The position numbers were made by a program, and so were the translations under genes. The notes under the pieces are model-generated. The model did no database searches. It had not been told where the DNA came from and was given only the letters and a program-made list of their open reading frames with translations. Of a DNA stretch of 64,000 nucleotides, positions 1 through 64,000 are shown piece after piece; position 1 is the stretch's first letter; every line of letters starts with the position of its first letter. The stretch is from contig NZ_CP133089.1 in the NCBI RefSeq assembly GCF_030908405.1, positions 1,550,001 to 1,614,000 of the forward strand. The letters run 5' to 3'. The DNA is from Aminobacterium sp. MB27-C1. Its GTDB lineage: Bacteria; Synergistota; Synergistia; Synergistales; Aminobacteriaceae.

Positions 1-1153
1 TACGAACCTCTTCACCCTTGCTTTCAGTAAGTATTGCTGTAATTATATCCAGGTTTGGAGAATCCATAAGACGACGAAGAAGATACGATATATCCTCTGA
101 TCCTTCGGCACCAAGAGAAGCTAAATCGATAGGATTTTTAACGTAAACATTATCAGGAAGACTTTTCTTAAATTCTCTCTGTAAATCTTCGGGAATAGAG
201 GGAACCTTCAGCCCCTCTTCAAAACAATTATCTGAAAATGTAATTCCGGCTCCTTGAGAAGGGGAAACAATAACAGTTTTTCGGCCATTCGGTGGTATAA
301 ATGAATTATAAACTCTTGCAAGGTCAACAATTTCATCCACATCTCGAAGAGGAAGTATTCCGAATTGTCTAAATGCAGCATTCCAAATTGAAGAATTTCC
401 CGCAACAACAGAAACATGACTAGTAATAGCCTGGCGAGAAGATACATTAAGCCCGCCTTTAAGAACGCCTATCCGAACCCCTTTTATATTCGCGTCACGA
501 GCCATTCTTAAAAATGCAATTCCATCATGTAACCCTTCTAAGCAAAAAAGCAATAATTTTACAGAGGAATCCTTTAGTATCCATCTGCCAATATCCACTG
601 TGTCAATATCGGCCGTGCCCCCAGTTGTTACAACATAACGGAAATTTGTTCCCGCCATCCTAGCAGCAGATGCGATAGCAAACCCCAAATCACCGCTTTG
701 AGATACGAGAGCAACTTTTCCACATTTATCTTCCCAGCTAAAACTTCCTTGAAAAGGAGAAATAACAACATTATGCTTTAAATTCATAAATCCCATAGAA
801 TCCGGGCCTAGAAGACATACTTTTTCCTCTTCCAAACGCTTGTTTACTCTATTGATATCTTCCTGACTCCAAATGCTACTTTGTTCTGAAGAAAGGAGCA
901 TAATATACGGAATTTTTTGTTCTGCACATATATCTATCCAAGGTAATACTCTCGGCAATGGGACATCTAAAACAGCCAAATCTGAAGATTTTACTGGCTC
1001 TGTGCCATCATGAACTTCAAAAATTTGCCCTGTAAATGCAGACTGCTTTAAAGTTTCTACTGCCCGAGCACACGCACCTCGCCACGCAGATCCCTCACCA
1101 ATAAAAGTAACTGACTGAGGACTAAATAATCTATCCAAATTAGCATTGAACAT
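1..1153 (-). CDS. Acyl-CoA synthetase (NDP-forming) family protein, C-terminus beyond left edge
   Basis: This reading frame is open from an ATG at 1153 down to base 1, giving 384 visible residues; the rest lies outside the window. It resembles the alpha part of ADP-forming acetate/acyl-CoA ligases: an N-terminal CoA-binding Rossmann region with GPDSMG at residues 117-122, then a succinyl-CoA-ligase-like flavodoxin domain with SQSG at 151-154, and a KGG...SRQAITSHVS segment (about 232-248) that matches the family's phosphohistidine loop, with His246 as the likely phosphorylated residue. Such enzymes conserve energy by converting acyl-CoA to acid with ATP synthesis in amino-acid fermenters. Whether an ATP-grasp domain follows cannot be seen. 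An AGGAAGGA ribosome site stands about 11 bases before the ATG. The family call is fairly secure; the substrate is unknown. Confidence 0.8.
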   Translation of the reverse strand, partial: MFNANLDRLFSPQSVTFIGEGSAWRGACARAVETLKQSAFTGQIFEVHDGTEPVKSSDLAVLDVPLPRVLPWIDICAEQKIPYIMLLSSEQSSIWSQEDINRVNKRLEEEKVCLLGPDSMGFMNLKHNVVISPFQGSFSWEDKCGKVALVSQSGDLGFAIASAARMAGTNFRYVVTTGGTADIDTVDIGRWILKDSSVKLLLFCLEGLHDGIAFLRMARDANIKGVRIGVLKGGLNVSSRQAITSHVSVVAGNSSIWNAAFRQFGILPLRDVDEIVDLARVYNSFIPPNGRKTVIVSPSQGAGITFSDNCFEEGLKVPSIPEDLQREFKKSLPDNVYVKNPIDLASLGAEGSEDISYLLRRLMDSPNLDIITAILTESKGEEVR

Positions 1154-1185
1154 TAGAGATCAGTCCTTCCTGATGCTCACATAGA

Positions 1186-1216
1186 AATAAGGGAGAGCTT
1201 GACGCCCTCCCTTATT
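1186..1216 (-). terminator. Intrinsic terminator after the RelA/SpoT-like gene
   Basis: Ten-base inverted repeat AATAAGGGAG / CTCCCTTATT (1186-1195 and 1207-1216) lying just downstream of the minus-strand gene ending at 1242. Its T-rich 3' side on the minus strand is short, so termination may be moderate. Confidence 0.7.
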
Positions 1217-1241
1217 ATAATCAACTATGGGAAGAGAAAAA

Positions 1242-2336
1242 TTAATCGACGAGACCTTTTATTCGATCCGAACCTTTTTTGACATTTAAAGCAACAAGAT
1301 CTTTCTCTTGAAGCACATCCCATTTCATATTTAAAAGTAATAAGAACAAAGCAGAAAACCCATCAACACGCCAATTTGCGTTCTCTTTTTCAAAAGCTTT
1401 AACAATGGATTCCAACTGTTCCATACCGAGGCCGTTCTTGTGAATATCTTTGATAAAGCGATCTAAATCTTCTATTGTTTTTATTTCAGAAGCTTGCAAC
1501 ATATCATAAAGATATGTAAAGCTCTCAGCTAAATATTCTTCAGTTGGATAAAAAGCAGGGAAACCGGCTTTAACTGCATTTGCTGCCCATTCTTCCGCTA
1601 TCTCTTTATGTTCTTTAAAATAATCTGCTAAATTTTGTTGAGAAAGAACCTGAGATTGCTTTTCCTCTTCTTGTACAGGCTCCGTTCGAGAAGGAGCAAC
1701 AAGCATAGAAGAATCCTTCGCCGCATCCCACAAAGCTAAAAAGCCTTCGTCAGCTTCTTCAAGAAGTGCACTAAGCCGTATAAGTTTTCTTTTCAATTTC
1801 TTCTGTGTCAAAGTATCAGTGGCGGTGGTACTCACTTTGGGAGAAATTGTAGCCCATGCTTCTTGGATCACTGTCCGAACAAGCACTGTACACTTTAAAT
1901 CTCTATATTTACTCCACTCCCGAAGTCTGCTCCGCTCATTTGAAAGAGAAACAACATATGAAATAGAAGGATACCCAAATCTTTCAGGGTCATTCACCAA
2001 ACTTGACGTCGTAACTGAGTGGGCAAGATCTACAAGAAATTCTTGCTGCAATATCTTTTCCACATTACGTACGTCTTCTGGGAAATGGAGCAATATCCGC
2101 ACCTGAGAAAGGTCTTGAAATGCTCCAAGCGAAGAAAGTTCACCTTCATCTCTCTTCGCTAACTCTGAAATAAATTCATCAGGGTTTTTCGCGCTGCCTT
2201 GAATTCCATACACCATTATATCTTCTTGCCCAATTAAATCTTGAACAAGATTCTTCACACGCATTGTAAATTCTTCGTAAAGAGAGAGCTTCTCTACGTA
2301 AGCTCTGCCCCATTCTTCAGCCTTCCGACCTTCCAT
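1242..2336 (-). CDS. Diverged RelA/SpoT nucleotidyltransferase-domain protein
   Basis: The 364-residue protein carries a recognisable RelA/SpoT synthetase fold in its first 210 residues: a GSAKNPDEF segment (residues about 48-56) corresponding to the substrate loop, DLSQVR at about 75-80 for the Asp-x4-Arg motif, FGYPSISYVV for the GYxSxH motif, and VLVRTVIQEAWATI for the family's IQxRTxxxHAWAxIxH motif. Several usual catalytic residues are replaced: the loop Arg by Ser, the His after YxS by Ser, and the Glu/His of the last motif. The C-terminal half has no recognised domain. It is soluble. It could be an inactive alarmone-binding regulator or have another nucleotidyltransferase activity. Fold assignment is good; activity is doubtful. 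Confidence 0.7.
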   Translation of the reverse strand: MEGRKAEEWGRAYVEKLSLYEEFTMRVKNLVQDLIGQEDIMVYGIQGSAKNPDEFISELAKRDEGELSSLGAFQDLSQVRILLHFPEDVRNVEKILQQEFLVDLAHSVTTSSLVNDPERFGYPSISYVVSLSNERSRLREWSKYRDLKCTVLVRTVIQEAWATISPKVSTTATDTLTQKKLKRKLIRLSALLEEADEGFLALWDAAKDSSMLVAPSRTEPVQEEEKQSQVLSQQNLADYFKEHKEIAEEWAANAVKAGFPAFYPTEEYLAESFTYLYDMLQASEIKTIEDLDRFIKDIHKNGLGMEQLESIVKAFEKENANWRVDGFSALFLLLLNMKWDVLQEKDLVALNVKKGSDRIKGLVD

Positions 2337-2487
2337 ACATTAATCACCGCCTGTTAATGTTAGATCATTTCGTCTTCTGCAAACCCGTTAGAGGTATTGC
2401 TCCTCCACCAGCTTCTGAAAATCAGAGGCCGTAAAGCCGTCTGTAGTATATATTAAGTCGCGCAACTTGAAAAGGACAATTTAGTTT

Positions 2488-4392
2488 TCAGGCCTTTTTA
2501 AGGCAATTTGCAAGAATTAAATGTAACCTCGCAATATATAAATTGTCTGGCGCGAGCTGTTTTGCTCTTTCAATGGCATCCCATGCCTCTTCTGGAAGAC
2601 GAGATTGATAGGCAGCATGTGCTAAAAGAGAAGAATAGAAAGCTTCTTCTTGTTGGGCCTTTTCAGCTAAAGAAACGTTATTTTTCTTGTGTAAATCTTC
2701 CCAAGCTTGAGACATCATCATATATACTTTACGATCTATCAAATTGAGTTTAATGGCTCTACGCAACGTTTGCAAAGAGTCAAAATGATTATCTATAATT
2801 GGTTCTATCCATGTGGGCGTTGTTTTATATGGTATAGAAAGACTTCCGAAGAAGCGTACTTTTTCTATCTTGATTTCACTATTAAGCTCCTCAGTTTCTA
2901 TTTTTTCCAAAGAAAAGATGTATTCCCACCCTGTACGGAGTAATTCTGCGAAATTCTGCGTTTTACTCAAATCAACCATACGTCGTACTAACTCTTCTGG
3001 TGAATTCTTTTTCATTTCAGCTTCAACAGAAAGTGCTAGTGGGCGAGGAGAATAAACAGGCACAATGCGAACCTTTTTCAATGGCTCACTTCTCAATATC
3101 TTCTTTTGGGGCTGTATCTCTTTTGTTTCACCGTTTGCATCACGCTGCTCTTCATGAGGCAAATTCTTCGATATTATATCGTCTATTCGGGTATAAAGAT
3201 TAAATTCTTTATGAAGACCTGCCATCTTCTCAAGACAATACTTCCGTTCTTCTTGTGCTTCCCAATCTCTAGGATTGAGAAGAAGCACTTCTCTATAAAT
3301 CTGTTCTGCTTCACTGTACGCCATCAATGAAAGAGCACGTTGGGCAGTTTTTTTCTTCTCGTTCGCCTGGGCTAAAATTTGTGATTCTTCCTCCAAGCGC
3401 TTTTCATCTTCCTCATGCATAGCAAGGATATCCTCTATGACCCTCTTCTGAGTAAGAGATTCCATATTCCCAGGCTCAAGCAATAAAATTTGGCTATAAG
3501 AATCTAAAGCCTTCTGCCAATCTTTCTGATCAAAGAAGCAACGAGCTATACCTAAAAGTGCAGGGATATTACTTTGCTCTATCCGAAGTACTTCTCTGTA
3601 TGATTGCAGCGCTTTATCTCTAGATCCTAACGCATAGAGCAAATCTCCCAAACGAAGATACGCTTCACTATTATCTGGATCTACTCTCAATACCTTAAAA
3701 TAAGCATCAACAGCCTCTCCTCGTTTACCTGTGTTCTCGAGAGTTTTGGCTATTGCTATTAAAGCTTCGGTGTTTTGTGGGTTTTTCTTTAAGACCTTTT
3801 GATAATAATTTAATGCTTGATTATACTCTTTTAATTCATAAAAATCGTGACCTTTAGAAAGCAACGTTTCAGGCGCAGTCAACGTTTTATACATATACAA
3901 ACCAGCAGCAGCAGAAAGGGCCAAACCTAAAGCTAACGTTTTTTTCCCGCCCCAAAATGCCTCTTTATTTTTTTCATCTTCTAAATTTTCCGATATAAGC
4001 ATTTTGGGTTCTGTTTCTGGCTCAATTTCTTTCTCTGGTTTTAATTCAAAATCATCTTCTGCTGTAGACTCGTTTTTTTCTCCATTCTCAAACAGCGACT
4101 CAGCTTCTACGTTGATACTTTCTCTCTTCTCGTTTTGTCTTTCTTCTTCAATCTCAATTTGCAAATCTCCCCGTTCTTCAACGTCTGTTTCTACTTCGGG
4201 GAATGTTAATTCAAGTTCTGATTTTGATACATCTTTCTTTTCTTCTATTTCCTCTTCGTCACTTTCTGTTTTCGCAAGAGCAACAACAGGAAGGTCAAGA
4301 GGTGAATGTAAAGCTACTATAGGGAGCCCTAAATCATTATTCTTATGTTGAACGGTATCGCCACGAAGCCATTCTTCTAAACTTTTTTTCAC
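2488..4392 (-). CDS. TPR-repeat membrane protein
   Basis: A 634-residue protein starting with GTG at 4392, eight bases after an AAGGAG site. Residues 1-150 are acidic and low in complexity (many Glu/Lys), followed by one membrane segment at about 152-169 (ALGLALSAAAGLYMY core). Residues about 175-320 form at least four tetratricopeptide repeats with the typical W/Y-A-G/A-Y-P spacing, and further TPR-like helices occur near the C-terminus. TPR arrays bind protein partners, so this is likely a scaffold anchored in the cytoplasmic membrane, with the acidic tail in the cytoplasm. No enzyme motif was seen. It lies upstream of the RelA/SpoT-like gene on the same strand and may share its transcript. 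Confidence 0.75.
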   Translation of the reverse strand: MKKSLEEWLRGDTVQHKNNDLGLPIVALHSPLDLPVVALAKTESDEEEIEEKKDVSKSELELTFPEVETDVEERGDLQIEIEEERQNEKRESINVEAESLFENGEKNESTAEDDFELKPEKEIEPETEPKMLISENLEDEKNKEAFWGGKKTLALGLALSAAAGLYMYKTLTAPETLLSKGHDFYELKEYNQALNYYQKVLKKNPQNTEALIAIAKTLENTGKRGEAVDAYFKVLRVDPDNSEAYLRLGDLLYALGSRDKALQSYREVLRIEQSNIPALLGIARCFFDQKDWQKALDSYSQILLLEPGNMESLTQKRVIEDILAMHEEDEKRLEEESQILAQANEKKKTAQRALSLMAYSEAEQIYREVLLLNPRDWEAQEERKYCLEKMAGLHKEFNLYTRIDDIISKNLPHEEQRDANGETKEIQPQKKILRSEPLKKVRIVPVYSPRPLALSVEAEMKKNSPEELVRRMVDLSKTQNFAELLRTGWEYIFSLEKIETEELNSEIKIEKVRFFGSLSIPYKTTPTWIEPIIDNHFDSLQTLRRAIKLNLIDRKVYMMMSQAWEDLHKKNNVSLAEKAQQEEAFYSSLLAHAAYQSRLPEEAWDAIERAKQLAPDNLYIARLHLILANCLKKA

Positions 4393-4416
4393 CTCAAGAG
4401 CTCCTTTCTTAAAACA

Positions 4417-5232
4417 TCAATTGCAATTTGAATCTTCATTAAAAAGTCTACCAACATTAACATCATACTGCAATCCCATTCGATGGGTTTTCTCCAGAAT
4501 GTTCTGTATCCTTTTAATTATTCGATGTTTATGTGACCCGGCCCAGTATATTTGACCACATGATGGACATTGTGTAAATTCATCATAAAATGTCCGAGTA
4601 AGAGGCTCTATTGAGTCTAGGATCTCCTTCTTTGGTACAGGGCAAAGAATTTCATTGCATAAGCTACACCTGCTAAAGGGGAGAAGCCATTTATGCACAT
4701 CATAAAATGTCAGAACTTCTACCAGCTGCGCCCATGGATTCTGCTCTCGAATAAGCCGACCATATACAACAATTTTTCTCTTCAAAAGAGAACGATCACG
4801 AGTTAAAACAATACGCTGCTCTTCCATAGAAATTTGGGCAATTTTTTCATCATGCCACTTGCTATTATACGCAGAATCAAGCCCCATAAGCCGAAGAAGG
4901 GCCCCTAATTTTGCCACATTAACGTCAATTATAAACCGTGGCATCAAGTAGGGATCAGGACGTAAAAGTGTTGCTTGTGTTACATCTACAGGAGGTAAAA
5001 AGGGAAGCACTTCAGCTTGGTCATCCATATCAAGGATAGAGTCAAAACCTGCTGACATGCCATTTATCTTTATTCCCCCCACTTCAGTATGAGGAACACC
5101 CAATGCTTCTATCGCATCTTTCACTGAGGTTCGCCTCTTTAATCTAAAGCTCAGTTTCGAAAGTTTCGATTCAGGTCTTTTTAAAAAATATATAAAGACA
5201 TCAGAGAAAGAAATTTGTGCCCTCATCCCCAT
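4417..5232 (-). CDS. Mut7-C RNase-domain protein with N-terminal ubiquitin-like domain
   Basis: About 271 residues when started at the ATG at 5232, which has an AAGGGGGG site seven bases upstream; a TTG at 5250 lies inside that site and is less likely. Residues about 1-80 match the ubiquitin-like (Mut7-C ubiquitin) domain ending in LPPVDV. Residues about 95-180 match the Mut7-C PIN-like RNase domain (FIIDVNVAKLGALLRLMG, VLTRDRSLL), with acidic residues typical of PIN nucleases. The C-terminus has a zinc-ribbon with RCSLC...C and QCPSC pairs. The family is predicted to cleave RNA; the target is unknown. It is divergently oriented to apgM with only 60 bases between the start codons. Confidence 0.8.
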   Translation of the reverse strand: MGMRAQISFSDVFIYFLKRPESKLSKLSFRLKRRTSVKDAIEALGVPHTEVGGIKINGMSAGFDSILDMDDQAEVLPFLPPVDVTQATLLRPDPYLMPRFIIDVNVAKLGALLRLMGLDSAYNSKWHDEKIAQISMEEQRIVLTRDRSLLKRKIVVYGRLIREQNPWAQLVEVLTFYDVHKWLLPFSRCSLCNEILCPVPKKEILDSIEPLTRTFYDEFTQCPSCGQIYWAGSHKHRIIKRIQNILEKTHRMGLQYDVNVGRLFNEDSNCN

Positions 5233-5280
5233 ACTGAACCCCCCCTTCAAAAATGCCTAGGCGCACATTTATTTGTATAT

Positions 5281-5286
5281 TATAAT
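5281..5286 (+). promoter_or_regulatory. TATAAT box very close to the apgM start
   Basis: A perfect TATAAT hexamer ends only six bases before the ATG at 5293, and no Shine-Dalgarno sequence precedes that ATG. If used, transcription would begin at or next to the start codon, giving a leaderless mRNA. No good -35 hexamer is visible 16-18 bases upstream, so the assignment is tentative. Confidence 0.35.
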
Positions 5287-5292
5287 CGCTTT

Positions 5293-6594
5293 ATGAGATG
5301 CATACTTGTAGTTCTGGATGGATTAGGCGATAAGGGAATAGCAGCTATAGGGAAGCATACTCCCCTTCAAGCTGCTCGGACACCTAATTTAGACTATATT
5401 GCAAAAACGGGAAGTTGCGGACTCTATCACAGTTGTCTGCAAGGACAGGCTATGCCCAGTGAAATGGCCCATTTTATTATGTTCGGTTATGATCTTGCTG
5501 ACTTTCCTGGAAGGGGGTACATAGAAGCAAAAGCGGAAGGTTTCCCCGTTCAGGATAATGAAGTCGCTCTCCTCTCAAGAACATTTTCTGTTGCCAAAAC
5601 AAATAATTTTTATATTCTAAAGGTAGAAAAAATGGATTTGGCACCAGATCTGTTGAAGCCTCTTCACGAAGCCATTAGATTTTATCGAAAAGACAATATA
5701 GAAATAGAATTTATCCCTACAAAAGGAATTGCTGGACTTTCTATTATGCGCGGATTGGGACTTTCTTCGGAAGTTACAGATTCGAATCCTATCTACGAAG
5801 AGCGCCCCATAATGAAGGTCCTTCCAAGAAAAGACGCCTGCGATTTAAAAAAAGCCCAACATACGGCAGCGATTCTCAATGAATATGTAAAATGGTCATA
5901 TTTGGTTTTATCATCCCATCCTATAAACATAAAGAGAGTAAACAATAACGAGCCTCCCGTAAACTTTATTGGCCTTCAAAGAGCAGGACAATATCGTCCT
6001 CTTCTTCCCTTTCATGAAAAATGGGGACTTAAGGCCTTATGTATCGCTTCTGGAGCAATTTATCATGGTTTATGTTCTATTCTTGGTATGGATATACAGC
6101 GAGTCAAAGATTCAATCTTTCCTGGCAAAGACTTGGAGGAAAGACTTCGCATGGCCTACTATGCAACTGACTACGACTTTATCTATGTTCATACCAAAGC
6201 TACTGACGAGGCAGCACACGAAAGAAATTACCAAAAGAAAATTGATGTTATAGAGCAACTTGATAAGGCTTTTGAATTCGCTCGGAAACACATTATTCCT
6301 GATAACGATGTTTTATTTATCGTTACTTCGGATCATTCCACAGCAAGTGTAGGAAATATGATTCATTCAGGAGAAACTGTCCCTATTCTCATGTCAGGAT
6401 GTTATGCAAGGAAAGATGACGTTAGAAAATTTGACGAAATAAGCTGCGCCCAAGGCTGTCTTGGATTATTGCGAGGACACGAGCTCATGTATATGATTTT
6501 GAATTTGCTTGATCGCGGAAAATTGGCGGGTCTCATGGACTCCCCTATCGATCAACCGTATTATCCGGGCCATTACATTCCCTTAAAGGAGTGA
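5293..6594 (+). CDS. apgM: Archaeal-type 2,3-bisphosphoglycerate-independent phosphoglycerate mutase
   Basis: A 433-residue protein of the alkaline-phosphatase superfamily that interconverts 3- and 2-phosphoglycerate in glycolysis and gluconeogenesis. The N-terminus MRCILVVLDGLGD holds the metal-binding Asp, and TPLQAARTPNLDYIA, GQAMPSEMAHFIMFGYD (nucleophile Ser region), HTKATDEAAHE and TSDHST (metal ligands) follow the family order and length. The start at 5293 is preferred because the family begins at this point; 26 further codons upstream would run into the divergent gene and lack homology. No ribosome site is visible there. The downstream gene starts just after its stop, so the two are probably co-transcribed. 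Confidence 0.88.
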   Translation: MRCILVVLDGLGDKGIAAIGKHTPLQAARTPNLDYIAKTGSCGLYHSCLQGQAMPSEMAHFIMFGYDLADFPGRGYIEAKAEGFPVQDNEVALLSRTFSVAKTNNFYILKVEKMDLAPDLLKPLHEAIRFYRKDNIEIEFIPTKGIAGLSIMRGLGLSSEVTDSNPIYEERPIMKVLPRKDACDLKKAQHTAAILNEYVKWSYLVLSSHPINIKRVNNNEPPVNFIGLQRAGQYRPLLPFHEKWGLKALCIASGAIYHGLCSILGMDIQRVKDSIFPGKDLEERLRMAYYATDYDFIYVHTKATDEAAHERNYQKKIDVIEQLDKAFEFARKHIIPDNDVLFIVTSDHSTASVGNMIHSGETVPILMSGCYARKDDVRKFDEISCAQGCLGLLRGHELMYMILNLLDRGKLAGLMDSPIDQPYYPGHYIPLKE

Positions 6595-6599
6595 AAAGT

Positions 6600-7388
6600 A
6601 TGGATGAACGCATAAAAAAAATTCTATTGGAGAAGCCTGATCTCATTTCTGATTTTCCATCGTGGATGTTGCCATCTGAAGAAATAGAAAAGATGCTAAA
6701 AACACAGGATATTGTCATTTTAGAAGTAGCAGGAAGAGATAGCTTTGCAGCCCTCTTCAAGTATATGGAAAATAACACTGTAAAGGGCATTTTGCCAACA
6801 ATAGCTTATACCGCAACCGAATACGGCCTTTGGGAATGCCTATACGATAACCTTGATTACATGAAAGGTCATTTGAGTACACTCTCTGTTGATATTTATA
6901 CTCCTGTTGTTATGGGAGCCCCTTCACTCTGGAAAAAGCTTTGCGGCTCAATCACCACCACATCTATTCAAAAATTTGGATTCTATACCCCTTGTATCGG
7001 TTGCCACTTATATTTACACGCTATTCGCATCCCCTTAGCTCTTCTCATCGGAGCCAAGGCGGTTATAGCCGGAGAGCGAGAATCCCACAACGGTATGTTG
7101 AAAATCAATCAGCTACGTGTATCCCTTGAAGGCTATCTTAGCTTATATAAAAAATTCGATTTCTCTTTGGAAATGCCTATAAGATATGTGAAACAAAGCA
7201 GCGATATAGAAAAAATACTAGGCGTTCCGTGGGATCGGGGGAAACGTCAATTAGAATGTGTTCTAAGTGGCAATTATGTAGATGAAAATGGAAATGTCAC
7301 CTATGATGAAGATGCTATAAAAAAATACCTCAACGACTTCGCCATACCTCTTATAGAAAATTACATTCGAAAAAACATTAGTAATTAA
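6600..7388 (+). CDS. Uncharacterised PP-loop-like protein
   Basis: About 262 residues from the ATG at 6600, which has AAGGAG eight bases upstream (the GTG at 6591 is too close to it). I do not recognise a named family. The VAGRDSFAAL segment near residue 45 resembles the SGGxDS pyrophosphatase loop of adenine-nucleotide alpha-hydrolases, and YTPCIGCHLYLHA near 135 and GERESHNGMLKINQ near 165 recall the conserved cysteines and the basic/His region of tRNA-thiolation and QueC-type enzymes. That would fit ATP-dependent activation of a substrate bound by CxxC, but this is inference. It follows apgM closely and ends before a strong terminator. Confidence 0.55.
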   Translation: MDERIKKILLEKPDLISDFPSWMLPSEEIEKMLKTQDIVILEVAGRDSFAALFKYMENNTVKGILPTIAYTATEYGLWECLYDNLDYMKGHLSTLSVDIYTPVVMGAPSLWKKLCGSITTTSIQKFGFYTPCIGCHLYLHAIRIPLALLIGAKAVIAGERESHNGMLKINQLRVSLEGYLSLYKKFDFSLEMPIRYVKQSSDIEKILGVPWDRGKRQLECVLSGNYVDENGNVTYDEDAIKKYLNDFAIPLIENYIRKNISN

Positions 7389-7410
7389 GGTTTTCTGTAT
7401 AACCGCACAT

Positions 7411-7444
7411 AAAAAAAGGGAAACACAAAATGTGTTTCCCTTTT
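7411..7444. terminator. Bidirectional intrinsic terminator
   Basis: Stem AAAGGGAAACAC / GTGTTTCCCTTT with loop AAAAT, with A-run before and T-run after, so it can end transcripts from either side: the apgM operon on the plus strand and the tRNA-Leu transcript on the minus strand. Confidence 0.85.
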
Positions 7445-7455
7445 CAACTCAGATA

Positions 7456-7542
7456 TGGTGCGGAGGGGGAGACTCGAACTCCCACAGCCCAGAGGCCACA
7501 AGGTCCTTAGCCTTGCGCGTCTACCTGTTCCGCCACCCCCGC
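7456..7542 (-). tRNA. tRNA-Leu (anticodon AAG)
   Basis: An 87-base class II tRNA with encoded CCA. The acceptor arm GCGGGGG pairs with CCTCCGC, discriminator A73; the T arm is GGGAG-TTCGAGT-CTCCC; a long variable arm is present as expected for leucine. The anticodon stem CAAGG/CCUUG encloses loop CUAAGGA, placing AAG at positions 34-36 (bases 7506-7508 of the plus strand). A34 is uncommon in bacteria outside tRNA-Arg(ACG); the usual isoacceptor for CUU/CUC has GAG. The gene lies downstream of rplS on the same strand. Confidence 0.93.
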
Positions 7543-7603
7543 AGAACGACGGTTATTATAATAGGGCTTACCTATTAAGTCAATACGTTTATAAGCTAAA
7601 AAA

Positions 7604-7957
7604 CTAAAATTCTCTTCTTTCTTTAATACGAGCAGCTTTTCCGCTGAGTTTTCTCAGATAATAAAGCTTTGCTCTGCGTACTTTACCAAGACGTTTCACT
7701 TCTATCTTATCGATTGATGGGCAGTGGATAGGGAAAACCCTCTCTACTCCTATGCCATTCGATATTTTTCTAACTGTAAACGTCTCGTTTACCCCGCCAT
7801 GTTTACGGGCAATAACAACACCCTCGAAAACCTGAATACGTTCGCGTGCTCCTTCTGTTACTTTAACGTGAACTCGCACAGTATCTCCTGCCCGAAAGGC
7901 TGGTACTTCGTCTTCGTTCTTCATATATTTCTTTTCTACCAGTTTAATGGCATCCAT
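7604..7957 (-). CDS. rplS: 50S ribosomal protein L19
   Basis: A 117-residue protein of the normal L19 length, with the family signatures [35 protein letters not shown] and the C-terminal [22 protein letters not shown]19 sits at the 30S-50S interface of the ribosome. It is the last gene of the conserved ylxM-ffh-rpsP-khpA-rimM-trmD-rplS order, 33 bases after trmD, with a ribosome site AAGGAGGG before its ATG. Confidence 0.97.
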
Positions 7958-7990
7958 TGCTAACCCTCCTTACTCGCATTACGAAATCTT

Positions 7991-9250
7991 TTATCTCCAA
8001 CCGAAAAACCTGTCAAGAGTAACGCCCACAGCGGTTCGAACCGAAAGATGATTATAATCTTCCATTCCCCCAGAAAGCGGTTGCAAAAGTGCGGAACACT
8101 TATTCAGAACATCTTCGTGTAAGCCGGAAGCCGTACCGAAGAGAAAAAGAACAGGTTTCTGCAACTCAAGAAGAGTGCGCTTCATTTCAAGCCAATGAAT
8201 AGCTTCATCATGAAACTTTGCAGTTGTCGCTATTACTAAAGGTTCGTCATGCTCTTTATCTTTTATCCACTGAATAGCTCTATCAACATTTGAAACCGTT
8301 TTCATAACCTTAAATGCTTCCGCTCTACTGGGATAAGAGGTAGCACCATACCCCTCTACCCAATGTGAAGCCACGGTTTTAGCAAGTTCTCTTTGGCTTT
8401 TCAAAGGAGTTATTACAAGAAACTTCCGCACCCCATAGGTACGGCAAGAACGACTAATATCAGAAAGATCCAACCCTGTAAGCGCTGCTGTTGTTTTTTC
8501 CCCACAACGATCAATTACAGGATGGTGCACTAAGGCCACATATACACCTTTCTCCAAATAAGAAGAAATATTCGCCCGACTGAGCAAATCAGGACGTCTA
8601 CATAATGTACGTTGAACAGCCTGCTGCTTTCGCCATCTGTCTATTTCCTTATCATTACCAGAAAGAAGTACAGGTGGAACTTCTTTATCTTCCCATACTG
8701 CCGGTCGTGTGAAATGTGGGAAATCTAACATTCCTCTAAAAAAGGAATCCTCCTCTACAGCACCATTTCGCCCTACCACATCGGGAACAAGGCGAGCCAT
8801 AGAATCGATAATGGCCATAGCGGGAATTTCTCCCCCCGTTAAAACATAATCTCCAATGGAAACTTCAACATCAACATACTTTTCCGAAAAACGTTCGTCT
8901 ATTCCTTCATAATGCCCACAGATAATGATGATGTGCTCTCGACTAGCAAGAGACTCAACCATTTCTTGCGTAAGCATTGCCCCCTGAGGACTAGGATAGA
9001 CTACCGTTGACATTCCAGAAGAAGTCTGTCGAGCTTTTTCCAACGCTTTTGTGAGAGGCTCTGGCATGAGAACCATACCGTCCCCGCCAAAAGAATAGTC
9101 GTCTATCTGATGATAGTTACCAAGCCCAAATTCTCGAAGATTGATAACGTCGACGTCTATTAGTTTTTTTTCAACGGCCCGGCCAATAATGCTTGTAGAA
9201 AGGAAGTCGTTAAAAAACTCGGGAAATGCTGTAATAATAGTAACGTGCAT
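7991..9250 (-). CDS. trmD: tRNA (guanine37-N1)-methyltransferase fused to a second SPOUT methyltransferase domain
   Basis: The 419-residue protein begins at the ATG at 9250, overlapping the rimM stop as TAATG. Residues about 1-235 are TrmD: ITAFPEFF at the start, SFGGDGMVL, CGHYEGIDERF and SIGDYVLTGGE form the trefoil-knot SAM site that makes m1G37 in tRNAs. From about residue 240 to the end a second domain begins (VALVHHPVIDR..., LVITPLKSQRELA, FLFGTASGLHEDV, LSVRTAVGVTLDRFFG) that matches the stand-alone SPOUT family RNA_Me_trans (PF09936, Thermotoga TM1570 type). In Thermotoga the two are adjacent genes; here they are one chain. Usual TrmD is about 250 residues. The RNA target of the second domain is unknown. 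Confidence 0.9.
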   Translation of the reverse strand: MHVTIITAFPEFFNDFLSTSIIGRAVEKKLIDVDVINLREFGLGNYHQIDDYSFGGDGMVLMPEPLTKALEKARQTSSGMSTVVYPSPQGAMLTQEMVESLASREHIIIICGHYEGIDERFSEKYVDVEVSIGDYVLTGGEIPAMAIIDSMARLVPDVVGRNGAVEEDSFFRGMLDFPHFTRPAVWEDKEVPPVLLSGNDKEIDRWRKQQAVQRTLCRRPDLLSRANISSYLEKGVYVALVHHPVIDRCGEKTTAALTGLDLSDISRSCRTYGVRKFLVITPLKSQRELAKTVASHWVEGYGATSYPSRAEAFKVMKTVSNVDRAIQWIKDKEHDEPLVIATTAKFHDEAIHWLEMKRTLLELQKPVLFLFGTASGLHEDVLNKCSALLQPLSGGMEDYNHLSVRTAVGVTLDRFFGWR

Positions 9251-9780
9251 TATTCCCACAATCCTTCAATAAGTTCTATTTTCATGGTTTGATTTTCAAT
9301 ATCCACTTCTTTGATAAACTCTGAAACTGCTGGAATAAAGTGTTCTTTGCCATCTTCTGAAATAACGGCATAGATATCCATTTCCCCTGCAGAAAAAACA
9401 TCCTTTATTTTTCCTAAATAACAATTAGTTGTTTTCTCATACACATCGACACCGATTAGATCATCAACCCAATATTCCCCTTCTTCCAAAGCATACCTTT
9501 CTTCCTCGGGAATTTTGATCAAACCACCCCTGAGACACTCTGCCTCTTCAACTGTCTGAAGTTCCATCGTATCGGCAATGAGAACTCCCTTGTTTTCAGC
9601 AATTCTAATCTTTTCAATGGAGAGAACAGTCATTAAAGAGTCGTCTTCACCGTAAACTGCAAGGCTCTCCATCATAAGGAAACGACGAGGGAAATCAGTG
9701 AGAGGCATAATTTTTATGCTCCCCCGAATTCCGTGTACCCCTATGATACGCCCTATAGTTACAAGATTACGGTTTTCCAT
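9250..9780 (-). CDS. rimM: 16S rRNA processing protein RimM
   Basis: About 176 residues starting with ATG at 9780 after TGAGGTGA; the GTG at 9789 is part of that ribosome site. The N-terminal beta-barrel starts with TIGRIIGVHGIRGSIKI, the family signature, and the C-terminal PRC-barrel has YWVDDLIGVDVYE and HFIPAVSEFIKEVD. RimM assists maturation of the 30S head by binding S19 and 16S rRNA. It lies between khpA and trmD, and its stop codon overlaps the trmD start. Confidence 0.95.
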   Translation of the reverse strand: MENRNLVTIGRIIGVHGIRGSIKIMPLTDFPRRFLMMESLAVYGEDDSLMTVLSIEKIRIAENKGVLIADTMELQTVEEAECLRGGLIKIPEEERYALEEGEYWVDDLIGVDVYEKTTNCYLGKIKDVFSAGEMDIYAVISEDGKEHFIPAVSEFIKEVDIENQTMKIELIEGLWE

Positions 9781-9790
9781 GACTGTCACC

Positions 9791-10039
9791 TCAGTCTGCT
9801 ACGATATCAACTTCCACTCTTTCGTTTTCTTTCACTGCCGCAGCCTTGACTACTAAACGTATAGCATTAATTGTAGCTCCACGTTTCCCTATAACTCGCC
9901 CCACATCTTCAGGCGCAACTTTAATCAATACCATCACTATGCCGCGATCATTCATTTCTGAAGTGATAAGTACTTGATCAGGGTCTGTAACAAGGTGATC
10001 GACAATATACTTAACGAGATTCTGGTAGTTAGACATCAT
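9791..10039 (-). CDS. khpA: KH-domain RNA-binding protein KhpA
   Basis: An 82-residue single KH type II domain protein with the GXXG-type loop VIGKRGATINAIR at about residues 48-60. KhpA (YlqC) binds RNA and works with KhpB/Jag in several Gram-positive bacteria. Two ATG codons are adjacent (10039 and 10036); the first overlaps the rpsP stop. The position between rpsP and rimM is the usual one. Confidence 0.93.
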   Translation of the reverse strand: MMSNYQNLVKYIVDHLVTDPDQVLITSEMNDRGIVMVLIKVAPEDVGRVIGKRGATINAIRLVVKAAAVKENERVEVDIVAD

Positions 10040-10314
10040 TATTCAGCAGAATTTTTCTCTGCGGCAAATTTTTCCCACACGCCAGCTTTCTTCAATATGC
10101 CACGAGCGGTATCAGAAGCTGACGCTCCGTTTTTCAACCAACGAAGAGCCTTTTCTTCGTCAACCTGAATCACTGCGGGATCTTCCATCGGATTATATAC
10201 TCCAAGAAGATCGATGAAACGTCCATCTCGCGGTGATCTAGAATCGGCGACTACAAGCCGGTAAAATGGGTTTTTCTTACGCCCATATCGGGCCAAACGA
10301 ATTCGAACTGCCAT
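10039..10314 (-). CDS. rpsP: 30S ribosomal protein S16
   Basis: A 91-residue protein beginning [20 protein letters not shown], the S16 signature, followed by [16 protein letters not shown] and a basic tail. S16 binds 16S rRNA in the 30S body. A strong ribosome site GGAGGTGT precedes the ATG. It is translationally coupled to khpA through overlapping stop and start codons. Confidence 0.97.
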
Positions 10315-10380
10315 TGACTATGACACCTCCTGCTTTTACAAAAAATAGATCTATTCTTTCTTTGCCCTCCTATATGGATA

Positions 10381-11730
10381 CTAGAAGGGTAAACCTTTAC
10401 CGCCAAAAAGACCTTTAGGGAGACGAGGTCCCTTTTTGCCCTTCCCCATATATTTCCAAAGTTGTTTCATTTGATCATATTGTTTAAGAAGTTGATTTAC
10501 CATTTGTACGCTGGTACCAGAACCTTCAGCTATGCGCCGCCTGCGGCTTCCCTTTATAATTTGAGGATTGCGCCGCTCCTCTATTGTCATAGACTGAATG
10601 ATAGCTTTGGATTGTTTTAATCGTTTAGGGTCAAGCTCCGCATTTTTCAACTCTTTCATTTTTCCCATGCCAGGAAGCATATCCATAATCTTATCAAGAG
10701 GCCCAAGCTTCTCTATTTGTTCAAACTGCAACAAAAGATCTTCCATGGTAAGCTTGTCTTTCTTAAGACTTTTAGTAATTTTTTCGACATCTTCCTGTGA
10801 TGTAACCTGCTGAACACGCTCTGCCAAGCCCATAACATCGCCCATACCAATAATACGCTGGGCCATTCGTCGCGCATCAAAAAGCTCTATAGCATCAATG
10901 CCTTCGCCTATACCTGCAAATTTTATAGGAACATTCGTCGTTGCCCGAATAGCTAATGCAGCACCACCGCGGGCATCTCCATCCAACTTGCTTAAAACTG
11001 CCCCTGTCAAAGTCAGTTTTTCGTGGAAACTGGACGCTACCTTTACTGCTTCCTGCCCTGTCATGGCGTCTACAACTAACAATACTTCGTGGGGCTGCAC
11101 AAGTTCTTTCAATTGGCTAAGCTCATCCATCAAATCTTCATCTACGTGTAATCTACCTGCTGTGTCAAAAATAACAAGATCATTGAGATGAGCCTCTGCA
11201 TAGGCAAGAGCCTCTTTGGCAACTTTAAGAACATCTTGAGTGTTATCGGATGGGCCGTAAAAAGCAACTTTGCTTTGTTGCGCAAGAACTTTTAACTGCT
11301 CTATAGCTGCCGGACGTCTGAGGTCACATGCAACGACAAGAGGTCTGTGCGCATTCTGAAGGCGCTTTGCTATTTTAACTGTTGTTGTCGTCTTACCACT
11401 TCCCTGCAAACCAACCATCATGCAAAGAGTTGGTGGCTTAGAAGCAATGGTAAAAGGAACCACATCAGCCCCCATAAGGCTAACTAATTCCTCATAAACA
11501 ATGGCAATAACCTGCTGGCCAGGAGTTATGGAATCAAGAACCTCACGCCCAACGCAGCGTTCACGAATTGAATCAACAAGTGATTTAACTACTTTGTAAT
11601 CCACATCAGCTTCAAGAAGGGCACGCCGTACTTCTCTTAAGGCCGAACTTACATCTTCCTCAGATAATTTACCCTTCCCTTTTAATGCATCAAATACAGA
11701 TTCCAAACGTTCTTTCAATGCTTCAAACAT
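10381..11730 (-). CDS. ffh: Signal recognition particle protein Ffh
   Basis: A 449-residue SRP54-type GTPase. The N domain is residues 1-85; the G domain has GLQGSGKTTTTVKIAKRL (P-loop, about 108-125), DLRRPAAIEQL, FDTAGRLHVDE and LSKLDGDARGGAAL with TKxD-equivalent KLDGD; the methionine-rich M domain (about 320-440) ends in KYMGKGKKGPRLPKGLFGGKG. With 4.5S RNA it targets membrane proteins to FtsY and SecYEG. It follows ylxM by 38 bases, as in many Firmicutes. Confidence 0.97.
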   Translation of the reverse strand: MFEALKERLESVFDALKGKGKLSEEDVSSALREVRRALLEADVDYKVVKSLVDSIRERCVGREVLDSITPGQQVIAIVYEELVSLMGADVVPFTIASKPPTLCMMVGLQGSGKTTTTVKIAKRLQNAHRPLVVACDLRRPAAIEQLKVLAQQSKVAFYGPSDNTQDVLKVAKEALAYAEAHLNDLVIFDTAGRLHVDEDLMDELSQLKELVQPHEVLLVVDAMTGQEAVKVASSFHEKLTLTGAVLSKLDGDARGGAALAIRATTNVPIKFAGIGEGIDAIELFDARRMAQRIIGMGDVMGLAERVQQVTSQEDVEKITKSLKKDKLTMEDLLLQFEQIEKLGPLDKIMDMLPGMGKMKELKNAELDPKRLKQSKAIIQSMTIEERRNPQIIKGSRRRRIAEGSGTSVQMVNQLLKQYDQMKQLWKYMGKGKKGPRLPKGLFGGKGLPF

Positions 11731-11768
11731 ATATACGATCCCTCCCAGGAAAAGGGGGTAGTAACTCT

Positions 11769-12053
11769 CTACAAACTTTTTTCCAAATTCTCTATTTGCT
11801 TTTCAAGGTTCGTTATCCGAGCATGAAGCTTTAGGAGTTCTTCCAACTCTTCGAGTCTGCTTTTCGCTCTTGTTATAAGATCAAAAACAGCTTGCCTTGA
11901 TGTATTTAAACGCTCAGCTATCTCTGAAATGGAAAGATCTGAGAATTCATGATATTCATAGGCGTTCCGTTGTTTTTCTGTCAAAAGAGGGCCATACAAA
12001 TCATAAAGCTCGTTAAGGTAAAGACGTTCTTTAAGAAGATTTTCCTCGTTCAT
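11769..12053 (-). CDS. ylxM: YlxM-type helix-turn-helix protein of the SRP operon
   Basis: A 94-residue sigma-70 region-4-like protein: LTEKQRNAYEYHEFSDLSISEIAERLNTS is a helix-turn-helix, followed by RQAVFDLITRAKSRLEELE and a coiled-coil tail. YlxM/p13 is encoded before ffh in many bacteria and is thought to modulate SRP function. The gene is the first of the operon, behind GAGGAGG and a consensus promoter. Confidence 0.9.
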   Translation of the reverse strand: MNEENLLKERLYLNELYDLYGPLLTEKQRNAYEYHEFSDLSISEIAERLNTSRQAVFDLITRAKSRLEELEELLKLHARITNLEKQIENLEKSL

Positions 12054-12085
12054 AATAAAATCGAACCTCCTCTTAAAACAGAGAA

Positions 12086-12114
12086 ATTATACGCTTCACC
12101 ACTTTGAGTGTCAA
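12086..12114 (-). promoter_or_regulatory. Consensus sigma-70 promoter of the ylxM-ffh-rplS operon
   Basis: On the minus strand TTGACA (12109-12114), a 17-base spacer and TATAAT (12086-12091): both hexamers are perfect. It stands about 30 bases before the ylxM start with a strong ribosome site between, and should drive the whole translation-related operon at a high constitutive rate. Confidence 0.92.
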
Positions 12115-12214
12115 GAGAAAAACCTTTACAGCATAGCTGGACTTTTTTCACATTTCTTGTAATTATAAGGAGGTTGATCTTCGGCCCTTATGGGCAATAG
12201 AAGGAGGCACGAAT

Positions 12215-12877
12215 ATGACACATTCACAAGATCCATTTGCAGCCGCACAATCTACAAGTAATCGTCAGTTAGGTCTCGAAGTTGTAAAAGCCCTGTCATC
12301 AAAAGGCTTTGAAGCGGTCTATGCTGACAATCGTCAACAAGCCCTCGATGAGGTTTTAAACCTCATCCCTCAAAATTCAACTGTTGGAATTCCTGGAAGC
12401 GTCACCATCAGACAAATCGGCGCTCTTGAAAAACTCTCAGAACGAGGATGTACTATTGCTCAGCATTGGGATCCCTCTCTCTCGCCAGAAGAAAAGAAAG
12501 AGGTTCTTAAAAAAGAGTTTCTATCTGACTATTTTCTAACAAGTTCCAATGCGCTGACTCAAGATGGCATGCTTGTTAATATTGATGGAACAGGAAATAG
12601 AGTGAGTGCTATGGCATGGGGTACAAATACTCTAATTTTTGTTGTAGGAATAAATAAAATAGCACGAGATATAGACAGTGCCCTTGCACGGATACGAGAT
12701 AAAGCTACGCCTCCAAATGCTATTCGATTAAATATTGATACTCCATGTACTCATGTAGGTCATTGTGTTAATTGCAATAGTCAATCACGTGTTTGCAGAG
12801 CTGTACTCATTTTGGAACGTCCCACTATGGGAAGAAAAACCCACGTTATAGTTGTAGGAGAGAATCTTGGTTACTAA
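12215..12877 (+). CDS. LUD-domain (LutC/DUF162-like) protein
   Basis: A 220-residue protein of the LUD family related to lactate-utilisation proteins LutB/LutC. Recognised features are VGIPGSVTIRQIGALEKL, SDYFLTSSNALTQDGMLVNIDGTGNRVSAM (split here by family consensus), and VVGINKIARDIDSALARI, with a C-terminal cysteine cluster CTHVGHCVNCNSQSRVC that could bind a metal or Fe-S centre. The stand-alone form occurs in many anaerobes with unclear function. The start has AAGGAGG upstream. The asparaginase-like gene follows 63 bases later and is probably in the same operon. Confidence 0.82.
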   Translation: MTHSQDPFAAAQSTSNRQLGLEVVKALSSKGFEAVYADNRQQALDEVLNLIPQNSTVGIPGSVTIRQIGALEKLSERGCTIAQHWDPSLSPEEKKEVLKKEFLSDYFLTSSNALTQDGMLVNIDGTGNRVSAMAWGTNTLIFVVGINKIARDIDSALARIRDKATPPNAIRLNIDTPCTHVGHCVNCNSQSRVCRAVLILERPTMGRKTHVIVVGENLGY

Positions 12878-12940
12878 ACACAAAGATGCATTCTTCCTAT
12901 TTCTCGTGTAAACTTAACGGACCTGAGGAGGGATGCTCAA

Positions 12941-13930
12941 ATGCCCAAGAGAGGGAAAATAGCACTTGTAGTCGCTGGAGGGCAAATTGGATTAAAAAGA
13001 GATGAAGAGACGGGAAGACAGCCTTCCGTAAATGGAGAAACAATGCTTTCATGGCTTCCAGAGAGCCTAACGGAAAATGTGGTGCTTGTGGATTGGAGTC
13101 ATCAACCAAGCAGCCATTATTCTATACGTATGACAACTGATCTCATTCAAATATTGAATAAACTCGTTGTCGATGGCATTGACGGAATTGTTGTTTCAAG
13201 TGGTACTGACACGCTAGAAGAGATGGCCTATTTAACAGATCTTCTGTGGGCCTATCCTCAGCCTGTCATATTTACAGCAGCAACGTTACCTTACGACCTT
13301 GCCGGAACAGATGCTGTTATTAATTTAACTCAAGCCCTTAATGCCGCTTCTTCTCAAAAATGTTGGGGACTGGGAGTAATGATATGCCTGCAGGACCAAC
13401 TTTTTGCCGCCGCAGAAATAACAGAAGAAACTAATCATCGAAGGAACGCCTTTATTTCTCCAGATAGAGGTCCCGTTGGAGAAATAATAGGGGAAGATAT
13501 TCATATACTCAGGGTATATAAACGAGGGAAAATACTTGAAGGAAATCTGGTGCCAGCAAGAAACGTTGAGTTAATATATGCAAATCTTGGAGGAGGCGAG
13601 ATTCTCGTCAAGATACTTTCTGAAACAACGGATAAAGATCTGGATGGTCTTGTCATTGCGGGGTTTGGCGACGGCGCCGTTCCGCCCTCTTGGATTCCAT
13701 TTCTAAGAAAAATTATACGAGATGATATTCCTGTTGTTATAACCTCGCGATGTTTCATGGGACGTACTCGTCAATTCTTTGCTTACGAAGGAAGTTTAAA
13801 TAAACTTCTTGAATTGGGTGCTTATGATGGTGGGAATTTACGCCCACTTCAGGCTCGTTTAAAGCTAGCTGCCGGATTGGGCGCCGGGCTAAAAGGCCCA
13901 GATCTTCAAAAATACCTCTATAATGGTTAA
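12941..13930 (+). CDS. Asparaginase-family protein with substituted active-site residues
   Basis: A 329-residue protein with the two-domain fold of type I/II asparaginases. The second catalytic motif is intact: VVSSGTDTLEEMAYL near residues 85-99. The first is not: where the family has TGGTIA with the nucleophilic Thr, this protein has AGGQIG (residues 11-16), and the Lys of the usual ARxxxKTxTxxxxAF region is replaced (AAEITEETNHRRNAF). The later LVIAGFGDGAVP and TSRCFMGR regions fit the family's C-terminal domain. It may be inactive on asparagine, be a binding protein, or use other residues. The gene follows the LUD gene and ends before a strong terminator. Confidence 0.75.
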   Translation: MPKRGKIALVVAGGQIGLKRDEETGRQPSVNGETMLSWLPESLTENVVLVDWSHQPSSHYSIRMTTDLIQILNKLVVDGIDGIVVSSGTDTLEEMAYLTDLLWAYPQPVIFTAATLPYDLAGTDAVINLTQALNAASSQKCWGLGVMICLQDQLFAAAEITEETNHRRNAFISPDRGPVGEIIGEDIHILRVYKRGKILEGNLVPARNVELIYANLGGGEILVKILSETTDKDLDGLVIAGFGDGAVPPSWIPFLRKIIRDDIPVVITSRCFMGRTRQFFAYEGSLNKLLELGAYDGGNLRPLQARLKLAAGLGAGLKGPDLQKYLYNG

Positions 13931-13936
13931 TAGAAA

Positions 13937-13974
13937 AGAAGGCGAAGGAATTTTATTTCCTTCGCCTTCTTTTT
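13937..13974. terminator. Bidirectional intrinsic terminator
   Basis: Stem GAAGGCGAAGGAA / TTCCTTCGCCTTC with short loop and flanking A and T runs. It separates the convergent asparaginase-like gene and the TauE-type permease gene. Confidence 0.9.
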
Positions 13975-13978
13975 CCTT

Positions 13979-14743
13979 TTACAACATATGAACAACATCA
14001 AAAATCATTTTTGCTGCACTCGCAAAAATTACTGTAGCTAGAACCCATCTTAACCAATTGTTTCCCTTTGCAATACTAAATCGAGCGCCTAAAAAGCCAC
14101 CTATCATCGTGCCACATGCAATAATAAGCCCTGTCTGTAAATGCACTAATCCCCGAGAAGCGAAGAGGAGCAAGCTAATAGCTGTGTAACATAGAATAAC
14201 TGTAACTTTAATTGCGTTAGAATGTAACAAGTCATATCCCGTCAAACCAACAAAAGCCCAAATAAAGAAAAAGCCTACTCCAGCCTGAACAAAACCACCA
14301 TAGACACCTATAAAGAAAAAGATAATTCTAAGCAACCATGGAGAACCTCTGCGAACGCCTGTACCTTCCCACATTTTTGGCTTAATCACGAGGAGAACAG
14401 CCATTATACAAATTAAAATAGAGATAACAATTCGCAAAAAAATTTCATTGAGCTCTATAGCCAAGAAAGTTCCTGCGACTGCCCCTAAAGCTGCTGGAAT
14501 AATAAAAAATAGCGCTTCCTTAGGACGCAAAACCCCCTCTTTGTGGAACTTCCCGCTCGCGACAAGATTCTGCATGAAAATCCCCACACGATTCGTTGCA
14601 TTTGCTACGCTCATATCCATTCCAAGAAAAACGAGAAGAGGCAACATCAACATACTTCCGCCACCAGCGGCTACATTTAAGAAACCTGCGACTATACCTA
14701 CGATTAAAATAAGTGCTACGTTAAAAAACGACACTCCTACCAC
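13979..14743 (-). CDS. TauE/SafE family membrane permease
   Basis: A 254-residue integral membrane protein with about eight hydrophobic helices and the family's two internal repeats, including GFLNVAAGGGSMLMLPLLVFLG at the start and YGGFVQAGVGFFFIWAF at the middle (each shown as a short core). TauE/SafE proteins export sulfite, sulfoacetate or related organic anions. The substrate cannot be told here. The start is uncertain: GTG at 14743 and GTG at 14734 are both possible. Confidence 0.82.
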   Translation of the reverse strand: MVGVSFFNVALILIVGIVAGFLNVAAGGGSMLMLPLLVFLGMDMSVANATNRVGIFMQNLVASGKFHKEGVLRPKEALFFIIPAALGAVAGTFLAIELNEIFLRIVISILICIMAVLLVIKPKMWEGTGVRRGSPWLLRIIFFFIGVYGGFVQAGVGFFFIWAFVGLTGYDLLHSNAIKVTVILCYTAISLLLFASRGLVHLQTGLIIACGTMIGGFLGARFSIAKGNNWLRWVLATVIFASAAKMIFDVVHML

Positions 14744-14834
14744 CCCATTGTAAGACGAAACTTAATATTCTTAAAATGTAGCCTGTTCCATGATACAATA
14801 TTGAAAAGATCATTTCCCACCGGGAGGTGTAGAA

Positions 14835-15260
14835 ATGAAATACGCAGCGACTGATGAAATGATAGTAATACGTCTCACTGATGGAGAAGACATCCATAAT
14901 TCCATCAATTATGTGTGCAAAGAACAGGATGTTGACTCTGCGGTTATTGTCTCGGCGGCAGGCATGGTATCAAGCGTCACTTTCGGTTGGTTTAATGGTA
15001 AGGAATACGAAAAAGTCACGTATAACGAAGTTATGGAACTCTCTGCTCTGAGTGGAAACGTCAGTTACAAACAGGCAGGAATATATCCTCATTTACACGC
15101 AGTATTTAGTCGCCCCGACCATACATGCCTCGCTGGTCATATCTTACACGCGGTCACTTTTCACAATATTGAAATATGCATTATTCCCCTCAAAACTCTT
15201 TATTTAAATCGAGAATTCGACGAATGGTTTGAAGCGTTAGCTCCAGAAAAACGTCTATAG
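14835..15260 (+). CDS. PPC-domain (DUF296) protein
   Basis: A 141-residue protein consisting of one PPC/DUF296 domain, a trimeric beta fold also found fused to AT-hooks in plants. Conserved points are RLTDGEDIHNSI, VSAAGMVSSVTFGWF, MELSALSGNVSY and the metal-binding-like HLHAVFSRPDHTCLAGHI. Bacterial members are poorly characterised and may bind metal or ligand. A GGGAGGTG site precedes the ATG. It is convergent with the YbaK gene, overlapping it by six bases. Confidence 0.83.
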   Translation: MKYAATDEMIVIRLTDGEDIHNSINYVCKEQDVDSAVIVSAAGMVSSVTFGWFNGKEYEKVTYNEVMELSALSGNVSYKQAGIYPHLHAVFSRPDHTCLAGHILHAVTFHNIEICIIPLKTLYLNREFDEWFEALAPEKRL

Positions 15261-15743
15261 GTCTTTTTTAATATCAGCTTTTTCTCCTTCCGTAAGACGG
15301 CATAATTCTTCGGGAGAAACGGGGAAAAATGCATGATCAGTACCAGCAGCAGCCCATACAGTTTCATACTGGAAAAGATCCTCATCTAAAAAAGTGGGGA
15401 TCTTTTCCGGATATCCAACTGGAGAAACCCCACCTATTTTGTACCCCGAGTATTCGTAAACAAATTCTGGAGATGCCATTTTTATTTTCTTAGCTCTCAG
15501 AATTTTTTTTACTTTCTTTGTATCAACCCTATTCGGCCCCGACATAAGAGCCAATAGAGGTTCCTCATCAGCCAACAAAAGGAGCGTCTTCAAAATATGT
15601 TCCTCAGGTGCTCCTACTGCATGAGCAGCATCCTCAACCGTAAAAATAGTTTCCTTGCTTATGGTGATATTTCCTTCGTAACCGTTCTCATCAAGGAAAG
15701 CCTTAACGTTGTCTACTGGATCAAAAACTACGTCCGTCGACAC
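15255..15743 (-). CDS. YbaK/EbsC-type aminoacyl-tRNA deacylase domain protein
   Basis: A 162-residue single-domain protein. The YbaK fold is seen in EDAAHAVGAPEEHILKTLLLL, the catalytic-lysine region SGPNRVDTKKVKK, IGGVSPVGYPEKIPTFLDEDL and AAGTDHAFFPVSPEEL. Family members hydrolyse mischarged tRNAs such as Cys-tRNA-Pro or Ala-tRNA-Pro in trans. Start is GTG after AGGAGG. It lies three bases before the stop of the LysR gene on the same strand, so the two are probably co-transcribed. Confidence 0.88.
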   Translation of the reverse strand: MSTDVVFDPVDNVKAFLDENGYEGNITISKETIFTVEDAAHAVGAPEEHILKTLLLLADEEPLLALMSGPNRVDTKKVKKILRAKKIKMASPEFVYEYSGYKIGGVSPVGYPEKIPTFLDEDLFQYETVWAAAGTDHAFFPVSPEELCRLTEGEKADIKKDL

Positions 15744-15746
15744 CAG

Positions 15747-16631
15747 TTACACCTCCTGTGTTTTTTTTATTCTTTCAGACAAAAACTCTATAAGCAACTC
15801 CATTGCTCGGGTAGAAACTGTGCCATACGTGATGTAAAAAGAGCGCTTTAATGCCGGGCTAAAAGGTATTTTTGCTAATCGAGGATTTTTCTCCACTGCC
15901 AATTTTGAAACTATCCCCGCCGCCGCACCTGATTCAACGGCATTAACCACAGCAGACACATGACCAAAGCTTAACCCAAGCTCTTTTTCTTCTCCGTAAT
16001 ATTCTTTGAAAGCATCTTGCCATAATCTACGAGTAGCGGAACCTGGAACGCGACCCACAATATCAAGAGCCTCTATATCTTTCATTGTTATTGACTTCCG
16101 TAGAGCTAAGGGATGATTCGGTGGAACAATAAGAACGAGTTCATCTTCACATAGCGGATACGACTCTAGTCCTGAAGTATTGCGGCTAAATCCAGTGACA
16201 GCCAGATCCACTTCTTTCGTAACGAGTTTTTCGATAGCTTCTCTAGAATCAGATATGTAAACTTCAACATCTATTGAAGGATATTCTTTGCGAAATTCGA
16301 CAAGCATCGATGGCAACACAAAATCTCCCGGAATTGAACTGGCACTTATAGTGACAGTTCCTGCTACTTCTGCTGAAGCGTTAGAAACTTCTCGTTTTAT
16401 ATCATTCAAAGAAGAAACAACTTTCTTAGCAAAATTGTAAAGGATCTCGCCCTCTACTGTAAGCTTAGAACATTTCTGTCCTCTTACAAAAATTTTAATA
16501 CCCATCTCTTTTTCAAGACGAGCTATATGTTTACTCACCGCTGGTTGGGAGATTCCTAAAGATGCTGCAGCCCCTGAAATACTCCCTTTTTCAAGAATTT
16601 CTACAAGGCTTTCAAGCTGTCTGAAATCCAC
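15747..16631 (-). CDS. LysR-family transcriptional regulator
   Basis: A 294-residue regulator. Residues 1-60 hold the winged helix (LESLVEILEKGSISGAAAS, GISQPAVSKHIARLEKEMG); residues about 90-290 form the periplasmic-binding-like effector domain with TISASSIPGDFVLPSML and LVIVPPNHPLA-type segments. The closest well-known group by pattern is CysB/CysL-like. The effector is unknown. It is oriented away from the Xre gene, with about 190 bases of shared upstream region. Confidence 0.88.
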   Translation of the reverse strand: MDFRQLESLVEILEKGSISGAAASLGISQPAVSKHIARLEKEMGIKIFVRGQKCSKLTVEGEILYNFAKKVVSSLNDIKREVSNASAEVAGTVTISASSIPGDFVLPSMLVEFRKEYPSIDVEVYISDSREAIEKLVTKEVDLAVTGFSRNTSGLESYPLCEDELVLIVPPNHPLALRKSITMKDIEALDIVGRVPGSATRRLWQDAFKEYYGEEKELGLSFGHVSAVVNAVESGAAAGIVSKLAVEKNPRLAKIPFSPALKRSFYITYGTVSTRAMELLIEFLSERIKKTQEV

Positions 16632-16753
16632 GTCTTTATTCCCCTTTCTTTTATCTTCGTCAATAACAAAATATTTTTAGTCTTTATTTTTACCTTTCAT
16701 GTAGTATCATTCAGCAGGTAAAAACAGTCAAGAGAGCTTTTTTTGCAACGTAA

Positions 16754-16782
16754 TTTACAATATGTAATCAAGTTTCTATAAT
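16754..16782 (+). promoter_or_regulatory. Promoter of the Xre gene with overlapping palindrome
   Basis: TTTACA (16754-16759), 17-base spacer, TATAAT (16777-16782). A perfect palindrome TTACA-ATA-TGTAA (16755-16767) overlaps the -35 box and would be a natural binding site for autorepression by the Xre regulator downstream. Confidence 0.7.
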
Positions 16783-16825
16783 ACACATTATATGATAACG
16801 AAGCTGAAATGGAGGTTTCTATTCT

Positions 16826-17194
16826 ATGAGTTTAGGAATACGCATTAAAACATTACGAAAAGCCGCACGACTAACACAACAAGCCCTTGCAGATAAAACT
16901 GATGTGAGTCGAATTTATATACAAGCCCTTGAGAGTAACAGGCGACTTCCATCAATGAAACTTCTTGCGAAATTAGCTCAAGCTCTTGATGTTGAAATCA
17001 CAGACCTCGTAAAAGGAGCTCCTTCAGACGAAGCAGGAAGAGTTCACCTTGAAGAAGTTCTCGAAAATGCAGAAGACGTAGAAATTTGGTATAAGAGCTA
17101 TCGTTTTTCTAAAAATGAACTCTCTTTCATAAAGCAAATTATAGAAGCAACTGTCTCTTTTTGGCAAAACGAAAATATAGATCAGAAAGGCTAA
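16826..17194 (+). CDS. Xre-family helix-turn-helix regulator
   Basis: A 122-residue protein with a Cro/C1-type helix-turn-helix in residues 1-60 (IKTLRKAARLTQQALADKT, then VSRIYIQALESNRRLPSM), and a C-terminal region of about 55 residues rich in Glu that may dimerise or sense a signal. The ATG has TGGAGGT nine bases upstream. It is followed nine bases later by the radical SAM gene, so both are probably transcribed from the promoter at 16754-16782. Confidence 0.85.
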   Translation: MSLGIRIKTLRKAARLTQQALADKTDVSRIYIQALESNRRLPSMKLLAKLAQALDVEITDLVKGAPSDEAGRVHLEEVLENAEDVEIWYKSYRFSKNELSFIKQIIEATVSFWQNENIDQKG

Positions 17195-17203
17195 TGAAAA
17201 AAG

Positions 17204-18151
17204 ATGAAACGAAGAGCAGTCTTCCTCCCTATGAGAAATTGCCCGCATCGCTGCATATACTGTGATCAGGGGGCCATAACAGGAGAATATCAACCACCAT
17301 CACCTTGGGAAGTCAAAAATATGCTGGCAGAGCTTTCTGAACCAGTTGAGCTTTGTTATTTTGGCGGAAGTTTTACGTGTCAACCATTGACATTGCAGGA
17401 GGAATATCTAAAAGCGTTAGAAACAGCGCCTGTTGGTAGTTGTGTTCGCTTCTCTACTCATCCTCTGTGTATTTCCGAAGAGAGGCTGCAATGGTTAAAA
17501 GAGTTTCCCGTTTCTATGATTGAGCTGGGGATATCCTCTCTTGATGATCATATTCTCTCTCTCTGCAATAGAGGATATTCTGAAAAGGAGGCTTTACACG
17601 CTCTTCATCTCATTCAGGAAAATGGTTTTTGCGCAGCTGCTCAAATGATGGTAGGACTTCCTGAACAAACTTTGGAAAGTTCTCTCAGTGACATACAAAA
17701 ACTTGCAGAACTAAAAGGGCCTTGTGAAATGACTCTTCGTTTTTATCCTTGTCTTGTGCTAAGAAATACAGCGTTGGAACAACTTTTAATAATGCAAAGA
17801 TATGAACCGCTATCTGTGGAAGAAGCTGCCCATTGGGTAGGCTCTCTCCTTTATAATGCGCGAAAATTAGGGTTCGCTGTCCAACGTGTGGGACTTCAAG
17901 AAACGGAAACTTTAGAAGAATCTGTGGTAGCTGGACCTCACCATCCAGCTTTTGGAGAATTAGCCAAGAGTATAGCACTAGCTCTTGCATTAATAGAGAA
18001 TGCTCCTCAAGGCCCCTGGACTGTTTTTAAGAAAGATATATCTTTATTCAGTGGACATGGTAATTGGGGACTTTCTGTGTTATCTTCAATGACCGGTCTA
18101 ACTCCTAAAGCAACTAAAGATCGCCTTTTTATATGGGATAATCTTCACTAA
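17204..18151 (+). CDS. Elp3/YhcC-like radical SAM protein
   Basis: A 315-residue radical SAM enzyme. The cluster motif is CPHRCIYC at residues 14-21 (CxxxCxxC), followed by CYFGGSFTC with the GGSFT-type SAM loop, and AAQMMVGLPEQTLESS in the barrel. The C-terminus (about 220-315) matches the Radical_SAM_C extension found in YhcC-type proteins. The relatives are annotated as oxygen-independent coproporphyrinogen oxidase-like or Elp3-like, but no substrate is established. The gene sits close behind the Xre regulator. Confidence 0.82.
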   Translation: MKRRAVFLPMRNCPHRCIYCDQGAITGEYQPPSPWEVKNMLAELSEPVELCYFGGSFTCQPLTLQEEYLKALETAPVGSCVRFSTHPLCISEERLQWLKEFPVSMIELGISSLDDHILSLCNRGYSEKEALHALHLIQENGFCAAAQMMVGLPEQTLESSLSDIQKLAELKGPCEMTLRFYPCLVLRNTALEQLLIMQRYEPLSVEEAAHWVGSLLYNARKLGFAVQRVGLQETETLEESVVAGPHHPAFGELAKSIALALALIENAPQGPWTVFKKDISLFSGHGNWGLSVLSSMTGLTPKATKDRLFIWDNLH

Positions 18152-18164
18152 CTTTTGTTCATTA

Positions 18165-18198
18165 TTGACGGAAATCATAACTTGAAATAAACTCAAGT
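18165..18198 (+). promoter_or_regulatory. Putative RpiR-gene promoter with inverted repeat
   Basis: TTGACG (18165-18170), 17-base spacer, TAAACT (18188-18193). An inverted repeat ACTTGA-N7-TCAAGT (18180-18198) overlaps the -10 region and is a candidate operator for the RpiR-type regulator encoded next. Confidence 0.5.
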
Positions 18199-18245
18199 AC
18201 ACAGAACCTTATTAAAAGGGTTTTCTGCTACATGGAGGTGTTTTT

Positions 18246-19112
18246 ATGTCTGATCAGGATTTTTTGGATCTCTTAAGGCAGAAAATGGATGGTATGCCTA
18301 ACAAAGCAAGACGGGTTGTTGAATACATTCTTGCAAATTCAAGAGAAGCTGCTTTTTTATCTATCGGAGAGGTTGCTGATAAGCTGGATGTTTCCAAAGC
18401 ACAACTTGTTCGAGTAGCAAGGATGCTTGGCTACGATGGGTACGCATCGTTGAAAGATGCTCTTAAAAAGACGGTGTTACAACAAGTTAATCCATCTGCC
18501 ATGCTTTCGAAAATTATGAAAGATCACAAAGACATACCCGACGAAATATATCGTCTCGAACATGCCAATATTGACGACACGTGGAATCAAATTCAGGCAG
18601 ATCAGGTTTCGACTTTTTGTTCTATGTTGCAAGAAGGCAAGACTATTTTTTGCGTAGGCTGGGGAATATCTGCTCTGGTAGCGGAATCTCTTTATACTCG
18701 TCTTCTAGAGTTAAGTTTGAAAGGAGTTCTTTTAAAGCGAGGATCTCTGGCTCTTATCGAGCAAGCAAGAGCGATAGAAAAAGGAGATATTGTCATTGTT
18801 TGCGAATTGCCTAGCTATGTAATAGAGGTTACGGACTCAATAAAGTTGGCAGCTGAACGAGGAGCTCGGATTATTACGATTACTGATAGTCCAGCTGCCC
18901 CTGTATGTAAATTCGCCAAACTTTCTTTCTTTGTCAGCGATATGAGCCCTACTTTTGGCAGTTCAATAATAGGGCCTATCTTCTTGATTCACATTCTTAC
19001 GTCTGTTTTAGCAGCAAACATGGGCGATCAAGCTAAGAAAGCGCTTGAACGACAAGCCAAAGGCTTGCATGATGAGCGAATATATTATCCTACATATGAA
19101 CTTCGATATTAG
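18246..19112 (+). CDS. MurR/RpiR-family regulator (HTH plus SIS domain)
   Basis: A 288-residue regulator. Residues 1-77 form the RpiR helix-turn-helix (MPNKARRVVEYILANSREA, IGEVADKLDVSKAQLVRVAR), and residues about 125-260 form a sugar-isomerase (SIS) domain with FCVGWGISALVAESL and VIVCELPSYVIEV. Such proteins sense sugar phosphates. No sugar-catabolic operon is next to it, so the target is unclear. TGGAGGTG precedes the ATG. Confidence 0.88.
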   Translation: MSDQDFLDLLRQKMDGMPNKARRVVEYILANSREAAFLSIGEVADKLDVSKAQLVRVARMLGYDGYASLKDALKKTVLQQVNPSAMLSKIMKDHKDIPDEIYRLEHANIDDTWNQIQADQVSTFCSMLQEGKTIFCVGWGISALVAESLYTRLLELSLKGVLLKRGSLALIEQARAIEKGDIVIVCELPSYVIEVTDSIKLAAERGARIITITDSPAAPVCKFAKLSFFVSDMSPTFGSSIIGPIFLIHILTSVLAANMGDQAKKALERQAKGLHDERIYYPTYELRY

Positions 19113-19121
19113 GAGTGTAAA

Positions 19122-19814
19122 TTACGCTTTCAGAATCAATTCGTCTCCTGGATTTAATATTTTGACATTTGCTTTTTTACCTACAAGGGTTGCGAATTCT
19201 TTTGGATTCGCCTTAATAAGATCAAATGTATTGTAATGTATCGGTACAACGATTGATGGTTGAATAAAGTCTACAGCCTTTACAGCATCATAAATATCCA
19301 TTACAAAATTGCCACCAATAGGAAGAAGGGCGACATTGACGTGCTCTTCTTTCAAAAGGTGCATTTCCATTGAGAGACCGGTATCACCAGCATGGTATAT
19401 CTTTTGACCGTGAATCTCGATGAGAAAACCACATGGATTTCCACCTGCTACAACATTTCCATTTTCGTCAGTAAGGTCGGATCCATGAAGAGCTGGAGTC
19501 ATTTTCACCCTGCCAAAGGGAAATTCAAAAGAACCGCCAATATGCATTGGATGACACGAAATGTTCTTTTTTCCCAGATATTGTGAAATCTCGAAATTAG
19601 AAATTACGATCGCTTGAGTACGCCGACAGATTTCTACTGTGTCTCCTAAATGATCTCCGTGACCGTGGGTCACAAAGATGTAATCAATCTTATCGAAAGA
19701 ATCAAGAGTATCTACAGCTTGAGGGTTACCTGTAATAAAAGGATCGATTAGAAATTTCTCCTTTTCTGTTTCGATAAGAAAAGCAGAATGTCCCACATAA
19801 TAGATGCGAATCAT
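19122..19814 (-). CDS. UPF0173 metallo-beta-lactamase-fold hydrolase
   Basis: About 230 residues starting at the ATG at 19814, with AAAGGAG nine bases upstream; the TTG at 19835 lies in front of that site. The protein begins [15 protein letters not shown] and has the metal motif [10 protein letters not shown], plus [11 protein letters not shown] and PIHYNTFD, matching UPF0173 (YtkL-like) hydrolases. The substrate is not known. It lies convergent to the RpiR gene and downstream of the aspS terminator. Confidence 0.9.
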
Positions 19815-19849
19815 ATCTAACAGCTCCTTTCTCAAAATATAAGAATGTT

Positions 19850-19881
19850 AAAAAAGGCCGGATTTAAATCCGGCCTTTTTT
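19850..19881 (-). terminator. Intrinsic terminator after aspS
   Basis: Perfect hairpin AAAAAGGCCGGATTT / AAATCCGGCCTTTTT just after the aspS stop codon, with T-run on the minus strand. Confidence 0.88.
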
Positions 19882-19889
19882 GAATTCCT

Positions 19890-21698
19890 TTAATCCTCTT
19901 CAATATGGGCAACACTTTCAATATAAAGTTCCTGAAGCTGATCTAAACTTACAACAGAAGGTGCCCCCGACATCAAGCATTGCGCTTTTTGCGTCTTTGG
20001 GAAGGCCATAACATCGCGTATTGATGTAGCCCCGCACAAAAGCATTACAAGACGATCAACACCAAAAGCAATTCCTCCATGGGGAGGTGTTCCTGAACTT
20101 AATGCGTCTAGCAAAAATCCAAAACGCTTTCGTGCCTCTTCTCTGCTAAAAGCCAAACACTCGAAAACTTTTTCTTGAACTTCTGGGTCGTGGATTCGAA
20201 TAGAACCTCCACCAACCTCGTTCCCGTTTAATACGCAGTCATAAGCACGAGATCTGACTTTTTGAGGGTTACTCTCCAATAATTCAAGATCCTCCAGAAC
20301 AGGAGAGGTAAAGGGATGGTGAACAGCAACCCATCTATTTTCTTCCTCGTCACGCTCAAAAAGTGGGAAGTGTACAACCCACAAAAACTCCCATTTTCCG
20401 CTATTAATAAGACCATGCTCTTTTGCAAGTTCTAAACGAAGCTGACCTAAAATCTGGCTTACTGTCAAACGATCAAGATCTGCTAAAACAAAACAGGCGT
20501 CTCCTTCTTTCAAAGAAACTGTCTCTATCAAACGTTGTTGCAACTCATCCGAAAGGAACTTTGCCAATGGTCCTTTAAGTTTTCCTTCTTTGAGTTGGAA
20601 ACATGCAAGTCCGTTAGCTCCAAGCTTCTTTGCTTTTTCCTCAACAAGAGAAACTTCTTTTCTAGAAAGGGAAGCTCCTCCAGGCAAAGGCAACCCTCGT
20701 ACAAATCCGCCTTTATCAATAAGTTCCTTAAATGGAGCAAACTCACTCTCCTTAAAGACCGCGCCCAGATCATGAATTTCAAAGGGTATTCTCAAATCTG
20801 GCTTGTCACTTCCGAAACGATCCATAGCTTCCCAATATTCCATCCGCCTAAATGGTGTAGGAATTTTCACAGAAGCTATCTCTTCGAAAAGGCCTGCCAT
20901 GTACTCCTCAATAAGAGCGTATATATCTTCCTCATCTATGAAGCTCATTTCCATATCAATCTGTGTAAATTCAGGCTGCCTGTCTGCACGAAGATCTTCA
21001 TCTCTGAAACACTTTACAATCTGAAAATATCGATCAAAGCCGCTTATCATTAAAATTTGTTTAAATATCTGAGGCGATTGTGGCAATGCAAAGAAAGTCC
21101 CTGGATTTACACGACTTGGAACTAAGTAATCCCGAGCTCCTTCTGGAGTCGATTTGGTCAGCATTGGAGTTTCAATATCTATAAAGCCATGCTGTGCAAG
21201 AAAATCTCTTGTATATCGAGTAATCCTATTTCGTATTCTCAAGTTTTTTTGCATCTTGTCTCGCCGTAAATCAAGATAGCGATAACGCAACCGTAAATTT
21301 TCATCGACTTTGTCTGTAGCATCCGATATTTCAAAAGGCAGAGGGGCGGCAGGAGAAAGCAACAAAAAGTCTTCGACAACAACCTCTACTTCTCCCGTTT
21401 TCATAGAACTATTTACTGTACCTTCCGGCCTCTTCCCAACTTTGCCACGAACAGAAATAACATATTCACTACGTAATGTTTTGGCTCGTTCATGAACTTC
21501 TGGCACAATTTCAGGATTAAAGACAACTTGGGTAACTCCAGTATTATCCCATAGCTCAACAAAGATGAGTCCTCCAAGGTCTCTCCGACGTCGTACCCAA
21601 CCGTTTAAAACTACTTGTCGTCCTTCATCTTCAAGACGAAGGGCTCCGCACATCTCTGTGCGCTTCCAGAATGCATCAAAATGTTCCGACCTGCTCAT
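19890..21698 (-). CDS. aspS: Aspartyl-tRNA synthetase
   Basis: About 602 residues starting with ATG at 21698, nine bases after GGAGGT; the TTG at 21722 is less likely. The order is OB-fold anticodon-binding domain (GWVRRRRDLGGLIFVELWD), class II motif 2 (FRDEDLRADRQPEFTQIDME), the bacterial GAD insertion (about 290-420) and motif 3 (GIAFGVDRLVMLLCG). The bacterial length suggests either a discriminating or non-discriminating enzyme; the anticodon residues do not decide this by eye. It is co-directional with hisS, 52 bases downstream of it. Confidence 0.96.
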   Translation of the reverse strand: MSRSEHFDAFWKRTEMCGALRLEDEGRQVVLNGWVRRRRDLGGLIFVELWDNTGVTQVVFNPEIVPEVHERAKTLRSEYVISVRGKVGKRPEGTVNSSMKTGEVEVVVEDFLLLSPAAPLPFEISDATDKVDENLRLRYRYLDLRRDKMQKNLRIRNRITRYTRDFLAQHGFIDIETPMLTKSTPEGARDYLVPSRVNPGTFFALPQSPQIFKQILMISGFDRYFQIVKCFRDEDLRADRQPEFTQIDMEMSFIDEEDIYALIEEYMAGLFEEIASVKIPTPFRRMEYWEAMDRFGSDKPDLRIPFEIHDLGAVFKESEFAPFKELIDKGGFVRGLPLPGGASLSRKEVSLVEEKAKKLGANGLACFQLKEGKLKGPLAKFLSDELQQRLIETVSLKEGDACFVLADLDRLTVSQILGQLRLELAKEHGLINSGKWEFLWVVHFPLFERDEEENRWVAVHHPFTSPVLEDLELLESNPQKVRSRAYDCVLNGNEVGGGSIRIHDPEVQEKVFECLAFSREEARKRFGFLLDALSSGTPPHGGIAFGVDRLVMLLCGATSIRDVMAFPKTQKAQCLMSGAPSVVSLDQLQELYIESVAHIEED

Positions 21699-21749
21699 TC
21701 TATAACCTCCACCACACGGCAAACTTACTTTATAGACTCTTTATTACTT

Positions 21750-23012
21750 CTATAATTTACTTTGAATATAATTAAGAATAGTGGCTCGTTTAACCTCTTC
21801 CTGTTCGCCAGTTTCAAGGTCTTTTACGTTGACTACTCCTTTGGCCAATTCATCGCCACCAAGAATACAAGCAAAACGGGCTCCAGAAGCTGCTGCAGAT
21901 TTAAATTGAGCTTTCATACCACGTCCCATGTAATCCATGTCTGCTGCAATATTTGCTTGTCTTAGTTCCGTAAGGATTTTGAATAGTTCCTCTCGCGACA
22001 CTTCGTCAAGTCCGATAGCATAAACATCGAGATCAGGGCGAGCCCCAAAAGAACAATTTTGTTCTTCCATCACGAGGACAATCCTTTCAAGACCAGCAGC
22101 AAAACCAACACTCGGCGTAGATGGGCCACCAATCGTTTCTGCAAGGTTATCATAACGTCCCCCACCACATACAGCATTTTGCGCTCCCAAAGCTCCTGAA
22201 AGAACTTCATACGCTGTTTTTGTATAATAATCAAGGCCGCGAACAAGCCGTTTATCTATATGGAAATGGGCTCCTATACTATTCAATCTTTCCTGTACTT
22301 TATCAAAGTGACTGCGACAATCATCGCAAAGGCTAGAGTAAATATCGGGAGCACCCTCGGTAATCTCTTTGCAATCAGGATTTTTACAATCAAGAATTCT
22401 GAGAGGGTTACGATCAAATCGACTTTGGCATGTTTTACAAAGTTTATCAAGCTGTGGTTTGAAATACTCTTTTAATTTTTCTCTATATGTTGGGCGACAC
22501 TCAGGACACCCTACTGAATTAATAACGACCTCTAAATTCTGGAGACCAAGTCGTCTATATAATTCAAGAGACAAGGCAATAACTTCCACGTCTATCATAG
22601 GATTTTCTGAACCTATACTTTCAAAATCCAACTGCCAAAATTGACGATAACGCCCCTTTTGTGGTCGCTCGTAACGAAACATCGGACCAGCACACCACAG
22701 TTTAACAGGTTGAGCTCCATTATTCAGTTTGTTCTCTAAATAACAACGAATCATTGAAGCCGTTGCCTCTGGACGTAACGTAAGGCTTCGTCCACCGCGA
22801 TCTTCAAAAGTATACATTTCTTTTTCAACAACATCAGTTGTTTCGCCTATTCCGCGTGAGAAAAGTTCCGTGTGCTCAAAAATAGGTAAATGAACTTCCG
22901 AATATCCGAAATCTCGCGCAACTTCTGCTGCAACGTTTAAGACATAAGCCCATTTCCAAGATTCTTCTGGGAGTATATCCCTGACACCACGCGGCGCTTT
23001 TATATCTACCAT
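21750..23012 (-). CDS. hisS: Histidyl-tRNA synthetase
   Basis: A 420-residue class II synthetase: PRGVRDILPEE at the N-terminus, motif 2 region PMFRYERPQKGRYRQFWQ, the HisA motif LVRGLDYYTKTAYEV, GGGRYDNLAETIGG and motif 3 GFAAGLERIVLV, then the C-terminal anticodon-binding domain (ADMDYMGRGMKAQFKSA). Several CxxC pairs occur between residues about 168 and 232 in the insertion. It precedes aspS, the usual hisS-aspS order. Confidence 0.97.
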   Translation of the reverse strand: MVDIKAPRGVRDILPEESWKWAYVLNVAAEVARDFGYSEVHLPIFEHTELFSRGIGETTDVVEKEMYTFEDRGGRSLTLRPEATASMIRCYLENKLNNGAQPVKLWCAGPMFRYERPQKGRYRQFWQLDFESIGSENPMIDVEVIALSLELYRRLGLQNLEVVINSVGCPECRPTYREKLKEYFKPQLDKLCKTCQSRFDRNPLRILDCKNPDCKEITEGAPDIYSSLCDDCRSHFDKVQERLNSIGAHFHIDKRLVRGLDYYTKTAYEVLSGALGAQNAVCGGGRYDNLAETIGGPSTPSVGFAAGLERIVLVMEEQNCSFGARPDLDVYAIGLDEVSREELFKILTELRQANIAADMDYMGRGMKAQFKSAAASGARFACILGGDELAKGVVNVKDLETGEQEEVKRATILNYIQSKL

Positions 23013-23150
23013 AAAAACTCCCTCCCATAAACTAAAACAAACATAAAAAACGTTTGCACATAATCATTCTATTGTTTTATACATTATGCAGGTAAGTATA
23101 ATCATTCGTTGAAAAATTCTCCAGTAAAAAAATGGAAGGCTATAAAATAG

Positions 23151-23180
23151 AAAAGCGCAACGGCCTAATCACCGTTACGC
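23151..23180 (-). terminator. Intrinsic terminator after spoVS
   Basis: On the minus strand a nine-base-pair stem GCGTAACGG / CCGTTGCGC (23172-23180 with 23155-23163) followed by TTTTCTATTTT, about 38 bases beyond the spoVS stop. Confidence 0.75.
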
Positions 23181-23217
23181 CTGTCTCATGCTTCCTTACG
23201 GCATAAAAAACTAATTT

Positions 23218-23478
23218 CTAACGTGACTCGAGTTGGAACTTAATGGCCGTTCTTTCTTCGTTGTCAATTTCAATCTTGGCAAAAGCCGGAATACAAACAA
23301 GATCAATTCCATTAGGAGCTACATAACCCCGGGCGATAGCAATAGATTTCACTGACTGGTTAACCGCACCGGCTCCCACTGCTTGAACCTCAACCGCCCC
23401 TTTTTCGCGAAGAACTGCTGCGATAGCACCAGCGACGGATTTTGGTTGCGACTTTGCAGAGACTTTGAGCACTTCCAT
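23218..23478 (-). CDS. spoVS: SpoVS family protein (stage V sporulation protein S)
   Basis: An 86-residue protein from the ATG at 23478, which has GGGAGGT eight bases upstream. It is the canonical SpoVS: MEVLKVSAKSQPKSVAGAI, KGAVEVQAVGAGAVNQSVKS and IARGYVAPNGIDL. SpoVS is an Alba-like nucleic-acid-binding fold needed for spore maturation in Bacillus, but it is widespread in non-sporulating lineages, where its role is unclear. It stands alone with its own terminator. Confidence 0.94.
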   Translation of the reverse strand: MEVLKVSAKSQPKSVAGAIAAVLREKGAVEVQAVGAGAVNQSVKSIAIARGYVAPNGIDLVCIPAFAKIEIDNEERTAIKFQLESR

Positions 23479-23649
23479 GAAATTCGACCTCCCTTGAGTA
23501 GCGCCGCAAGAATATAAAAACAGGAACATTTAATGGATCAGCGAGTTTCACTATTTGAAACAAATCAAGTATAGTCGTATTGTGCGGCTTTTGACAAGTG
23601 TTTTGCAATAAAAATCAGCAAATACGACTTTTTCCCAAGAAAGTTAGCC

Positions 23650-24273
23650 CTATAATCCACATTTTCTTTTCAAAAGTCTATTTTGATCCACAAATCTCGG
23701 ATATGGTAATGTATAAATATCTCCATTATCTGGAACAATGCAATGTATAGACATTAACCCATTCAAGTATGTTTTATTGCTATCACTCTGAGGCACAAAT
23801 TCGTTATGCCCAAAAAGATTTAAATCACCTTCCATTGAAGGAAGTCCCTGGAAATCATGGCTCACATTTAATTTTAGACCACAAACATCGAAAGAGCCAC
23901 TCCAATTTACTATTTGGCTAGTGTGAAAAACCTGCTCTACAACATCTTTGTTATCGTGATTTCCTGTAACAATACAAACTTTTCTTTTTTCTTCCCCTTC
24001 TAAAATCCGAGCTAACAAACGTAACTTTTTAGAATAAAGGGCGAGTCGATTTGGTAATAATCCTAATTTTATTTCATCAACAAGATCGCCAGTATGTATA
24101 ATTGCCAAAGGATCAAGGAAAGTAACTAATTTATTTAAACAAGAATAAAAAGACGAAGGAGTATCAGAGACATGCAAAACAACACGTCCTTTTATTTTCT
24201 CCAAACTCTCAGGAATATAAAGTAAATCAAACATCTTGTAGATCATCTTTTTCCATGATTCCACAGCAATCAC
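23650..24273 (-). CDS. Calcineurin-like metallophosphoesterase
   Basis: A 207-residue protein with the metallophosphoesterase motif series: HVSDTPSS (first Asp; the usual His is replaced), IIHTGDLVDE, VTGNHDNKD, VSHDFQG and FGHNE. Two metal ions are normally held by these residues; loss of the first His may change metal use. The substrate is unknown. It is transcribed away from tex. Confidence 0.78.
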   Translation of the reverse strand: MIAVESWKKMIYKMFDLLYIPESLEKIKGRVVLHVSDTPSSFYSCLNKLVTFLDPLAIIHTGDLVDEIKLGLLPNRLALYSKKLRLLARILEGEEKRKVCIVTGNHDNKDVVEQVFHTSQIVNWSGSFDVCGLKLNVSHDFQGLPSMEGDLNLFGHNEFVPQSDSNKTYLNGLMSIHCIVPDNGDIYTLPYPRFVDQNRLLKRKCGL

Positions 24274-24375
24274 CTCTAAACTATTTTAAATTTTACCATT
24301 TTTTAGGCAAATGCGTAAACAAAAAAACATGGTACTATACTAAAAATAAGATTCATGCAGGAGGTTCAACCTTAT

Positions 24376-26532
24376 ATGGCCCAATCTAAAACAAAATTTG
24401 AAAAACCTATTGCTTTAGAGATGAACATCTCAACAACACAAGTACAAGCAGTATTCTCTCTCTTTGACGAAGGCTGCACTGTTCCTTTCATTGCTCGTTA
24501 TCGTAAAGAAGCAACAGGTAGTCTTGATGAAGTAGCTATTACACAAATTCGAGATCGACGAGAAGAACTTCTAGAGTTAACTAAACGAAAAGATTCTATT
24601 TTGAAATCACTGCAAGAACGCGACATTCTTACAGAAGAGTTAGAAGAGAAGATTTATGCAGCTAATAACCTGACAACACTGGAAGATTTGTACCTTCCTT
24701 ATCGCCCCAAACGTAAAACAAGGGCAAGTGCCGCTATAGAAAAAGGACTAGAACCCTTAGCGCTTAAAATTATGAATCAAGAAGGAACTATTCCCCACCA
24801 AGAAGCTCAAAAATTTATTGACATAGACAAGGGAATAGCAAATGAAAATGAAGCCATACAAGGGGCTCTTGATATTATCGCCGAGAAAATCAGTGAAGAC
24901 ACGCTGGCTCGTAACCTGTGCCGCAAAATATTCGCCAAGCATAGTTTTATTTATTCATCTCGGGCTTCGGAAGAACCCGATGAAATGGAAAAATATAAAG
25001 ACTACTTTGAGTGGCAAGAAAGAGCTATCAGCACACCATCTCATCGTATTTTAGCTTTATTTCGAGGTGAAAAAGAGGGTAAACTTTCCCTTCGAGCACG
25101 GCCTGATGACGCCCTTTGCATTACTCAGCTAAAGAAACTTTTTATTAAAAGTGAGGGGGAAGAAGCCTCTCTTCTCGAAGAAACCATTAATGACAGTTAC
25201 AAGCGACTCATTACACCTTCTATGGAAACAGAACTACGAAATGCGCTCAAGAAAAAAGCCGATGAAGAAGCTATTTCCGTTTTTGTTCAAAATATAAGAG
25301 AAGTTCTTATGACACCACCTCTCGGACATAAGAATATCTTGGCAATAGACCCAGGCTTTAGAACAGGCTGTAAGGTTGTTTGTCTGAATAAACAGGGGAG
25401 CCTTCTTCATAATGAAACCATATATCCACATCCGCCAATAAACAAAAAAGATGGAGCTCAAACTAAAATTTTAAGTCTAATAGATACATTTTCTATAGAG
25501 GCTATTGCTATCGGAAATGGAACTGCAGGAAGAGAGACTGAAGCTTTTATAAAGGAGCTACCTATCACTTCAAACATCATTATTACCATGGTTAACGAGA
25601 GCGGCGCTTCGATTTACTCAGCATCAGAAACAGCCAGAAGAGAATTCCCAGATTATGATGTAACGGTACGAGGTGCAGTTTCTATAGGCAGAAGACTTAT
25701 GGACCCATTAGCAGAACTAATAAAGATTGACCCATGTTCTTTGGGAGTTGGTCAATACCAGCATGATGTTGATCAAAAGGCTTTAAAAAGAGCTCTTGAT
25801 GATGTTGTAATCAGTTGTGTTAACGCAGTCGGAGTTGATATTAACACGGCTAGTTATGAACTTCTCTCCTTCGTTTCAGGAATAGGCCCTCAGTTAGCCA
25901 GCAATATTGTAAAATACAGAGAAGAAAACGGACTTTTTGAGTCACGAAACGACCTAAAAAAAGTCCCACGTCTTGGCCCAAAATCATTCCAACAATGCGC
26001 TGGATTTCTACGAATACCAGGAGGGAAAAATCCGCTCGACAACACTGCCGTGCATCCAGAAAATTATACATTGGTAAAAAGGATGGCCTCCGATTTAAGT
26101 GTAACGGTGAAGGATCTTATTGAAAAAGTAGATATTAGAAAAAAGATCGATATATCCAAATATATTACAGAAGAAGTAGGGCTCCCGACATTACAAGATA
26201 TTATGGAAGAACTTGAAAAACCTGGGCGAGACCCACGATGCAGTTTTGAGGAATTTGCCTTTGCAGAAGGCGTAACAGAAATCTCTCATCTAAAAAAAGG
26301 CATGATTCTTCCTGGAATTGTAACGAATGTTACTGCTTTCGGAGCCTTTGTAGACATTGGCGTACACCAAGACGGACTCGTGCACATAAGTGCAATTTCT
26401 GATAAATATGTCGCTTCTCCGCATGCTATCGTTTCACCAGGGCAACGTGTAAAGGTCGCTGTAACGGGAATAGATTTGGGAAGAAAGCGTATTTCCCTTT
26501 CTATGAAAAAGAGTGATCTAGAAGAAAACTAA
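24376..26532 (+). CDS. tex: Tex family transcription accessory / RNA-binding protein
   Basis: About 718 residues from the ATG at 24376; an earlier ATG at 24355 includes the GGAGG ribosome site itself and is unlikely. It has the Tex N-domain (FIARYRKEATGSLDE), YqgF-like RNase H fold (ILAIDPGFRTGCKVV), helix-hairpin-helix pairs (TASYELLSFVSGIGPQLASN, and a second at about 555) and a C-terminal S1 domain (GMILPGIVTNVTAFGAFVD...). Tex binds nucleic acid and helps transcription-related quality control. The HD-GYP gene follows after 27 bases. Confidence 0.95.
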   Translation: MAQSKTKFEKPIALEMNISTTQVQAVFSLFDEGCTVPFIARYRKEATGSLDEVAITQIRDRREELLELTKRKDSILKSLQERDILTEELEEKIYAANNLTTLEDLYLPYRPKRKTRASAAIEKGLEPLALKIMNQEGTIPHQEAQKFIDIDKGIANENEAIQGALDIIAEKISEDTLARNLCRKIFAKHSFIYSSRASEEPDEMEKYKDYFEWQERAISTPSHRILALFRGEKEGKLSLRARPDDALCITQLKKLFIKSEGEEASLLEETINDSYKRLITPSMETELRNALKKKADEEAISVFVQNIREVLMTPPLGHKNILAIDPGFRTGCKVVCLNKQGSLLHNETIYPHPPINKKDGAQTKILSLIDTFSIEAIAIGNGTAGRETEAFIKELPITSNIIITMVNESGASIYSASETARREFPDYDVTVRGAVSIGRRLMDPLAELIKIDPCSLGVGQYQHDVDQKALKRALDDVVISCVNAVGVDINTASYELLSFVSGIGPQLASNIVKYREENGLFESRNDLKKVPRLGPKSFQQCAGFLRIPGGKNPLDNTAVHPENYTLVKRMASDLSVTVKDLIEKVDIRKKIDISKYITEEVGLPTLQDIMEELEKPGRDPRCSFEEFAFAEGVTEISHLKKGMILPGIVTNVTAFGAFVDIGVHQDGLVHISAISDKYVASPHAIVSPGQRVKVAVTGIDLGRKRISLSMKKSDLEEN

Positions 26533-26559
26533 TATAAATACTTGTTATTGGAGGAAAAA

Positions 26560-29181
26560 ATGGAGGAAAAGAAAAAGGTTCTTCAAAAACTTTATTTTCT
26601 TTTCATTTTAGGGGTGTTCATTATTGCCCCGAAGGGAGTTTTTTGTCGTGATAAACTTCCTATTCTCATCCTCCACTCTTATGATCAAGAAAACGCATGG
26701 ACAGAATGCCTCTCTCAGAGCATTCTGTCTACTTTTCAAAAAAGCGACTTACAAATAGACCCGTTTACAGAGTACATGGATAGTCAACGTTTACTCAATC
26801 AAACAATAAATAGTTCGTTACAAGAACAATTTTTCATGAAGTATTTCCCTTTCCATCTCCGCGTCATTATTAGCGAGGGGGATGAGGCCTTTCGCTTTCT
26901 TGTCCGTTTCAGAAACAAGGTTTTCCCCAATACCCCAGTAGTATTTACAGGGATAAGTGACATATCTCTTTTAAAAGAGTCATCTTTACGAAAAAGCTTC
27001 ACGGGGATAGTAAAACATATACCTTATAACAAAACGATTGATGCGATTATTCGTTTTCATCCAAATCTAAAAAAAATAATTGTTATAGGCGATAGTTCAC
27101 TAATCAGCGAAACAAACATGAACATACTTTTACATATTGCTCAAGATAAAAAGCAGTATATAAATATTAGTTTTTTAATGTCATATCCTATAGAAAAGGT
27201 ATGTTCTATATTATCAGAGCAAAATCCCCAAAATACAGCCATATTGCTCGCTTCTCCTTTGGCCTCAAGTAAAGAAAAGATGTTTTTAAGTACTGATGAA
27301 AGCATTAAAAAACTTTGCTTTACAGGAGATTTTCCTATTTACTCCAATCTACCAGAAGCTATAGGAAAGGATGGGATCATTGGCGGAGCAATCCATTCAG
27401 GAGAGCGCTTTGGAATATTGGCTGCGAAGATGGCTCTTGAAATTATGCATGGAAAGAAACCATCAGAGATACCTTTTAATGAAAGTGAAATGGCACAATG
27501 GATTTTTAACTATAGAGAGTTAAAAAAACACGCTATTCCCCAAGAGAAACTTCCGGCAGGAAGTACCATTATAAAAGACCCTTTTAAAGATATAAAAGAT
27601 AATTTTCGATTGATAACTATCAATTTTGTCGTTATCGCTACTTTAGTAACATTGATCCTGCTGCTCCTTTTCAAGATATACCGGCGACGTTTTATTAATT
27701 TAAAGCTAATAAAAGAAAAGAAAAACCTTAGCGGACTTATGGATGGAGCTCCTGATGGAATTGTTGCTATCGATGAGCAAGGATGTATCATACTGGCTAA
27801 TAATGGGTTTCGCCGTATGTTCGGCTATACAGACGAAGACATCGAAGGGAAAGAAGTTGGTCAAATTATTAGCCAATCAAGCTCAAGTCATAAAGATAAC
27901 CTTTCCTTGGTTCAAAAAGCTATTTCTTATCCTATCAAAGATGTACATAGGTATAGAACTAAAAATAATGGAATTACTTTTCCCGTTTCAATTAGCGGCT
28001 TTCCTGTTCTGTTATCGAATAACAAAAAGGAAGCATTTTTGCTTTTTAGAGATATTACACATCAAAAAAACCAACAAAATGCACTAGCCCAACGTTTTCA
28101 TCTCGAAACGTTACTTTCTACTGTTTCTTCAAGATTGGTACTTTCAGGTCCCTTCGATGAAACAATAAAAAGTGTTCTTCAAGAAATTGGAACACGCCTT
28201 GGTTTGCTTTCATGCGCGCTTTATTTTCCTCAAGAAGATAGTTCATCTTTTCGTCTATTTCACGTCTGGAATTCATATGTATTTCAAAATAGTAATCTCT
28301 TAAAAGAGACAATTACACTAGACCTCACTCCTGAACAACAAGAACTCTTTAAAAGGTACGAACCCATTGAAGTTGATATAAAAGACTCTAAAGGATGTCT
28401 TTTTAATGTGAACATAGTCCCCATTGATAACGGATCAAGCAATGCGACTGTTCTTCTTTTGGTGCAAAATAAAACATCTCAACCATGGCATTTTATTCGC
28501 TATGCTTCAAGTCTAAAAATTTTAGCAGAAACACTTGGAGAAGCTTTTAAACGGAAAAAACAGCAAGAAATTTTGCTCCAAACAATTGACAGACTCAGAG
28601 AAACTTTTAACTCTACAATATCTACTATAGGCAATGTTATCGAAATGAAAGACAATTCCACCTATGGACACCAAAACAGAGTGGCACAATTATCTCTGGC
28701 AATTGCACGCGAAATGGGTTTACCGGATGCGGTAATAGAAGCCGTATATAATACTGCTCTCGTACATGACTTGGGCAAGCTATATATTCCTTCAGAAATA
28801 CTCACTAAACCTGCAACTCTTTCTCCTCTTGAATATGATGTTGTAAAACAACACCCTCGGTTCGGCTATGAAGTTTTGCGAAATGTTCGCTTCCCGTGGC
28901 CTGTAGCAGAAATAGTGCTTCAACATCATGAACGATTGGACGGATCTGGATATCCTGAAGGGGTGAAAGGTAAAGATATTCTTCTTGAAGCTCGTATATT
29001 AGCTGTTGCCGATGTTATAGAGGCAATGGCATCGCCACGTTCGTATCGCCCAGCACATACAATAGAAGAAGCTCTTGAGGAAATAAAAAGAGGAGCCGGA
29101 ATAACCTTCGACTCCTCAGTAGTAAACCACTGTATTGATATTTTTGAGAAGAAAAAATTTACCTTTTATATAGACAAATAA
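26560..29181 (+). CDS. Sensor with periplasmic-binding, PAS and HD-GYP domains
   Basis: About 873 residues from the ATG at 26560 (TTGGAGG upstream). A signal/anchor helix (about 8-28) is followed by a periplasmic ABC-substrate-binding-like domain (about 35-320), a second membrane helix (VIATLVTLILLLLF, about 350-368), a PAS domain (about 385-500), a poorly conserved GAF-like stretch, and a C-terminal HD-GYP domain with ALVHDLGK and HHERLDGSGYPEG. HD-GYP proteins hydrolyse cyclic-di-GMP. The binding domain suggests an extracytoplasmic small ligand controls the output. It may be co-transcribed with tex. Confidence 0.87.
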   Translation: MEEKKKVLQKLYFLFILGVFIIAPKGVFCRDKLPILILHSYDQENAWTECLSQSILSTFQKSDLQIDPFTEYMDSQRLLNQTINSSLQEQFFMKYFPFHLRVIISEGDEAFRFLVRFRNKVFPNTPVVFTGISDISLLKESSLRKSFTGIVKHIPYNKTIDAIIRFHPNLKKIIVIGDSSLISETNMNILLHIAQDKKQYINISFLMSYPIEKVCSILSEQNPQNTAILLASPLASSKEKMFLSTDESIKKLCFTGDFPIYSNLPEAIGKDGIIGGAIHSGERFGILAAKMALEIMHGKKPSEIPFNESEMAQWIFNYRELKKHAIPQEKLPAGSTIIKDPFKDIKDNFRLITINFVVIATLVTLILLLLFKIYRRRFINLKLIKEKKNLSGLMDGAPDGIVAIDEQGCIILANNGFRRMFGYTDEDIEGKEVGQIISQSSSSHKDNLSLVQKAISYPIKDVHRYRTKNNGITFPVSISGFPVLLSNNKKEAFLLFRDITHQKNQQNALAQRFHLETLLSTVSSRLVLSGPFDETIKSVLQEIGTRLGLLSCALYFPQEDSSSFRLFHVWNSYVFQNSNLLKETITLDLTPEQQELFKRYEPIEVDIKDSKGCLFNVNIVPIDNGSSNATVLLLVQNKTSQPWHFIRYASSLKILAETLGEAFKRKKQQEILLQTIDRLRETFNSTISTIGNVIEMKDNSTYGHQNRVAQLSLAIAREMGLPDAVIEAVYNTALVHDLGKLYIPSEILTKPATLSPLEYDVVKQHPRFGYEVLRNVRFPWPVAEIVLQHHERLDGSGYPEGVKGKDILLEARILAVADVIEAMASPRSYRPAHTIEEALEEIKRGAGITFDSSVVNHCIDIFEKKKFTFYIDK

Positions 29182-29649
29182 TTAAAGCTTATTATAGGCT
29201 GCACGTGCTTTATAAGGGATGGAGTTCTCAAGGACATCCATCCACTGCATATCCTGAAAATTCACGTCAGCAGAAAAAAGCTCATGCCCTCCCATATCAT
29301 AATGACGGGCAGATGATATGCCATATGTATTATCCGTGGTATGAAATACATAGTCATATTCGCTGAAATAAAGAGTTTGAGCCTTCGCTTCATCCAGATT
29401 TGCCTCAGAAACTAAGGCCTGAACCATTTTTTTCTTTCCAGCAGCTGCTGCATAATAGACACGTAATGTTGTTAGCGGCATTCCTTCAACTTCATCGACT
29501 TTTACCATATACCATCTTAATTTATTTTCGTCTGCTCCGAGATCTACTCGAACATCTCTAGCTTCAGCATAAAGGGGTTGAGTCATGAGAAGGATGCTCC
29601 CTACACAAATAATGCTCATCAAAAAAATTATTTTACCAATTCGAGACAC
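29182..29649 (-). CDS. Secreted protein of unknown function
   Basis: A 155-residue protein starting with GTG after GGAGGG. Residues 1-28 are a signal peptide with cleavage likely after LYAEA. The mature part is soluble, rich in aromatic and acidic residues, and I recognise no family. It ends adjacent to the HD-GYP gene on the opposite strand. Confidence 0.65.
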   Translation of the reverse strand: MSRIGKIIFLMSIICVGSILLMTQPLYAEARDVRVDLGADENKLRWYMVKVDEVEGMPLTTLRVYYAAAAGKKKMVQALVSEANLDEAKAQTLYFSEYDYVFHTTDNTYGISSARHYDMGGHELFSADVNFQDMQWMDVLENSIPYKARAAYNKL

Positions 29650-29741
29650 AGCGTTCCCTCCTTTCTATGATCTTAAATCATATTGCCATGTTTTTTATAA
29701 AGCAGGATCAAGTAAAAAACAACCGTAGGAATAACGATATG

Positions 29742-31112
29742 CTAAAAGCTAAACCCCTTTTCTTTAAACAGCTTAATACAAGCATTCACAACGTCTAAAT
29801 CTAAAGCTGTACCTTTTAATTTTTCTATTTCTTCAAGTGCTACATCTATTCCAAGACTCGGACGATAAGGACGATGGGAGGCCATCGCTTCTACGACATC
29901 AGCTACACCGATAATTCGAGAAGCTAATAAAATTTTATCTCCCTTCAAACCACGAGGATAGCCTGAGCCATCCATACGCTCATGATGCTGATATACTATT
30001 TCAGCCAAAGGCCACGGAAGTTCTATACGACTCAAAATGATAAAACCAACTTCCGAATGAGTCTGCACAAGTTTGAATTCAACATCTGTTAGAGGACCAG
30101 GCTTATTTAAAAGCTCAGAGGGAATTTCTACCTTCCCAATATCATGAACCAAAGCTGCTTTTTCGAGGTTATCAACAATCTCTTTCTCTAGTCCAAGCTC
30201 TTCACCTATTGCCCGAGATAATGAAGCCACTCTTTTCTGATGCCCTACACTAAAGGGATCTTTCATTTCTGAAGTAAGTGCCATAACCTCAATGGTCTGA
30301 TTCCACGCGCGTCTTACGTTTTCTAGATTGTTTGATAGGGCAATTTCTGCATTTTTGCGGGCAGTTACGTCTGCTACGGTGCCTTGATAATATACAGGTT
30401 TACCATAATCGTCTCTAAAGACAGAAGTTCGTTCGTCAACCCAGATAATTTGGCCATCCCCAGTTACGACTCGATACTCCATTTCGTACTCTTCATCTTC
30501 AGCTTCCTCATGGGCCTTCACTTGGTTAATAACCTTTTGTCTATCTAATTCGTAAATCAGATCAAGATAACTTTTCTCTCCTGCCAATATATAGTCAGGA
30601 ATATACCCCCAACGACTTACATTCTCTGACACATAAACAATAGGCCATCCTTCTGTCGTTTTCCATCTGAAGAGGACAACGGGACTCTCCTTTACTACAG
30701 CGGAAGCGTATAAAAGCTGCCTATCTCTTTCATACTCTTCAGTCAGATCATGAAAAATAATATACGCATTGATTATTTCCGAATCAGAGAAGATCGGAAT
30801 CGCGGAAACACGACAGGGAAAAGTTGTCTGATCATGCTTGACACACAAAACATCATTGAAAGGGCCTCTCTCTCCTTCCAATATTAAATCGAAAGTTCGA
30901 ATAGCTCTCTCGTGAAAGTAAACCGGGATAGTACTTCCTATAACAGATTGACCAATAATATTTTCTCTTTTTACTTTAAAAACTGTTTCAAAATAAGAAT
31001 TAACATCGCATATGTATCCATCAGTATCAACTAATGCAACGGAATCTGGAGCGTTATTAAATAAACTTTTAAAATAAATCTTTTCGAGAGATTCTTCCTT
31101 TTCCATCATCAT
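29742..31112 (-). CDS. PAS-PAS-HD-GYP cyclic-di-GMP phosphodiesterase candidate
   Basis: A 456-residue cytoplasmic protein. Two PAS domains (about 20-130 and 135-250, the second ending with ITWxDxR-like GQIIWVDERTSVF and a PAC segment) precede a complete HD-GYP domain (about 270-450) with AALVHDIGKVEIP and HHERMDGSGYPRG. No membrane segment was found, so it should sense a cytoplasmic cue, possibly redox or a small ligand. Three ATG codons stand in a row at 31104-31112. Confidence 0.88.
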   Translation of the reverse strand: MMMEKEESLEKIYFKSLFNNAPDSVALVDTDGYICDVNSYFETVFKVKRENIIGQSVIGSTIPVYFHERAIRTFDLILEGERGPFNDVLCVKHDQTTFPCRVSAIPIFSDSEIINAYIIFHDLTEEYERDRQLLYASAVVKESPVVLFRWKTTEGWPIVYVSENVSRWGYIPDYILAGEKSYLDLIYELDRQKVINQVKAHEEAEDEEYEMEYRVVTGDGQIIWVDERTSVFRDDYGKPVYYQGTVADVTARKNAEIALSNNLENVRRAWNQTIEVMALTSEMKDPFSVGHQKRVASLSRAIGEELGLEKEIVDNLEKAALVHDIGKVEIPSELLNKPGPLTDVEFKLVQTHSEVGFIILSRIELPWPLAEIVYQHHERMDGSGYPRGLKGDKILLASRIIGVADVVEAMASHRPYRPSLGIDVALEEIEKLKGTALDLDVVNACIKLFKEKGFSF

Positions 31113-31348
31113 ATGTTTTCTCCATGTACCTTCCTAATACAACAGTCTAGCAACAGAGATATAATAAAAATACATATAAAGTATAGCATTATGAAAACTG
31201 AAGAACTGAAACGTTAGGCATGTTTAACCTAAGAAAAAGGCCTCAGAAAATTACCCCCCTATACCTTTTATAAAAACAAAGAAACAAAAAAATCTTACGC
31301 TATAATATGTGCTACATCATAAAACTAAAGAAAGAGACTGTCTGATTT

Positions 31349-32443
31349 ATGAATAAACTGCCTGTTGGCTGCAACCTAAAATGCCGAGCTTGTGCCCATC
31401 GCATGATGAGTCAAAAAGATAGTGAAATTCAAAAAGAAACATGGCTAAAAGGAGTTTTGTCTCATTGGACATACGCCTTAAGCCCAATTGTTTCCCCGTT
31501 ACCAGAAAGACGTTGGGGATATAGAAATAAAGTCAGTCTGATAGCTGAATGGAACTCATATCGTTGGATATTTGGAATGAACGTGCGCAAGCAGGTCATT
31601 TCGTTGCAAGAGTGTCCTATTCATTCCGCAACTGTTAAGAATGTGCTTACGTGGCTTTCTTCAAAAATGCCTCCATTTACACTGTTTCCTCTCTCGATTT
31701 ATGTACAGGCAGGCGCACAAGCTACACTTATATTAAAAACAAAAGAGTTGCCCAACCTTGATTGGTTAAAAAACACACTAAACAGCCTTAACCAAACTGG
31801 ATTGGAAGGACTCTGGCTTCACCTTCACCCAAGTGCTGGAAGAAGGCTCTTTGGCAGTGGAGTTTGGAAACTACTATGGGGAAAACCTCGTTCTTACAAT
31901 GAACACGGTCTTATATACGGCCCCACAGCTTTTCAGCAATTAATTCCTGAACTATACAACCACTCTCTTCTTGAAACGATTAAATTTCTTTCCCCTCAAA
32001 AAGATAGCGGCATTCTCGATCTCTATTCTGGAAGCGGAGCCACTCTTCGACAATGGACGGATGCTGGTTCCGCAGCAATAGGTGTAGAAACCTCAGCTGA
32101 AGCCATTGAAAATGCCGCGATTAACGCACCAGGTGCGCGTCTTTTACGGGGAACATGCAGTCAACGCCTGCCGCAACTCAATGAATGGATTAAATCAATC
32201 CCAATAAATAAAAGACTGGCCTACGTGAATCCCCCCAGAACAGGAATCGAACCCGATGTTCGCGAATGGCTTGCAATAAAAGCACGTCCACAGCGTATAG
32301 CATATCTCTCTTGCAGTGCAGGAACTCTCGCACGAGACCTTCTCTACCTTGAAGAAAAAGGGTATGAAGTAAAGCATATTACGCCTTACGACTTTTTCCC
32401 TAATACATACCACGTTGAAACTCTCGCTTGCCTTTCTCTATAG
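31349..32443 (+). CDS. TrmA/RlmD-type RNA uracil-C5 methyltransferase
   Basis: A 364-residue class I methyltransferase. The N-terminus has a CNLKCRACAH cysteine motif that may hold an Fe-S cluster, the central part LYGPTAFQQLIPELY, then SAM motif ILDLYSGSGAT, the acidic GVETSAEAIENA, the catalytic VNPPRTGIEPDV and LSCSAGTLARDL with the nucleophilic Cys. The family methylates uracil in rRNA or tRNA; no TRAM domain was seen, so the exact site is not decided. It overlaps the modC gene by six bases at its 3' end. Confidence 0.85.
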   Translation: MNKLPVGCNLKCRACAHRMMSQKDSEIQKETWLKGVLSHWTYALSPIVSPLPERRWGYRNKVSLIAEWNSYRWIFGMNVRKQVISLQECPIHSATVKNVLTWLSSKMPPFTLFPLSIYVQAGAQATLILKTKELPNLDWLKNTLNSLNQTGLEGLWLHLHPSAGRRLFGSGVWKLLWGKPRSYNEHGLIYGPTAFQQLIPELYNHSLLETIKFLSPQKDSGILDLYSGSGATLRQWTDAGSAAIGVETSAEAIENAAINAPGARLLRGTCSQRLPQLNEWIKSIPINKRLAYVNPPRTGIEPDVREWLAIKARPQRIAYLSCSAGTLARDLLYLEEKGYEVKHITPYDFFPNTYHVETLACLSL

Positions 32444-33514
32444 ATGAGAAAGGACTCGAACAGAACGAGCCTTAAACATCAAAAAGCAATGCCCTCCTTC
32501 TCTAAGATGCAACTCATCAAAGGCACTTCTCGTTACAACGGTATAGATAAAGGTTGAATTCCATTGTGTACGAATCCAGACAAGCGGGCCACGTAAAGAA
32601 ACCTCATCAACTTTTACCTTTAAAACATTACGAGCAGACGAATAAAATGGCTCTGTGGCTACAATAATTTCTTCTGGACGGATAGAGAGAGCAACTCTCT
32701 CGTTGGGTTTTACATAATCTGTTGTGCGGATAAATACTCCATCCACATCTATGGCATAAGGTTCTCCTTCTAAGGTGTCACATCCCTCCCCTTCAAAAAT
32801 ATTTTTTGCTCCCACAAGACAAGCCACATGAAAAGATTGAGGTTTTTGAAAGATATCATCTGGTCTCCCAATTTGAGAAAGACAGCCGTTCTGAATAACG
32901 ACAACGTGAGTAGCCAATGTCCATACGTCTTCCATATCATGAGTAACGTGTAAAACCGTAACTCCAAGCTCTTTAACTAACGCCTTGATACATTTGCGCA
33001 TTCGCTCTCTTGTAACTATATCAAGGGCACTAAAAGCTTCATCTAAAAGCAAAATTTGAGGCCGTATAACAAGAGCTCTAGCTAAAGCAATCCGTTGTTG
33101 CTCTCCTCCAGATAGTGTTGTAACGTTCCGTTGTAAAAGAAGCTCTATTTGCAACATTTTAGCCATAGAATAGACTTGAGTTCTAATATCACTATGGGGC
33201 ATCCTCTGATTTCGAAGGCCAAAAGCTATATTTTCAAAAACAGAAAGATGAGGGAATAGCATATAATCCTGATAGACGATGCTTAATTTTCTTTTTTCCG
33301 GCGGCCAAGATGTTATATCTACATCATTTAAAAAGACCTTTCCAGAAGAAGGAACAAACCCTCCCGCTATAGTTTCAAGCAAAACACTTTTTCCAGCCCC
33401 AGAAGCACCTATAACACAACAATATGTTCCTTCATCTACTTGAAAAGAGACATTTCTAAGAGAAAAGATTCCAAGTTCCACCGACAGATTGCTTACTTCT
33501 AAAAGGGGGGTCAT
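32438..33514 (-). CDS. Molybdate/tungstate ABC transporter ATP-binding protein
   Basis: About 358 residues from the ATG at 33514, which overlaps the preceding permease stop as ATGA. It has Walker A (GASGAGKSVLLETIAGG), signature LSGGEQQRIALARALVI and Walker B LLLDEAFSAL, and a C-terminal TOBE-type domain (about 285-358) as in ModC/WtpC. It powers the import of the oxyanion with the permease and binding protein encoded upstream. It is convergent with the RNA methyltransferase gene. Confidence 0.88.
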   Translation of the reverse strand: MTPLLEVSNLSVELGIFSLRNVSFQVDEGTYCCVIGASGAGKSVLLETIAGGFVPSSGKVFLNDVDITSWPPEKRKLSIVYQDYMLFPHLSVFENIAFGLRNQRMPHSDIRTQVYSMAKMLQIELLLQRNVTTLSGGEQQRIALARALVIRPQILLLDEAFSALDIVTRERMRKCIKALVKELGVTVLHVTHDMEDVWTLATHVVVIQNGCLSQIGRPDDIFQKPQSFHVACLVGAKNIFEGEGCDTLEGEPYAIDVDGVFIRTTDYVKPNERVALSIRPEEIIVATEPFYSSARNVLKVKVDEVSLRGPLVWIRTQWNSTFIYTVVTRSAFDELHLREGGHCFLMFKARSVRVLSHL

Positions 33515-34284
33515 ACAAAAACATCTCGATTCATACATTCAAAAATAAGGATAGAAAGCAAAGATATAACAATAAGAACAACGCCAGCAGTAATAGCGAC
33601 TGGTAAATTCCCATAAGATATATTAAGAAAAAGAGCAATTGGAAGGGTTTCTGTATACATACGAGTCCCTCCTGCGAGAACTAATACTGTACCGAAACAA
33701 CCAACACTTCGAGCAAAAGCAATTACAATAGCTGCTAAAAAACCCCCCTTAGCCATTGGAAGGGAAACTCTGAAGAAGCAACTGACAAGATCACACCCTA
33801 GACTTCTCGCAACAAGCTCATAACGTGGATTTATGCTGCAAAAAGTCCCGTACATAATACGAATAGCATAAGGAGCCGCTGTAAAAATTTGAGCAATTAC
33901 TATTGCCTCTTTTGAAAAAACGATATTTTTAGACCAGAGAGAAAGAGGCCCCTGCCCTAAAAGTAAAAGTAAACATAAACCTAAAACTAATTCGGGTAGA
34001 GCCATAGGCAAATCAATAATCGTTCGAAATAAATGTTGGCCTCGAAATTGAAACCGAGCAAGCACATAACCAGAAGATACAGCTACAACCATAACAATGA
34101 ATGTAGAGAGAGCACTCGAAAAGATCGAAAGTTTCAAACTATAAAACATTTCTTCCGATCGTAAATTAATAAGGATATCGTCTAAATTCAACATAAAAAA
34201 CAACGAGAGAATGGCAGCGAAAAGTAATCCTGTAAAAAATAGGAAAATAAGCCACAAAAATAGCTTAAAGAGCGTATTTTTCAT
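33511..34284 (-). CDS. Molybdate/tungstate ABC transporter permease
   Basis: A 257-residue membrane protein with about six hydrophobic helices and the ABC EAA-type loop (SLGCDLVSCFFRVSLPMAKG, residues about 170-189). It pairs with the ATPase and the binding protein in a three-gene operon with overlapping stop and start codons. ModB/WtpB-type assignment rests on the neighbouring genes and on sequence pattern. Confidence 0.85.
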   Translation of the reverse strand: MKNTLFKLFLWLIFLFFTGLLFAAILSLFFMLNLDDILINLRSEEMFYSLKLSIFSSALSTFIVMVVAVSSGYVLARFQFRGQHLFRTIIDLPMALPELVLGLCLLLLLGQGPLSLWSKNIVFSKEAIVIAQIFTAAPYAIRIMYGTFCSINPRYELVARSLGCDLVSCFFRVSLPMAKGGFLAAIVIAFARSVGCFGTVLVLAGGTRMYTETLPIALFLNISYGNLPVAITAGVVLIVISLLSILIFECMNRDVFV

Positions 34285-35072
34285 TACTCTACCGGTTTTT
34301 CAAGAGGAAAACCCCAACGTTTCCAAGCGACTTTGCCTGAATCTGCAACAAGGTATTTTATAAAAGCAAGGGCATCGTCTGTGCGTTTTGAGTACGAAAT
34401 AATAGCTGCAGGAATTGTTTTAACACTATTTTGCGTTATGGGAATGGATACAATTTCGACCTTTTGATCAGCTTGCGCCCATGTGGATTGATCGTGCCAT
34501 GCTATTGTTCCATCGACTTGAGATGTTGCAACATACATCAAAAGCTGGTTCGTCGTTCCAGGTTTTACTACAACATTTTTTTTCACATCTTCGTAAAGAG
34601 CATTCTTTTCTAAGATAGCCTTACCTGTCTTACCGATAGCAGCTGCCTTTTCATCAGCTAAAGCAAGTCTTAAACCTGGTTTAGCTAAATCTGCCAAAGA
34701 GTGTATTTGAGCGGGATTTCCTTTGGGAACAAGAATAACGGGAACATGGTAACAAATAACAGTTATTTCGTCTTCCACAATCATTTTTTCACGTAGTGCA
34801 TCTTCAATATACTTTTCCGCACCTGGAATATAGACATCCCCTTCTTTTCTTGTAGAAATCATGCCAAAAAGTTCTCCTGAACCACCGTAAACAATACGAA
34901 CAGTTAGGCCTGTCTCTTCTTCAAATGAAACCTTTATTTCGTCCATCGGTTTCATGAGACCCGCTCCGCAAAAAACAAGGAGTGGTTCTTCCGCTGCTCC
35001 TCGAAAGGAACAACTTAAAACCACTCCTATAGAAATAATAACCAAGAAGCAGAATCTTCTAATAAAAGTCAT
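34284..35072 (-). CDS. Molybdate/tungstate-binding periplasmic protein
   Basis: A 262-residue protein with a signal peptide (about 1-28, ending near RGAAEEP) and the ModA/WtpA pattern LLVFCGAGLMKPMDEI, VYGGSGELFGMI, KEGDVYIPGAEKYIED and PGTTNQLLMYVA. It delivers molybdate or tungstate to the permease. The molybdopterin oxidoreductase at about 49.6 kb would be a consumer. Which oxyanion is preferred cannot be told from sequence. Confidence 0.88.
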   Translation of the reverse strand: MTFIRRFCFLVIISIGVVLSCSFRGAAEEPLLVFCGAGLMKPMDEIKVSFEEETGLTVRIVYGGSGELFGMISTRKEGDVYIPGAEKYIEDALREKMIVEDEITVICYHVPVILVPKGNPAQIHSLADLAKPGLRLALADEKAAAIGKTGKAILEKNALYEDVKKNVVVKPGTTNQLLMYVATSQVDGTIAWHDQSTWAQADQKVEIVSIPITQNSVKTIPAAIISYSKRTDDALAFIKYLVADSGKVAWKRWGFPLEKPVE

Positions 35073-35097
35073 CTATAAAAGCACCTCCATAAAAGAT

Positions 35098-36945
35098 CTA
35101 TTTGATTGAATCCCTCCACATTTTTATTCCGTTCCTTCCTCGGCGTTTTACACAATACATTGCAGAATCAGCTTTTTTCAGTAATGTATTAATGTCAGTC
35201 CCATGATCAGGGAAAAGGCTCACTCCTATGCTAGGAGTTATAGCAATTTCAATTTCGTCTATATGGAAAGGAGAAGAAAGAGTCATGTGCATTCTCTTTG
35301 CAATTGAAAGAACCTGTTCTGTACTAAAAACATCCGTAAACACAAAGAGAAATTCATCTCCTCCTGTTCGAGCAACTGTATCAACATCTCGTAAAATCGT
35401 TTCGAGTCTTCGTGCAACCTGAACAAGTAACTTATCACCCATAGTATGCCCCCAGGTATCATTGACATTCTTAAAATTATCAAGATCCATAAAAGCCACA
35501 GCTACAAGGGTCCCACTGCGAAGGGCGTGCTTTATTGCCTGATTCAGGCGATCAATAAAAAGCAATCTGTTCGGAAGTCCCGTAAGGGCGTCATGTGTTG
35601 CTTGGTAGCGAATAAGTTCTTCCATACGAAGCCGTTCTGTTACATTACGTGCAATACTTTCCACATATCTGACTACACCTTGCTCATCTTTTAATGGGAT
35701 AAGGGTATGCTCAAGATCAATACGACGTCCTCCCTTTACGGTCCACGTCAAAACAATGGAGTCTATTTTCTGTTTTTTCTTTGTGAGAATTTCTAATGTT
35801 CTTTGAAAAGTCTCCATAGAATCAGGATCCATTAAACGATATGTAAGACCTGGATCTTTTTGAAAATCCTCAAGAGAGTAGCCCGACAATTTTTCTCCTA
35901 CCGGATTAAGCATATCAACTTGTAGATTATCGACGGCAAAACGAGCAATAATTTCTCCAGCGTTTTCAATTAAACGGTCATATCGTGCTAAGGCGTCACG
36001 CAAATCTCGCTCCATTTGACGCTTTTGAGTTACGTCCCATACAAAAATAAAAAAACGGCCATTATCATAAGGGACATGACAACCGTTACCTGTAAGTTCT
36101 AAAACATGACCATCTTTATGAGTGTGATGAAAATAAGACAGCGTTCCTTGTTTTTCTTTTAGTGTATTAAAAAAAGCCCGGTTTTTTTGAAATTCAGGAC
36201 ACACATCTGCCAAAGTCATAGAAAGAAGGTCTTCTCTGTTATACCCTATCATCTGGCAATACGAACTATTCACGTGAAGGAAATTACCTTGACTGTTTAT
36301 TTCAATAAACCCTTCACCAATACTTTCAAGAACAAGTTTTAGATCTTTTGATGTCTGCTGAAATTGACTTTCTAATTTTTCCGTAAGTTCTGCAACATTT
36401 TTCTCGTTTTGCCAACGAATTAAGGCACTTGAAAAAATCCCTGCCAAAAGCCGTAACGTAGAGATTTCTTCATCTGTCCAAAAACGACGTTCTCGCACTG
36501 AATCAAAGCCGATAAAACCTATAGAATGCCCCCTATAAGTCATCGGAACAACCAACAATGATATTATTCCTTGAAAACCAAGAATCATTTTTTCTTGAGT
36601 AGCATCGTCAGGGATATCGGAAAGGGAAGGTAAATCTATAATTTCATCATTTTTTATTTTACGACTCCACCATCTAAATTTATTAGTAGGAAGAGATTGT
36701 AATTCATTTTTAAAAGAGGTTACACCTTCAGCGCACCATTCATGAGTATTGCTTGCAATTTGCCTGGAAATATCCCCCTCAAACAAAAAAATGTAACTGC
36801 GGTCTACATTAAGAAGTTGACCAAAAAGAGATAGACCTTTCTCCAAAACATCATCTGATCGGTCCCAAGAAACATTCATAAGTTCTACCCCTAAAGAAGC
36901 AAGAAGAGAAAGAAGAGCTATCTGGTAATTCGTATTAGTTAACAT
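35098..36945 (-). CDS. GAF-PAS-PAS-GGDEF diguanylate cyclase candidate
   Basis: About 615 residues from the ATG at 36945 (AGGATG upstream; GTG at 36954 is possible). A GAF-like domain (about 20-185), two PAS domains (about 205-320 and 325-440) and a GGDEF domain with RTGGDEFLFVF follow in order. The RDVD five residues before the GGDEF motif is an inhibitory I-site, so product feedback is expected. It should make cyclic-di-GMP in the cytoplasm and, with the two HD-GYP proteins, shows an active cyclic-di-GMP network here. Confidence 0.88.
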   Translation of the reverse strand: MLTNTNYQIALLSLLASLGVELMNVSWDRSDDVLEKGLSLFGQLLNVDRSYIFLFEGDISRQIASNTHEWCAEGVTSFKNELQSLPTNKFRWWSRKIKNDEIIDLPSLSDIPDDATQEKMILGFQGIISLLVVPMTYRGHSIGFIGFDSVRERRFWTDEEISTLRLLAGIFSSALIRWQNEKNVAELTEKLESQFQQTSKDLKLVLESIGEGFIEINSQGNFLHVNSSYCQMIGYNREDLLSMTLADVCPEFQKNRAFFNTLKEKQGTLSYFHHTHKDGHVLELTGNGCHVPYDNGRFFIFVWDVTQKRQMERDLRDALARYDRLIENAGEIIARFAVDNLQVDMLNPVGEKLSGYSLEDFQKDPGLTYRLMDPDSMETFQRTLEILTKKKQKIDSIVLTWTVKGGRRIDLEHTLIPLKDEQGVVRYVESIARNVTERLRMEELIRYQATHDALTGLPNRLLFIDRLNQAIKHALRSGTLVAVAFMDLDNFKNVNDTWGHTMGDKLLVQVARRLETILRDVDTVARTGGDEFLFVFTDVFSTEQVLSIAKRMHMTLSSPFHIDEIEIAITPSIGVSLFPDHGTDINTLLKKADSAMYCVKRRGRNGIKMWRDSIK

Positions 36946-37021
36946 AAACACCACATCCTAATTAAATAGCTCTATTATGATTTTTAATATTACATAAAGG
37001 AATTATAAAATCAAGATATAA

Positions 37022-37058
37022 AAAGCCCCTTTTGTGGCGACAATCATAAAAGGGGCTT
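37022..37058 (-). terminator. Intrinsic terminator after the RND efflux genes
   Basis: Stem AAAAGGGGCTT / AAGCCCCTTTT with T-run on the minus strand, downstream of the 40123-37091 gene. Confidence 0.85.
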
Positions 37059-37090
37059 CGCTCCATTCTTAAATGAAGTTACAACATTGC

Positions 37091-40000
37091 CTATTTTTCT
37101 CCTATTTTAAAAAACATTGAATAAAAAACAGGAACGACAACGAGCGTCAAAATCGTTGCGAAAGCAAGACCAAACATAATGGTAACAGCTAAGGCTGAAA
37201 AAAGAACGTCGAAAAGAAGAGGTATCATGCCTAAAACGGTAGTCATAGCTGCCATAGATACAGGCCGAGCTCGGCTTACCGCTGAATCGACAATAGCATC
37301 GAATCCATGTTTTCCCTCTCTGATTTCCAAATCAATCTGGTCAATCAATACAATGGCGTTTTTAATAAGCATTCCAGTAAGACTCAAAAATCCTAGCAAA
37401 GCCATAAAATCAAAAGATTTATTGAAAAGAAGCAACCCCGCAGTCACTCCAATAATAGAAAGAGGAAGGCATAGCATAATAATTATTGGCTGCTTAAATC
37501 CGTTAAACAGAATTACCAGTATGACGATAATAGCAATAAACGCTATAGGGATCATTCCCATAAGGCCACCTTGAGCCGTTTGAGAACTCTCATATTCACC
37601 TCCCCAATCAAGTTTATACCCTATAGGAAGCTTTATCGCTTCTATATCAGGCCGGACTCGAGAAAAAAGGAGGGCAGCATTACCAGAACGAGAGTCACAT
37701 TCAACAGTCAACGTCCTCATTCTGTTTCGTCTATAAATAATGGGATCCTCTGCAACAATATCAATACTTTTTGTTATCTGCCCCAAAGTTATATATTTTT
37801 TCATGAGAGGACTCCAAATCTGAACATCTTGTAAAGTTCCCGGTTTCGCTCTGTCTGCTTTAGGCAATGCAACTATGATAGGTAGTAACTTGTCATTTTC
37901 CCTATATAGTCCTGCCTTTGAGCCTGTAAAAGACATCTCTAGCGCTGCTGCAATATCTGTTCTGGAAAGCCCTGCCTGACGAGTTCGAACTTCATCAAGA
38001 GTAGGTCGAATAATTTTGACTTTCTCTCCCCAATCGCTTCTAATGTTTATAGAATCTGAGTCACCTCTAAAGATTAAAAGGGCCTGATCCCCAAGATTTC
38101 TAAGAACTTTGGGGTCTTCTCCCATAAATCGAGCCTGAATTTTGGCGCCACTTCCAGTTCCTTTACTAAATGACCGAACACGAGGATCAACATCTGGCAT
38201 CTCTGCGGTCATAAAGGTAGTAACCTTATTGCTTAATATTGATGATGATTTAGAATTCCTACTTTCTACAATCAAATGGCCGTAACTATCTGAAGGATCG
38301 CTGGGAGTATATGTCAAAATAAAACGAAGTGCGCCCTGCCCAGCATAGCTTGCCACAGATTTTGTTTCAGGTTGTTTTAGAAGAAAAGACTCCACATTCT
38401 TAACATCTTTTAACGTTTCGTCTATATACGCACCTTTTGGACGCCAGAAATCAATTGTAAACATTGGACTCGTAGAGTTCGGGAAAAAGGATCGATCAAC
38501 AAAAGTAAAACCAAAAAGCGCACATCCCAACAAAAGTACTAAAACAATTACTGTTCTTTTTCTCTTTCTGAGACATACTTCAAGGAAAGTTCTATACATT
38601 CTATATAATTTCGTATCGTAGGGATCCTTTCCTTCTTGAGTGACTGACGTTTTTAAAAAATGTACACCTGCAACAGGTGTGACCGTAACAGCTAATATCC
38701 AACTCAAAAGCAAAGAAATCCCTACAACTTGAAAGAGACTTCTACAAAACTCCCCCGTACTATCAGGGGACAAACCAATTGGAGCAAAAGCTATAACAGC
38801 TATAAAAGTAGCACCTAACAATGGCCATTGTGTTTGGGTTACAACTTCAATTGCCGAAGATACTCTTTCTTTCCCCGTCTGGATTCGAACTAAAATACCG
38901 TCGGCAACTACGATAGCATTATCGACAAGCATGCCAAGAGCAACGATAAGAGCACCTAAAGATATGCTATGAAGGTCTATTTTCGCCATTTTCATCGCTA
39001 TAAATGTAGCCAAAATAGTAAGCAATAAAACTCCACCAATAAGCATTCCACTTCTAATGCCCATAAAAATCAGTAAAATAGCGATAACAATAATCAAAGC
39101 TTCCAAAAGATTCATTAAAAAGTTATTAATCGCATCTCGCACTGTATCAGATTGATAATAAATCAACCCTAAATCCATACCAACAGGAGTCATGGGCTCA
39201 AGCTCTTTCAGTTTTTTCTTAATGGCTTCCCCCATAGTAATAACGTTGCCGCCTTCAATATTCGATATTCCAATACCTATAGCTGGAGTCCCGTTAAATC
39301 GTACTATTGCACGAGGAGGAGCTACATATTCTCGTGTAATGGTTGCTACATCCGCCAAACGTATCAATGTACCAGAAGAAGAGGGAAAAATCAGAGCCCC
39401 TATTTGAGCGACGGAAGAGAACTCTCCTGTTGGAGTTATACGAATATACTCCGATCCCGCTTGAACTTTTCCAGATGAAACCACAATATTCTGAGCTTGA
39501 AGTGCTTGGAAAATTTCCTGGGTAGAAATCCCAAGCTGTGTCAGTTTAGGACGAGAAATCTCAACATAAATAGCCTCCTGCTGGGTACCATGAATTTCCA
39601 CACTCGCAACTCCAGGAACAAGCAGCAATTCTTTTTTTAAAAAATCGGCAAAATCTTCTAACTCTTTATATGTATATCCTTCCCCAGTCAAAGCAAAATA
39701 AACGCCATATACATCTCCATAATCATCGTTTATAAGAGAAGGACCAGCACCCGGAGGCAATTGCCTTTGTATATCATTTATCTTGCGTCGTAATTCATCC
39801 CATATTTGAGGCAAATCTTTAGCTGTGTAGATATCTTTGATGTCAACATATACTATTGATACCCCTTCTTGAGAAAGAGAACGAACTTTGTCGATCTGCC
39901 CCATCTGTTGAGCAGCTCTCTCTATAACTTCCGTAACTTCCTCCTCAACTTCACGTGGCGTCGCTCCAGGATACGTAGTTGTCACAACAGCCGTTTTGAT

Positions 40001-40123
40001 TGTGAAAGCAGGATCTTCAAGTTTGCCTAATTTACCATAGGCAAAAATGCCAAAAATGACCACTATCACAACAATAAACCATGTAACATTCTTTTTCCGT
40101 ATGGAGTACTCCGCTATATTCAT
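37091..40123 (-). CDS. RND-family efflux transporter
   Basis: A 1010-residue inner-membrane pump with two repeats of six hydrophobic helices plus two large periplasmic loops. It has the AcrB/HAE-type N-terminus (YSIRKKNVTWFIVVIVVIFG), GATPREVEEEV and the proton-relay helix 4 region ALGMLVDNAIVVADGI, with FxLTGMLIKNAIVLIDQI-like in helix 10. Such pumps export drugs, solvents or metals using the proton or sodium gradient. No outer-membrane TolC gene is visible nearby. Confidence 0.93.
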   Translation of the reverse strand: MNIAEYSIRKKNVTWFIVVIVVIFGIFAYGKLGKLEDPAFTIKTAVVTTTYPGATPREVEEEVTEVIERAAQQMGQIDKVRSLSQEGVSIVYVDIKDIYTAKDLPQIWDELRRKINDIQRQLPPGAGPSLINDDYGDVYGVYFALTGEGYTYKELEDFADFLKKELLLVPGVASVEIHGTQQEAIYVEISRPKLTQLGISTQEIFQALQAQNIVVSSGKVQAGSEYIRITPTGEFSSVAQIGALIFPSSSGTLIRLADVATITREYVAPPRAIVRFNGTPAIGIGISNIEGGNVITMGEAIKKKLKELEPMTPVGMDLGLIYYQSDTVRDAINNFLMNLLEALIIVIAILLIFMGIRSGMLIGGVLLLTILATFIAMKMAKIDLHSISLGALIVALGMLVDNAIVVADGILVRIQTGKERVSSAIEVVTQTQWPLLGATFIAVIAFAPIGLSPDSTGEFCRSLFQVVGISLLLSWILAVTVTPVAGVHFLKTSVTQEGKDPYDTKLYRMYRTFLEVCLRKRKRTVIVLVLLLGCALFGFTFVDRSFFPNSTSPMFTIDFWRPKGAYIDETLKDVKNVESFLLKQPETKSVASYAGQGALRFILTYTPSDPSDSYGHLIVESRNSKSSSILSNKVTTFMTAEMPDVDPRVRSFSKGTGSGAKIQARFMGEDPKVLRNLGDQALLIFRGDSDSINIRSDWGEKVKIIRPTLDEVRTRQAGLSRTDIAAALEMSFTGSKAGLYRENDKLLPIIVALPKADRAKPGTLQDVQIWSPLMKKYITLGQITKSIDIVAEDPIIYRRNRMRTLTVECDSRSGNAALLFSRVRPDIEAIKLPIGYKLDWGGEYESSQTAQGGLMGMIPIAFIAIIVILVILFNGFKQPIIIMLCLPLSIIGVTAGLLLFNKSFDFMALLGFLSLTGMLIKNAIVLIDQIDLEIREGKHGFDAIVDSAVSRARPVSMAAMTTVLGMIPLLFDVLFSALAVTIMFGLAFATILTLVVVPVFYSMFFKIGEK

Positions 40124-40134
40124 GATAAGCCTCT

Positions 40135-41442
40135 CTATTCCTCAGAGTTAAAAAATGTTACAGAATCACCTTCTACCAAGTAATTTACACCAGCAATAAC
40201 AATTCGGCTTCCAGTGTTAACGCCCCCACGTATAATGGCCATATCATCTTTATAAGAAAGCAAAGAAACTTCAGCCTTATGAACAGTCATTGTTTTTTCG
40301 TCTACAATCCATACAAAATGTTTCGTATCTTCTCCAGGAACAACAGCTATGGAAGGAACAAGAAAATCACCAGTTCCTTTGGTTTCCCCTTCACCTACTA
40401 TTTCTATTTGCGTTGTCATTCCCGGTAAAGCTATAAAATCTTCAGGATAAGGCATTGAAAAAGTTGCAGCATATGTTTGAGTCTGAGGATCTGCTTTAGT
40501 GGTAATTTCTTTAAATTCTAACGGATATTTTTTGCCAGGCGAAGCTTCGAAAGACGCAAAAAAAGAAGGACTTCTGTAAGTTTTAATTCGCATAATATCT
40601 TGTTCTGGAACAGAAATGATAATTTCTATCCTTTCAAGATTTTGTAAACTTATAATGGTTTGGTTTTTTTGTACGCTTTGATAGTTATCTACATAACGTT
40701 CTGCGACAATTCCATTAAAAGGGGCTCTAAGTTCCGTATCCTTAAGTGCACTTTGAGCCGCTTCTACTTGAGCTTTCAATCCCTGAATAGTAGCCTCCAT
40801 AGCTTTAATATCCTCAACACGTGCGCCACTTCGTGCCTCCTGTAACTGCTGACTTGCAGTATTCAATTCACCTTTTGCCACTTCATAAGTCGTTTTAGCT
40901 CTTTCTAAGTCAACTTGCGCCACAACACCTTCATCAAAGAGTCGATTCATTCTTTGATAATCTGTCTCTGCTTCCGAAAGTCGTGCTTTAGCCGAGGAAA
41001 CCTTTGATGATAAGGCTGAAATCTCTTCTTTTCTCGCACCAGCTTTCATAGCATCCAACTGCGCGCTAGCATTACTGAGTGCACTTTGAGCATTAGTTAA
41101 CTGAATTCTAAAATCACGTGGGTCTATTCTAGCAATAAGACTTCCTTGCTGAATTGATGCCCCTTTTTTCACAGGTAACTCAACTAATGGACCTGAAACA
41201 CGAAAAGAAAGTTCTGCTGTTTTTGACGCAATAACCTTTCCAGGGAAAATTCTCCGAAAAGTAACTTCAGGGGCTAGAAGTGTCATGGTTTTTACAGGTC
41301 GCGATGCTTTTTCAGGTGAAATCTCTGTCTTCCTTCCAGTAATTCCCATCAAAAGGAAACCTCCCACAGCAAAAAACACCAAGGCAGCAATTCCCCATAT
41401 TTTTTTAGCCATTTTTTTCTTTTGATCCTGAAATTCACTCAT
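40135..41442 (-). CDS. RND efflux periplasmic adaptor (membrane fusion) protein
   Basis: About 435 residues from the ATG at 41442 (GGAGGAAGGC upstream). One N-terminal membrane segment (about 14-33), lipoyl-like halves (GSLIARIDPRDF, LRAPFNGIVAERYVDNYQ), a long coiled-coil hairpin (about 100-235, Ala/Glu/Lys-rich) and beta-barrel domain. It belongs to the HlyD/MexA class and serves the adjacent RND pump. Confidence 0.91.
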   Translation of the reverse strand: MSEFQDQKKKMAKKIWGIAALVFFAVGGFLLMGITGRKTEISPEKASRPVKTMTLLAPEVTFRRIFPGKVIASKTAELSFRVSGPLVELPVKKGASIQQGSLIARIDPRDFRIQLTNAQSALSNASAQLDAMKAGARKEEISALSSKVSSAKARLSEAETDYQRMNRLFDEGVVAQVDLERAKTTYEVAKGELNTASQQLQEARSGARVEDIKAMEATIQGLKAQVEAAQSALKDTELRAPFNGIVAERYVDNYQSVQKNQTIISLQNLERIEIIISVPEQDIMRIKTYRSPSFFASFEASPGKKYPLEFKEITTKADPQTQTYAATFSMPYPEDFIALPGMTTQIEIVGEGETKGTGDFLVPSIAVVPGEDTKHFVWIVDEKTMTVHKAEVSLLSYKDDMAIIRGGVNTGSRIVIAGVNYLVEGDSVTFFNSEE

Positions 41443-41540
41443 ATGCCTTCCTCCATAAAAATAGATGTCGATTGTACACACAAAAAACGATAGCTATTTT
41501 ACGTTTCTTCTCTTAAAAAAATCAGCAAAAAGTAGGATTT

Positions 41541-42776
41541 TTAGCGAATGTAGGATTTTTCGCAATGGCTCAAAGCATCAGAGAGCCATTGTGGATGCAT
41601 AGGCATCAACGGTGTTGGCAACTTTTGAGGATCAAAGAAACCAGCATTCAGAGTTTCCTCACCTGTTTTTTTCAAAATTCCTCCTTTCATTTTACACTCA
41701 AAACATGTTGTAATAAAATGACAAATTTTCAAATCTGGATAACGAATAATTTGTGATGCAGGATCCGAGTAGACACCAATTAAACGTTGTACTTCCACTT
41801 CCAATCCTGTTTCTTCGAAAATTTCTCGTATGATCGCATGCTCAACCTTTTCAGCAGGTTCAATGTGCCCAGATGGAATGCCCCACAATCCGTTATCTGC
41901 TCGTTTCATCAAGAGAACTTCTCCCTTATCATTAAAGACAACACCCGCTACACCTGGTTCTACACTTTGCGGCCAAATATGTGAAGGTGCTTGCCATTCC
42001 CTTATTGAAACATCAGGGTCAAATAAATCTAGTAACGTCACAATATGAGCATCTGCATTTCTATAATCGTTAGAGAAAGGAAAGGAAATATTCTCTCCCA
42101 TAAGAATAGCTTGCATACCTATTTGATGAGCACCCAAAATATCCACACTAGGAGTGTCTCCAATCATAACAGCTTTATCACTCGAAAAAGTTAATGTATC
42201 TAAAGCCTTTAAAAACATCGGGGAATAGGGTTTGCCTATTATCTGAGGGGACCTTCCAGATGCAACATGAAGAGCTTCAACGACAGCTCCTACAGCTGCT
42301 AGAGGCCCGTTCTCCGATGGAAAATTACAGTCAGCATTCGTAGCAATAAAAGTTACCCCGTTATGAATGGCAAGTGCAGCGCGCCTTATTTCAGCCAAAG
42401 TTATTGAATCTCCCCATCCAGCAATAACCGCATCGCACGTAAAGTCATTAACGATTTTGACTCCAGCATTGGCTATTTCTTCTTTCAAATAATCATCACC
42501 CAAAACCCAAGCCCGTCTTATTCCATGTTCTGCAGCGTAAACACCTGTAACCCAGCCTGAAGTTATAACTTCTTCATCTTTTGCATCAATACCCATCCTA
42601 TGCAAACGTTTCGTAATTCGTTTACGCGTCGTAGGATTGTTCGTAAGAAAGCGAATAGTTTTATCCCTTTCTCTCAAACGAGAAAGGGCTTCTTGCGCAC
42701 CAGGTGTAAGCTCTCTGCTTATATAAACTACGCCATCAAGGTCAAAGAAAAAGGCATCAAATAAATCCGCAAGCAT
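41541..42776 (-). CDS. HAD-superfamily phosphatase fused to a NUDIX domain
   Basis: A 411-residue fusion. Residues 1-255 are a HAD-IIA (NagD-like) phosphatase: FFFDLDGVVY (nucleophile), FLTNNPTTRK and GKPYSPMFLKAL, MIGDTPSVDILGAH. Residues about 270-411 are a NUDIX hydrolase with the box GHIEPAEKVEHAIIREIFEE followed by TGL. HAD-IIA enzymes dephosphorylate nucleotides and sugar phosphates; NUDIX enzymes cleave nucleoside diphosphate derivatives, so the fusion may process a nucleotide in two steps. That is inference. Both active-site motifs are complete. Confidence 0.86.
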   Translation of the reverse strand: MLADLFDAFFFDLDGVVYISRELTPGAQEALSRLRERDKTIRFLTNNPTTRKRITKRLHRMGIDAKDEEVITSGWVTGVYAAEHGIRRAWVLGDDYLKEEIANAGVKIVNDFTCDAVIAGWGDSITLAEIRRAALAIHNGVTFIATNADCNFPSENGPLAAVGAVVEALHVASGRSPQIIGKPYSPMFLKALDTLTFSSDKAVMIGDTPSVDILGAHQIGMQAILMGENISFPFSNDYRNADAHIVTLLDLFDPDVSIREWQAPSHIWPQSVEPGVAGVVFNDKGEVLLMKRADNGLWGIPSGHIEPAEKVEHAIIREIFEETGLEVEVQRLIGVYSDPASQIIRYPDLKICHFITTCFECKMKGGILKKTGEETLNAGFFDPQKLPTPLMPMHPQWLSDALSHCEKSYIR

Positions 42777-42867
42777 ATCTATCTCTCCTTATTAAAATTC
42801 TCTTTCCCCAAGTATTTTATACCAGCAGAGTAATACTAACAGTTTATGATTATCAGATTTCATTAAA

Positions 42868-42903
42868 AGAGGGAAGAGCGCTTTTTCGCGCTCTTCCCTC
42901 TTT
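42868..42903 (-). terminator. Intrinsic terminator after the BCCT gene
   Basis: Stem AGAGGGAAGAGCGC / GCGCTCTTCCCTCT with flanking A and T runs, likely bidirectional. Confidence 0.88.
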
Positions 42904-42942
42904 GTATTAAAAAACAGCAATATGAATTAATATTTTTACAAT

Positions 42943-44481
42943 TTACATATTCATATCTTTACGCATACGTTCTGCTATTTCGTTTTTAACAACAGGATCC
43001 TGTGAAAAGCCTTTCCATATAGCCACGCAAGCAATAAGCATAACGACAGAAAATGGAAATGCCGCAACTATAGAAATTGTCTGTAGAGCCTTCAATCCTC
43101 CACTCATTAAGAGAACAGCCGCCAAAGCAGCTAAAAGAATGCCCCAAATTGCTATCTTAATTTTAGAAGGATTAATCTCACCATCTTCAGAATACATAGC
43201 TAGAACAAGAGAAGCAGCTTGCCCAGACGTAATGAAAAACGTCGAAACCAAAATAGCTGCAAGACCAGATAAGACCTGACCTAAGGGGTAATAAGAAAAA
43301 ACCTTATATAGACCTGTTGAGATATTTTCTAAAACTGCTTGCCCTACAGGAGCAATTCCTGCAATGTCAAGATGAATACCTGATGTTCCAAAAACTGCAA
43401 ACCAAACAAAGGTTCCTAAGCTGGGAGTAAGAAGAGCTCCAATAATAAACTCTCGTACGGTGCGTCCTTTAGAAACTCTTGCAATAAAAGAACCAGCGAA
43501 AGGAGCCCAGGCCATCCACCAAGCCCAATAAAAGACAGTCCATCCTCCAAGCCATTTAGAGAGAGCTCCACCATAAGGAGCCATTAAGAAAGATTGCTTT
43601 ACAATTCCACTAAAATAGTAACCAATACCATTAAGGAATGAGCCTAGAATTGATACAGTTGGGCCAACTGCGAACATTACAAGCATAATCGCAAAAGCTA
43701 TGTATAGATTCAAATCAGAAATCATTTTGATTCCCTTATTGATTCCTGAGACAGCTGCAGCCACATAAATACAAGTAATTACAATGATGACACTCATTTG
43801 TGTAGAAAAGGCATCTGGTAAACCAAGCAAATGATTCAACCCGCTTGTAATTTGCATAGCACCAAGACCAAGAGATGTTGCTAATCCAGCCAAAGTTGCA
43901 AAAATAGCCAATATATCTATTATTTTACAAACAACACTTTTCTGACCGGCTTCTCCCGTTAGGGGAATCATAAAACTACTAACCAAAGCTTTTCCGCCAC
44001 GACGATACTGAGCATAAGCAATAGCAAGTCCCATAACGCAGAAACCCGCCCAAGGGTGAAGTCCCCAATGGTGAAAAGTAATCTGCATTGCCTGCGCAGC
44101 AGCTTCAGCTGTTCTAGGTTCAGCTAAAGGTGGAGCCATATAGTGCATAAGAGGCTCTCCCACGCTATAGAAGACAAGACCGATACCCATAGAACCAGAA
44201 AATAACATGGCTAGCCATGAAAAATTGCTGAATTCCGGCTTTGAATCTGGATCACCAAGTTTAATTTTCCCAAAACGGCTAAAAGCAATAATGACACAGA
44301 AAAGCAAAAGTAAAGACATTACAGAAACGTAGAGCCAGCCAAATTTGGCTATTAAAAAATCAAAAACATTACTGGCTCCGACACCTAATCCTTCTGGATC
44401 AACTATGCCCCAAACAACTACAAAAAGAGTGATACACAACGCTACAATAAAAACTGGATTCATCTTCTTGCTTTTGCCCAT
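42943..44481 (-). CDS. BCCT-family betaine/carnitine/choline transporter
   Basis: A 512-residue membrane protein with about twelve helices and the BCCT pattern GSMGIGLVFYSVGEPLMHY and GWTVFYWAWWMAWAPFAG. BCCT proteins import glycine betaine, carnitine or choline. Its location 95 bases downstream of the component B genes of a betaine/sarcosine-type reductase, on the same strand, makes glycine betaine the likely substrate (inference). Confidence 0.9.
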   Translation of the reverse strand: MGKSKKMNPVFIVALCITLFVVVWGIVDPEGLGVGASNVFDFLIAKFGWLYVSVMSLLLLFCVIIAFSRFGKIKLGDPDSKPEFSNFSWLAMLFSGSMGIGLVFYSVGEPLMHYMAPPLAEPRTAEAAAQAMQITFHHWGLHPWAGFCVMGLAIAYAQYRRGGKALVSSFMIPLTGEAGQKSVVCKIIDILAIFATLAGLATSLGLGAMQITSGLNHLLGLPDAFSTQMSVIIVITCIYVAAAVSGINKGIKMISDLNLYIAFAIMLVMFAVGPTVSILGSFLNGIGYYFSGIVKQSFLMAPYGGALSKWLGGWTVFYWAWWMAWAPFAGSFIARVSKGRTVREFIIGALLTPSLGTFVWFAVFGTSGIHLDIAGIAPVGQAVLENISTGLYKVFSYYPLGQVLSGLAAILVSTFFITSGQAASLVLAMYSEDGEINPSKIKIAIWGILLAALAAVLLMSGGLKALQTISIVAAFPFSVVMLIACVAIWKGFSQDPVVKNEIAERMRKDMNM

Positions 44482-44532
44482 TGATAATACTCCCTTCTTT
44501 GCACGAAGTTAAAGTAATAGTAATTATGAAGA

Positions 44533-44566
44533 ACAGGAGAAACTGAACTTATCGAGCTTCTCCTGT
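44533..44566 (-). promoter_or_regulatory. Intergenic hairpin between component B gamma and BCCT genes
   Basis: Nine-base inverted repeat ACAGGAGAA / TTCTCCTGT with 16 intervening bases, in the untranslated space of the same transcript. No T-run follows on the minus strand, so it is more likely an mRNA stability or processing element than a terminator. Confidence 0.5.
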
Positions 44567-44576
44567 AATAAAAGCC

Positions 44577-45881
44577 TCATTCAAAGACTGTCTGTTTCTG
44601 AATGTCATCTGTTAAGGCTAAAATAGCCTTCTTTACAATTGCTAATCTAAACTCGAATTCTTGATCTTTTTCAAGGGAAGGATTACCAAGTGGATGAGGA
44701 ATGGAACTTCCTTGAACTATCCTATTAGGACCGATAGAAGCAGCTATATCGGTTAAATTTGTAATTACAACAACAGGAATGCCAGCTTTTTCTATTTCCT
44801 TAGCCATCGTTGACCCGCAACGAGTACAGGTTCCTCAGGTAGTCACAAGAACTACAGCATCCACAGCCTGTTCTTTTAATTTTTCTACAATCTCCAATGC
44901 CATTCGTGAAGCTTCTTTTTGAGTTGTTCCCGTACCTACTGTTGCAAAATAATAATCGTTTACAGATCCAATCTTTTCTTCTTTTACTAGATATTTCAGA
45001 GCATCAAGGGGTAAGACTCTGTTAGGATCAGCATTAGCAGCTTCTGAATCATAACCTGCATGAATTGTTACAAAATCTCCAGCAGGAAGCCTATCAAGTT
45101 GAGAAACGTTATACTCTCCCCAAATAGTTGCAGAAGCAGATTGTATCCTGTCAGGATTTTCCTTAGGTACTATTCCACCAGATGTAACTAAAGCAATTCT
45201 AGCCTTAGTTATATCCTTTACAGCTGAAGCAATAGGAACAATATCTGGTTCAGGAATAGGCAACTCCGTTTGAAAAGATTCACCTTTCAACTTTTTCATT
45301 AACATGCTAAAGAGACGATCATGGGCAGGAATTGATGGTTTGGGAAAATATTGGTGACGAATGCCTCGTCCGAAATATCCCTCTTCCACAGCAGGAGCCA
45401 AGACCTCTTTACGAGCAATTTTATCTGCAAAAAGAGCCATCTTTTCCGCATCTTGTTTCATAAAGGTAGCTTTTCGACCACCTTTAAAGATGTATATATC
45501 CTTCTTGAACAATTCAACGCCAGGATTCTCTTCATTCATAGATGTAATTACTGGCACGTTAAAATGATTCGCTACAGCTTTACAGATAAGGCCACAACCA
45601 CTTCCGTATCGCCCAGCCATAAATGCCGGACCGGCAAAGAAAAAGTCAAATTCCTCTTTTTCCAACCATCCAATGATCTCTGAAAGGGCTTCTTCTGTAT
45701 GCTCATTTACATAATTGTCCCCGCAGATGATAGTATGTGTAATTTCAATTTCAGAAAGAAGAGAATTGAGTATATTAGAGCAACCAACTAACTCTGTGTG
45801 AAAAGAGGGCCGATAATCAGCCTTGTCTTCTCCCCCAATTTGTCCAAAAAACTGATTTATGTAATGGATAGCTTTCAACAT
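44577..45881 (-). CDS. grdH: Betaine/sarcosine reductase component B gamma subunit, selenocysteine-containing
   Basis: The gene spans an in-frame TGA at 44835-44837 read as selenocysteine, giving 434 residues. The N-terminal half starts LKAIHYINQFFGQIGGED, the sequence pattern of GrdB/GrdF/GrdH. At the TGA the product reads TT-U-GTCTRCGSTMAKEIEKAG, the conserved selenocysteine-x-x-Cys-x-x-Cys site of component B, and the following 75 residues (GPNRIV, SIPHPLGNPS) also match. A 15-base hairpin with 5-bp stem begins 12 bases after the TGA. Component B activates the substrate and transfers the carboxymethyl group to selenoprotein A (not in this window). The betaine version (grdH) is chosen because of the BCCT neighbour; sarcosine (grdF) remains possible. 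Confidence 0.9.
44808..44822 (-). promoter_or_regulatory. SECIS-like hairpin in grdH
   Basis: In the mRNA, stem CGUUG / CAACG with loop CGGGU begins 12 bases after the UGA at 44835-44837, within the range for bacterial selenocysteine insertion elements. The G-containing apical loop fits the SelB recognition pattern. Confidence 0.75.
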
Positions 45882-45892
45882 GTTACGCCTCC

Positions 45893-47200
45893 TTAAAACT
45901 CCGCACAGCGTTTAATAGAATCGCCTGTTTGAGCATCGCCATCAAGAAAGGCCTGCGCCTCAATAGTGAGAGAGCCATCTTCACGTACACAACCTTCCCA
46001 TCCACCACCACAACCGTCTCGAGCAATAGACTCTAAATCTCCTAAAACAACAGGCATAGAAGGCAACTCTAAAATTTCTGATACATTTCCTGTAGAAACC
46101 AGGGCATCAGCTTCTTTTCTCATAAGCACCATAGGTTGAGAAGCTCCGTCTCTTCCTGTGCATTCATTAACCGCACCTACCGTTTTTATCCCCATTTTTT
46201 CAAGCTCTGCTATAGTGAGCATAAAACCCACATCAGCATTTCCATATCCTTCTCTGGAAATGATGACTCCGTCTGCCCCTAAAGCTTGCGCTAAACGACT
46301 ATCTGTTAAAACGCACAGCTTTTTCTCGCTGAGCTCAACTGTCTCATTGCTCAGAATGACGCCAAGGAAATTGATTTCTTTACCGTGCTCTTTCATTAGT
46401 TTTTTGACTATGGAATTATTTTGAAAGGAATATGTTGACATATTGTTTGAAGCAGGTGTAAAACTGCCTCCCGCAATAGCACCGTCAAGAATTTCATTGG
46501 GATGCACATACATAGGAAGAATTCTCTTTGTATCCCAACCATAGTACTCTGCGTTATATCCTCTGTCTTCCCATTGTGCCAACACCTTCATTATATACGC
46601 AACACGAGGAAGTGACTCTACATCTGATCCGCGCTTACCAAGAGGAGGTAAATCATAAACTTCTATATCCTCCGGCTCAAGATGTCGTAGGCATTCGCCT
46701 AAATATTTTGCCAGACGCATCCCTGCTTTACGATGGGCTATATTTCTTTTTTGGAATGCTCTCTTTTCAAATTCTTCGTCAGTTTCTGCTACAAGAACCA
46801 AATTGGTCATTGAGCCGAAAATAGTATGGTTCTGAAATTCTCCTCCCATATCGATTAGACCATCCTGAAAACATCCCCAATGTTTTCCAACAGAGAGAAC
46901 GGAACACTCCTTTAACGCATGGGTACGTCCTTGTCCTACAGGTTCGAAACTATCAAAAAAACCAGGGAAAATAGAATTTCCAGTAACTTTACATCTTGGT
47001 TCAAAAGCATCCTTTACAGGCGTGATACGAACCATGTCACCCGGCTTAACGATATGTAATTCTGCTTCCGTAATGTGAGCGTCTTCAAAAACTACATCTA
47101 AGGCTTCTTTTTTATTTATAGTAAGAACGCCGTTACTAAAAGCTGTCGCATCGCCAAAAACCATATCTTTCACATGAAAATTACCTATCTCTAATCTCAT
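45893..47200 (-). CDS. grdI: Betaine/sarcosine reductase component B alpha subunit
   Basis: A 435-residue protein of the GrdE/GrdG/GrdI family, starting MRLEIGNFHVKDMVFG and continuing PGFFDSFEPVGQGRTHAL, PPLGKRGSDVESLP, HPNEILDGAIAGGSFTP and GADGVIISREGYGNADVG. The glycine-type subunit (GrdE) has an Asn-Cys near residue 242 that is cleaved to form a pyruvoyl group; here the equivalent region is GGSFTPASNN with no Cys, which fits the uncleaved betaine/sarcosine type (from memory of the family, hedged). It precedes grdH by 11 bases. A strong hairpin abuts its start codon. Confidence 0.87.
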   Translation of the reverse strand: MRLEIGNFHVKDMVFGDATAFSNGVLTINKKEALDVVFEDAHITEAELHIVKPGDMVRITPVKDAFEPRCKVTGNSIFPGFFDSFEPVGQGRTHALKECSVLSVGKHWGCFQDGLIDMGGEFQNHTIFGSMTNLVLVAETDEEFEKRAFQKRNIAHRKAGMRLAKYLGECLRHLEPEDIEVYDLPPLGKRGSDVESLPRVAYIMKVLAQWEDRGYNAEYYGWDTKRILPMYVHPNEILDGAIAGGSFTPASNNMSTYSFQNNSIVKKLMKEHGKEINFLGVILSNETVELSEKKLCVLTDSRLAQALGADGVIISREGYGNADVGFMLTIAELEKMGIKTVGAVNECTGRDGASQPMVLMRKEADALVSTGNVSEILELPSMPVVLGDLESIARDGCGGGWEGCVREDGSLTIEAQAFLDGDAQTGDSIKRCAEF

Positions 47201-47206
47201 AAAAAA

Positions 47207-47242
47207 CCATCCCCCCTTGGAGACTCATTCTAGGGGGGATGG
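47207..47242 (-). promoter_or_regulatory. Terminator-like hairpin covering the grdI ribosome site
   Basis: In the mRNA the perfect 10-bp stem CCAUCCCCCC / GGGGGGAUGG (loop of 16) is followed directly by UUUUUU and then the grdI AUG at 47200. The 3' arm contains the only purine-rich stretch that could serve as Shine-Dalgarno. The structure could therefore stop transcription, block translation, or both, unless opened by a regulator. Confidence 0.75.
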
Positions 47243-47259
47243 TGTGTGAGTGTATATTG

Positions 47260-47321
47260 CACACTGTGTAATAGAGTAATAAGCAAGTGTATGATTTTTA
47301 TCTCACACAGTGAGTGAGATA
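47260..47321. promoter_or_regulatory. Palindromes between response regulator gene and grdI
   Basis: Two short inverted repeats: TATCTCAC-N7-GTGAGATA (47299-47321) and CACA-C-TGTG (47260-47268), related by their CACA/GTG core. They lie upstream of grdI, just after the response-regulator gene, and could bind that regulator or form RNA hairpins. No good promoter hexamers were identified. Confidence 0.45.
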
Positions 47322-47350
47322 GGTGAAAAAGGAGGGGACTTTGAAGGATG

Positions 47351-47995
47351 TTACTCTTTGCAAATACCCTCTCGAATACAATATCGGATCAAATCAACAA
47401 AAGTATCACAGTTAAGCTTTGCCATGATATTGCTTCTATGAGTATTAACGGTATGGCGGCTTATAGAAAGTTTTTGTGCTATTTCATGAACTTTAAGCCC
47501 ATGAGCTAAAAGGCATAAAATTTCTCTTTCTCTCTCTGTTAACTCAGGTTCTCTTAACTCTTCTGAGTTTTCCAGGAGGTTAAGGTAGTTTTTTATAATC
47601 AACGAACCTGCTGTAGAACACAAGTAAAAAGCTCCATAATATACCGCTTGAATAGCTCTCTCCAGCTCTTCTGTCTCGCAATCTTTTAAAACGTATCCAG
47701 TAGCTCCCGATCGAAGCATATCAGAAATAATATAAACATTAGAATACATGGAAAGTGCTAGTACCTTCAAATCAGGTAAGCATTTCTTTAACTTTTGGGT
47801 GAGTATGCTTCCATTCATATCAGGCATCGTAACATCTACGATGGCTAAATCTATATCCGAATTTTGACTTATGACTCGCAACGCTTCTTTTCCACTGATC
47901 GCTGTAAATATTTCTTCAATAAAATTATTTTGTTCAAGGGATCGCTTCAATCCATCAAGAAACATTTTATGATCATCAACAAGCAATATTTTCAT
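47351..47995 (-). CDS. NarL/FixJ-type response regulator
   Basis: A 214-residue response regulator. The receiver domain (1-120) has the acidic pair near VDDHK, phospho-acceptor Asp in AIVDVTMPDMNG and the Lys in VLKDCETEE. The LuxR helix-turn-helix (about 145-205) reads LTEREREILCLLAHGLKVHEIAQKL...SRHTVNTHRS. It is directly downstream of the kinase gene with one base between, and upstream of grdI, so control of the reductase operon is likely (inference). Confidence 0.92.
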   Translation of the reverse strand: MKILLVDDHKMFLDGLKRSLEQNNFIEEIFTAISGKEALRVISQNSDIDLAIVDVTMPDMNGSILTQKLKKCLPDLKVLALSMYSNVYIISDMLRSGATGYVLKDCETEELERAIQAVYYGAFYLCSTAGSLIIKNYLNLLENSEELREPELTEREREILCLLAHGLKVHEIAQKLSISRHTVNTHRSNIMAKLNCDTFVDLIRYCIREGICKE

Positions 47996-49105
47996 CTAAA
48001 ATTTAACCTTTCGCTCCTGTAAATCTGTTGTATTGGCTGGAGCTGAAACTAAGATAGTACTTCCTTTCCCCGGCTCACTAAGAATTTCAACCGTTCCTCC
48101 AATATAATTAAGCCTTTCTTTAATGCTGAATAATCCAAAGTGATTTGAACCACTTATGAGAAATAAATTGTTTTTTTCAAAGCCAATTCCGTTATCATCT
48201 ACAACTATTTCAGCATTACGAGGTGTACGCCTCAATGTAGCAGAAACTTTTGTCGCTTGTGCATGTTTAATTACATTGACAAACAGTTCCCTGACAATTT
48301 GAAATAAAAGAACAGTTACATTATCATCAATACCTTGATCACAGACTTTTCCTCTATATGTGAAGTAGATATTATTTTTTTTAAATAACCGTTCTCCTAA
48401 ATCTTTTATTGCTGCACCTAACCCCACCTCGTACAAGATAGGGGAACTGATTTGAAACGTCAATTCTCGTGCATCATCAATAATATCTTGCAAAATATTA
48501 ATGGTATCATTCACTTTAGAAAGTGCAGCTTCATCTTCATCTGCCAATTTCCGTATTTGCTTTAGATTATTCATGACCGTCACAAAAGAATAGCCAAATT
48601 GATCATGTATCTCTCGAGCTATAGTGCGGCGAATTCCTTCTTCTGTAAGAGACAGACGAGTTACTAAACTTTGTAATTCCTGACTGTATTTCAAAAGCAT
48701 CCTCTGACTTCTATCAAGAGCTTCTTCTGATTGATAATATTGCGTAAGATCAAGAAAAAGAACACCTATAACATTACTGTTTACTGGAAAAAACAAGGCA
48801 TGAAGATAACGATCTGTTTCCCTGCTGTACCCTTCAAAATGTCTGGAATGACCAGACTTAGCTGTTTCAAGCATGTTATCCATCCATAACTCTTCAGGAT
48901 TAGGCCAAACCTCCTGAAAAGTTTTTCCTACAACGTTAATACGTTTGCGCCTCATTACTTTTTCATAAGAAGGATTAACGTCAATAAAGCGGAAATCAAT
49001 AGGACATCCCTCTTCATCCCTTATAATTTCATGTAAAGCAAACGGTTCTAAAAGAGTTTTTAAAATAGATTCATACGCTGTGACATGAAGGACTTTTTCT
49101 GACAT
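47996..49105 (-). CDS. PAS-domain sensor histidine kinase, NarX/DegS class
   Basis: A 369-residue cytoplasmic kinase. Residues about 10-125 form a PAS domain (DEEGCPIDFRFIDVNPSYEK), then a HisKA_3 dimerisation domain with RRTIAREIHDQFGYSFVTV (phospho-His), and a GHKL ATPase (ELFVNVIKHAQATKV, VDDNGIGFE, FGLFSIKERLNYIGG). No membrane segment is seen, so the signal is internal. It phosphorylates the NarL-type regulator encoded next. Confidence 0.9.
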   Translation of the reverse strand: MSEKVLHVTAYESILKTLLEPFALHEIIRDEEGCPIDFRFIDVNPSYEKVMRRKRINVVGKTFQEVWPNPEELWMDNMLETAKSGHSRHFEGYSRETDRYLHALFFPVNSNVIGVLFLDLTQYYQSEEALDRSQRMLLKYSQELQSLVTRLSLTEEGIRRTIAREIHDQFGYSFVTVMNNLKQIRKLADEDEAALSKVNDTINILQDIIDDARELTFQISSPILYEVGLGAAIKDLGERLFKKNNIYFTYRGKVCDQGIDDNVTVLLFQIVRELFVNVIKHAQATKVSATLRRTPRNAEIVVDDNGIGFEKNNLFLISGSNHFGLFSIKERLNYIGGTVEILSEPGKGSTILVSAPANTTDLQERKVKF

Positions 49106-49187
49106 AGAACTATCGCTCCTTAAATCTAATTAAAGCTCCTATAAAAGAATAAATTAGGAAATGGCAATAACTGGTTATTATACGTTA

Positions 49188-49499
49188 TTATTCTTCAATA
49201 TCTCTTCTCATCTGTTCAAATTCTTCTCTTGATATTTCTCCTCGTGCATAACGACGTTTTAAAATATCTAAAGCCGCTTCATGTGTAGATGAAACCAAAT
49301 GGGGTGTTGGCTCTTTTTTGAAAAGCAAAACGAGCAATATGACAATGCCAACGATAATGATTAGCATCATAAAAATCCCTCCTGGAAATCCAAACATCAT
49401 TGGATGCCACATACTCCATGGCAGACTCTCTGAATTTGCAAAAGCAAAATATGGAAATACGATACTTAACCCTAAAACCATAAAAAATAACATACGCAT
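49188..49499 (-). CDS. Small membrane protein with C-terminal SHOCT domain
   Basis: About 103 residues from the ATG at 49499 (AAAGGGGGG upstream); an earlier ATG at 49553 adds 18 residues and is less likely. Two hydrophobic stretches (signal-like residues 1-20, then PGGIFMMLIIIVGIVILLVLLF) are followed by the SHOCT motif ALDILKRRYARGEISREEFEQM. SHOCT proteins are small, function unknown, often near membrane redox or stress genes. It is divergent from the molybdopterin oxidoreductase gene. Confidence 0.78.
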   Translation of the reverse strand: MRMLFFMVLGLSIVFPYFAFANSESLPWSMWHPMMFGFPGGIFMMLIIIVGIVILLVLLFKKEPTPHLVSSTHEAALDILKRRYARGEISREEFEQMRRDIEE

Positions 49500-49588
49500 T
49501 GAAATTCCCCCCCTTTCGTTTCTATTGACAGTCCAAAAGATATAAACATACAATAAAGAAAATTCTTTTTTATTAGGGAGATGATATC

Positions 49589-50254
49589 ATGTCCCGAAAT
49601 CACTTTCTATTAGTGAGTGTTTTTTTAATAGCCATATATATTTTCTTCCCTTCAGTACATTCTAGTTACGCCCAAACTCTGACCACTGTAGAGATAAACG
49701 AATACGAAGGAACAAAGTTAGGCTCAATAAAAGATTTTAGAGAAAATTCAATCAAAGGAATTCAAGAGGTAAATCCAGATACATATACACTCGTTGTGGA
49801 TGGACTTGTAGAAACCCCCCTTTCTTTTACTTTAGAAGAACTTACGGAGAAACTCCCCCGAGCCAAGAAAGTTATACGTATAGATTGTGTTGAAGGCTGG
49901 GCTGTAACATGTTTATGGGAAGGTTTTCTCATAACCGATCTCATCAACCTCAGTGTGCCTAAAAAAGAAAGTAAAATTATTATCTTTCATGCCGTCGACG
50001 GGTATACAACGTCGTTACCACTCGAATACATTAAAGAGAAGAATATTATGTTAGCTGATCATATAAATGGAATAGTACTTCCACAAGCGCAAGGATTTCC
50101 ACTTCAGCTTGTAGCAGAAGATAAGTGGGGATATAAATGGATTCGTTGGATTACGCGCCTTGAGTTATCGGATGACGAAAGGTATAAGGGGTACTGGGAA
50201 TCTCGAGGATATAGCAATCAAGGAGATATTGATAAATCAATGTTTGGGGATTAA
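49589..50254 (+). CDS. Sulfite-oxidase-fold molybdopterin oxidoreductase
   Basis: A 221-residue protein with a signal peptide (about 1-29) and an oxidoreductase molybdopterin-binding domain of the sulfite oxidase/MsrP class: VDGLVETPLSFTLEEL, RIDCVEGWAVTCLWEGF (Cys as Mo ligand), PLEYIKEKNIMLADHINGIV and KWGYKWIRWITRLEL. The substrate could be sulfite, methionine sulfoxide or another oxo-compound. It is followed by two small membrane proteins and a secreted protein in one operon, which suggests a quinone- or haem-linked electron path (inference). Confidence 0.86.
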   Translation: MSRNHFLLVSVFLIAIYIFFPSVHSSYAQTLTTVEINEYEGTKLGSIKDFRENSIKGIQEVNPDTYTLVVDGLVETPLSFTLEELTEKLPRAKKVIRIDCVEGWAVTCLWEGFLITDLINLSVPKKESKIIIFHAVDGYTTSLPLEYIKEKNIMLADHINGIVLPQAQGFPLQLVAEDKWGYKWIRWITRLELSDDERYKGYWESRGYSNQGDIDKSMFGD

Positions 50255-50257
50255 CTT

Positions 50258-50590
50258 ATGCTAGAATCCAAAGCATACGAAAAATTTCTGGCAAAGCTTA
50301 ATAGAATTTTTGCATGGCTTCTTATTCCCGTTCTTTCTATTAATTTTATAAGTGGATATGCAATATTACATCCACGTATTTTTGACTGGATCATAACAAA
50401 ACCATCAGCCTTTCGCCTACACCTTAATATCCAACCTTTGACCATTGTATTGGTATCTTTCCATGCCTTCTATTACATTAGAATACGTATTCTACAAAAA
50501 GGGTTCCAAAAGAAATATGTTGATCTTTTTTTGGGAATTTGTTACGCCATTCTTAATTTCGGGGTTTTCTACTTGCGATTAAGAGGGTGA
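50258..50590 (+). CDS. Small membrane protein with histidines, haem-b candidate
   Basis: A 110-residue integral membrane protein with about three hydrophobic helices (about 17-38, 55-76, 84-104) and His in or next to helices at YAILHPR, RLHLNIQP and VSFHAFYY. The spacing suggests bis-His haem binding as in short cytochrome b561/YedZ-like proteins, but this is not proven. It begins four bases after the molybdopterin enzyme stop and is the likely electron carrier of that operon. I could not assign a named family. Confidence 0.6.
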   Translation: MLESKAYEKFLAKLNRIFAWLLIPVLSINFISGYAILHPRIFDWIITKPSAFRLHLNIQPLTIVLVSFHAFYYIRIRILQKGFQKKYVDLFLGICYAILNFGVFYLRLRG

Positions 50591-50623
50591 CATTCATTTT
50601 ATGAATAATGGAGGGTAATGGCA

Positions 50624-50821
50624 ATGATTAGTTTATTTCAATGGACTGGTCGTATCGCTATTGTTCTGTTAATTATTGCTTGTGTTACTGGCTTGTTCGG
50701 AAGTGTGCTACGACGATATCTTAAGGGAACTCTTGTTTTTAAAATTCATAAATGGGTCGCACTAAGTGCTCTTTTGTTTGGACTCATTCATGGTCTCATT
50801 TACTGGCTATTCTTACAGTAA
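50624..50821 (+). CDS. Very small membrane protein with paired His, haem-b candidate
   Basis: A 65-residue protein from the ATG at 50624, nine bases after GGAGGG; an ATG six bases earlier is too close to that site. It has two hydrophobic helices (about 8-26 and 42-63) with His in FKIHKWVAL and GLIHGLIYW. It resembles half of a split cytochrome b module and probably works with the preceding 110-residue protein. No known family was recognised. Confidence 0.6.
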   Translation: MISLFQWTGRIAIVLLIIACVTGLFGSVLRRYLKGTLVFKIHKWVALSALLFGLIHGLIYWLFLQ

Positions 50822-50845
50822 ATAAAAGTGGAAGGAGGGATGAAA

Positions 50846-51196
50846 ATGAAAAATAAGTTAAATATCCTCTGCGTTTTCCTCTCTTTCTTTATATTTAGCT
50901 TTGCCGCGCTCGCCCATCCTCCTAAAGACATAAAACTTCAATGGGACCCTTTACAAAAAATTCTCTCTGTTCACATTGAACATGTGGTAGATAATCCAGA
51001 AAAACACCACATTAAAAGTATAAAAGTAGAAGTCAACGGAAAAATATTCGAAGAAAGGATGTATAAAACTCAAGAGAATTCAAAAATACAAATAGATACT
51101 TTCAAAATACCAGACATATCTTCAGGCACAAATATAACCGTTACAGCTGAATGCAACATTTTTGGCACTATGAAAAAAGAAATTGTAATACCATAA
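50846..51196 (+). CDS. Secreted Ig-fold protein, SoxZ/desulfoferrodoxin-like
   Basis: A 116-residue protein from the ATG at 50846 with AGGAGG seven bases upstream. A signal peptide (about 1-25, ending AALA) is followed by a beta-rich domain: HPPKDIKLQWDP, VHIEHVVDNPEKHHIKSI, KVEVNGKIFEE and FKIPDISSGTNITVTAEC. The His-containing segment and NGK strand resemble SoxZ or superoxide reductase domains, but the similarity is weak. As the last gene of the molybdopterin operon it might carry substrate or electrons. The call is tentative. Confidence 0.55.
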   Translation: MKNKLNILCVFLSFFIFSFAALAHPPKDIKLQWDPLQKILSVHIEHVVDNPEKHHIKSIKVEVNGKIFEERMYKTQENSKIQIDTFKIPDISSGTNITVTAECNIFGTMKKEIVIP

Positions 51197-51202
51197 TAAA
51201 TA

Positions 51203-51256
51203 AAAGCAGGGGGAATTATTAAAGATTTGAAACAAGTTATTTCCCTCTGCTTTTAT
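51203..51256 (+). terminator. Intrinsic terminator after the molybdopterin operon
   Basis: Stem AAAGCAGGGGGAA / TTCCCTCTGCTTTT with a long loop and following T-run. Confidence 0.65.
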
Positions 51257-51314
51257 ATTCAAATTTCCGCCCTCGCTTTTTATATTTCCCCACAATAGGT
51301 GATTTTCTTCACTC

Positions 51315-51361
51315 TTGCTTTAAAAATATCTTGATGTTAATATTTCTGGCATGCCGGCATG
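51315..51361 (+). promoter_or_regulatory. Promoter and palindromic operator for the ABC substrate-binding gene
   Basis: TTGCTT (51315-51320), 17-base spacer, TAATAT (51338-51343). Directly downstream a 12-base perfect palindrome CATGCCGGCATG (51350-51361) lies over the expected start of transcription, so a repressor is likely. Confidence 0.55.
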
Positions 51362-51408
51362 ATTCTTAAAAGTTATAAAAATTATTCCATAACAGGAGGG
51401 TGCACTAC

Positions 51409-52536
51409 ATGTTCTCTAAATCAAAAAAATTTTCATTGTTCTGTGCGCTTTTACTTACGATTGCATCATCGATGCTACTCCCGCTTTCTTCATCTCCAGC
51501 ACTAGCACAAGAAGTTCCTGTAATTAAAATGGCCTGGGGCTTTGATCTCCATGCAGGCATTTTACTTGTTGCTACAGCACGAGGCGAAAAATTCAAAGAT
51601 GGCGGAGTTTATCTCAAACCTATCATTGAAAAACAGCAATATGAACTTTATTCTAATGGCGAAAAGATTGCTTTGCTTGAAATGGTTGTTACAAAGGGAA
51701 GTTCTGAATCGGCAGTTCTCTTAGGTCAAAAACGACTTGATTGCTGCGTTAATTCAACTACCGGCATGATGTTTGCCTACGATAGAGGAACTAAATTACG
51801 CGTCCTCTGCCCTATACATGTAGATGGAATAGCCCTTGTGTTCCCTCCCGAAACAAAGTTTTATGGCTGGGATGCCTTAGAAAAACATATAAAGGATTCG
51901 CCTAATCCCGTTCGTCTTGGCTACCACTCCCCAACTAGCGCGCCGCGTGTTGTTCTTGAAACAGCTTTAAAAAAAGGAGGATTAAAGGTTACCGAAGATC
52001 CAAACGACTCAACTGCTGATGTTTTACTTGTTGATTTAAAAGGCGATAGAAATATGCTACCAGCTTTCTCTGGAAATTTCGTAGATGGTTGGGTCGGCCC
52101 GTCTCACTATCCAGAAACAGCAGAAGCTCAAGGGATAGGGAAAATTGTTTTACACCTCAAAGACTTTCCCCCTGCAGGACAATGGTATGATTTCCCTTGT
52201 TGCTCTCTCACTGCAAGAGAAGATTCTATAAAAGAGCATCCCGAAGTGTACCAGGCACTTACTCAGTTATTCCATAACAGTGCTGAATGGTGTACGGCCC
52301 ATAAAAAAGAAGCAGCAAAAATCAATTCTGAAATTATCGGAATTCCTGTAGAAGCAGCTGAAAATGCAACTATCGTTTACACGACAACTCCTTCAGAAAA
52401 ATGGATGGATGGAGTCAAACTCTATGTAGATGTTTTAAATGATATGGGCAAGTTCGAAGGAGAAATGAAAGGAAAAAGTTTTGATGAAATAAAAAAGGTT
52501 TTCTTTGACTTCAGTTTCATCAATAAAGTTGAATAG
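51409..52536 (+). CDS. NMT1/SsuA-type ABC substrate-binding protein
   Basis: About 375 residues from the ATG at 51409 (AGGAGGG upstream). A signal peptide (about 1-33, ending ALAQ) precedes a periplasmic binding domain of the nitrate/sulfonate/taurine class: IKMAWGFDLHAGILLVATAR, LDCCVNSTTGMMFAYDRG, VRLGYHSPTSAPRVVLETAL and DGWVGPSHYPETAEAQ. The Cys-Cys pairs (LDCC, FPCC) are unusual. The ligand is unknown. A permease gene follows, but no ATPase gene is next to it. Confidence 0.8.
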   Translation: MFSKSKKFSLFCALLLTIASSMLLPLSSSPALAQEVPVIKMAWGFDLHAGILLVATARGEKFKDGGVYLKPIIEKQQYELYSNGEKIALLEMVVTKGSSESAVLLGQKRLDCCVNSTTGMMFAYDRGTKLRVLCPIHVDGIALVFPPETKFYGWDALEKHIKDSPNPVRLGYHSPTSAPRVVLETALKKGGLKVTEDPNDSTADVLLVDLKGDRNMLPAFSGNFVDGWVGPSHYPETAEAQGIGKIVLHLKDFPPAGQWYDFPCCSLTAREDSIKEHPEVYQALTQLFHNSAEWCTAHKKEAAKINSEIIGIPVEAAENATIVYTTTPSEKWMDGVKLYVDVLNDMGKFEGEMKGKSFDEIKKVFFDFSFINKVE

Positions 52537-52549
52537 AATTTTGACTCGT

Positions 52550-52582
52550 ATCAAGAAGGGGGGAAATTCCCCTCTTCTTGAT
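52550..52582 (+). promoter_or_regulatory. Long intergenic hairpin between binding-protein and permease genes
   Basis: Near-perfect palindrome of 33 bases, arms ATCAAGAAGgGGGGAA / TTCCCCtCTTCTTGAT. It lacks a following T-run and probably protects the upstream mRNA, so that the binding protein is made in excess over the permease. Confidence 0.65.
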
Positions 52583-52606
52583 AGAAATAATTTAGGAGAG
52601 ATCACC

Positions 52607-53443
52607 ATGAAACAACTCGCATTCAAAACTGGACTTTCTCTAATACTCCCTTTTTCAATTCTTATTCTTTGGGGGTATATGGCAGATATAGTAAACAATC
52701 CTATGATCCTTCCAACCTCTCAAGAAGTATTAAAACAATTTATCATGCCCAGTAAAAGCATAATTGGGTTAGGATCTTTATTTACCAATATAGCCGTAAG
52801 TCTTATTAGGGTTTTATTAGGATATACTGTAGCTTTGCTAGTAGCGCTTCCTTTGGGAATACTTATGGGATCAAGAGAAAATATATACTATTTTTTTAAT
52901 ACTTTTTTAGGTTTTTTCCGGCCAGTTCCCCCAATAGCATGGGTTCCTCTTATTTTAGCCTGGCTTGGAATGACAAGTTTTGCCACCATCTTTGGGCTTC
53001 GACAAGGAACGTGGTATGTTTATTTGAGTAACTTTAAGCTCTCAATGGTCTACATTATCTTCTTAGGAGCTTTTTTTCCTATCATAACGAGTGCAATACA
53101 TGCCGTAAAAAACGTTCCTAAAACGCTAATAGAGTCAGCTCGTGTGCTCGGCGCCACTAAGTCAGACATTTTTAGGAAGATACTTCTACCTGGAGCTGCT
53201 CCTACATTGATGAATGGGATGCGAACAGGACTAGGCGCTGCGTGGGGATGTTTAGTTTCAGCAGAGATGCTACCCGGAAGTCTTTCCGGCGTTGGATATT
53301 TAATTACCCATGCTTACGAATTAGCACGAGTAGATATTGTCATTACCGGAATGATCTGCATTGGTGTTATTGGCGCCCTTCTTGATTACGCTTTCAGATA
53401 TCTTGAAGAAAAAAAATTTTCATGGCAACATACTGCACGTTAA
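52607..53443 (+). CDS. ABC transporter permease, SsuC/TauC type
   Basis: About 278 residues from the ATG at 52607 with TAGGAGAG upstream. It has six hydrophobic helices and the EAA loop SARVLGATKSDIFRKILLPGAA, typical of nitrate/sulfonate/taurine permeases. The partner ATPase is not in the operon and must be encoded elsewhere or shared. A central segment (LRQGTWYVYLSNFKLSMVY) seems longer than in usual SsuC and is unusual. Confidence 0.84.
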   Translation: MKQLAFKTGLSLILPFSILILWGYMADIVNNPMILPTSQEVLKQFIMPSKSIIGLGSLFTNIAVSLIRVLLGYTVALLVALPLGILMGSRENIYYFFNTFLGFFRPVPPIAWVPLILAWLGMTSFATIFGLRQGTWYVYLSNFKLSMVYIIFLGAFFPIITSAIHAVKNVPKTLIESARVLGATKSDIFRKILLPGAAPTLMNGMRTGLGAAWGCLVSAEMLPGSLSGVGYLITHAYELARVDIVITGMICIGVIGALLDYAFRYLEEKKFSWQHTAR

Positions 53444-53446
53444 CTT

Positions 53447-53482
53447 AAAAAGGAGGCTGAATTTTCTACCAGCCTCCTTTTC
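53447..53482. terminator. Bidirectional intrinsic terminator
   Basis: Stem AAAAGGAGGCTG / CAGCCTCCTTTT with a 10-base loop and T-run; separates the convergent permease and NlpC/P60 genes. Confidence 0.88.
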
Positions 53483-53486
53483 TATT

Positions 53487-54818
53487 CTAATCAGACAAAA
53501 CGACAAAATGTGTAACTCGATTGCCGATAATGCTTTCTTCAACAATACTTGATAGCTCATTTCCTGCTTCGAGCGAAGTAATAACTGTTCGACCAATAAT
53601 CAACCTTCCCTCTTTTTCTTCAACCAAAGTACGTATCCCCCATAAATTATGTAAAAAAACGGGTTTGTCATGATATGTTCCTATATACAACATAATATGC
53701 CCTGGCAAAGCTGCTAAAGTTAAAAAAGGTTTCCCTTGCGAAAGTACCGTTTTTTCCTTTTCGATAAGAGGAAGGCCTTTCACGTCGACAGAAATTCCTT
53801 GTGAAGCTTGGGCTTTCGAATTTCTTGGTAACCATAAGCCAAACACTGCAAAAAAATCCTGCGTCGTGGCGCTACAATCTCGCCTATTATTACCCCCACC
53901 CCAACCGTAAGGTTCATGCATAAATTGTGAAGCAATATAAGCTGCATTCCATTTTGTGAAATCTAAAGGCTTTGGAGTAATGCAACAATCAGAAAGAATG
54001 ATCTTTTTAAAAAAAACATTACTATCCAATCCTCGAACTGGAATAAGTACTTCATATGAAGCTTGAAGAGGAAAATGTTTAACTATGGGTAAAATTGTTC
54101 CTATTTTTGCTTTGGCATAAAAATGTTTCTCATTATCCAGAAGAGGAAGGTTATCTTTTATCACTACGCCCATCGGATATTCTCTCCACATTTTTATCTG
54201 GTCTTCTGTTATCCATGCGATACGACGAGTATCTATCCATCCAGAAACTGCGTGACTATCAACAAAAGCCCATGCTCCATCTTCAGAAAGATGAGAGACA
54301 AAAAGAGGATCTCCTGGTTTCACCGTTGTATTCTGTCCATAATCAAAGGGATATCCTTCGCCTGCCTTTTCAAAGTCAAAGAAGACTGGCTCATTTGACG
54401 GGAAAGCTCGAAGATTTGCCTCTTCCACTACTATAGCCTTCTTGTTTTGGCTTCCAAAATGCTCTATTTGGGCGTTTTCCTTTTGCTTTTCATACCAACC
54501 ATATAATCTCAAACGTCTATTTTCTCCATATGTTTTTTGATATGGGAACCATTTAAAAGGCCACAGTAAAGAATCAAGGCCCCGAGAAGGCCCACTTTGA
54601 GACCACGGAGAAAAGTAATGTTTATTATATTGATTATCCATATTTTTTTGTGCTTCAACATTCAAAATTCGATCCGAATAATCTCCGGTTATGTAATAAA
54701 AGCAATTCTGACTTAAAGAGACGATATCTTTTATTTCTTCTTCATCCTTTTGATACGCCCAGGAAACCGATTTAAAACATAGACTAAAAAACAACAGGCA
54801 AAATAAAAAAACGTACAT
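53487..54818 (-). CDS. NlpC/P60-type peptidoglycan hydrolase with SH3-like domains
   Basis: A 443-residue secreted protein. A signal peptide (about 1-20) is followed by an N-terminal SH3-type region (VVEEANLRAFPSNEPVF, AWAFVDSHAVSGWIDTRRIAW) and a C-terminal NlpC/P60 domain with catalytic Cys in GGGNNRRDCSATTQDFF, His in LAALPGHIMLYIGTYH and a later polar residue. It should cut peptide cross-links in the cell wall. The order matches the YkfC/NlpC family with N_NLPC_P60 domain. It stands alone on its strand. Confidence 0.87.
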   Translation of the reverse strand: MYVFLFCLLFFSLCFKSVSWAYQKDEEEIKDIVSLSQNCFYYITGDYSDRILNVEAQKNMDNQYNKHYFSPWSQSGPSRGLDSLLWPFKWFPYQKTYGENRRLRLYGWYEKQKENAQIEHFGSQNKKAIVVEEANLRAFPSNEPVFFDFEKAGEGYPFDYGQNTTVKPGDPLFVSHLSEDGAWAFVDSHAVSGWIDTRRIAWITEDQIKMWREYPMGVVIKDNLPLLDNEKHFYAKAKIGTILPIVKHFPLQASYEVLIPVRGLDSNVFFKKIILSDCCITPKPLDFTKWNAAYIASQFMHEPYGWGGGNNRRDCSATTQDFFAVFGLWLPRNSKAQASQGISVDVKGLPLIEKEKTVLSQGKPFLTLAALPGHIMLYIGTYHDKPVFLHNLWGIRTLVEEKEGRLIIGRTVITSLEAGNELSSIVEESIIGNRVTHFVVLSD

Positions 54819-54962
54819 TTTAAAATTACTTTTTCTACTTAAGGTCAGGATTGATCACCCTCTTCTCCGCTCTTTATTTATGATTTCATATTCCTCATTT
54901 GACATTTATCTTCTGCAATGATATAAGTGTTTAAAAATTCAGACAGGTTGGAGGCAACTTTA

Positions 54963-55049
54963 ATGTCTTTAGTTATTATATCCTCTTCCAACTGCTTTTT
55001 TGAGTATTATTACGCCGGCGAGGGACCCCTCTGGAGGGCCAGCGCTTAG
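54963..55049 (+). CDS. Attenuator leader peptide with FFEYYY
   Basis: A 28-codon ORF with a good ribosome site (TTGGAGG, eight bases upstream). Codons 12-17 are TTT TTT GAG TAT TAT TAC, giving FFEYYY, with a Trp further on. The stop at 55047-55049 lies 17 bases before a strong intrinsic terminator. This is the layout of a ribosome-stalling leader peptide that senses charged tRNA-Phe and tRNA-Tyr. No other function is apparent. Confidence 0.8.
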   Translation: MSLVIISSSNCFFEYYYAGEGPLWRASA

Positions 55050-55066
55050 GCGTTGATGGCCTTTAC

Positions 55067-55107
55067 AGGGCCGGGTTCCCGTTACTAGGGGATCCGGCCC
55101 TTTTTTT
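55067..55107 (+). terminator. Attenuator terminator of the arylacetate-CoA ligase gene
   Basis: A 14-bp hairpin (AGGGCCGG arm 55067-55074 with CCGGCCCT 55094-55101, inner pairs to 55080/55088, loop GTTACTA) followed by seven T. A competing pairing is possible between GGGACCC (55022-55028, inside the leader ORF) and GGGTTCCC (55073-55080, terminator 5' arm). Confidence 0.85.
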
Positions 55108-55149
55108 ATTCTTTGAAATTAAAAATGAACGCGAAAGGTGGAAATTAAT

Positions 55150-56397
55150 ATGTCTCAAGTTGATAAGTCAACATTGATCGGTCTTCAAAAAATAGTACGT
55201 CAAGTCTGGAATACTCACGGTCTTTATAGAAGGAAAATGGAACAATGTGGAATTTTCCCAGAGGACATTCATTCAATTGATGATTTTAAAAAGTTACCTT
55301 TTACTACAAAACAAGATCTGAGGGATAGCTACCCTCTCGGACTTCTCGCCTGTTCACAAAATCAGGTTGTTAGACTTCACGCTTCCTCTGGAACGACAGG
55401 CAAACCTACATTTGTTCCTTACACACAAAGAGATATCAATGATTGGAAAGAATGTATGGCAGAATGTTTAAAAACAGCTGGGGTTACATCTGATGATGTA
55501 TTTCAAATCATTCTTGGGTACGGCCTTTTTACTGGAGCTCTCGGATTTCATTACGGGGCAGAAAAAATTGGAGCTATGGTTATTCCATCTGGAGGAGGTT
55601 TTACAGATCGCCAACTTTTTTTAATGGAAGACGCGCAAACAACTGTTTTTACAAGCACGCCCTCATATGCTCTATACCTCGCTGAGAAAATTGTTAAGCA
55701 TAACTTGCGTTCTAGACTGAATCTTCGTCTTGCTATTCTTGGTGGAGAAGCCTGGACTGAAGATATGGGACATCAAATAGAAGAAATGCTAGGAATCACT
55801 GTTATCAATTCATATGGTCTTTCTGAAATTATGGGACCTGGGGTAGCTATGGAGTGCAATGCAAAAAATGGAATGCACTTTAACCATAATCACTTTTTTA
55901 TGGAAACAATAGATGCAGAAAGCACACAACCTTTAGCCGACGGGGAGTTTGGAGAGCTTGTTATCACGACAATTAATAAAGAAGCTTTTCCACTTATTCG
56001 TTACAGAACTCGAGACCTGACATCTCTTATTACAGAACCTTGCAGTTGTGGCCGTCAAGGAAAACGAATTGCAAGAGTTGCCGGACGTAATGACGATATG
56101 CTCATAATACGGGGTGTCAACGTTTTCCCATCCCAAGTAGAAGCTGCCCTCGCTTCTGTAAAAGGACTTTCTCTGCACTACCATCTAGAGGTACGCCATC
56201 ACAAAGATATGCCAGAACTTACGGTAGTCTGCGAATCTGCCAAACTTCTATCTGAATCTGGAAGAGAACAACTCAAGGCAAAGACATCACATCATTTAAA
56301 AGAGAAACTCGGCATTCGAATTAACGTTCAGATTGCTGACCCTGAAACTCTCGTTAGAAACGAAGGGAAAGCTTGCCGCGTAATGCATGTAGCTTAA
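55150..56397 (+). CDS. paaK: Phenylacetate/arylacetate-CoA ligase
   Basis: About 415 residues from the ATG at 55150 with AAAGGTGG upstream. AMP-binding enzyme of the PaaK family: FTTKQDLRDSYP near the start, P-loop RLHASSGTTGKPTFVPYT, YGLSEIMGPGVAMEC, LIRYRTRDLTSL and the C-terminal hinge GRNDDMLIIRGVNVFPSQ. It activates phenylacetate or a similar aryl acid with ATP and CoA. The upstream FFEYYY attenuator links its expression to aromatic amino-acid supply, pointing to reductive carboxylation of aryl acids to amino acids. No indolepyruvate oxidoreductase gene is nearby. Confidence 0.9.
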   Translation: MSQVDKSTLIGLQKIVRQVWNTHGLYRRKMEQCGIFPEDIHSIDDFKKLPFTTKQDLRDSYPLGLLACSQNQVVRLHASSGTTGKPTFVPYTQRDINDWKECMAECLKTAGVTSDDVFQIILGYGLFTGALGFHYGAEKIGAMVIPSGGGFTDRQLFLMEDAQTTVFTSTPSYALYLAEKIVKHNLRSRLNLRLAILGGEAWTEDMGHQIEEMLGITVINSYGLSEIMGPGVAMECNAKNGMHFNHNHFFMETIDAESTQPLADGEFGELVITTINKEAFPLIRYRTRDLTSLITEPCSCGRQGKRIARVAGRNDDMLIIRGVNVFPSQVEAALASVKGLSLHYHLEVRHHKDMPELTVVCESAKLLSESGREQLKAKTSHHLKEKLGIRINVQIADPETLVRNEGKACRVMHVA

Positions 56398-56436
56398 AAA
56401 AGGCCAACCGATAGGTCTAAAAGGGAGGAATATATA

Positions 56437-56568
56437 ATGTCTGAGAAAAAGGTACATCAGGAAAAGACAAGAATGAACGAAAACCTTTACGACCCCAAGC
56501 AAAACGAATTTGATTTTGAAGGGCTTTCTTTCGCCTACAAAGAGGCACGAAATCATGAACGAAGATAG
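56437..56568 (+). CDS. Small soluble protein behind paaK
   Basis: A 43-residue ORF, starting MSEKKVHQEKTRMNENLYD and ending RNHERR, with a strong AGGGAGGA site seven bases before its ATG, placed between paaK and its terminator. It is hydrophilic and charged, with no recognised family. The ribosome site and position make it a likely real gene; function unknown. Confidence 0.6.
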   Translation: MSEKKVHQEKTRMNENLYDPKQNEFDFEGLSFAYKEARNHERR

Positions 56569-56585
56569 CGACTATTTCTATTGCT

Positions 56586-56639
56586 GGCCGCCCGAAAAAG
56601 GAATTTGTAGTTGTCTTTTTCGAGCGGCCTTTATTTTTT
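56586..56639 (+). terminator. Intrinsic terminator after the paaK transcript
   Basis: Stem GGCCGC-c-CGAAAAAG / CTTTTTCG-a-GCGGCC with one mismatch and a following T-run. Confidence 0.85.
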
Positions 56640-56659
56640 CATTTCATACTTATTTAGTG

Positions 56660-57202
56660 TCAATCCGCTAATGAAACTCCCAAATCAAAAGCTTCTTGAA
56701 GGGCGTCACTATTTTTCGACGTTGGAGTATTTCCAGAGCACGCTTCCAGCACCCCGTAAAAATTCATGCCTAACCAATCACAAATGTCTGTATACATCTT
56801 TTCTACAAGTTCTGGGCCAAGGTTAGGTTTCTCTCCACCATAAGTCATTATCAAAACTACCTTTTTATTTTTTAGTCTGTCGTAATTAATGGCATAGAGT
56901 CGATCCATAAAAAGTTTCATCTGAGCAGAAATTGTCCACCAATAGACAGGAGTAGCAAAAACGAGAACATCTGCATCGTACACTTTAGAATAGAGTTGTT
57001 GCATATCATCGTCAATTACACAAAGCACCTCCGGGTTTTCGCGACAAGAATTACATGCGGTACAAGGAGCAATGTTACAAGAGTGTAAAAAAACAGTCTC
57101 ACTTTCGACATTATGAGTAGCTGCACCTTCCAGAAATTTCTCTAAAAGTGACGCCGTGTTCCCTTTTTTGTTGGGACTGCCAAGTAACGCGAGTATCTTC
57201 AT
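56660..57202 (-). CDS. NAD(P)H-dependent flavin reductase/iron-sulfur flavoprotein
   Basis: A 180-residue flavodoxin-fold protein: LLGSPNKKGNTASLLEKFL binds FMN phosphate, FATPVYWWTISAQMKLFMDR the isoalloxazine side. The cysteine cluster CNIAPCTACNSCRENPEVLC (residues about 42-61) resembles iron-sulfur flavoproteins, which carry one 4Fe-4S cluster in addition to FMN. It is probably a redox partner in an anaerobic pathway. It is divergent from trpB. Confidence 0.85.
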   Translation of the reverse strand: MKILALLGSPNKKGNTASLLEKFLEGAATHNVESETVFLHSCNIAPCTACNSCRENPEVLCVIDDDMQQLYSKVYDADVLVFATPVYWWTISAQMKLFMDRLYAINYDRLKNKKVVLIMTYGGEKPNLGPELVEKMYTDICDWLGMNFYGVLEACSGNTPTSKNSDALQEAFDLGVSLAD

Positions 57203-57239
57203 AAGTACTACCTCCCGGTAAATAGGTTAGTTATGCATC

Positions 57240-57269
57240 TTGACAGAATACTGCTTCTATTGCTAGAGT
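57240..57269 (+). promoter_or_regulatory. Putative trpB promoter
   Basis: TTGACA at 57240-57245 and TAGAGT at 57264-57269, spaced by 18 bases. It lies about 50 bases before the Trp leader peptide. Confidence 0.55.
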
Positions 57270-57320
57270 AACTATATGAAAAATTACGCTGATTATCTCA
57301 CATGTACAAATACAATAACA

Positions 57321-57344
57321 ATGTTCTGGTGGTGGCGCAGATAG
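57321..57344 (+). CDS. trpL: Trp leader peptide MFWWWRR
   Basis: Seven codons ATG TTC TGG TGG TGG CGC AGA followed by TAG, with three consecutive Trp codons, directly before an attenuator and trpB. No good ribosome site precedes it, which is a weak point. The pattern otherwise matches classical trp leader peptides. Confidence 0.75.
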
Positions 57345-57403
57345 CGCCGCCGCAGATTTTACCTGTATTTTTAGGGCTGCGGGGCCAAACCGCAGCCCTT
57401 TTT
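57331..57403 (+). promoter_or_regulatory. trp attenuator (1:2, 2:3 and 3:4 pairings)
   Basis: Segment 1 GGTGGCGC (57331-57338) pairs with segment 2 GCGCCGCC (57344-57351); CCGCAG of segment 2 (57350-57355) pairs with CTGCGG of segment 3 (57377-57382); segment 3 GGGCTGCGG (57374-57382) pairs with segment 4 CCGCAGCCC (57390-57398) and is followed by TTTTT. Trp codons overlap segment 1, so stalling should favour 2:3 antitermination. Confidence 0.88.
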
Positions 57404-57426
57404 CTTTAATTTTAATTCAACGTAAA

Positions 57427-57468
57427 GAAAAAGGGTTTCTCTCCATAAGCGAGGGAAACCCTTTTTTT
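57427..57468 (+). terminator. Second terminator in front of trpB
   Basis: Perfect 10-bp stem AAAGGGTTTC / GAAACCCTTT (57430-57439 and 57455-57464) followed by seven T, only about 30 bases after the first attenuator. It may add a second stop on transcription before trpB. Confidence 0.8.
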
Positions 57469-57501
57469 ATTCAAACTAAAAAATACAAGGAGGAAATACT
57501 C

Positions 57502-58680
57502 ATGACTACAAAGGGGAAAAAAGGATATTTTGGAGAATACGGAGGAAGTTTTGTACCTCAAGCACTACAGATCCGCCTTGATGAACTGGAAAAGGCTTAC
57601 GATGAAGCAAAAAGCGACCCCTCTTTTAAAGAGGAATTTATGAGCCTTCTCAAAGAATACGTTGGCAGGCCTTCTGCGCTTACAGAATGTAAGAATATTT
57701 CTCACTATTTTGGTGGCGGACGTCTCTTCCTTAAGCGCGAAGACTTAAACCATACCGGTGCTCATAAAATTAATAACGCCATAGGACAAGCACTCCTCGC
57801 AAAAAGAATGGGCAAAACGGAACTCATAGCTGAAACAGGTGCAGGCATGCATGGAACAGCAAGTGCCACCGTAGCAGCATTAATGGGTATGAAATGCACC
57901 GTCTACATGGGTGCTCTTGACGTTGCAAGACAGGCACCTAATGTAGCTCGAATGAAAGTTCTGGGAACAGAAGTAATTGCTGTTGAAGACGGACAAAAAG
58001 CATTAAAAGAAGCTGTCGATGCAGCACTAAAAGCCTTTGCTGAAAATCCGGAAACCTTTTACCTTTTAGGGTCCGCTGTCGGCCCCCATCCCTATCCAAC
58101 TATCGTTCGCGATTTTCAGAGTATTATTGGCAAAGAAGCTCGCTCTCAATTTATTGAACGTGAACAAAATCTGCCCGATTACGCTGTAGCTTGTGTAGGT
58201 GGAGGAAGTAACGCCATTGGCCTTTTCGCTGGTTTCCTAAACGATCGGGAAGTAAAAATCGTAGGAGTAGAACCTGCAGGGAAAGGCTTGGCTACAGGAG
58301 AACATGCAGCCACACTCTCAGCTGGACACCCCAGTGTCATTCATGGCTTTAAAAGCTATGTTCTTTCGGATGATCAGGGAGAACCCGCAGAAGTTTACTC
58401 TATCTCCGCAGGATTGGACTATCCCGGAGTAGGGCCAGAGCATGCATATTTAAAAGATAGCGGTCGTGTATCTTATACATCAGTAACAGATCAGGAAGCA
58501 ATAAATGCCTTTAAACTTCTCTCTAGAAAAGAAGGGATTATTCCTGCTCTTGAAAGTTCACATGCTCTCGCATATGCTTTTAAATTACTTCCTACTCTTT
58601 CAAAAAATCAAACTGTGCTCGTTAACCTCTCAGGCAGAGGTGATAAAGATATGGATACTATACTTCCTCTCATCGAGTGA
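57502..58680 (+). CDS. trpB: Tryptophan synthase beta chain
   Basis: A 392-residue PLP enzyme with [11 protein letters not shown] at the start, PLP lysine in [19 protein letters not shown] (K about 87), [15 protein letters not shown] phosphate loop, [16 protein letters not shown] and [10 protein letters not shown] at the end. It condenses indole with serine to tryptophan. No trpA, trpC or other trp gene is adjacent, so it may salvage external indole. It is transcribed behind a Trp-codon leader peptide and two tandem terminators. Confidence 0.95.
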
Positions 58681-58684
58681 AAGT

Positions 58685-58727
58685 GAGGGAAGCGACATAC
58701 AGTAAGAGTACGTCGCTTCCCTCTTTA
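58685..58727 (+). terminator. Intrinsic terminator after trpB
   Basis: Stem GAGGGAAGCGAC / GTCGCTTCCCTC with short T stretch. Confidence 0.7.
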
Positions 58728-59627
58728 TTAGTTTATAGAAGAAGCTAATGAACGTAACCAACGCAACATATAGAGAAATAATCTGCTTCTATACTGTTCT
58801 GGCAAAGTAATTATTCTAAACCAACGAGAAATACATTCATCAGTATGTATTTCTGCGAGATGTCCCTCAAGTAACTCTTTCTCAACAGCTAGTTTTGAGA
58901 GACAACTCATGCCCATTCCTGCTTCTACAACTCTCTTAATCGCTTCGGTATGACCTATCTCCTGCACATGGTGAAAACTTAAATTTTTACGTGAAAGAAC
59001 CGCTTCAAACGTACTCAGTGTTCCAGAACCCCTTTCTCGTAACACCCATGGTTCTTCCTGCATCTCTTGCATAGGAACAAATTTTCTGCAAGCAAAAGGA
59101 TGTTCAGGAGAAGCTATAATCACCAATTCATCTTTTACCCACTCTTCCTCTTCTATATCTCTCCGCGCCACAAGCCCTTCTACCAGCCCGATATCCAAAA
59201 CGCCCTCGGAAAGAAGATCGGCTATCTCTCGCGTGTTTCCTACATTCAAACTAATTTTTACCAACGGATGTTCATCACAAAACTGTTTTAAACGAGTGGG
59301 GAAAAAATAATTACCAATAGTCGTACTACAGCCAATTTTAAGTTCCCCCATCAGATTTTCTTTATCGTTATTGGCAACATCCATAAAATCTTTCATCAGG
59401 GCCAGAATATATTCTGCCTTGGGAAGCAGAAACCGTCCCCTATCATTTAAAGATAACCCTCTCCCTACTCTATAAAAAACAGAACCACCTAAAATTTCTT
59501 CAAACTCTCTCAGAGCCATGCTCGCTGCTGACTGACTAATATATAGATTTTTTGCTGCCTTCGTCATACTTTCACTTTTTGCTACTGAAACAAAAATTTC
59601 AAGTTGCCTGAGAGTCACAGAATCCAT
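58728..59627 (-). CDS. LysR-family regulator next to YeiH-type gene
   Basis: A 299-residue regulator with winged helix in residues 1-60 (LRQLEIFVSVAKSESMTKA, LYISQSAASMALREFEEIL) and effector domain (about 90-295) with IGCSTTIGNYFFP and LVIIASPEHPFACRK. It is divergent from a YeiH-type transporter gene, the same arrangement as yeiE-yeiH in enterobacteria, so it probably controls that gene. Confidence 0.88.
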   Translation of the reverse strand: MDSVTLRQLEIFVSVAKSESMTKAAKNLYISQSAASMALREFEEILGGSVFYRVGRGLSLNDRGRFLLPKAEYILALMKDFMDVANNDKENLMGELKIGCSTTIGNYFFPTRLKQFCDEHPLVKISLNVGNTREIADLLSEGVLDIGLVEGLVARRDIEEEEWVKDELVIIASPEHPFACRKFVPMQEMQEEPWVLRERGSGTLSTFEAVLSRKNLSFHHVQEIGHTEAIKRVVEAGMGMSCLSKLAVEKELLEGHLAEIHTDECISRWFRIITLPEQYRSRLFLYMLRWLRSLASSIN

Positions 59628-59644
59628 AAAAAACTCCCCTATCT

Positions 59645-59659
59645 ATCAATTTTATTGAT
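59645..59659. promoter_or_regulatory. Candidate LysR-type operator
   Basis: A 15-base palindrome ATCAAT-TTT-ATTGAT (59645-59659), of T-N11-A type, in the intergenic space between the LysR gene and the YeiH-type gene. Confidence 0.5.
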
Positions 59660-59751
59660 GGAAAATATCATAATTATAAGCTGGAATCAATAATCAATTC
59701 AAACTATAGTGTTGAGACATCAATTTGAAATATAAAGGAGCTATCGTTATT

Positions 59752-60690
59752 ATGTTAATTCTTCAATCACCATTCTTTTGGGTTATCTTAGGAATATTTC
59801 TCTCACTAGTCTCGCATTCTCCCGCTTTTGCCCTGTGTGTCGGAAGCATTATTGCTCTGACCTGTGGAAATCCATTGAAACAACTCACAGGAAAACTTGC
59901 GAAATACTTATTACAAATTGCGGTGATTCTTTTCGGCTTTGGCTTGCATCTTCGTGTCATTCTTAAGGTAGGCTATACATCTCTTGGCATTACGTTCCTT
60001 AGCATTACAACAACAATGCTCTTGGGATGGCTATTCGGAAAGCTTTACAAAGTCGAAAGGGATACTTCTTTTCTCATAAGCAGTGGAACTGCTATTTGCG
60101 GAGGCAGCGCCATAGCCGCGATGTCTTCTGCCATTGGAGCGTCCCAAGGTCAAACAGCAGTTGCAATGGCTGTTGTGTTTCTTCTTAATGGTGTCGCTCT
60201 TTTAGTCTTTCCGTATGCTGGACATCTTATGAATTTATCCCAAACAGATTTCGGTATTTGGGCAGCACTTGCTATTCATGACACAAGTAGTGTTGTAGGA
60301 GCTTCTGCTATTTATGGAGCTCAAGCCTTAGCTATTGGAACAACAATTAAACTAACTCGTGCTCTTTGGATTCTTCCCCTTTCATTCATTGCCACGAAAC
60401 TTAATAGAAGCAAAAACAAGGCAACCATTCCTTGGTTTCTCTTTGGTTTTCTTCTGGCAGCACTCGTACGGTCGCTTCTTCCTTATATGGAAGAAAGTTG
60501 GAATATCCTTGCTATATGTGGAAAAAAACTTATGGTAGGAACACTTTTTTTTGTAGGTGCAGGCTTAACAAGGGAAGAATTGCATAAAATTGGCAAAGGG
60601 GCTTTATTAAAAGCTGTAACTTTGTGGGTTACTATTTCTATACTTTCACTTACAATTATAAAAATGGGATTTGTCCACCTTAATATATAA
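59752..60690 (+). CDS. YeiH/UPF0324 family membrane protein
   Basis: About 312 residues from the ATG at 59752, with AAAGGAG upstream. It has roughly nine or ten hydrophobic helices and the family motifs GFGLHLRVILKVGYTSLGIT, SSGTAICGGSAIAAMSSA and HDTSSVVGASAIYG. The family is a putative sulfate or small-anion exporter, not well characterised. It is divergent from the LysR gene. Confidence 0.85.
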   Translation: MLILQSPFFWVILGIFLSLVSHSPAFALCVGSIIALTCGNPLKQLTGKLAKYLLQIAVILFGFGLHLRVILKVGYTSLGITFLSITTTMLLGWLFGKLYKVERDTSFLISSGTAICGGSAIAAMSSAIGASQGQTAVAMAVVFLLNGVALLVFPYAGHLMNLSQTDFGIWAALAIHDTSSVVGASAIYGAQALAIGTTIKLTRALWILPLSFIATKLNRSKNKATIPWFLFGFLLAALVRSLLPYMEESWNILAICGKKLMVGTLFFVGAGLTREELHKIGKGALLKAVTLWVTISILSLTIIKMGFVHLNI

Positions 60691-60714
60691 AAACCGGGTC
60701 TTTATTGACCCGGT
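60691..60714 (-). terminator. Terminator after the 26-residue ORF
   Basis: Stem AACCGGGTC / GACCCGGTT with loop; the T-run is on the minus strand, so it ends the small minus-strand unit rather than the YeiH-type gene. Confidence 0.75.
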
Positions 60715-60727
60715 TCAAAAATCTCTC

Positions 60728-60808
60728 TTATAACTTTTGAGCTTGCCCTACCATCATACTCAGCAAAATCATAACTAAAAAACTTGTCAGAACGAGCAGC
60801 ATAGACAT
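60728..60808 (-). CDS. 26-residue hydrophobic peptide
   Basis: A short ORF (26 codons) beginning MSMLLVLTSFLVM and ending GQAQKL, with one membrane-spanning helix. It has its own ribosome site (AGAGGTGA, five to six bases upstream), its own promoter (60850-60878) and its own terminator (60691-60714). Possible roles are a small accessory subunit of a transporter or a membrane-acting peptide; nothing decides this. Too short for usual gene finders. Confidence 0.6.
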   Translation of the reverse strand: MSMLLVLTSFLVMILLSMMVGQAQKL

Positions 60809-60849
60809 AAAAATCACCTCTTATACTCTACATAAACACTATACTTAAT

Positions 60850-60878
60850 ACCATACAGGGTACAGGCACTTATGTCAA
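60850..60878 (-). promoter_or_regulatory. Promoter of the 26-residue ORF
   Basis: On the minus strand TTGACA (60873-60878), a 17-base spacer and TATGGT (60850-60855). The -35 box overlaps the stop codon end of the upstream ADP-ribosylglycohydrolase-like gene. Confidence 0.6.
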
Positions 60879-61657
60879 TGCTTTTTTTCAAATTCATTAA
60901 TAATTTGATACAACTCTTGCGTCAAGATTCGTTGACTCCTTTCTTTTATTTCCTGAGGAACAGGCCACACAGCTTCTGCCATTGATCCTGCCATACAGGC
61001 CTGTGTATCGGTATCCCCACCTAAAGAAACTGCTAAACGAACAGCATCTTCATAACTATTTGCTTCCAAAAATGCAATTATGGCTTCTGGAACAGAGCCC
61101 TGGCATGTTACATTAAATGTGTATGTAGCTTTTATATCTATAATTTTTCGACTTAGATCGTAACCAAACATGCGCTCTAGGTTTAAACGAATAGATTCTT
61201 TATTTTCACCATACCGTGCCATATAAATGGCTGCAGCAACAGCCTGAGCCCCTTTAATGCCTTCTGGATGACTATGGGTTATAGCGGCACTCTCTTGAGC
61301 TAGTTTTAAAACGATATCAATATCGTCAGAAACCCAGGCTACGGGACTAACACGCATAGCTGAGCCATTACCAAAACTATCAATAACAATAGAAGGATCA
61401 CCATATCGCAGCCATTCCCTGAAACGTCCCCCATAACCTGCATGTGGATATTTTCTTCCCCATTTCATATATGCTCTCGAAAAATCTTTCCTATTTGCTT
61501 CTGTACCTTTTCCTAAAAGAGCCTCGGCCGTAGCGATCGTTAGAACTGTATCGTCTGTAAAACAAGATTTTCTATTAAAAAGTTCAAAGTTATAATTTTT
61601 TGTAGGACTCCACTCATAAATTGATCCTATAATGTCTCCAGCTACAGCTCCAATCAA
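60875..61657 (-). CDS. ADP-ribosylglycohydrolase family protein
   Basis: A 260-residue protein of the DraG/ARH fold. The metal-site segments are GAVAGDIIGSIYEW at the start, CFTDDTVLTIATAEALL and VSLGGDTDTQACMAGSMAEA, all as expected. Family members remove ADP-ribose from protein or other targets using Mg2+; some members act on other substrates. No partner ART gene is adjacent, so the substrate is open. Confidence 0.87.
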   Translation of the reverse strand: MIGAVAGDIIGSIYEWSPTKNYNFELFNRKSCFTDDTVLTIATAEALLGKGTEANRKDFSRAYMKWGRKYPHAGYGGRFREWLRYGDPSIVIDSFGNGSAMRVSPVAWVSDDIDIVLKLAQESAAITHSHPEGIKGAQAVAAAIYMARYGENKESIRLNLERMFGYDLSRKIIDIKATYTFNVTCQGSVPEAIIAFLEANSYEDAVRLAVSLGGDTDTQACMAGSMAEAVWPVPQEIKERSQRILTQELYQIINEFEKKH

Positions 61658-61702
61658 GAATATTTCCTCCTTTTTTTAATTCATAACACTTCATTTTACC
61701 CT

Positions 61703-62233
61703 TTATAATCCTCGTCTTTCACTCCAATGGAAAAATAAAAGTGCACTTAAAACAAATATAGTAATAACAACCCAGTGATTCACTCCAAGTATTTGAGGAA
61801 GGGTAATCTTTCCCAAATTGCCCCACGTCAAAAGAGTACGCTCCATAAAAGGAAATGTTTCTGCATATAAAGCTGCTCCTACCAACATTCCTAAGATGCC
61901 CCAAAATGCATCAAGACGCCCTTCTCCTAATGCTCCCATAGCAGTTCCCGGGCAATATCCCAACAATCCCCAACCAATGCCGAAGAAAATACCTCCTGGA
62001 ATAACCCCTCCAAGAATAGTAGGTTTTATCGATAGTTTCACCATATTGAGATCTAAAAGGAAGTATGTGCCAATCATTGCCACAACAATTGTAGAGAGCA
62101 TAAATTTAAGAATGGTGAAGTCGAGCAGTCGAAGAGCCCCAAGCTGTTTATCGTAACGAATTACTTCAGACTTTTGAAGCAAAATACCGAAGATAATTCC
62201 TGTTACAAGTCCGAAAATAAGATCGGGTTTCAT
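61703..62233 (-). CDS. YeeE/YedE family transporter, C-terminal half
   Basis: A 176-residue membrane protein with about four hydrophobic helices and the second half-motif of the YeeE/YedE (PF04143) family: GGVIPGGIFFGIGWGLLGYC, PGTAMGALGEGRLDAFWGI. The conserved Cys is present here. The start ATG at 62233 lies three bases after the stop of the N-terminal-half gene. Together they form a split transporter for thiosulfate, selenium or a related sulfur compound. Confidence 0.85.
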   Translation of the reverse strand: MKPDLIFGLVTGIIFGILLQKSEVIRYDKQLGALRLLDFTILKFMLSTIVVAMIGTYFLLDLNMVKLSIKPTILGGVIPGGIFFGIGWGLLGYCPGTAMGALGEGRLDAFWGILGMLVGAALYAETFPFMERTLLTWGNLGKITLPQILGVNHWVVITIFVLSALLFFHWSERRGL

Positions 62234-62236
62234 CCA

Positions 62237-62752
62237 CTACTCCCCCTTCCCGTAAAGAATACGAGCAACAATCATGCCTGCCCCAAAGAAACAAACAAGA
62301 GCTATCAAACCACTTACTGCTAACTGAAGCGAACCGCTCAGTCCGTGTCCACTCGGTCAGCCATCGGCAAGTCGTGCCCCAAACATGGCAATTACTCCAC
62401 CTATAAAAGCCGTTACTGCCCGAGGAAAAATGCGTACGCCAAAACGATCTTCCCAAGAATCAGGTGTCAACTGAATTCTGAACGTTCCAGAAATAAAAGA
62501 ACTCATAAGAGCCCCTAAAAAAATACCTACAATAAACATAAGTTGCCAATCTATCTTGGGAGCATACTTCACAAGATACGCAACTTTCAGAAAATGCTCA
62601 GAGGCAAATACTTTTTCTACAAACCCTGTAGAACGAACGAAAGAAGTAGAGGCTCCGAAATACTTCCCAGTCAACCACGTAGAAACAACAGACAAAACGC
62701 CTGCTAAACTACCTGCTATATACGGGTTCATTGGTCTTATTCTTTGCCGCAT
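62237..62752 (-). CDS. YeeE/YedE family transporter, N-terminal half, selenocysteine-containing candidate
   Basis: Read through an in-frame TGA at 62357-62359, the gene gives 171 residues from the ATG at 62752 (AAAGGAGG upstream) to TAG at 62237. At the TGA the product is MFGARLADG-U-PSGHGLSGSL; other family members have Cys at this point in a GCTSGHGLSG-type motif. After the TGA 39 codons stay in frame and encode a matching hydrophobic helix (LQLAVSGLIALVCFF), so this is not a simple truncation. A hairpin with G-U loop starts 16 bases after the TGA. The neighbourhood includes another selenoprotein gene, so the cell has the insertion machinery. A nonsense mutation is the alternative. Confidence 0.8.
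62324..62341 (-). promoter_or_regulatory. SECIS-like hairpin in the YeeE/YedE gene
   Basis: In the mRNA CUGAGCG pairs with CGCUUCAG (one bulged U), loop GUU, starting 16 bases after the UGA. The bulged U and G-U apical loop resemble the E. coli fdhF selenocysteine element. Confidence 0.7.
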
Positions 62753-62904
62753 TACTTTTCCTCCTTTCTCTGTCCTCATTGCATTAATACATTATAGTTT
62801 AAAAATAAAAAATTGTTCAATCATTATTTTAAAATGGCATAAAGAAAATTTCATCTTTTTATGTTAATCTTAAAAAGGTAAATTAAAAGTTTCGGAGGTT
62901 TATC

Positions 62905-63939
62905 ATGCGTGCAGCTCTCGTGGGCTTTGGAGGCGTCGGAAAAGCTTTTGTTGAACTTTTAATTAAAAAGAAAAATTTCTTAAACAGCATTGGATTGACG
63001 CTTACTCTTAAGTCAGTAATAAAAAGTAAAGAAGGTATTTACAATCCTTCTGGAATAAACCTCGAGTGTCTTCTTGAACATGTAAATAACGGAAGTGCAC
63101 TCGAAGATTTTCCTGCAGAAGGGACAAAAGAAGAAACTTTTGAAAGCCTTATTGCCAGACGCGATGTAGACCTGCTCATAGAAGTAACCCCAACCAACAA
63201 TCTTACTGGAGAACCTGGGCTAACTCACATAAAAAGAGCTCTTCAGAGAAGCATTCATGTTGTAACAGCAAATAAAGGACCAGTCTTGCTCGCTTATAAA
63301 GAATTAAATGCTCTAGCTGCACAAAATTACGTTCAATTTGGAGTAGGATGCACCACAGGAGGGGCTTTGCCCACTATTTACGCTGGGTGTATCGACCTTG
63401 CCGGAGCAAAGATTTTATCTATAGAAGGAATTTTGAATGGCACTAGTAATTATATTTTAAGTGAAATGCAAGAAAGAAACTGCACCTATGACGAGGCTCT
63501 TGCTCATGCCCAAGAAATGGGTATAGCAGAAACAGATCCATCTCTTGATGTAGAGGGCTGGGACACGGCTACAAAGCTTGTTATTCTTACAAATATTCTT
63601 ATGTGTAAGGAGTACAAATTAAAAGATGTTAGTGTAGAAGGAATAACGAAGGTTTCATTTAAAGATATAGATAATGCACGCCAAGAAGGAAAGCGCCTCA
63701 AACTTATAGGCAAAACACTAGGAGGATGTTCAGATCTTTCACTGAGTGTAAAAGTTGAGGCTCTGAATTCTGACCATCCCCTCTATAACGTAAATGGAAC
63801 AAATAAAGCTGTTTGTTACAAGACTGATAGTCTTGGTGATTTAACACTCATAGGTGGTGCCTCTGGAACTATTCCTGCAGCTGCATCTATTCTTCGAGAT
63901 ATTATAAATATCCATAAAGGATATCAATTTGCACATTAA
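62905..63939 (+). CDS. hom: Homoserine dehydrogenase
   Basis: A 344-residue monofunctional enzyme: GFGGVGKAFVELL binds NAD(P), VTANKGPVLLAY and GCTTGGALPTIY, GILNGTSNYILSEM and AETDPSLDVEGWDTATKLVI define the catalytic domain. It reduces aspartate semialdehyde to homoserine for threonine and methionine synthesis. There is no ACT domain at the C-terminus, so it is probably not regulated by threonine through that route. A terminator follows directly. Confidence 0.93.
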   Translation: MRAALVGFGGVGKAFVELLIKKKNFLNSIGLTLTLKSVIKSKEGIYNPSGINLECLLEHVNNGSALEDFPAEGTKEETFESLIARRDVDLLIEVTPTNNLTGEPGLTHIKRALQRSIHVVTANKGPVLLAYKELNALAAQNYVQFGVGCTTGGALPTIYAGCIDLAGAKILSIEGILNGTSNYILSEMQERNCTYDEALAHAQEMGIAETDPSLDVEGWDTATKLVILTNILMCKEYKLKDVSVEGITKVSFKDIDNARQEGKRLKLIGKTLGGCSDLSLSVKVEALNSDHPLYNVNGTNKAVCYKTDSLGDLTLIGGASGTIPAAASILRDIINIHKGYQFAH

Positions 63940-63979
63940 AAACATCAGGACGAAATGATTGCCCCGTCCTGATGTTTTT
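63938..63979 (+). terminator. Intrinsic terminator after hom
   Basis: Stem AAAACATCAGGACG / CGTCCTGATGTTTT with T-run, just after the hom stop codon. Confidence 0.88.
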
Positions 63980-64000
63980 GAGTGGTTCGTCAGCTACTCA

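Follow-up and report, generated by a model that had tools for sequence, protein, structure and literature searches.

Why should a gene for a PaaK-type arylacetate:CoA ligase be preceded by a short open reading frame (ORF) rich in phenylalanine and tyrosine codons and by an intrinsic terminator? The gene lies in the window, the whole 64,000-nucleotide stretch of DNA analysed, from the 2.43-Mb, single-contig genome of an Aminobacterium-type member of the Synergistota. An earlier note on this DNA had proposed a Phe/Tyr-sensing attenuator and, by inference, an enzyme of amino-acid biosynthesis or salvage. The explanation favored here, and in our estimate a very probable one, is a ribosome-mediated transcription attenuator that would sense charged tRNA-Tyr and tRNA-Phe and control a salvage arylacetate:CoA ligase. 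The window paaK is almost certainly under attenuation, and its role is probably Tyr/Phe salvage. We infer its regulation, the direction of the reaction, and the substrate specificity from sequence. The features concerned are collected in Table 1.

Table 1. Features of the paaK locus and of the neighboring trpB locus, in window positions.
Feature	Coordinates	Strand	Basis or remark
Promoter-like TTGACA-17-TATAAG	54899..54927	+	Sequence reading; end lies 35 nt 5′ of leader ATG
Leader ribosome binding site TTGGAGGCA (TTGGAGG from 54948)	54948..54956	+	Sequence reading
Leader ORF MSLVIISSSNCFFEYYYAGEGPLWRASA, 28 codons plus stop (ATG at 54963, TAG at 55047-55049)	54963..55049	+	Sequence reading; kept in orthologues
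Control codons FFEYYY (F12, F13, Y15, Y16, Y17)	54996..55013	+	Last ends 8 nt 5′ of region 2
Region 2, GGGACCC, antiterminator 5′ arm	55022..55028	+	Pairs with region 3
Stop-codon hairpin, upper part of antiterminator, leader TAG in its loop	55038..55063	+	Predicted, pre-terminator transcript
Region 3, terminator 5′ arm, shared with antiterminator via GGGTTCCC (55073-55080)	55067..55080	+	
Region 4, terminator 3′ arm and T-run	55088..55107	+	Terminator scan, covariation
PaaK-type arylacetate:CoA ligase gene, 415 aa	55150..56397	+	TIGR02155 match
Small conserved 43-aa ORF 3′ of paaK, then terminator-like hairpin	56437..56568	+	Similar ORF after A-type paaK elsewhere
Trp leader (WWW) of neighboring stand-alone trpB	57276..57344	+	Sequence reading
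Terminator after Trp leader	57373..57407	+	Terminator scan
Stand-alone trpB	57502..58680	+	TIGR00263, 586.9 bits; no trpA in genome (PF00290 absent)

Sequence reading and a terminator scan bear out the elements first listed in the earlier note, namely a 28-codon leader with a ribosome site, the FFEYYY run, and a 14-bp hairpin with a T-run ahead of the PaaK-type gene. The terminator called by the scan has 14 pairs (55067-55080 with 55088-55101), followed by a T-run at 55101-55107. The GGGACCC segment, previously suggested as part of a competing antiterminator, can indeed pair with GGGTTCCC inside the 5′ arm of the terminator, with one bulge. Overlooked at that stage was that a conserved hairpin inside the antiterminator carries the leader stop in its apical loop. 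The promoter-like site was not called by a consensus scan; the orthologues examined carry TTGAC(A/T)...TATAA(G/A) at the equivalent place. A T-box or other known riboswitch was rejected as an identity for the leader, the Rfam scan of the window having returned only tRNA and SECIS_4. A leader ORF with a ribosome site, tandem codons, and an intrinsic terminator can thus all be read from the window, and computation predicts an antiterminator that excludes the terminator, with the position of the ribosome deciding between the two.

The proposed switch would operate through the position of the translating ribosome. A shortage of charged tRNA would stall the ribosome on FFEYYY. Region 2 would then be free to pair with region 3 below the stop-codon hairpin, and RNA polymerase would enter paaK. 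With charged tRNA in ample supply, the ribosome would pass the aromatic codons and mask region 2 and the hairpin, so that regions 3 and 4 pair and transcription terminates. Comparison across related leaders is consistent with each of these helices. The terminator recurs and covaries, with 14 double-changed cells, a count reached by none of 500 shuffles. In the close (A-type) alignment, 99.1% of region 2/region 3 cells are paired and the pairs hardly vary, making covariation there uninformative; a permutation test across subclades was therefore used instead. Native region 2/region 3 pairs proved stronger than permuted ones (18 subclades; 18 of 20,000 permutations as good). The stop-codon hairpin has 92.5% paired cells and one double change in the close-group alignment. 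Folded before region 4 has been made, the transcript is predicted to form a long hairpin that runs from region 2 to region 3 and whose apical loop contains the leader stop.

Model energies place the switch point at the aromatic codons. As long as the A site of a model ribosome has not moved beyond the last aromatic codon, the margin is 12.6 to 15.0 kcal/mol and antitermination is relatively favored; one codon further on the margin is 19.7 and then about 21, a loss of ~5 to 7 kcal/mol. A stalled ribosome serves antitermination better than one at the stop codon in 35 of 40 leaders, and the reverse holds in none. Nearest-neighbor energies favor the terminator in 37 of the 40, even with a stalled ribosome. 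A purely thermodynamic switch is rejected on these grounds, and the switch must therefore be kinetic. The termination margin is 15.3 kcal/mol for ribosome-free RNA versus 9.9 for stalled RNA, but neither a single conserved 1:2 helix nor a clear separate 1:2 (pause) hairpin was identified.

The earlier note treated Phe and Tyr as one signal, which comparison resolves into distinct Tyr, Phe, and Trp forms on different paralogues of the ligase. Where a genome has two or three leader-bearing ligases, each is preceded by a leader of its own, Tyr-, Phe-, or Trp-rich. In 17 of 17 same-genome pairs, which are not independent of one another, the leader of the A copy is the richer in Tyr codons and that of the B copy is Phe-rich or Phe-only. 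G040 and G049 also have a distant third ligase, with a WWW leader. Mapped on the ligase tree, leader codon class changes 6 times as against 22.9 in shuffled data, with none of 200 shuffles matching. Residues of the enzyme follow the same division (2Y4O chain numbering): position 151 is G in Phe types and A/S in Tyr types, and the Phe and Tyr leader classes are split by A versus T at 189 and by I/V versus S/C at 243. These three residues differ in the same direction in the separate f4 and f11 ligase pairs. Paralogues with Phe-rich and Trp-rich leaders would serve phenylacetate and indoleacetate, respectively. In G009, a PaaK-like gene of 35% identity is preceded by a terminator and by a leader whose codons include a Met-rich run, AKMMMCMM (L020:447-599), suggestive of Met control of an acyl-CoA ligase.

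The metabolic setting gives such control a plausible purpose. Chorismate synthase, prephenate dehydratase, and TrpA (PF00290) are absent from the window's genome and from two others (G000, G001, and G002), as is prephenate dehydrogenase above the cut-off; all 14 controls were positive in each case. The window bacterium thus appears unable to make Phe/Tyr in the usual way. All three genomes encode the IorA subunit of indolepyruvate:ferredoxin oxidoreductase (IOR); the IorA match reaches 680.3 bits, above cut-off, and an IorB-like ORF adjoins it. Methanococcus maripaludis assimilates aryl acids into aromatic amino acids via this oxidoreductase (PMC4162585, PMC3462420), and rumen anaerobes are described as synthesizing Phe from phenylacetate (Allison 1965, cited in PMC7356843). 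By extension from these precedents, we infer the same ligase–IOR–transaminase route here. The ligase would activate 4-hydroxyphenylacetate and/or phenylacetate, IOR run reductively would yield the arylpyruvate, and a transaminase would convert this to Tyr/Phe. Genomes with complete shikimate genes (G045, G049) have leader-bearing paaK as well. A simple link between leader-bearing paaK and shikimate loss is rejected, both kinds of genome carrying the gene, which is therefore not simply or obligately a replacement for the shikimate route.

An unlikely alternative accepts the attenuator and makes the ligase catabolic, either activating excreted acids or running in reverse so that arylacetyl-CoA yields ATP, with the aromatic codons reporting general starvation. 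Relatives of the organism ferment amino acids, and the iorAB genes stand behind a YbgC-like thioesterase ORF (L055:638-3481), an order shared with other genomes of the order, and near a gene resembling an ADP-forming acyl-CoA synthetase. This locus probably accounts for the oxidative side of aromatic amino-acid metabolism, with arylacetyl-CoA probably a catabolic product. The regulation of paaK, however, has the wrong sign for this purpose, as a catabolic gene would be switched off when its amino acid is plentiful, and general starvation would not account for codons that are specific and differ among paralogues. No convincing aromatic attenuator lies 5′ of iorA in the IOR loci examined. Markers of the aerobic pathway also speak against catabolism: none of 21 genomes has PaaA/C (PF05138), which 4 of 14 controls have. 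The window ligase itself scores 468 bits against TIGR02155, under the equivalog cut-off of 646.3, placing it outside the catabolic-PaaK equivalog as so defined; its PDB relatives, over nearly its full length, are 2y27, 2y4o, and 4r1l. The lack of shikimate end enzymes and PaaA/C and the presence of IorA support the salvage role inferred in the earlier note.

The attenuator of paaK belongs to a larger set, which lends that role further weight. A covariance model built from 16 paaK attenuators, starting 3′ of the control codons, finds matches in 102 of 188 genomes of the phylum, and 54 of 58 matches examined outside the training set have a short leader by rule. In many of these leaders the control codons match the downstream gene, with Leu codons at leuA, Met codons at metN and metQ, Ile/Val/Leu codons at ilvN, Ile codons at the threonine ammonia-lyase gene (ilvA), and Thr codons at that for homoserine dehydrogenase (hom). 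Six other copies in the window's genome (G000:C1, at 848318, 764372, 53617, 2156811, 230775, and 1537792) precede three membrane (transporter-type) genes whose control codons are aromatic, then leuA (Leu), metN (Met), and a sodium:neurotransmitter-type symporter gene (Ile). The aromatic leaders read FFYYWF, FYFYFWF, and FFFGFWY. Of the three genes behind them, named from sequence only, one belongs to the sodium:solute symporter family and two have no Pfam match; their products would be expected to have aromatic substrates. Because the same scaffold precedes paaK and these transporter-type genes, paaK looks like part of an aromatic scarcity regulon that would combine uptake and salvage. Another copy, at G043:C14:86720, has the leader SFFFSFFF shortly 3′ of a prephenate dehydrogenase match, in a genome with chorismate synthase, and would represent Phe attenuation of a likely shikimate-region gene.

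These targets also bear on the idea that the ligase makes arylacetyl-CoA for some other use (a lipid starter or a conjugate, for example), with Tyr/Phe starvation serving as a cue for another reason. A reason to entertain it is the small 43-aa ORF that is kept 3′ of A-type paaK in other genera, with a core like DFEGLPxAYxEA and no significant Pfam match. No pathway of that kind lies beside paaK, however, and the scaffold otherwise precedes genes for the synthesis and probable uptake of amino acids, which makes this use improbable, more so than a catabolic one.

Recurrence of the arrangement bears on whether it is more than coincidence. Forty-nine leaders, collected partly by eye, were catalogued before PaaK genes of the phylum. 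A leader precedes every ligase of at least ~48% identity to that of the window for which enough upstream sequence was examined; on the negative side, most ligases of 42-47% identity, adjoining iorAB or elsewhere, have none. One fixed detection rule is passed by 29 of the 49 leaders, by 1 of 75 non-Synergistota paaK, and by no shuffles. The control set came from named organisms, nearly all of which lay outside the phylum. As the comparison with related genomes suggested in the earlier note would require, the Tyr/Phe codons are kept while the rest of the peptide varies freely, apart from a tail such as GVGPPxxADA. The gap from the last aromatic codon to region 2 is 8 nt in 39 of 40 leaders measured. 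Leader, terminator, and spacing are, by their recurrence in other genera, more than chance. A fortuitous short ORF before an ordinary terminator of the upstream region, without regulation, is therefore very improbable, for all that short ORFs are common in any sequence and that folding of the leader region gives only a moderate z of -2.7 against shuffles for the window alone, given the conserved spacing and codons and the near-absence of the pattern outside the phylum and in shuffles.

Each single element of the window attenuator is of a known kind. Classical attenuators (trp, his, and pheA of enterics; trp of Corynebacterium and Streptomyces; PMC1262725) likewise combine a leader ORF with tandem codons, a terminator, and an exclusive antiterminator, and all control genes for the same amino acid as the codons. 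The Synergistota scaffold differs from them in controlling a CoA ligase, in being reused throughout the phylum with varied codons and a conserved C-terminal tail (GxGPPxxADA, CGSPPGxxGA), and in placing the leader stop in the antiterminator apical loop, with no clear separate 1:2 hairpin in the Synergistota leaders. With the M. maripaludis and rumen route, the route proposed here shares arylacetate activation, reductive carboxylation by IOR, and transamination; here, in contrast, it would be bacterial, with a PaaK-type ligase under attenuation and separate Tyr/Phe/Trp versions. The aerobic phenylacetate pathway has a PaaK (2Y27, 2Y4O; PMC8388817) of the same enzyme family, whereas the window ligase falls under the TIGR02155 cut-off in a genome lacking PaaA/C. 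Stav et al. 2019 (PMC6429828) also proposed Phe/Tyr upstream ORFs as regulators, in a survey that took in the synergistete Thermovirga lienii; those candidates lie near shikimate genes, and the accessible portion of that paper reports neither paaK nor a shared Synergistetes scaffold. In the literature searched, neither an attenuator of paaK nor, for Synergistetes, any amino-acid leader peptide was found. As far as that search shows, attenuation of arylacetate:CoA ligases, paralogue-specific codons, and a phylum-wide single scaffold are new.

A broader proposal, somewhat more probable than its contrary, is that the Synergistota have a single modular attenuator scaffold in common, which was duplicated and given codons for many different amino acids, so that its leader codons can serve as enzyme annotation. 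Three PaaK specificities, for 4-hydroxyphenylacetate, phenylacetate, and indoleacetate, would then serve Tyr, Phe, and Trp by arylacetate salvage and, with stand-alone TrpB, would form the sole aromatic route in shikimate-less species. For PaaK-type ligases of anaerobes that lack the known catabolic pathway, the proposal offers a function open to testing, the salvage of arylacetates into aromatic amino acids, and suggests how Phe, Tyr, and Trp are supplied in species lacking shikimate end enzymes. The phylum-wide scaffold has no Rfam match in the window, and its control codons can help to assign amino-acid genes and transporters. Whether leader codons predict the ligase substrate is directly testable, three paralogue types being present within single genomes.

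Two further loci lie in the window. The stand-alone trpB downstream of paaK, with its Trp leader and terminator, looks like indole salvage under attenuation, and WWW leaders also precede related solo trpB in several Synergistota genomes. The SECIS_4 match lies on the minus strand at 44797-44834, near an ORF (45893-47200) resembling a glycine/betaine reductase component, and marks a selenoprotein locus.
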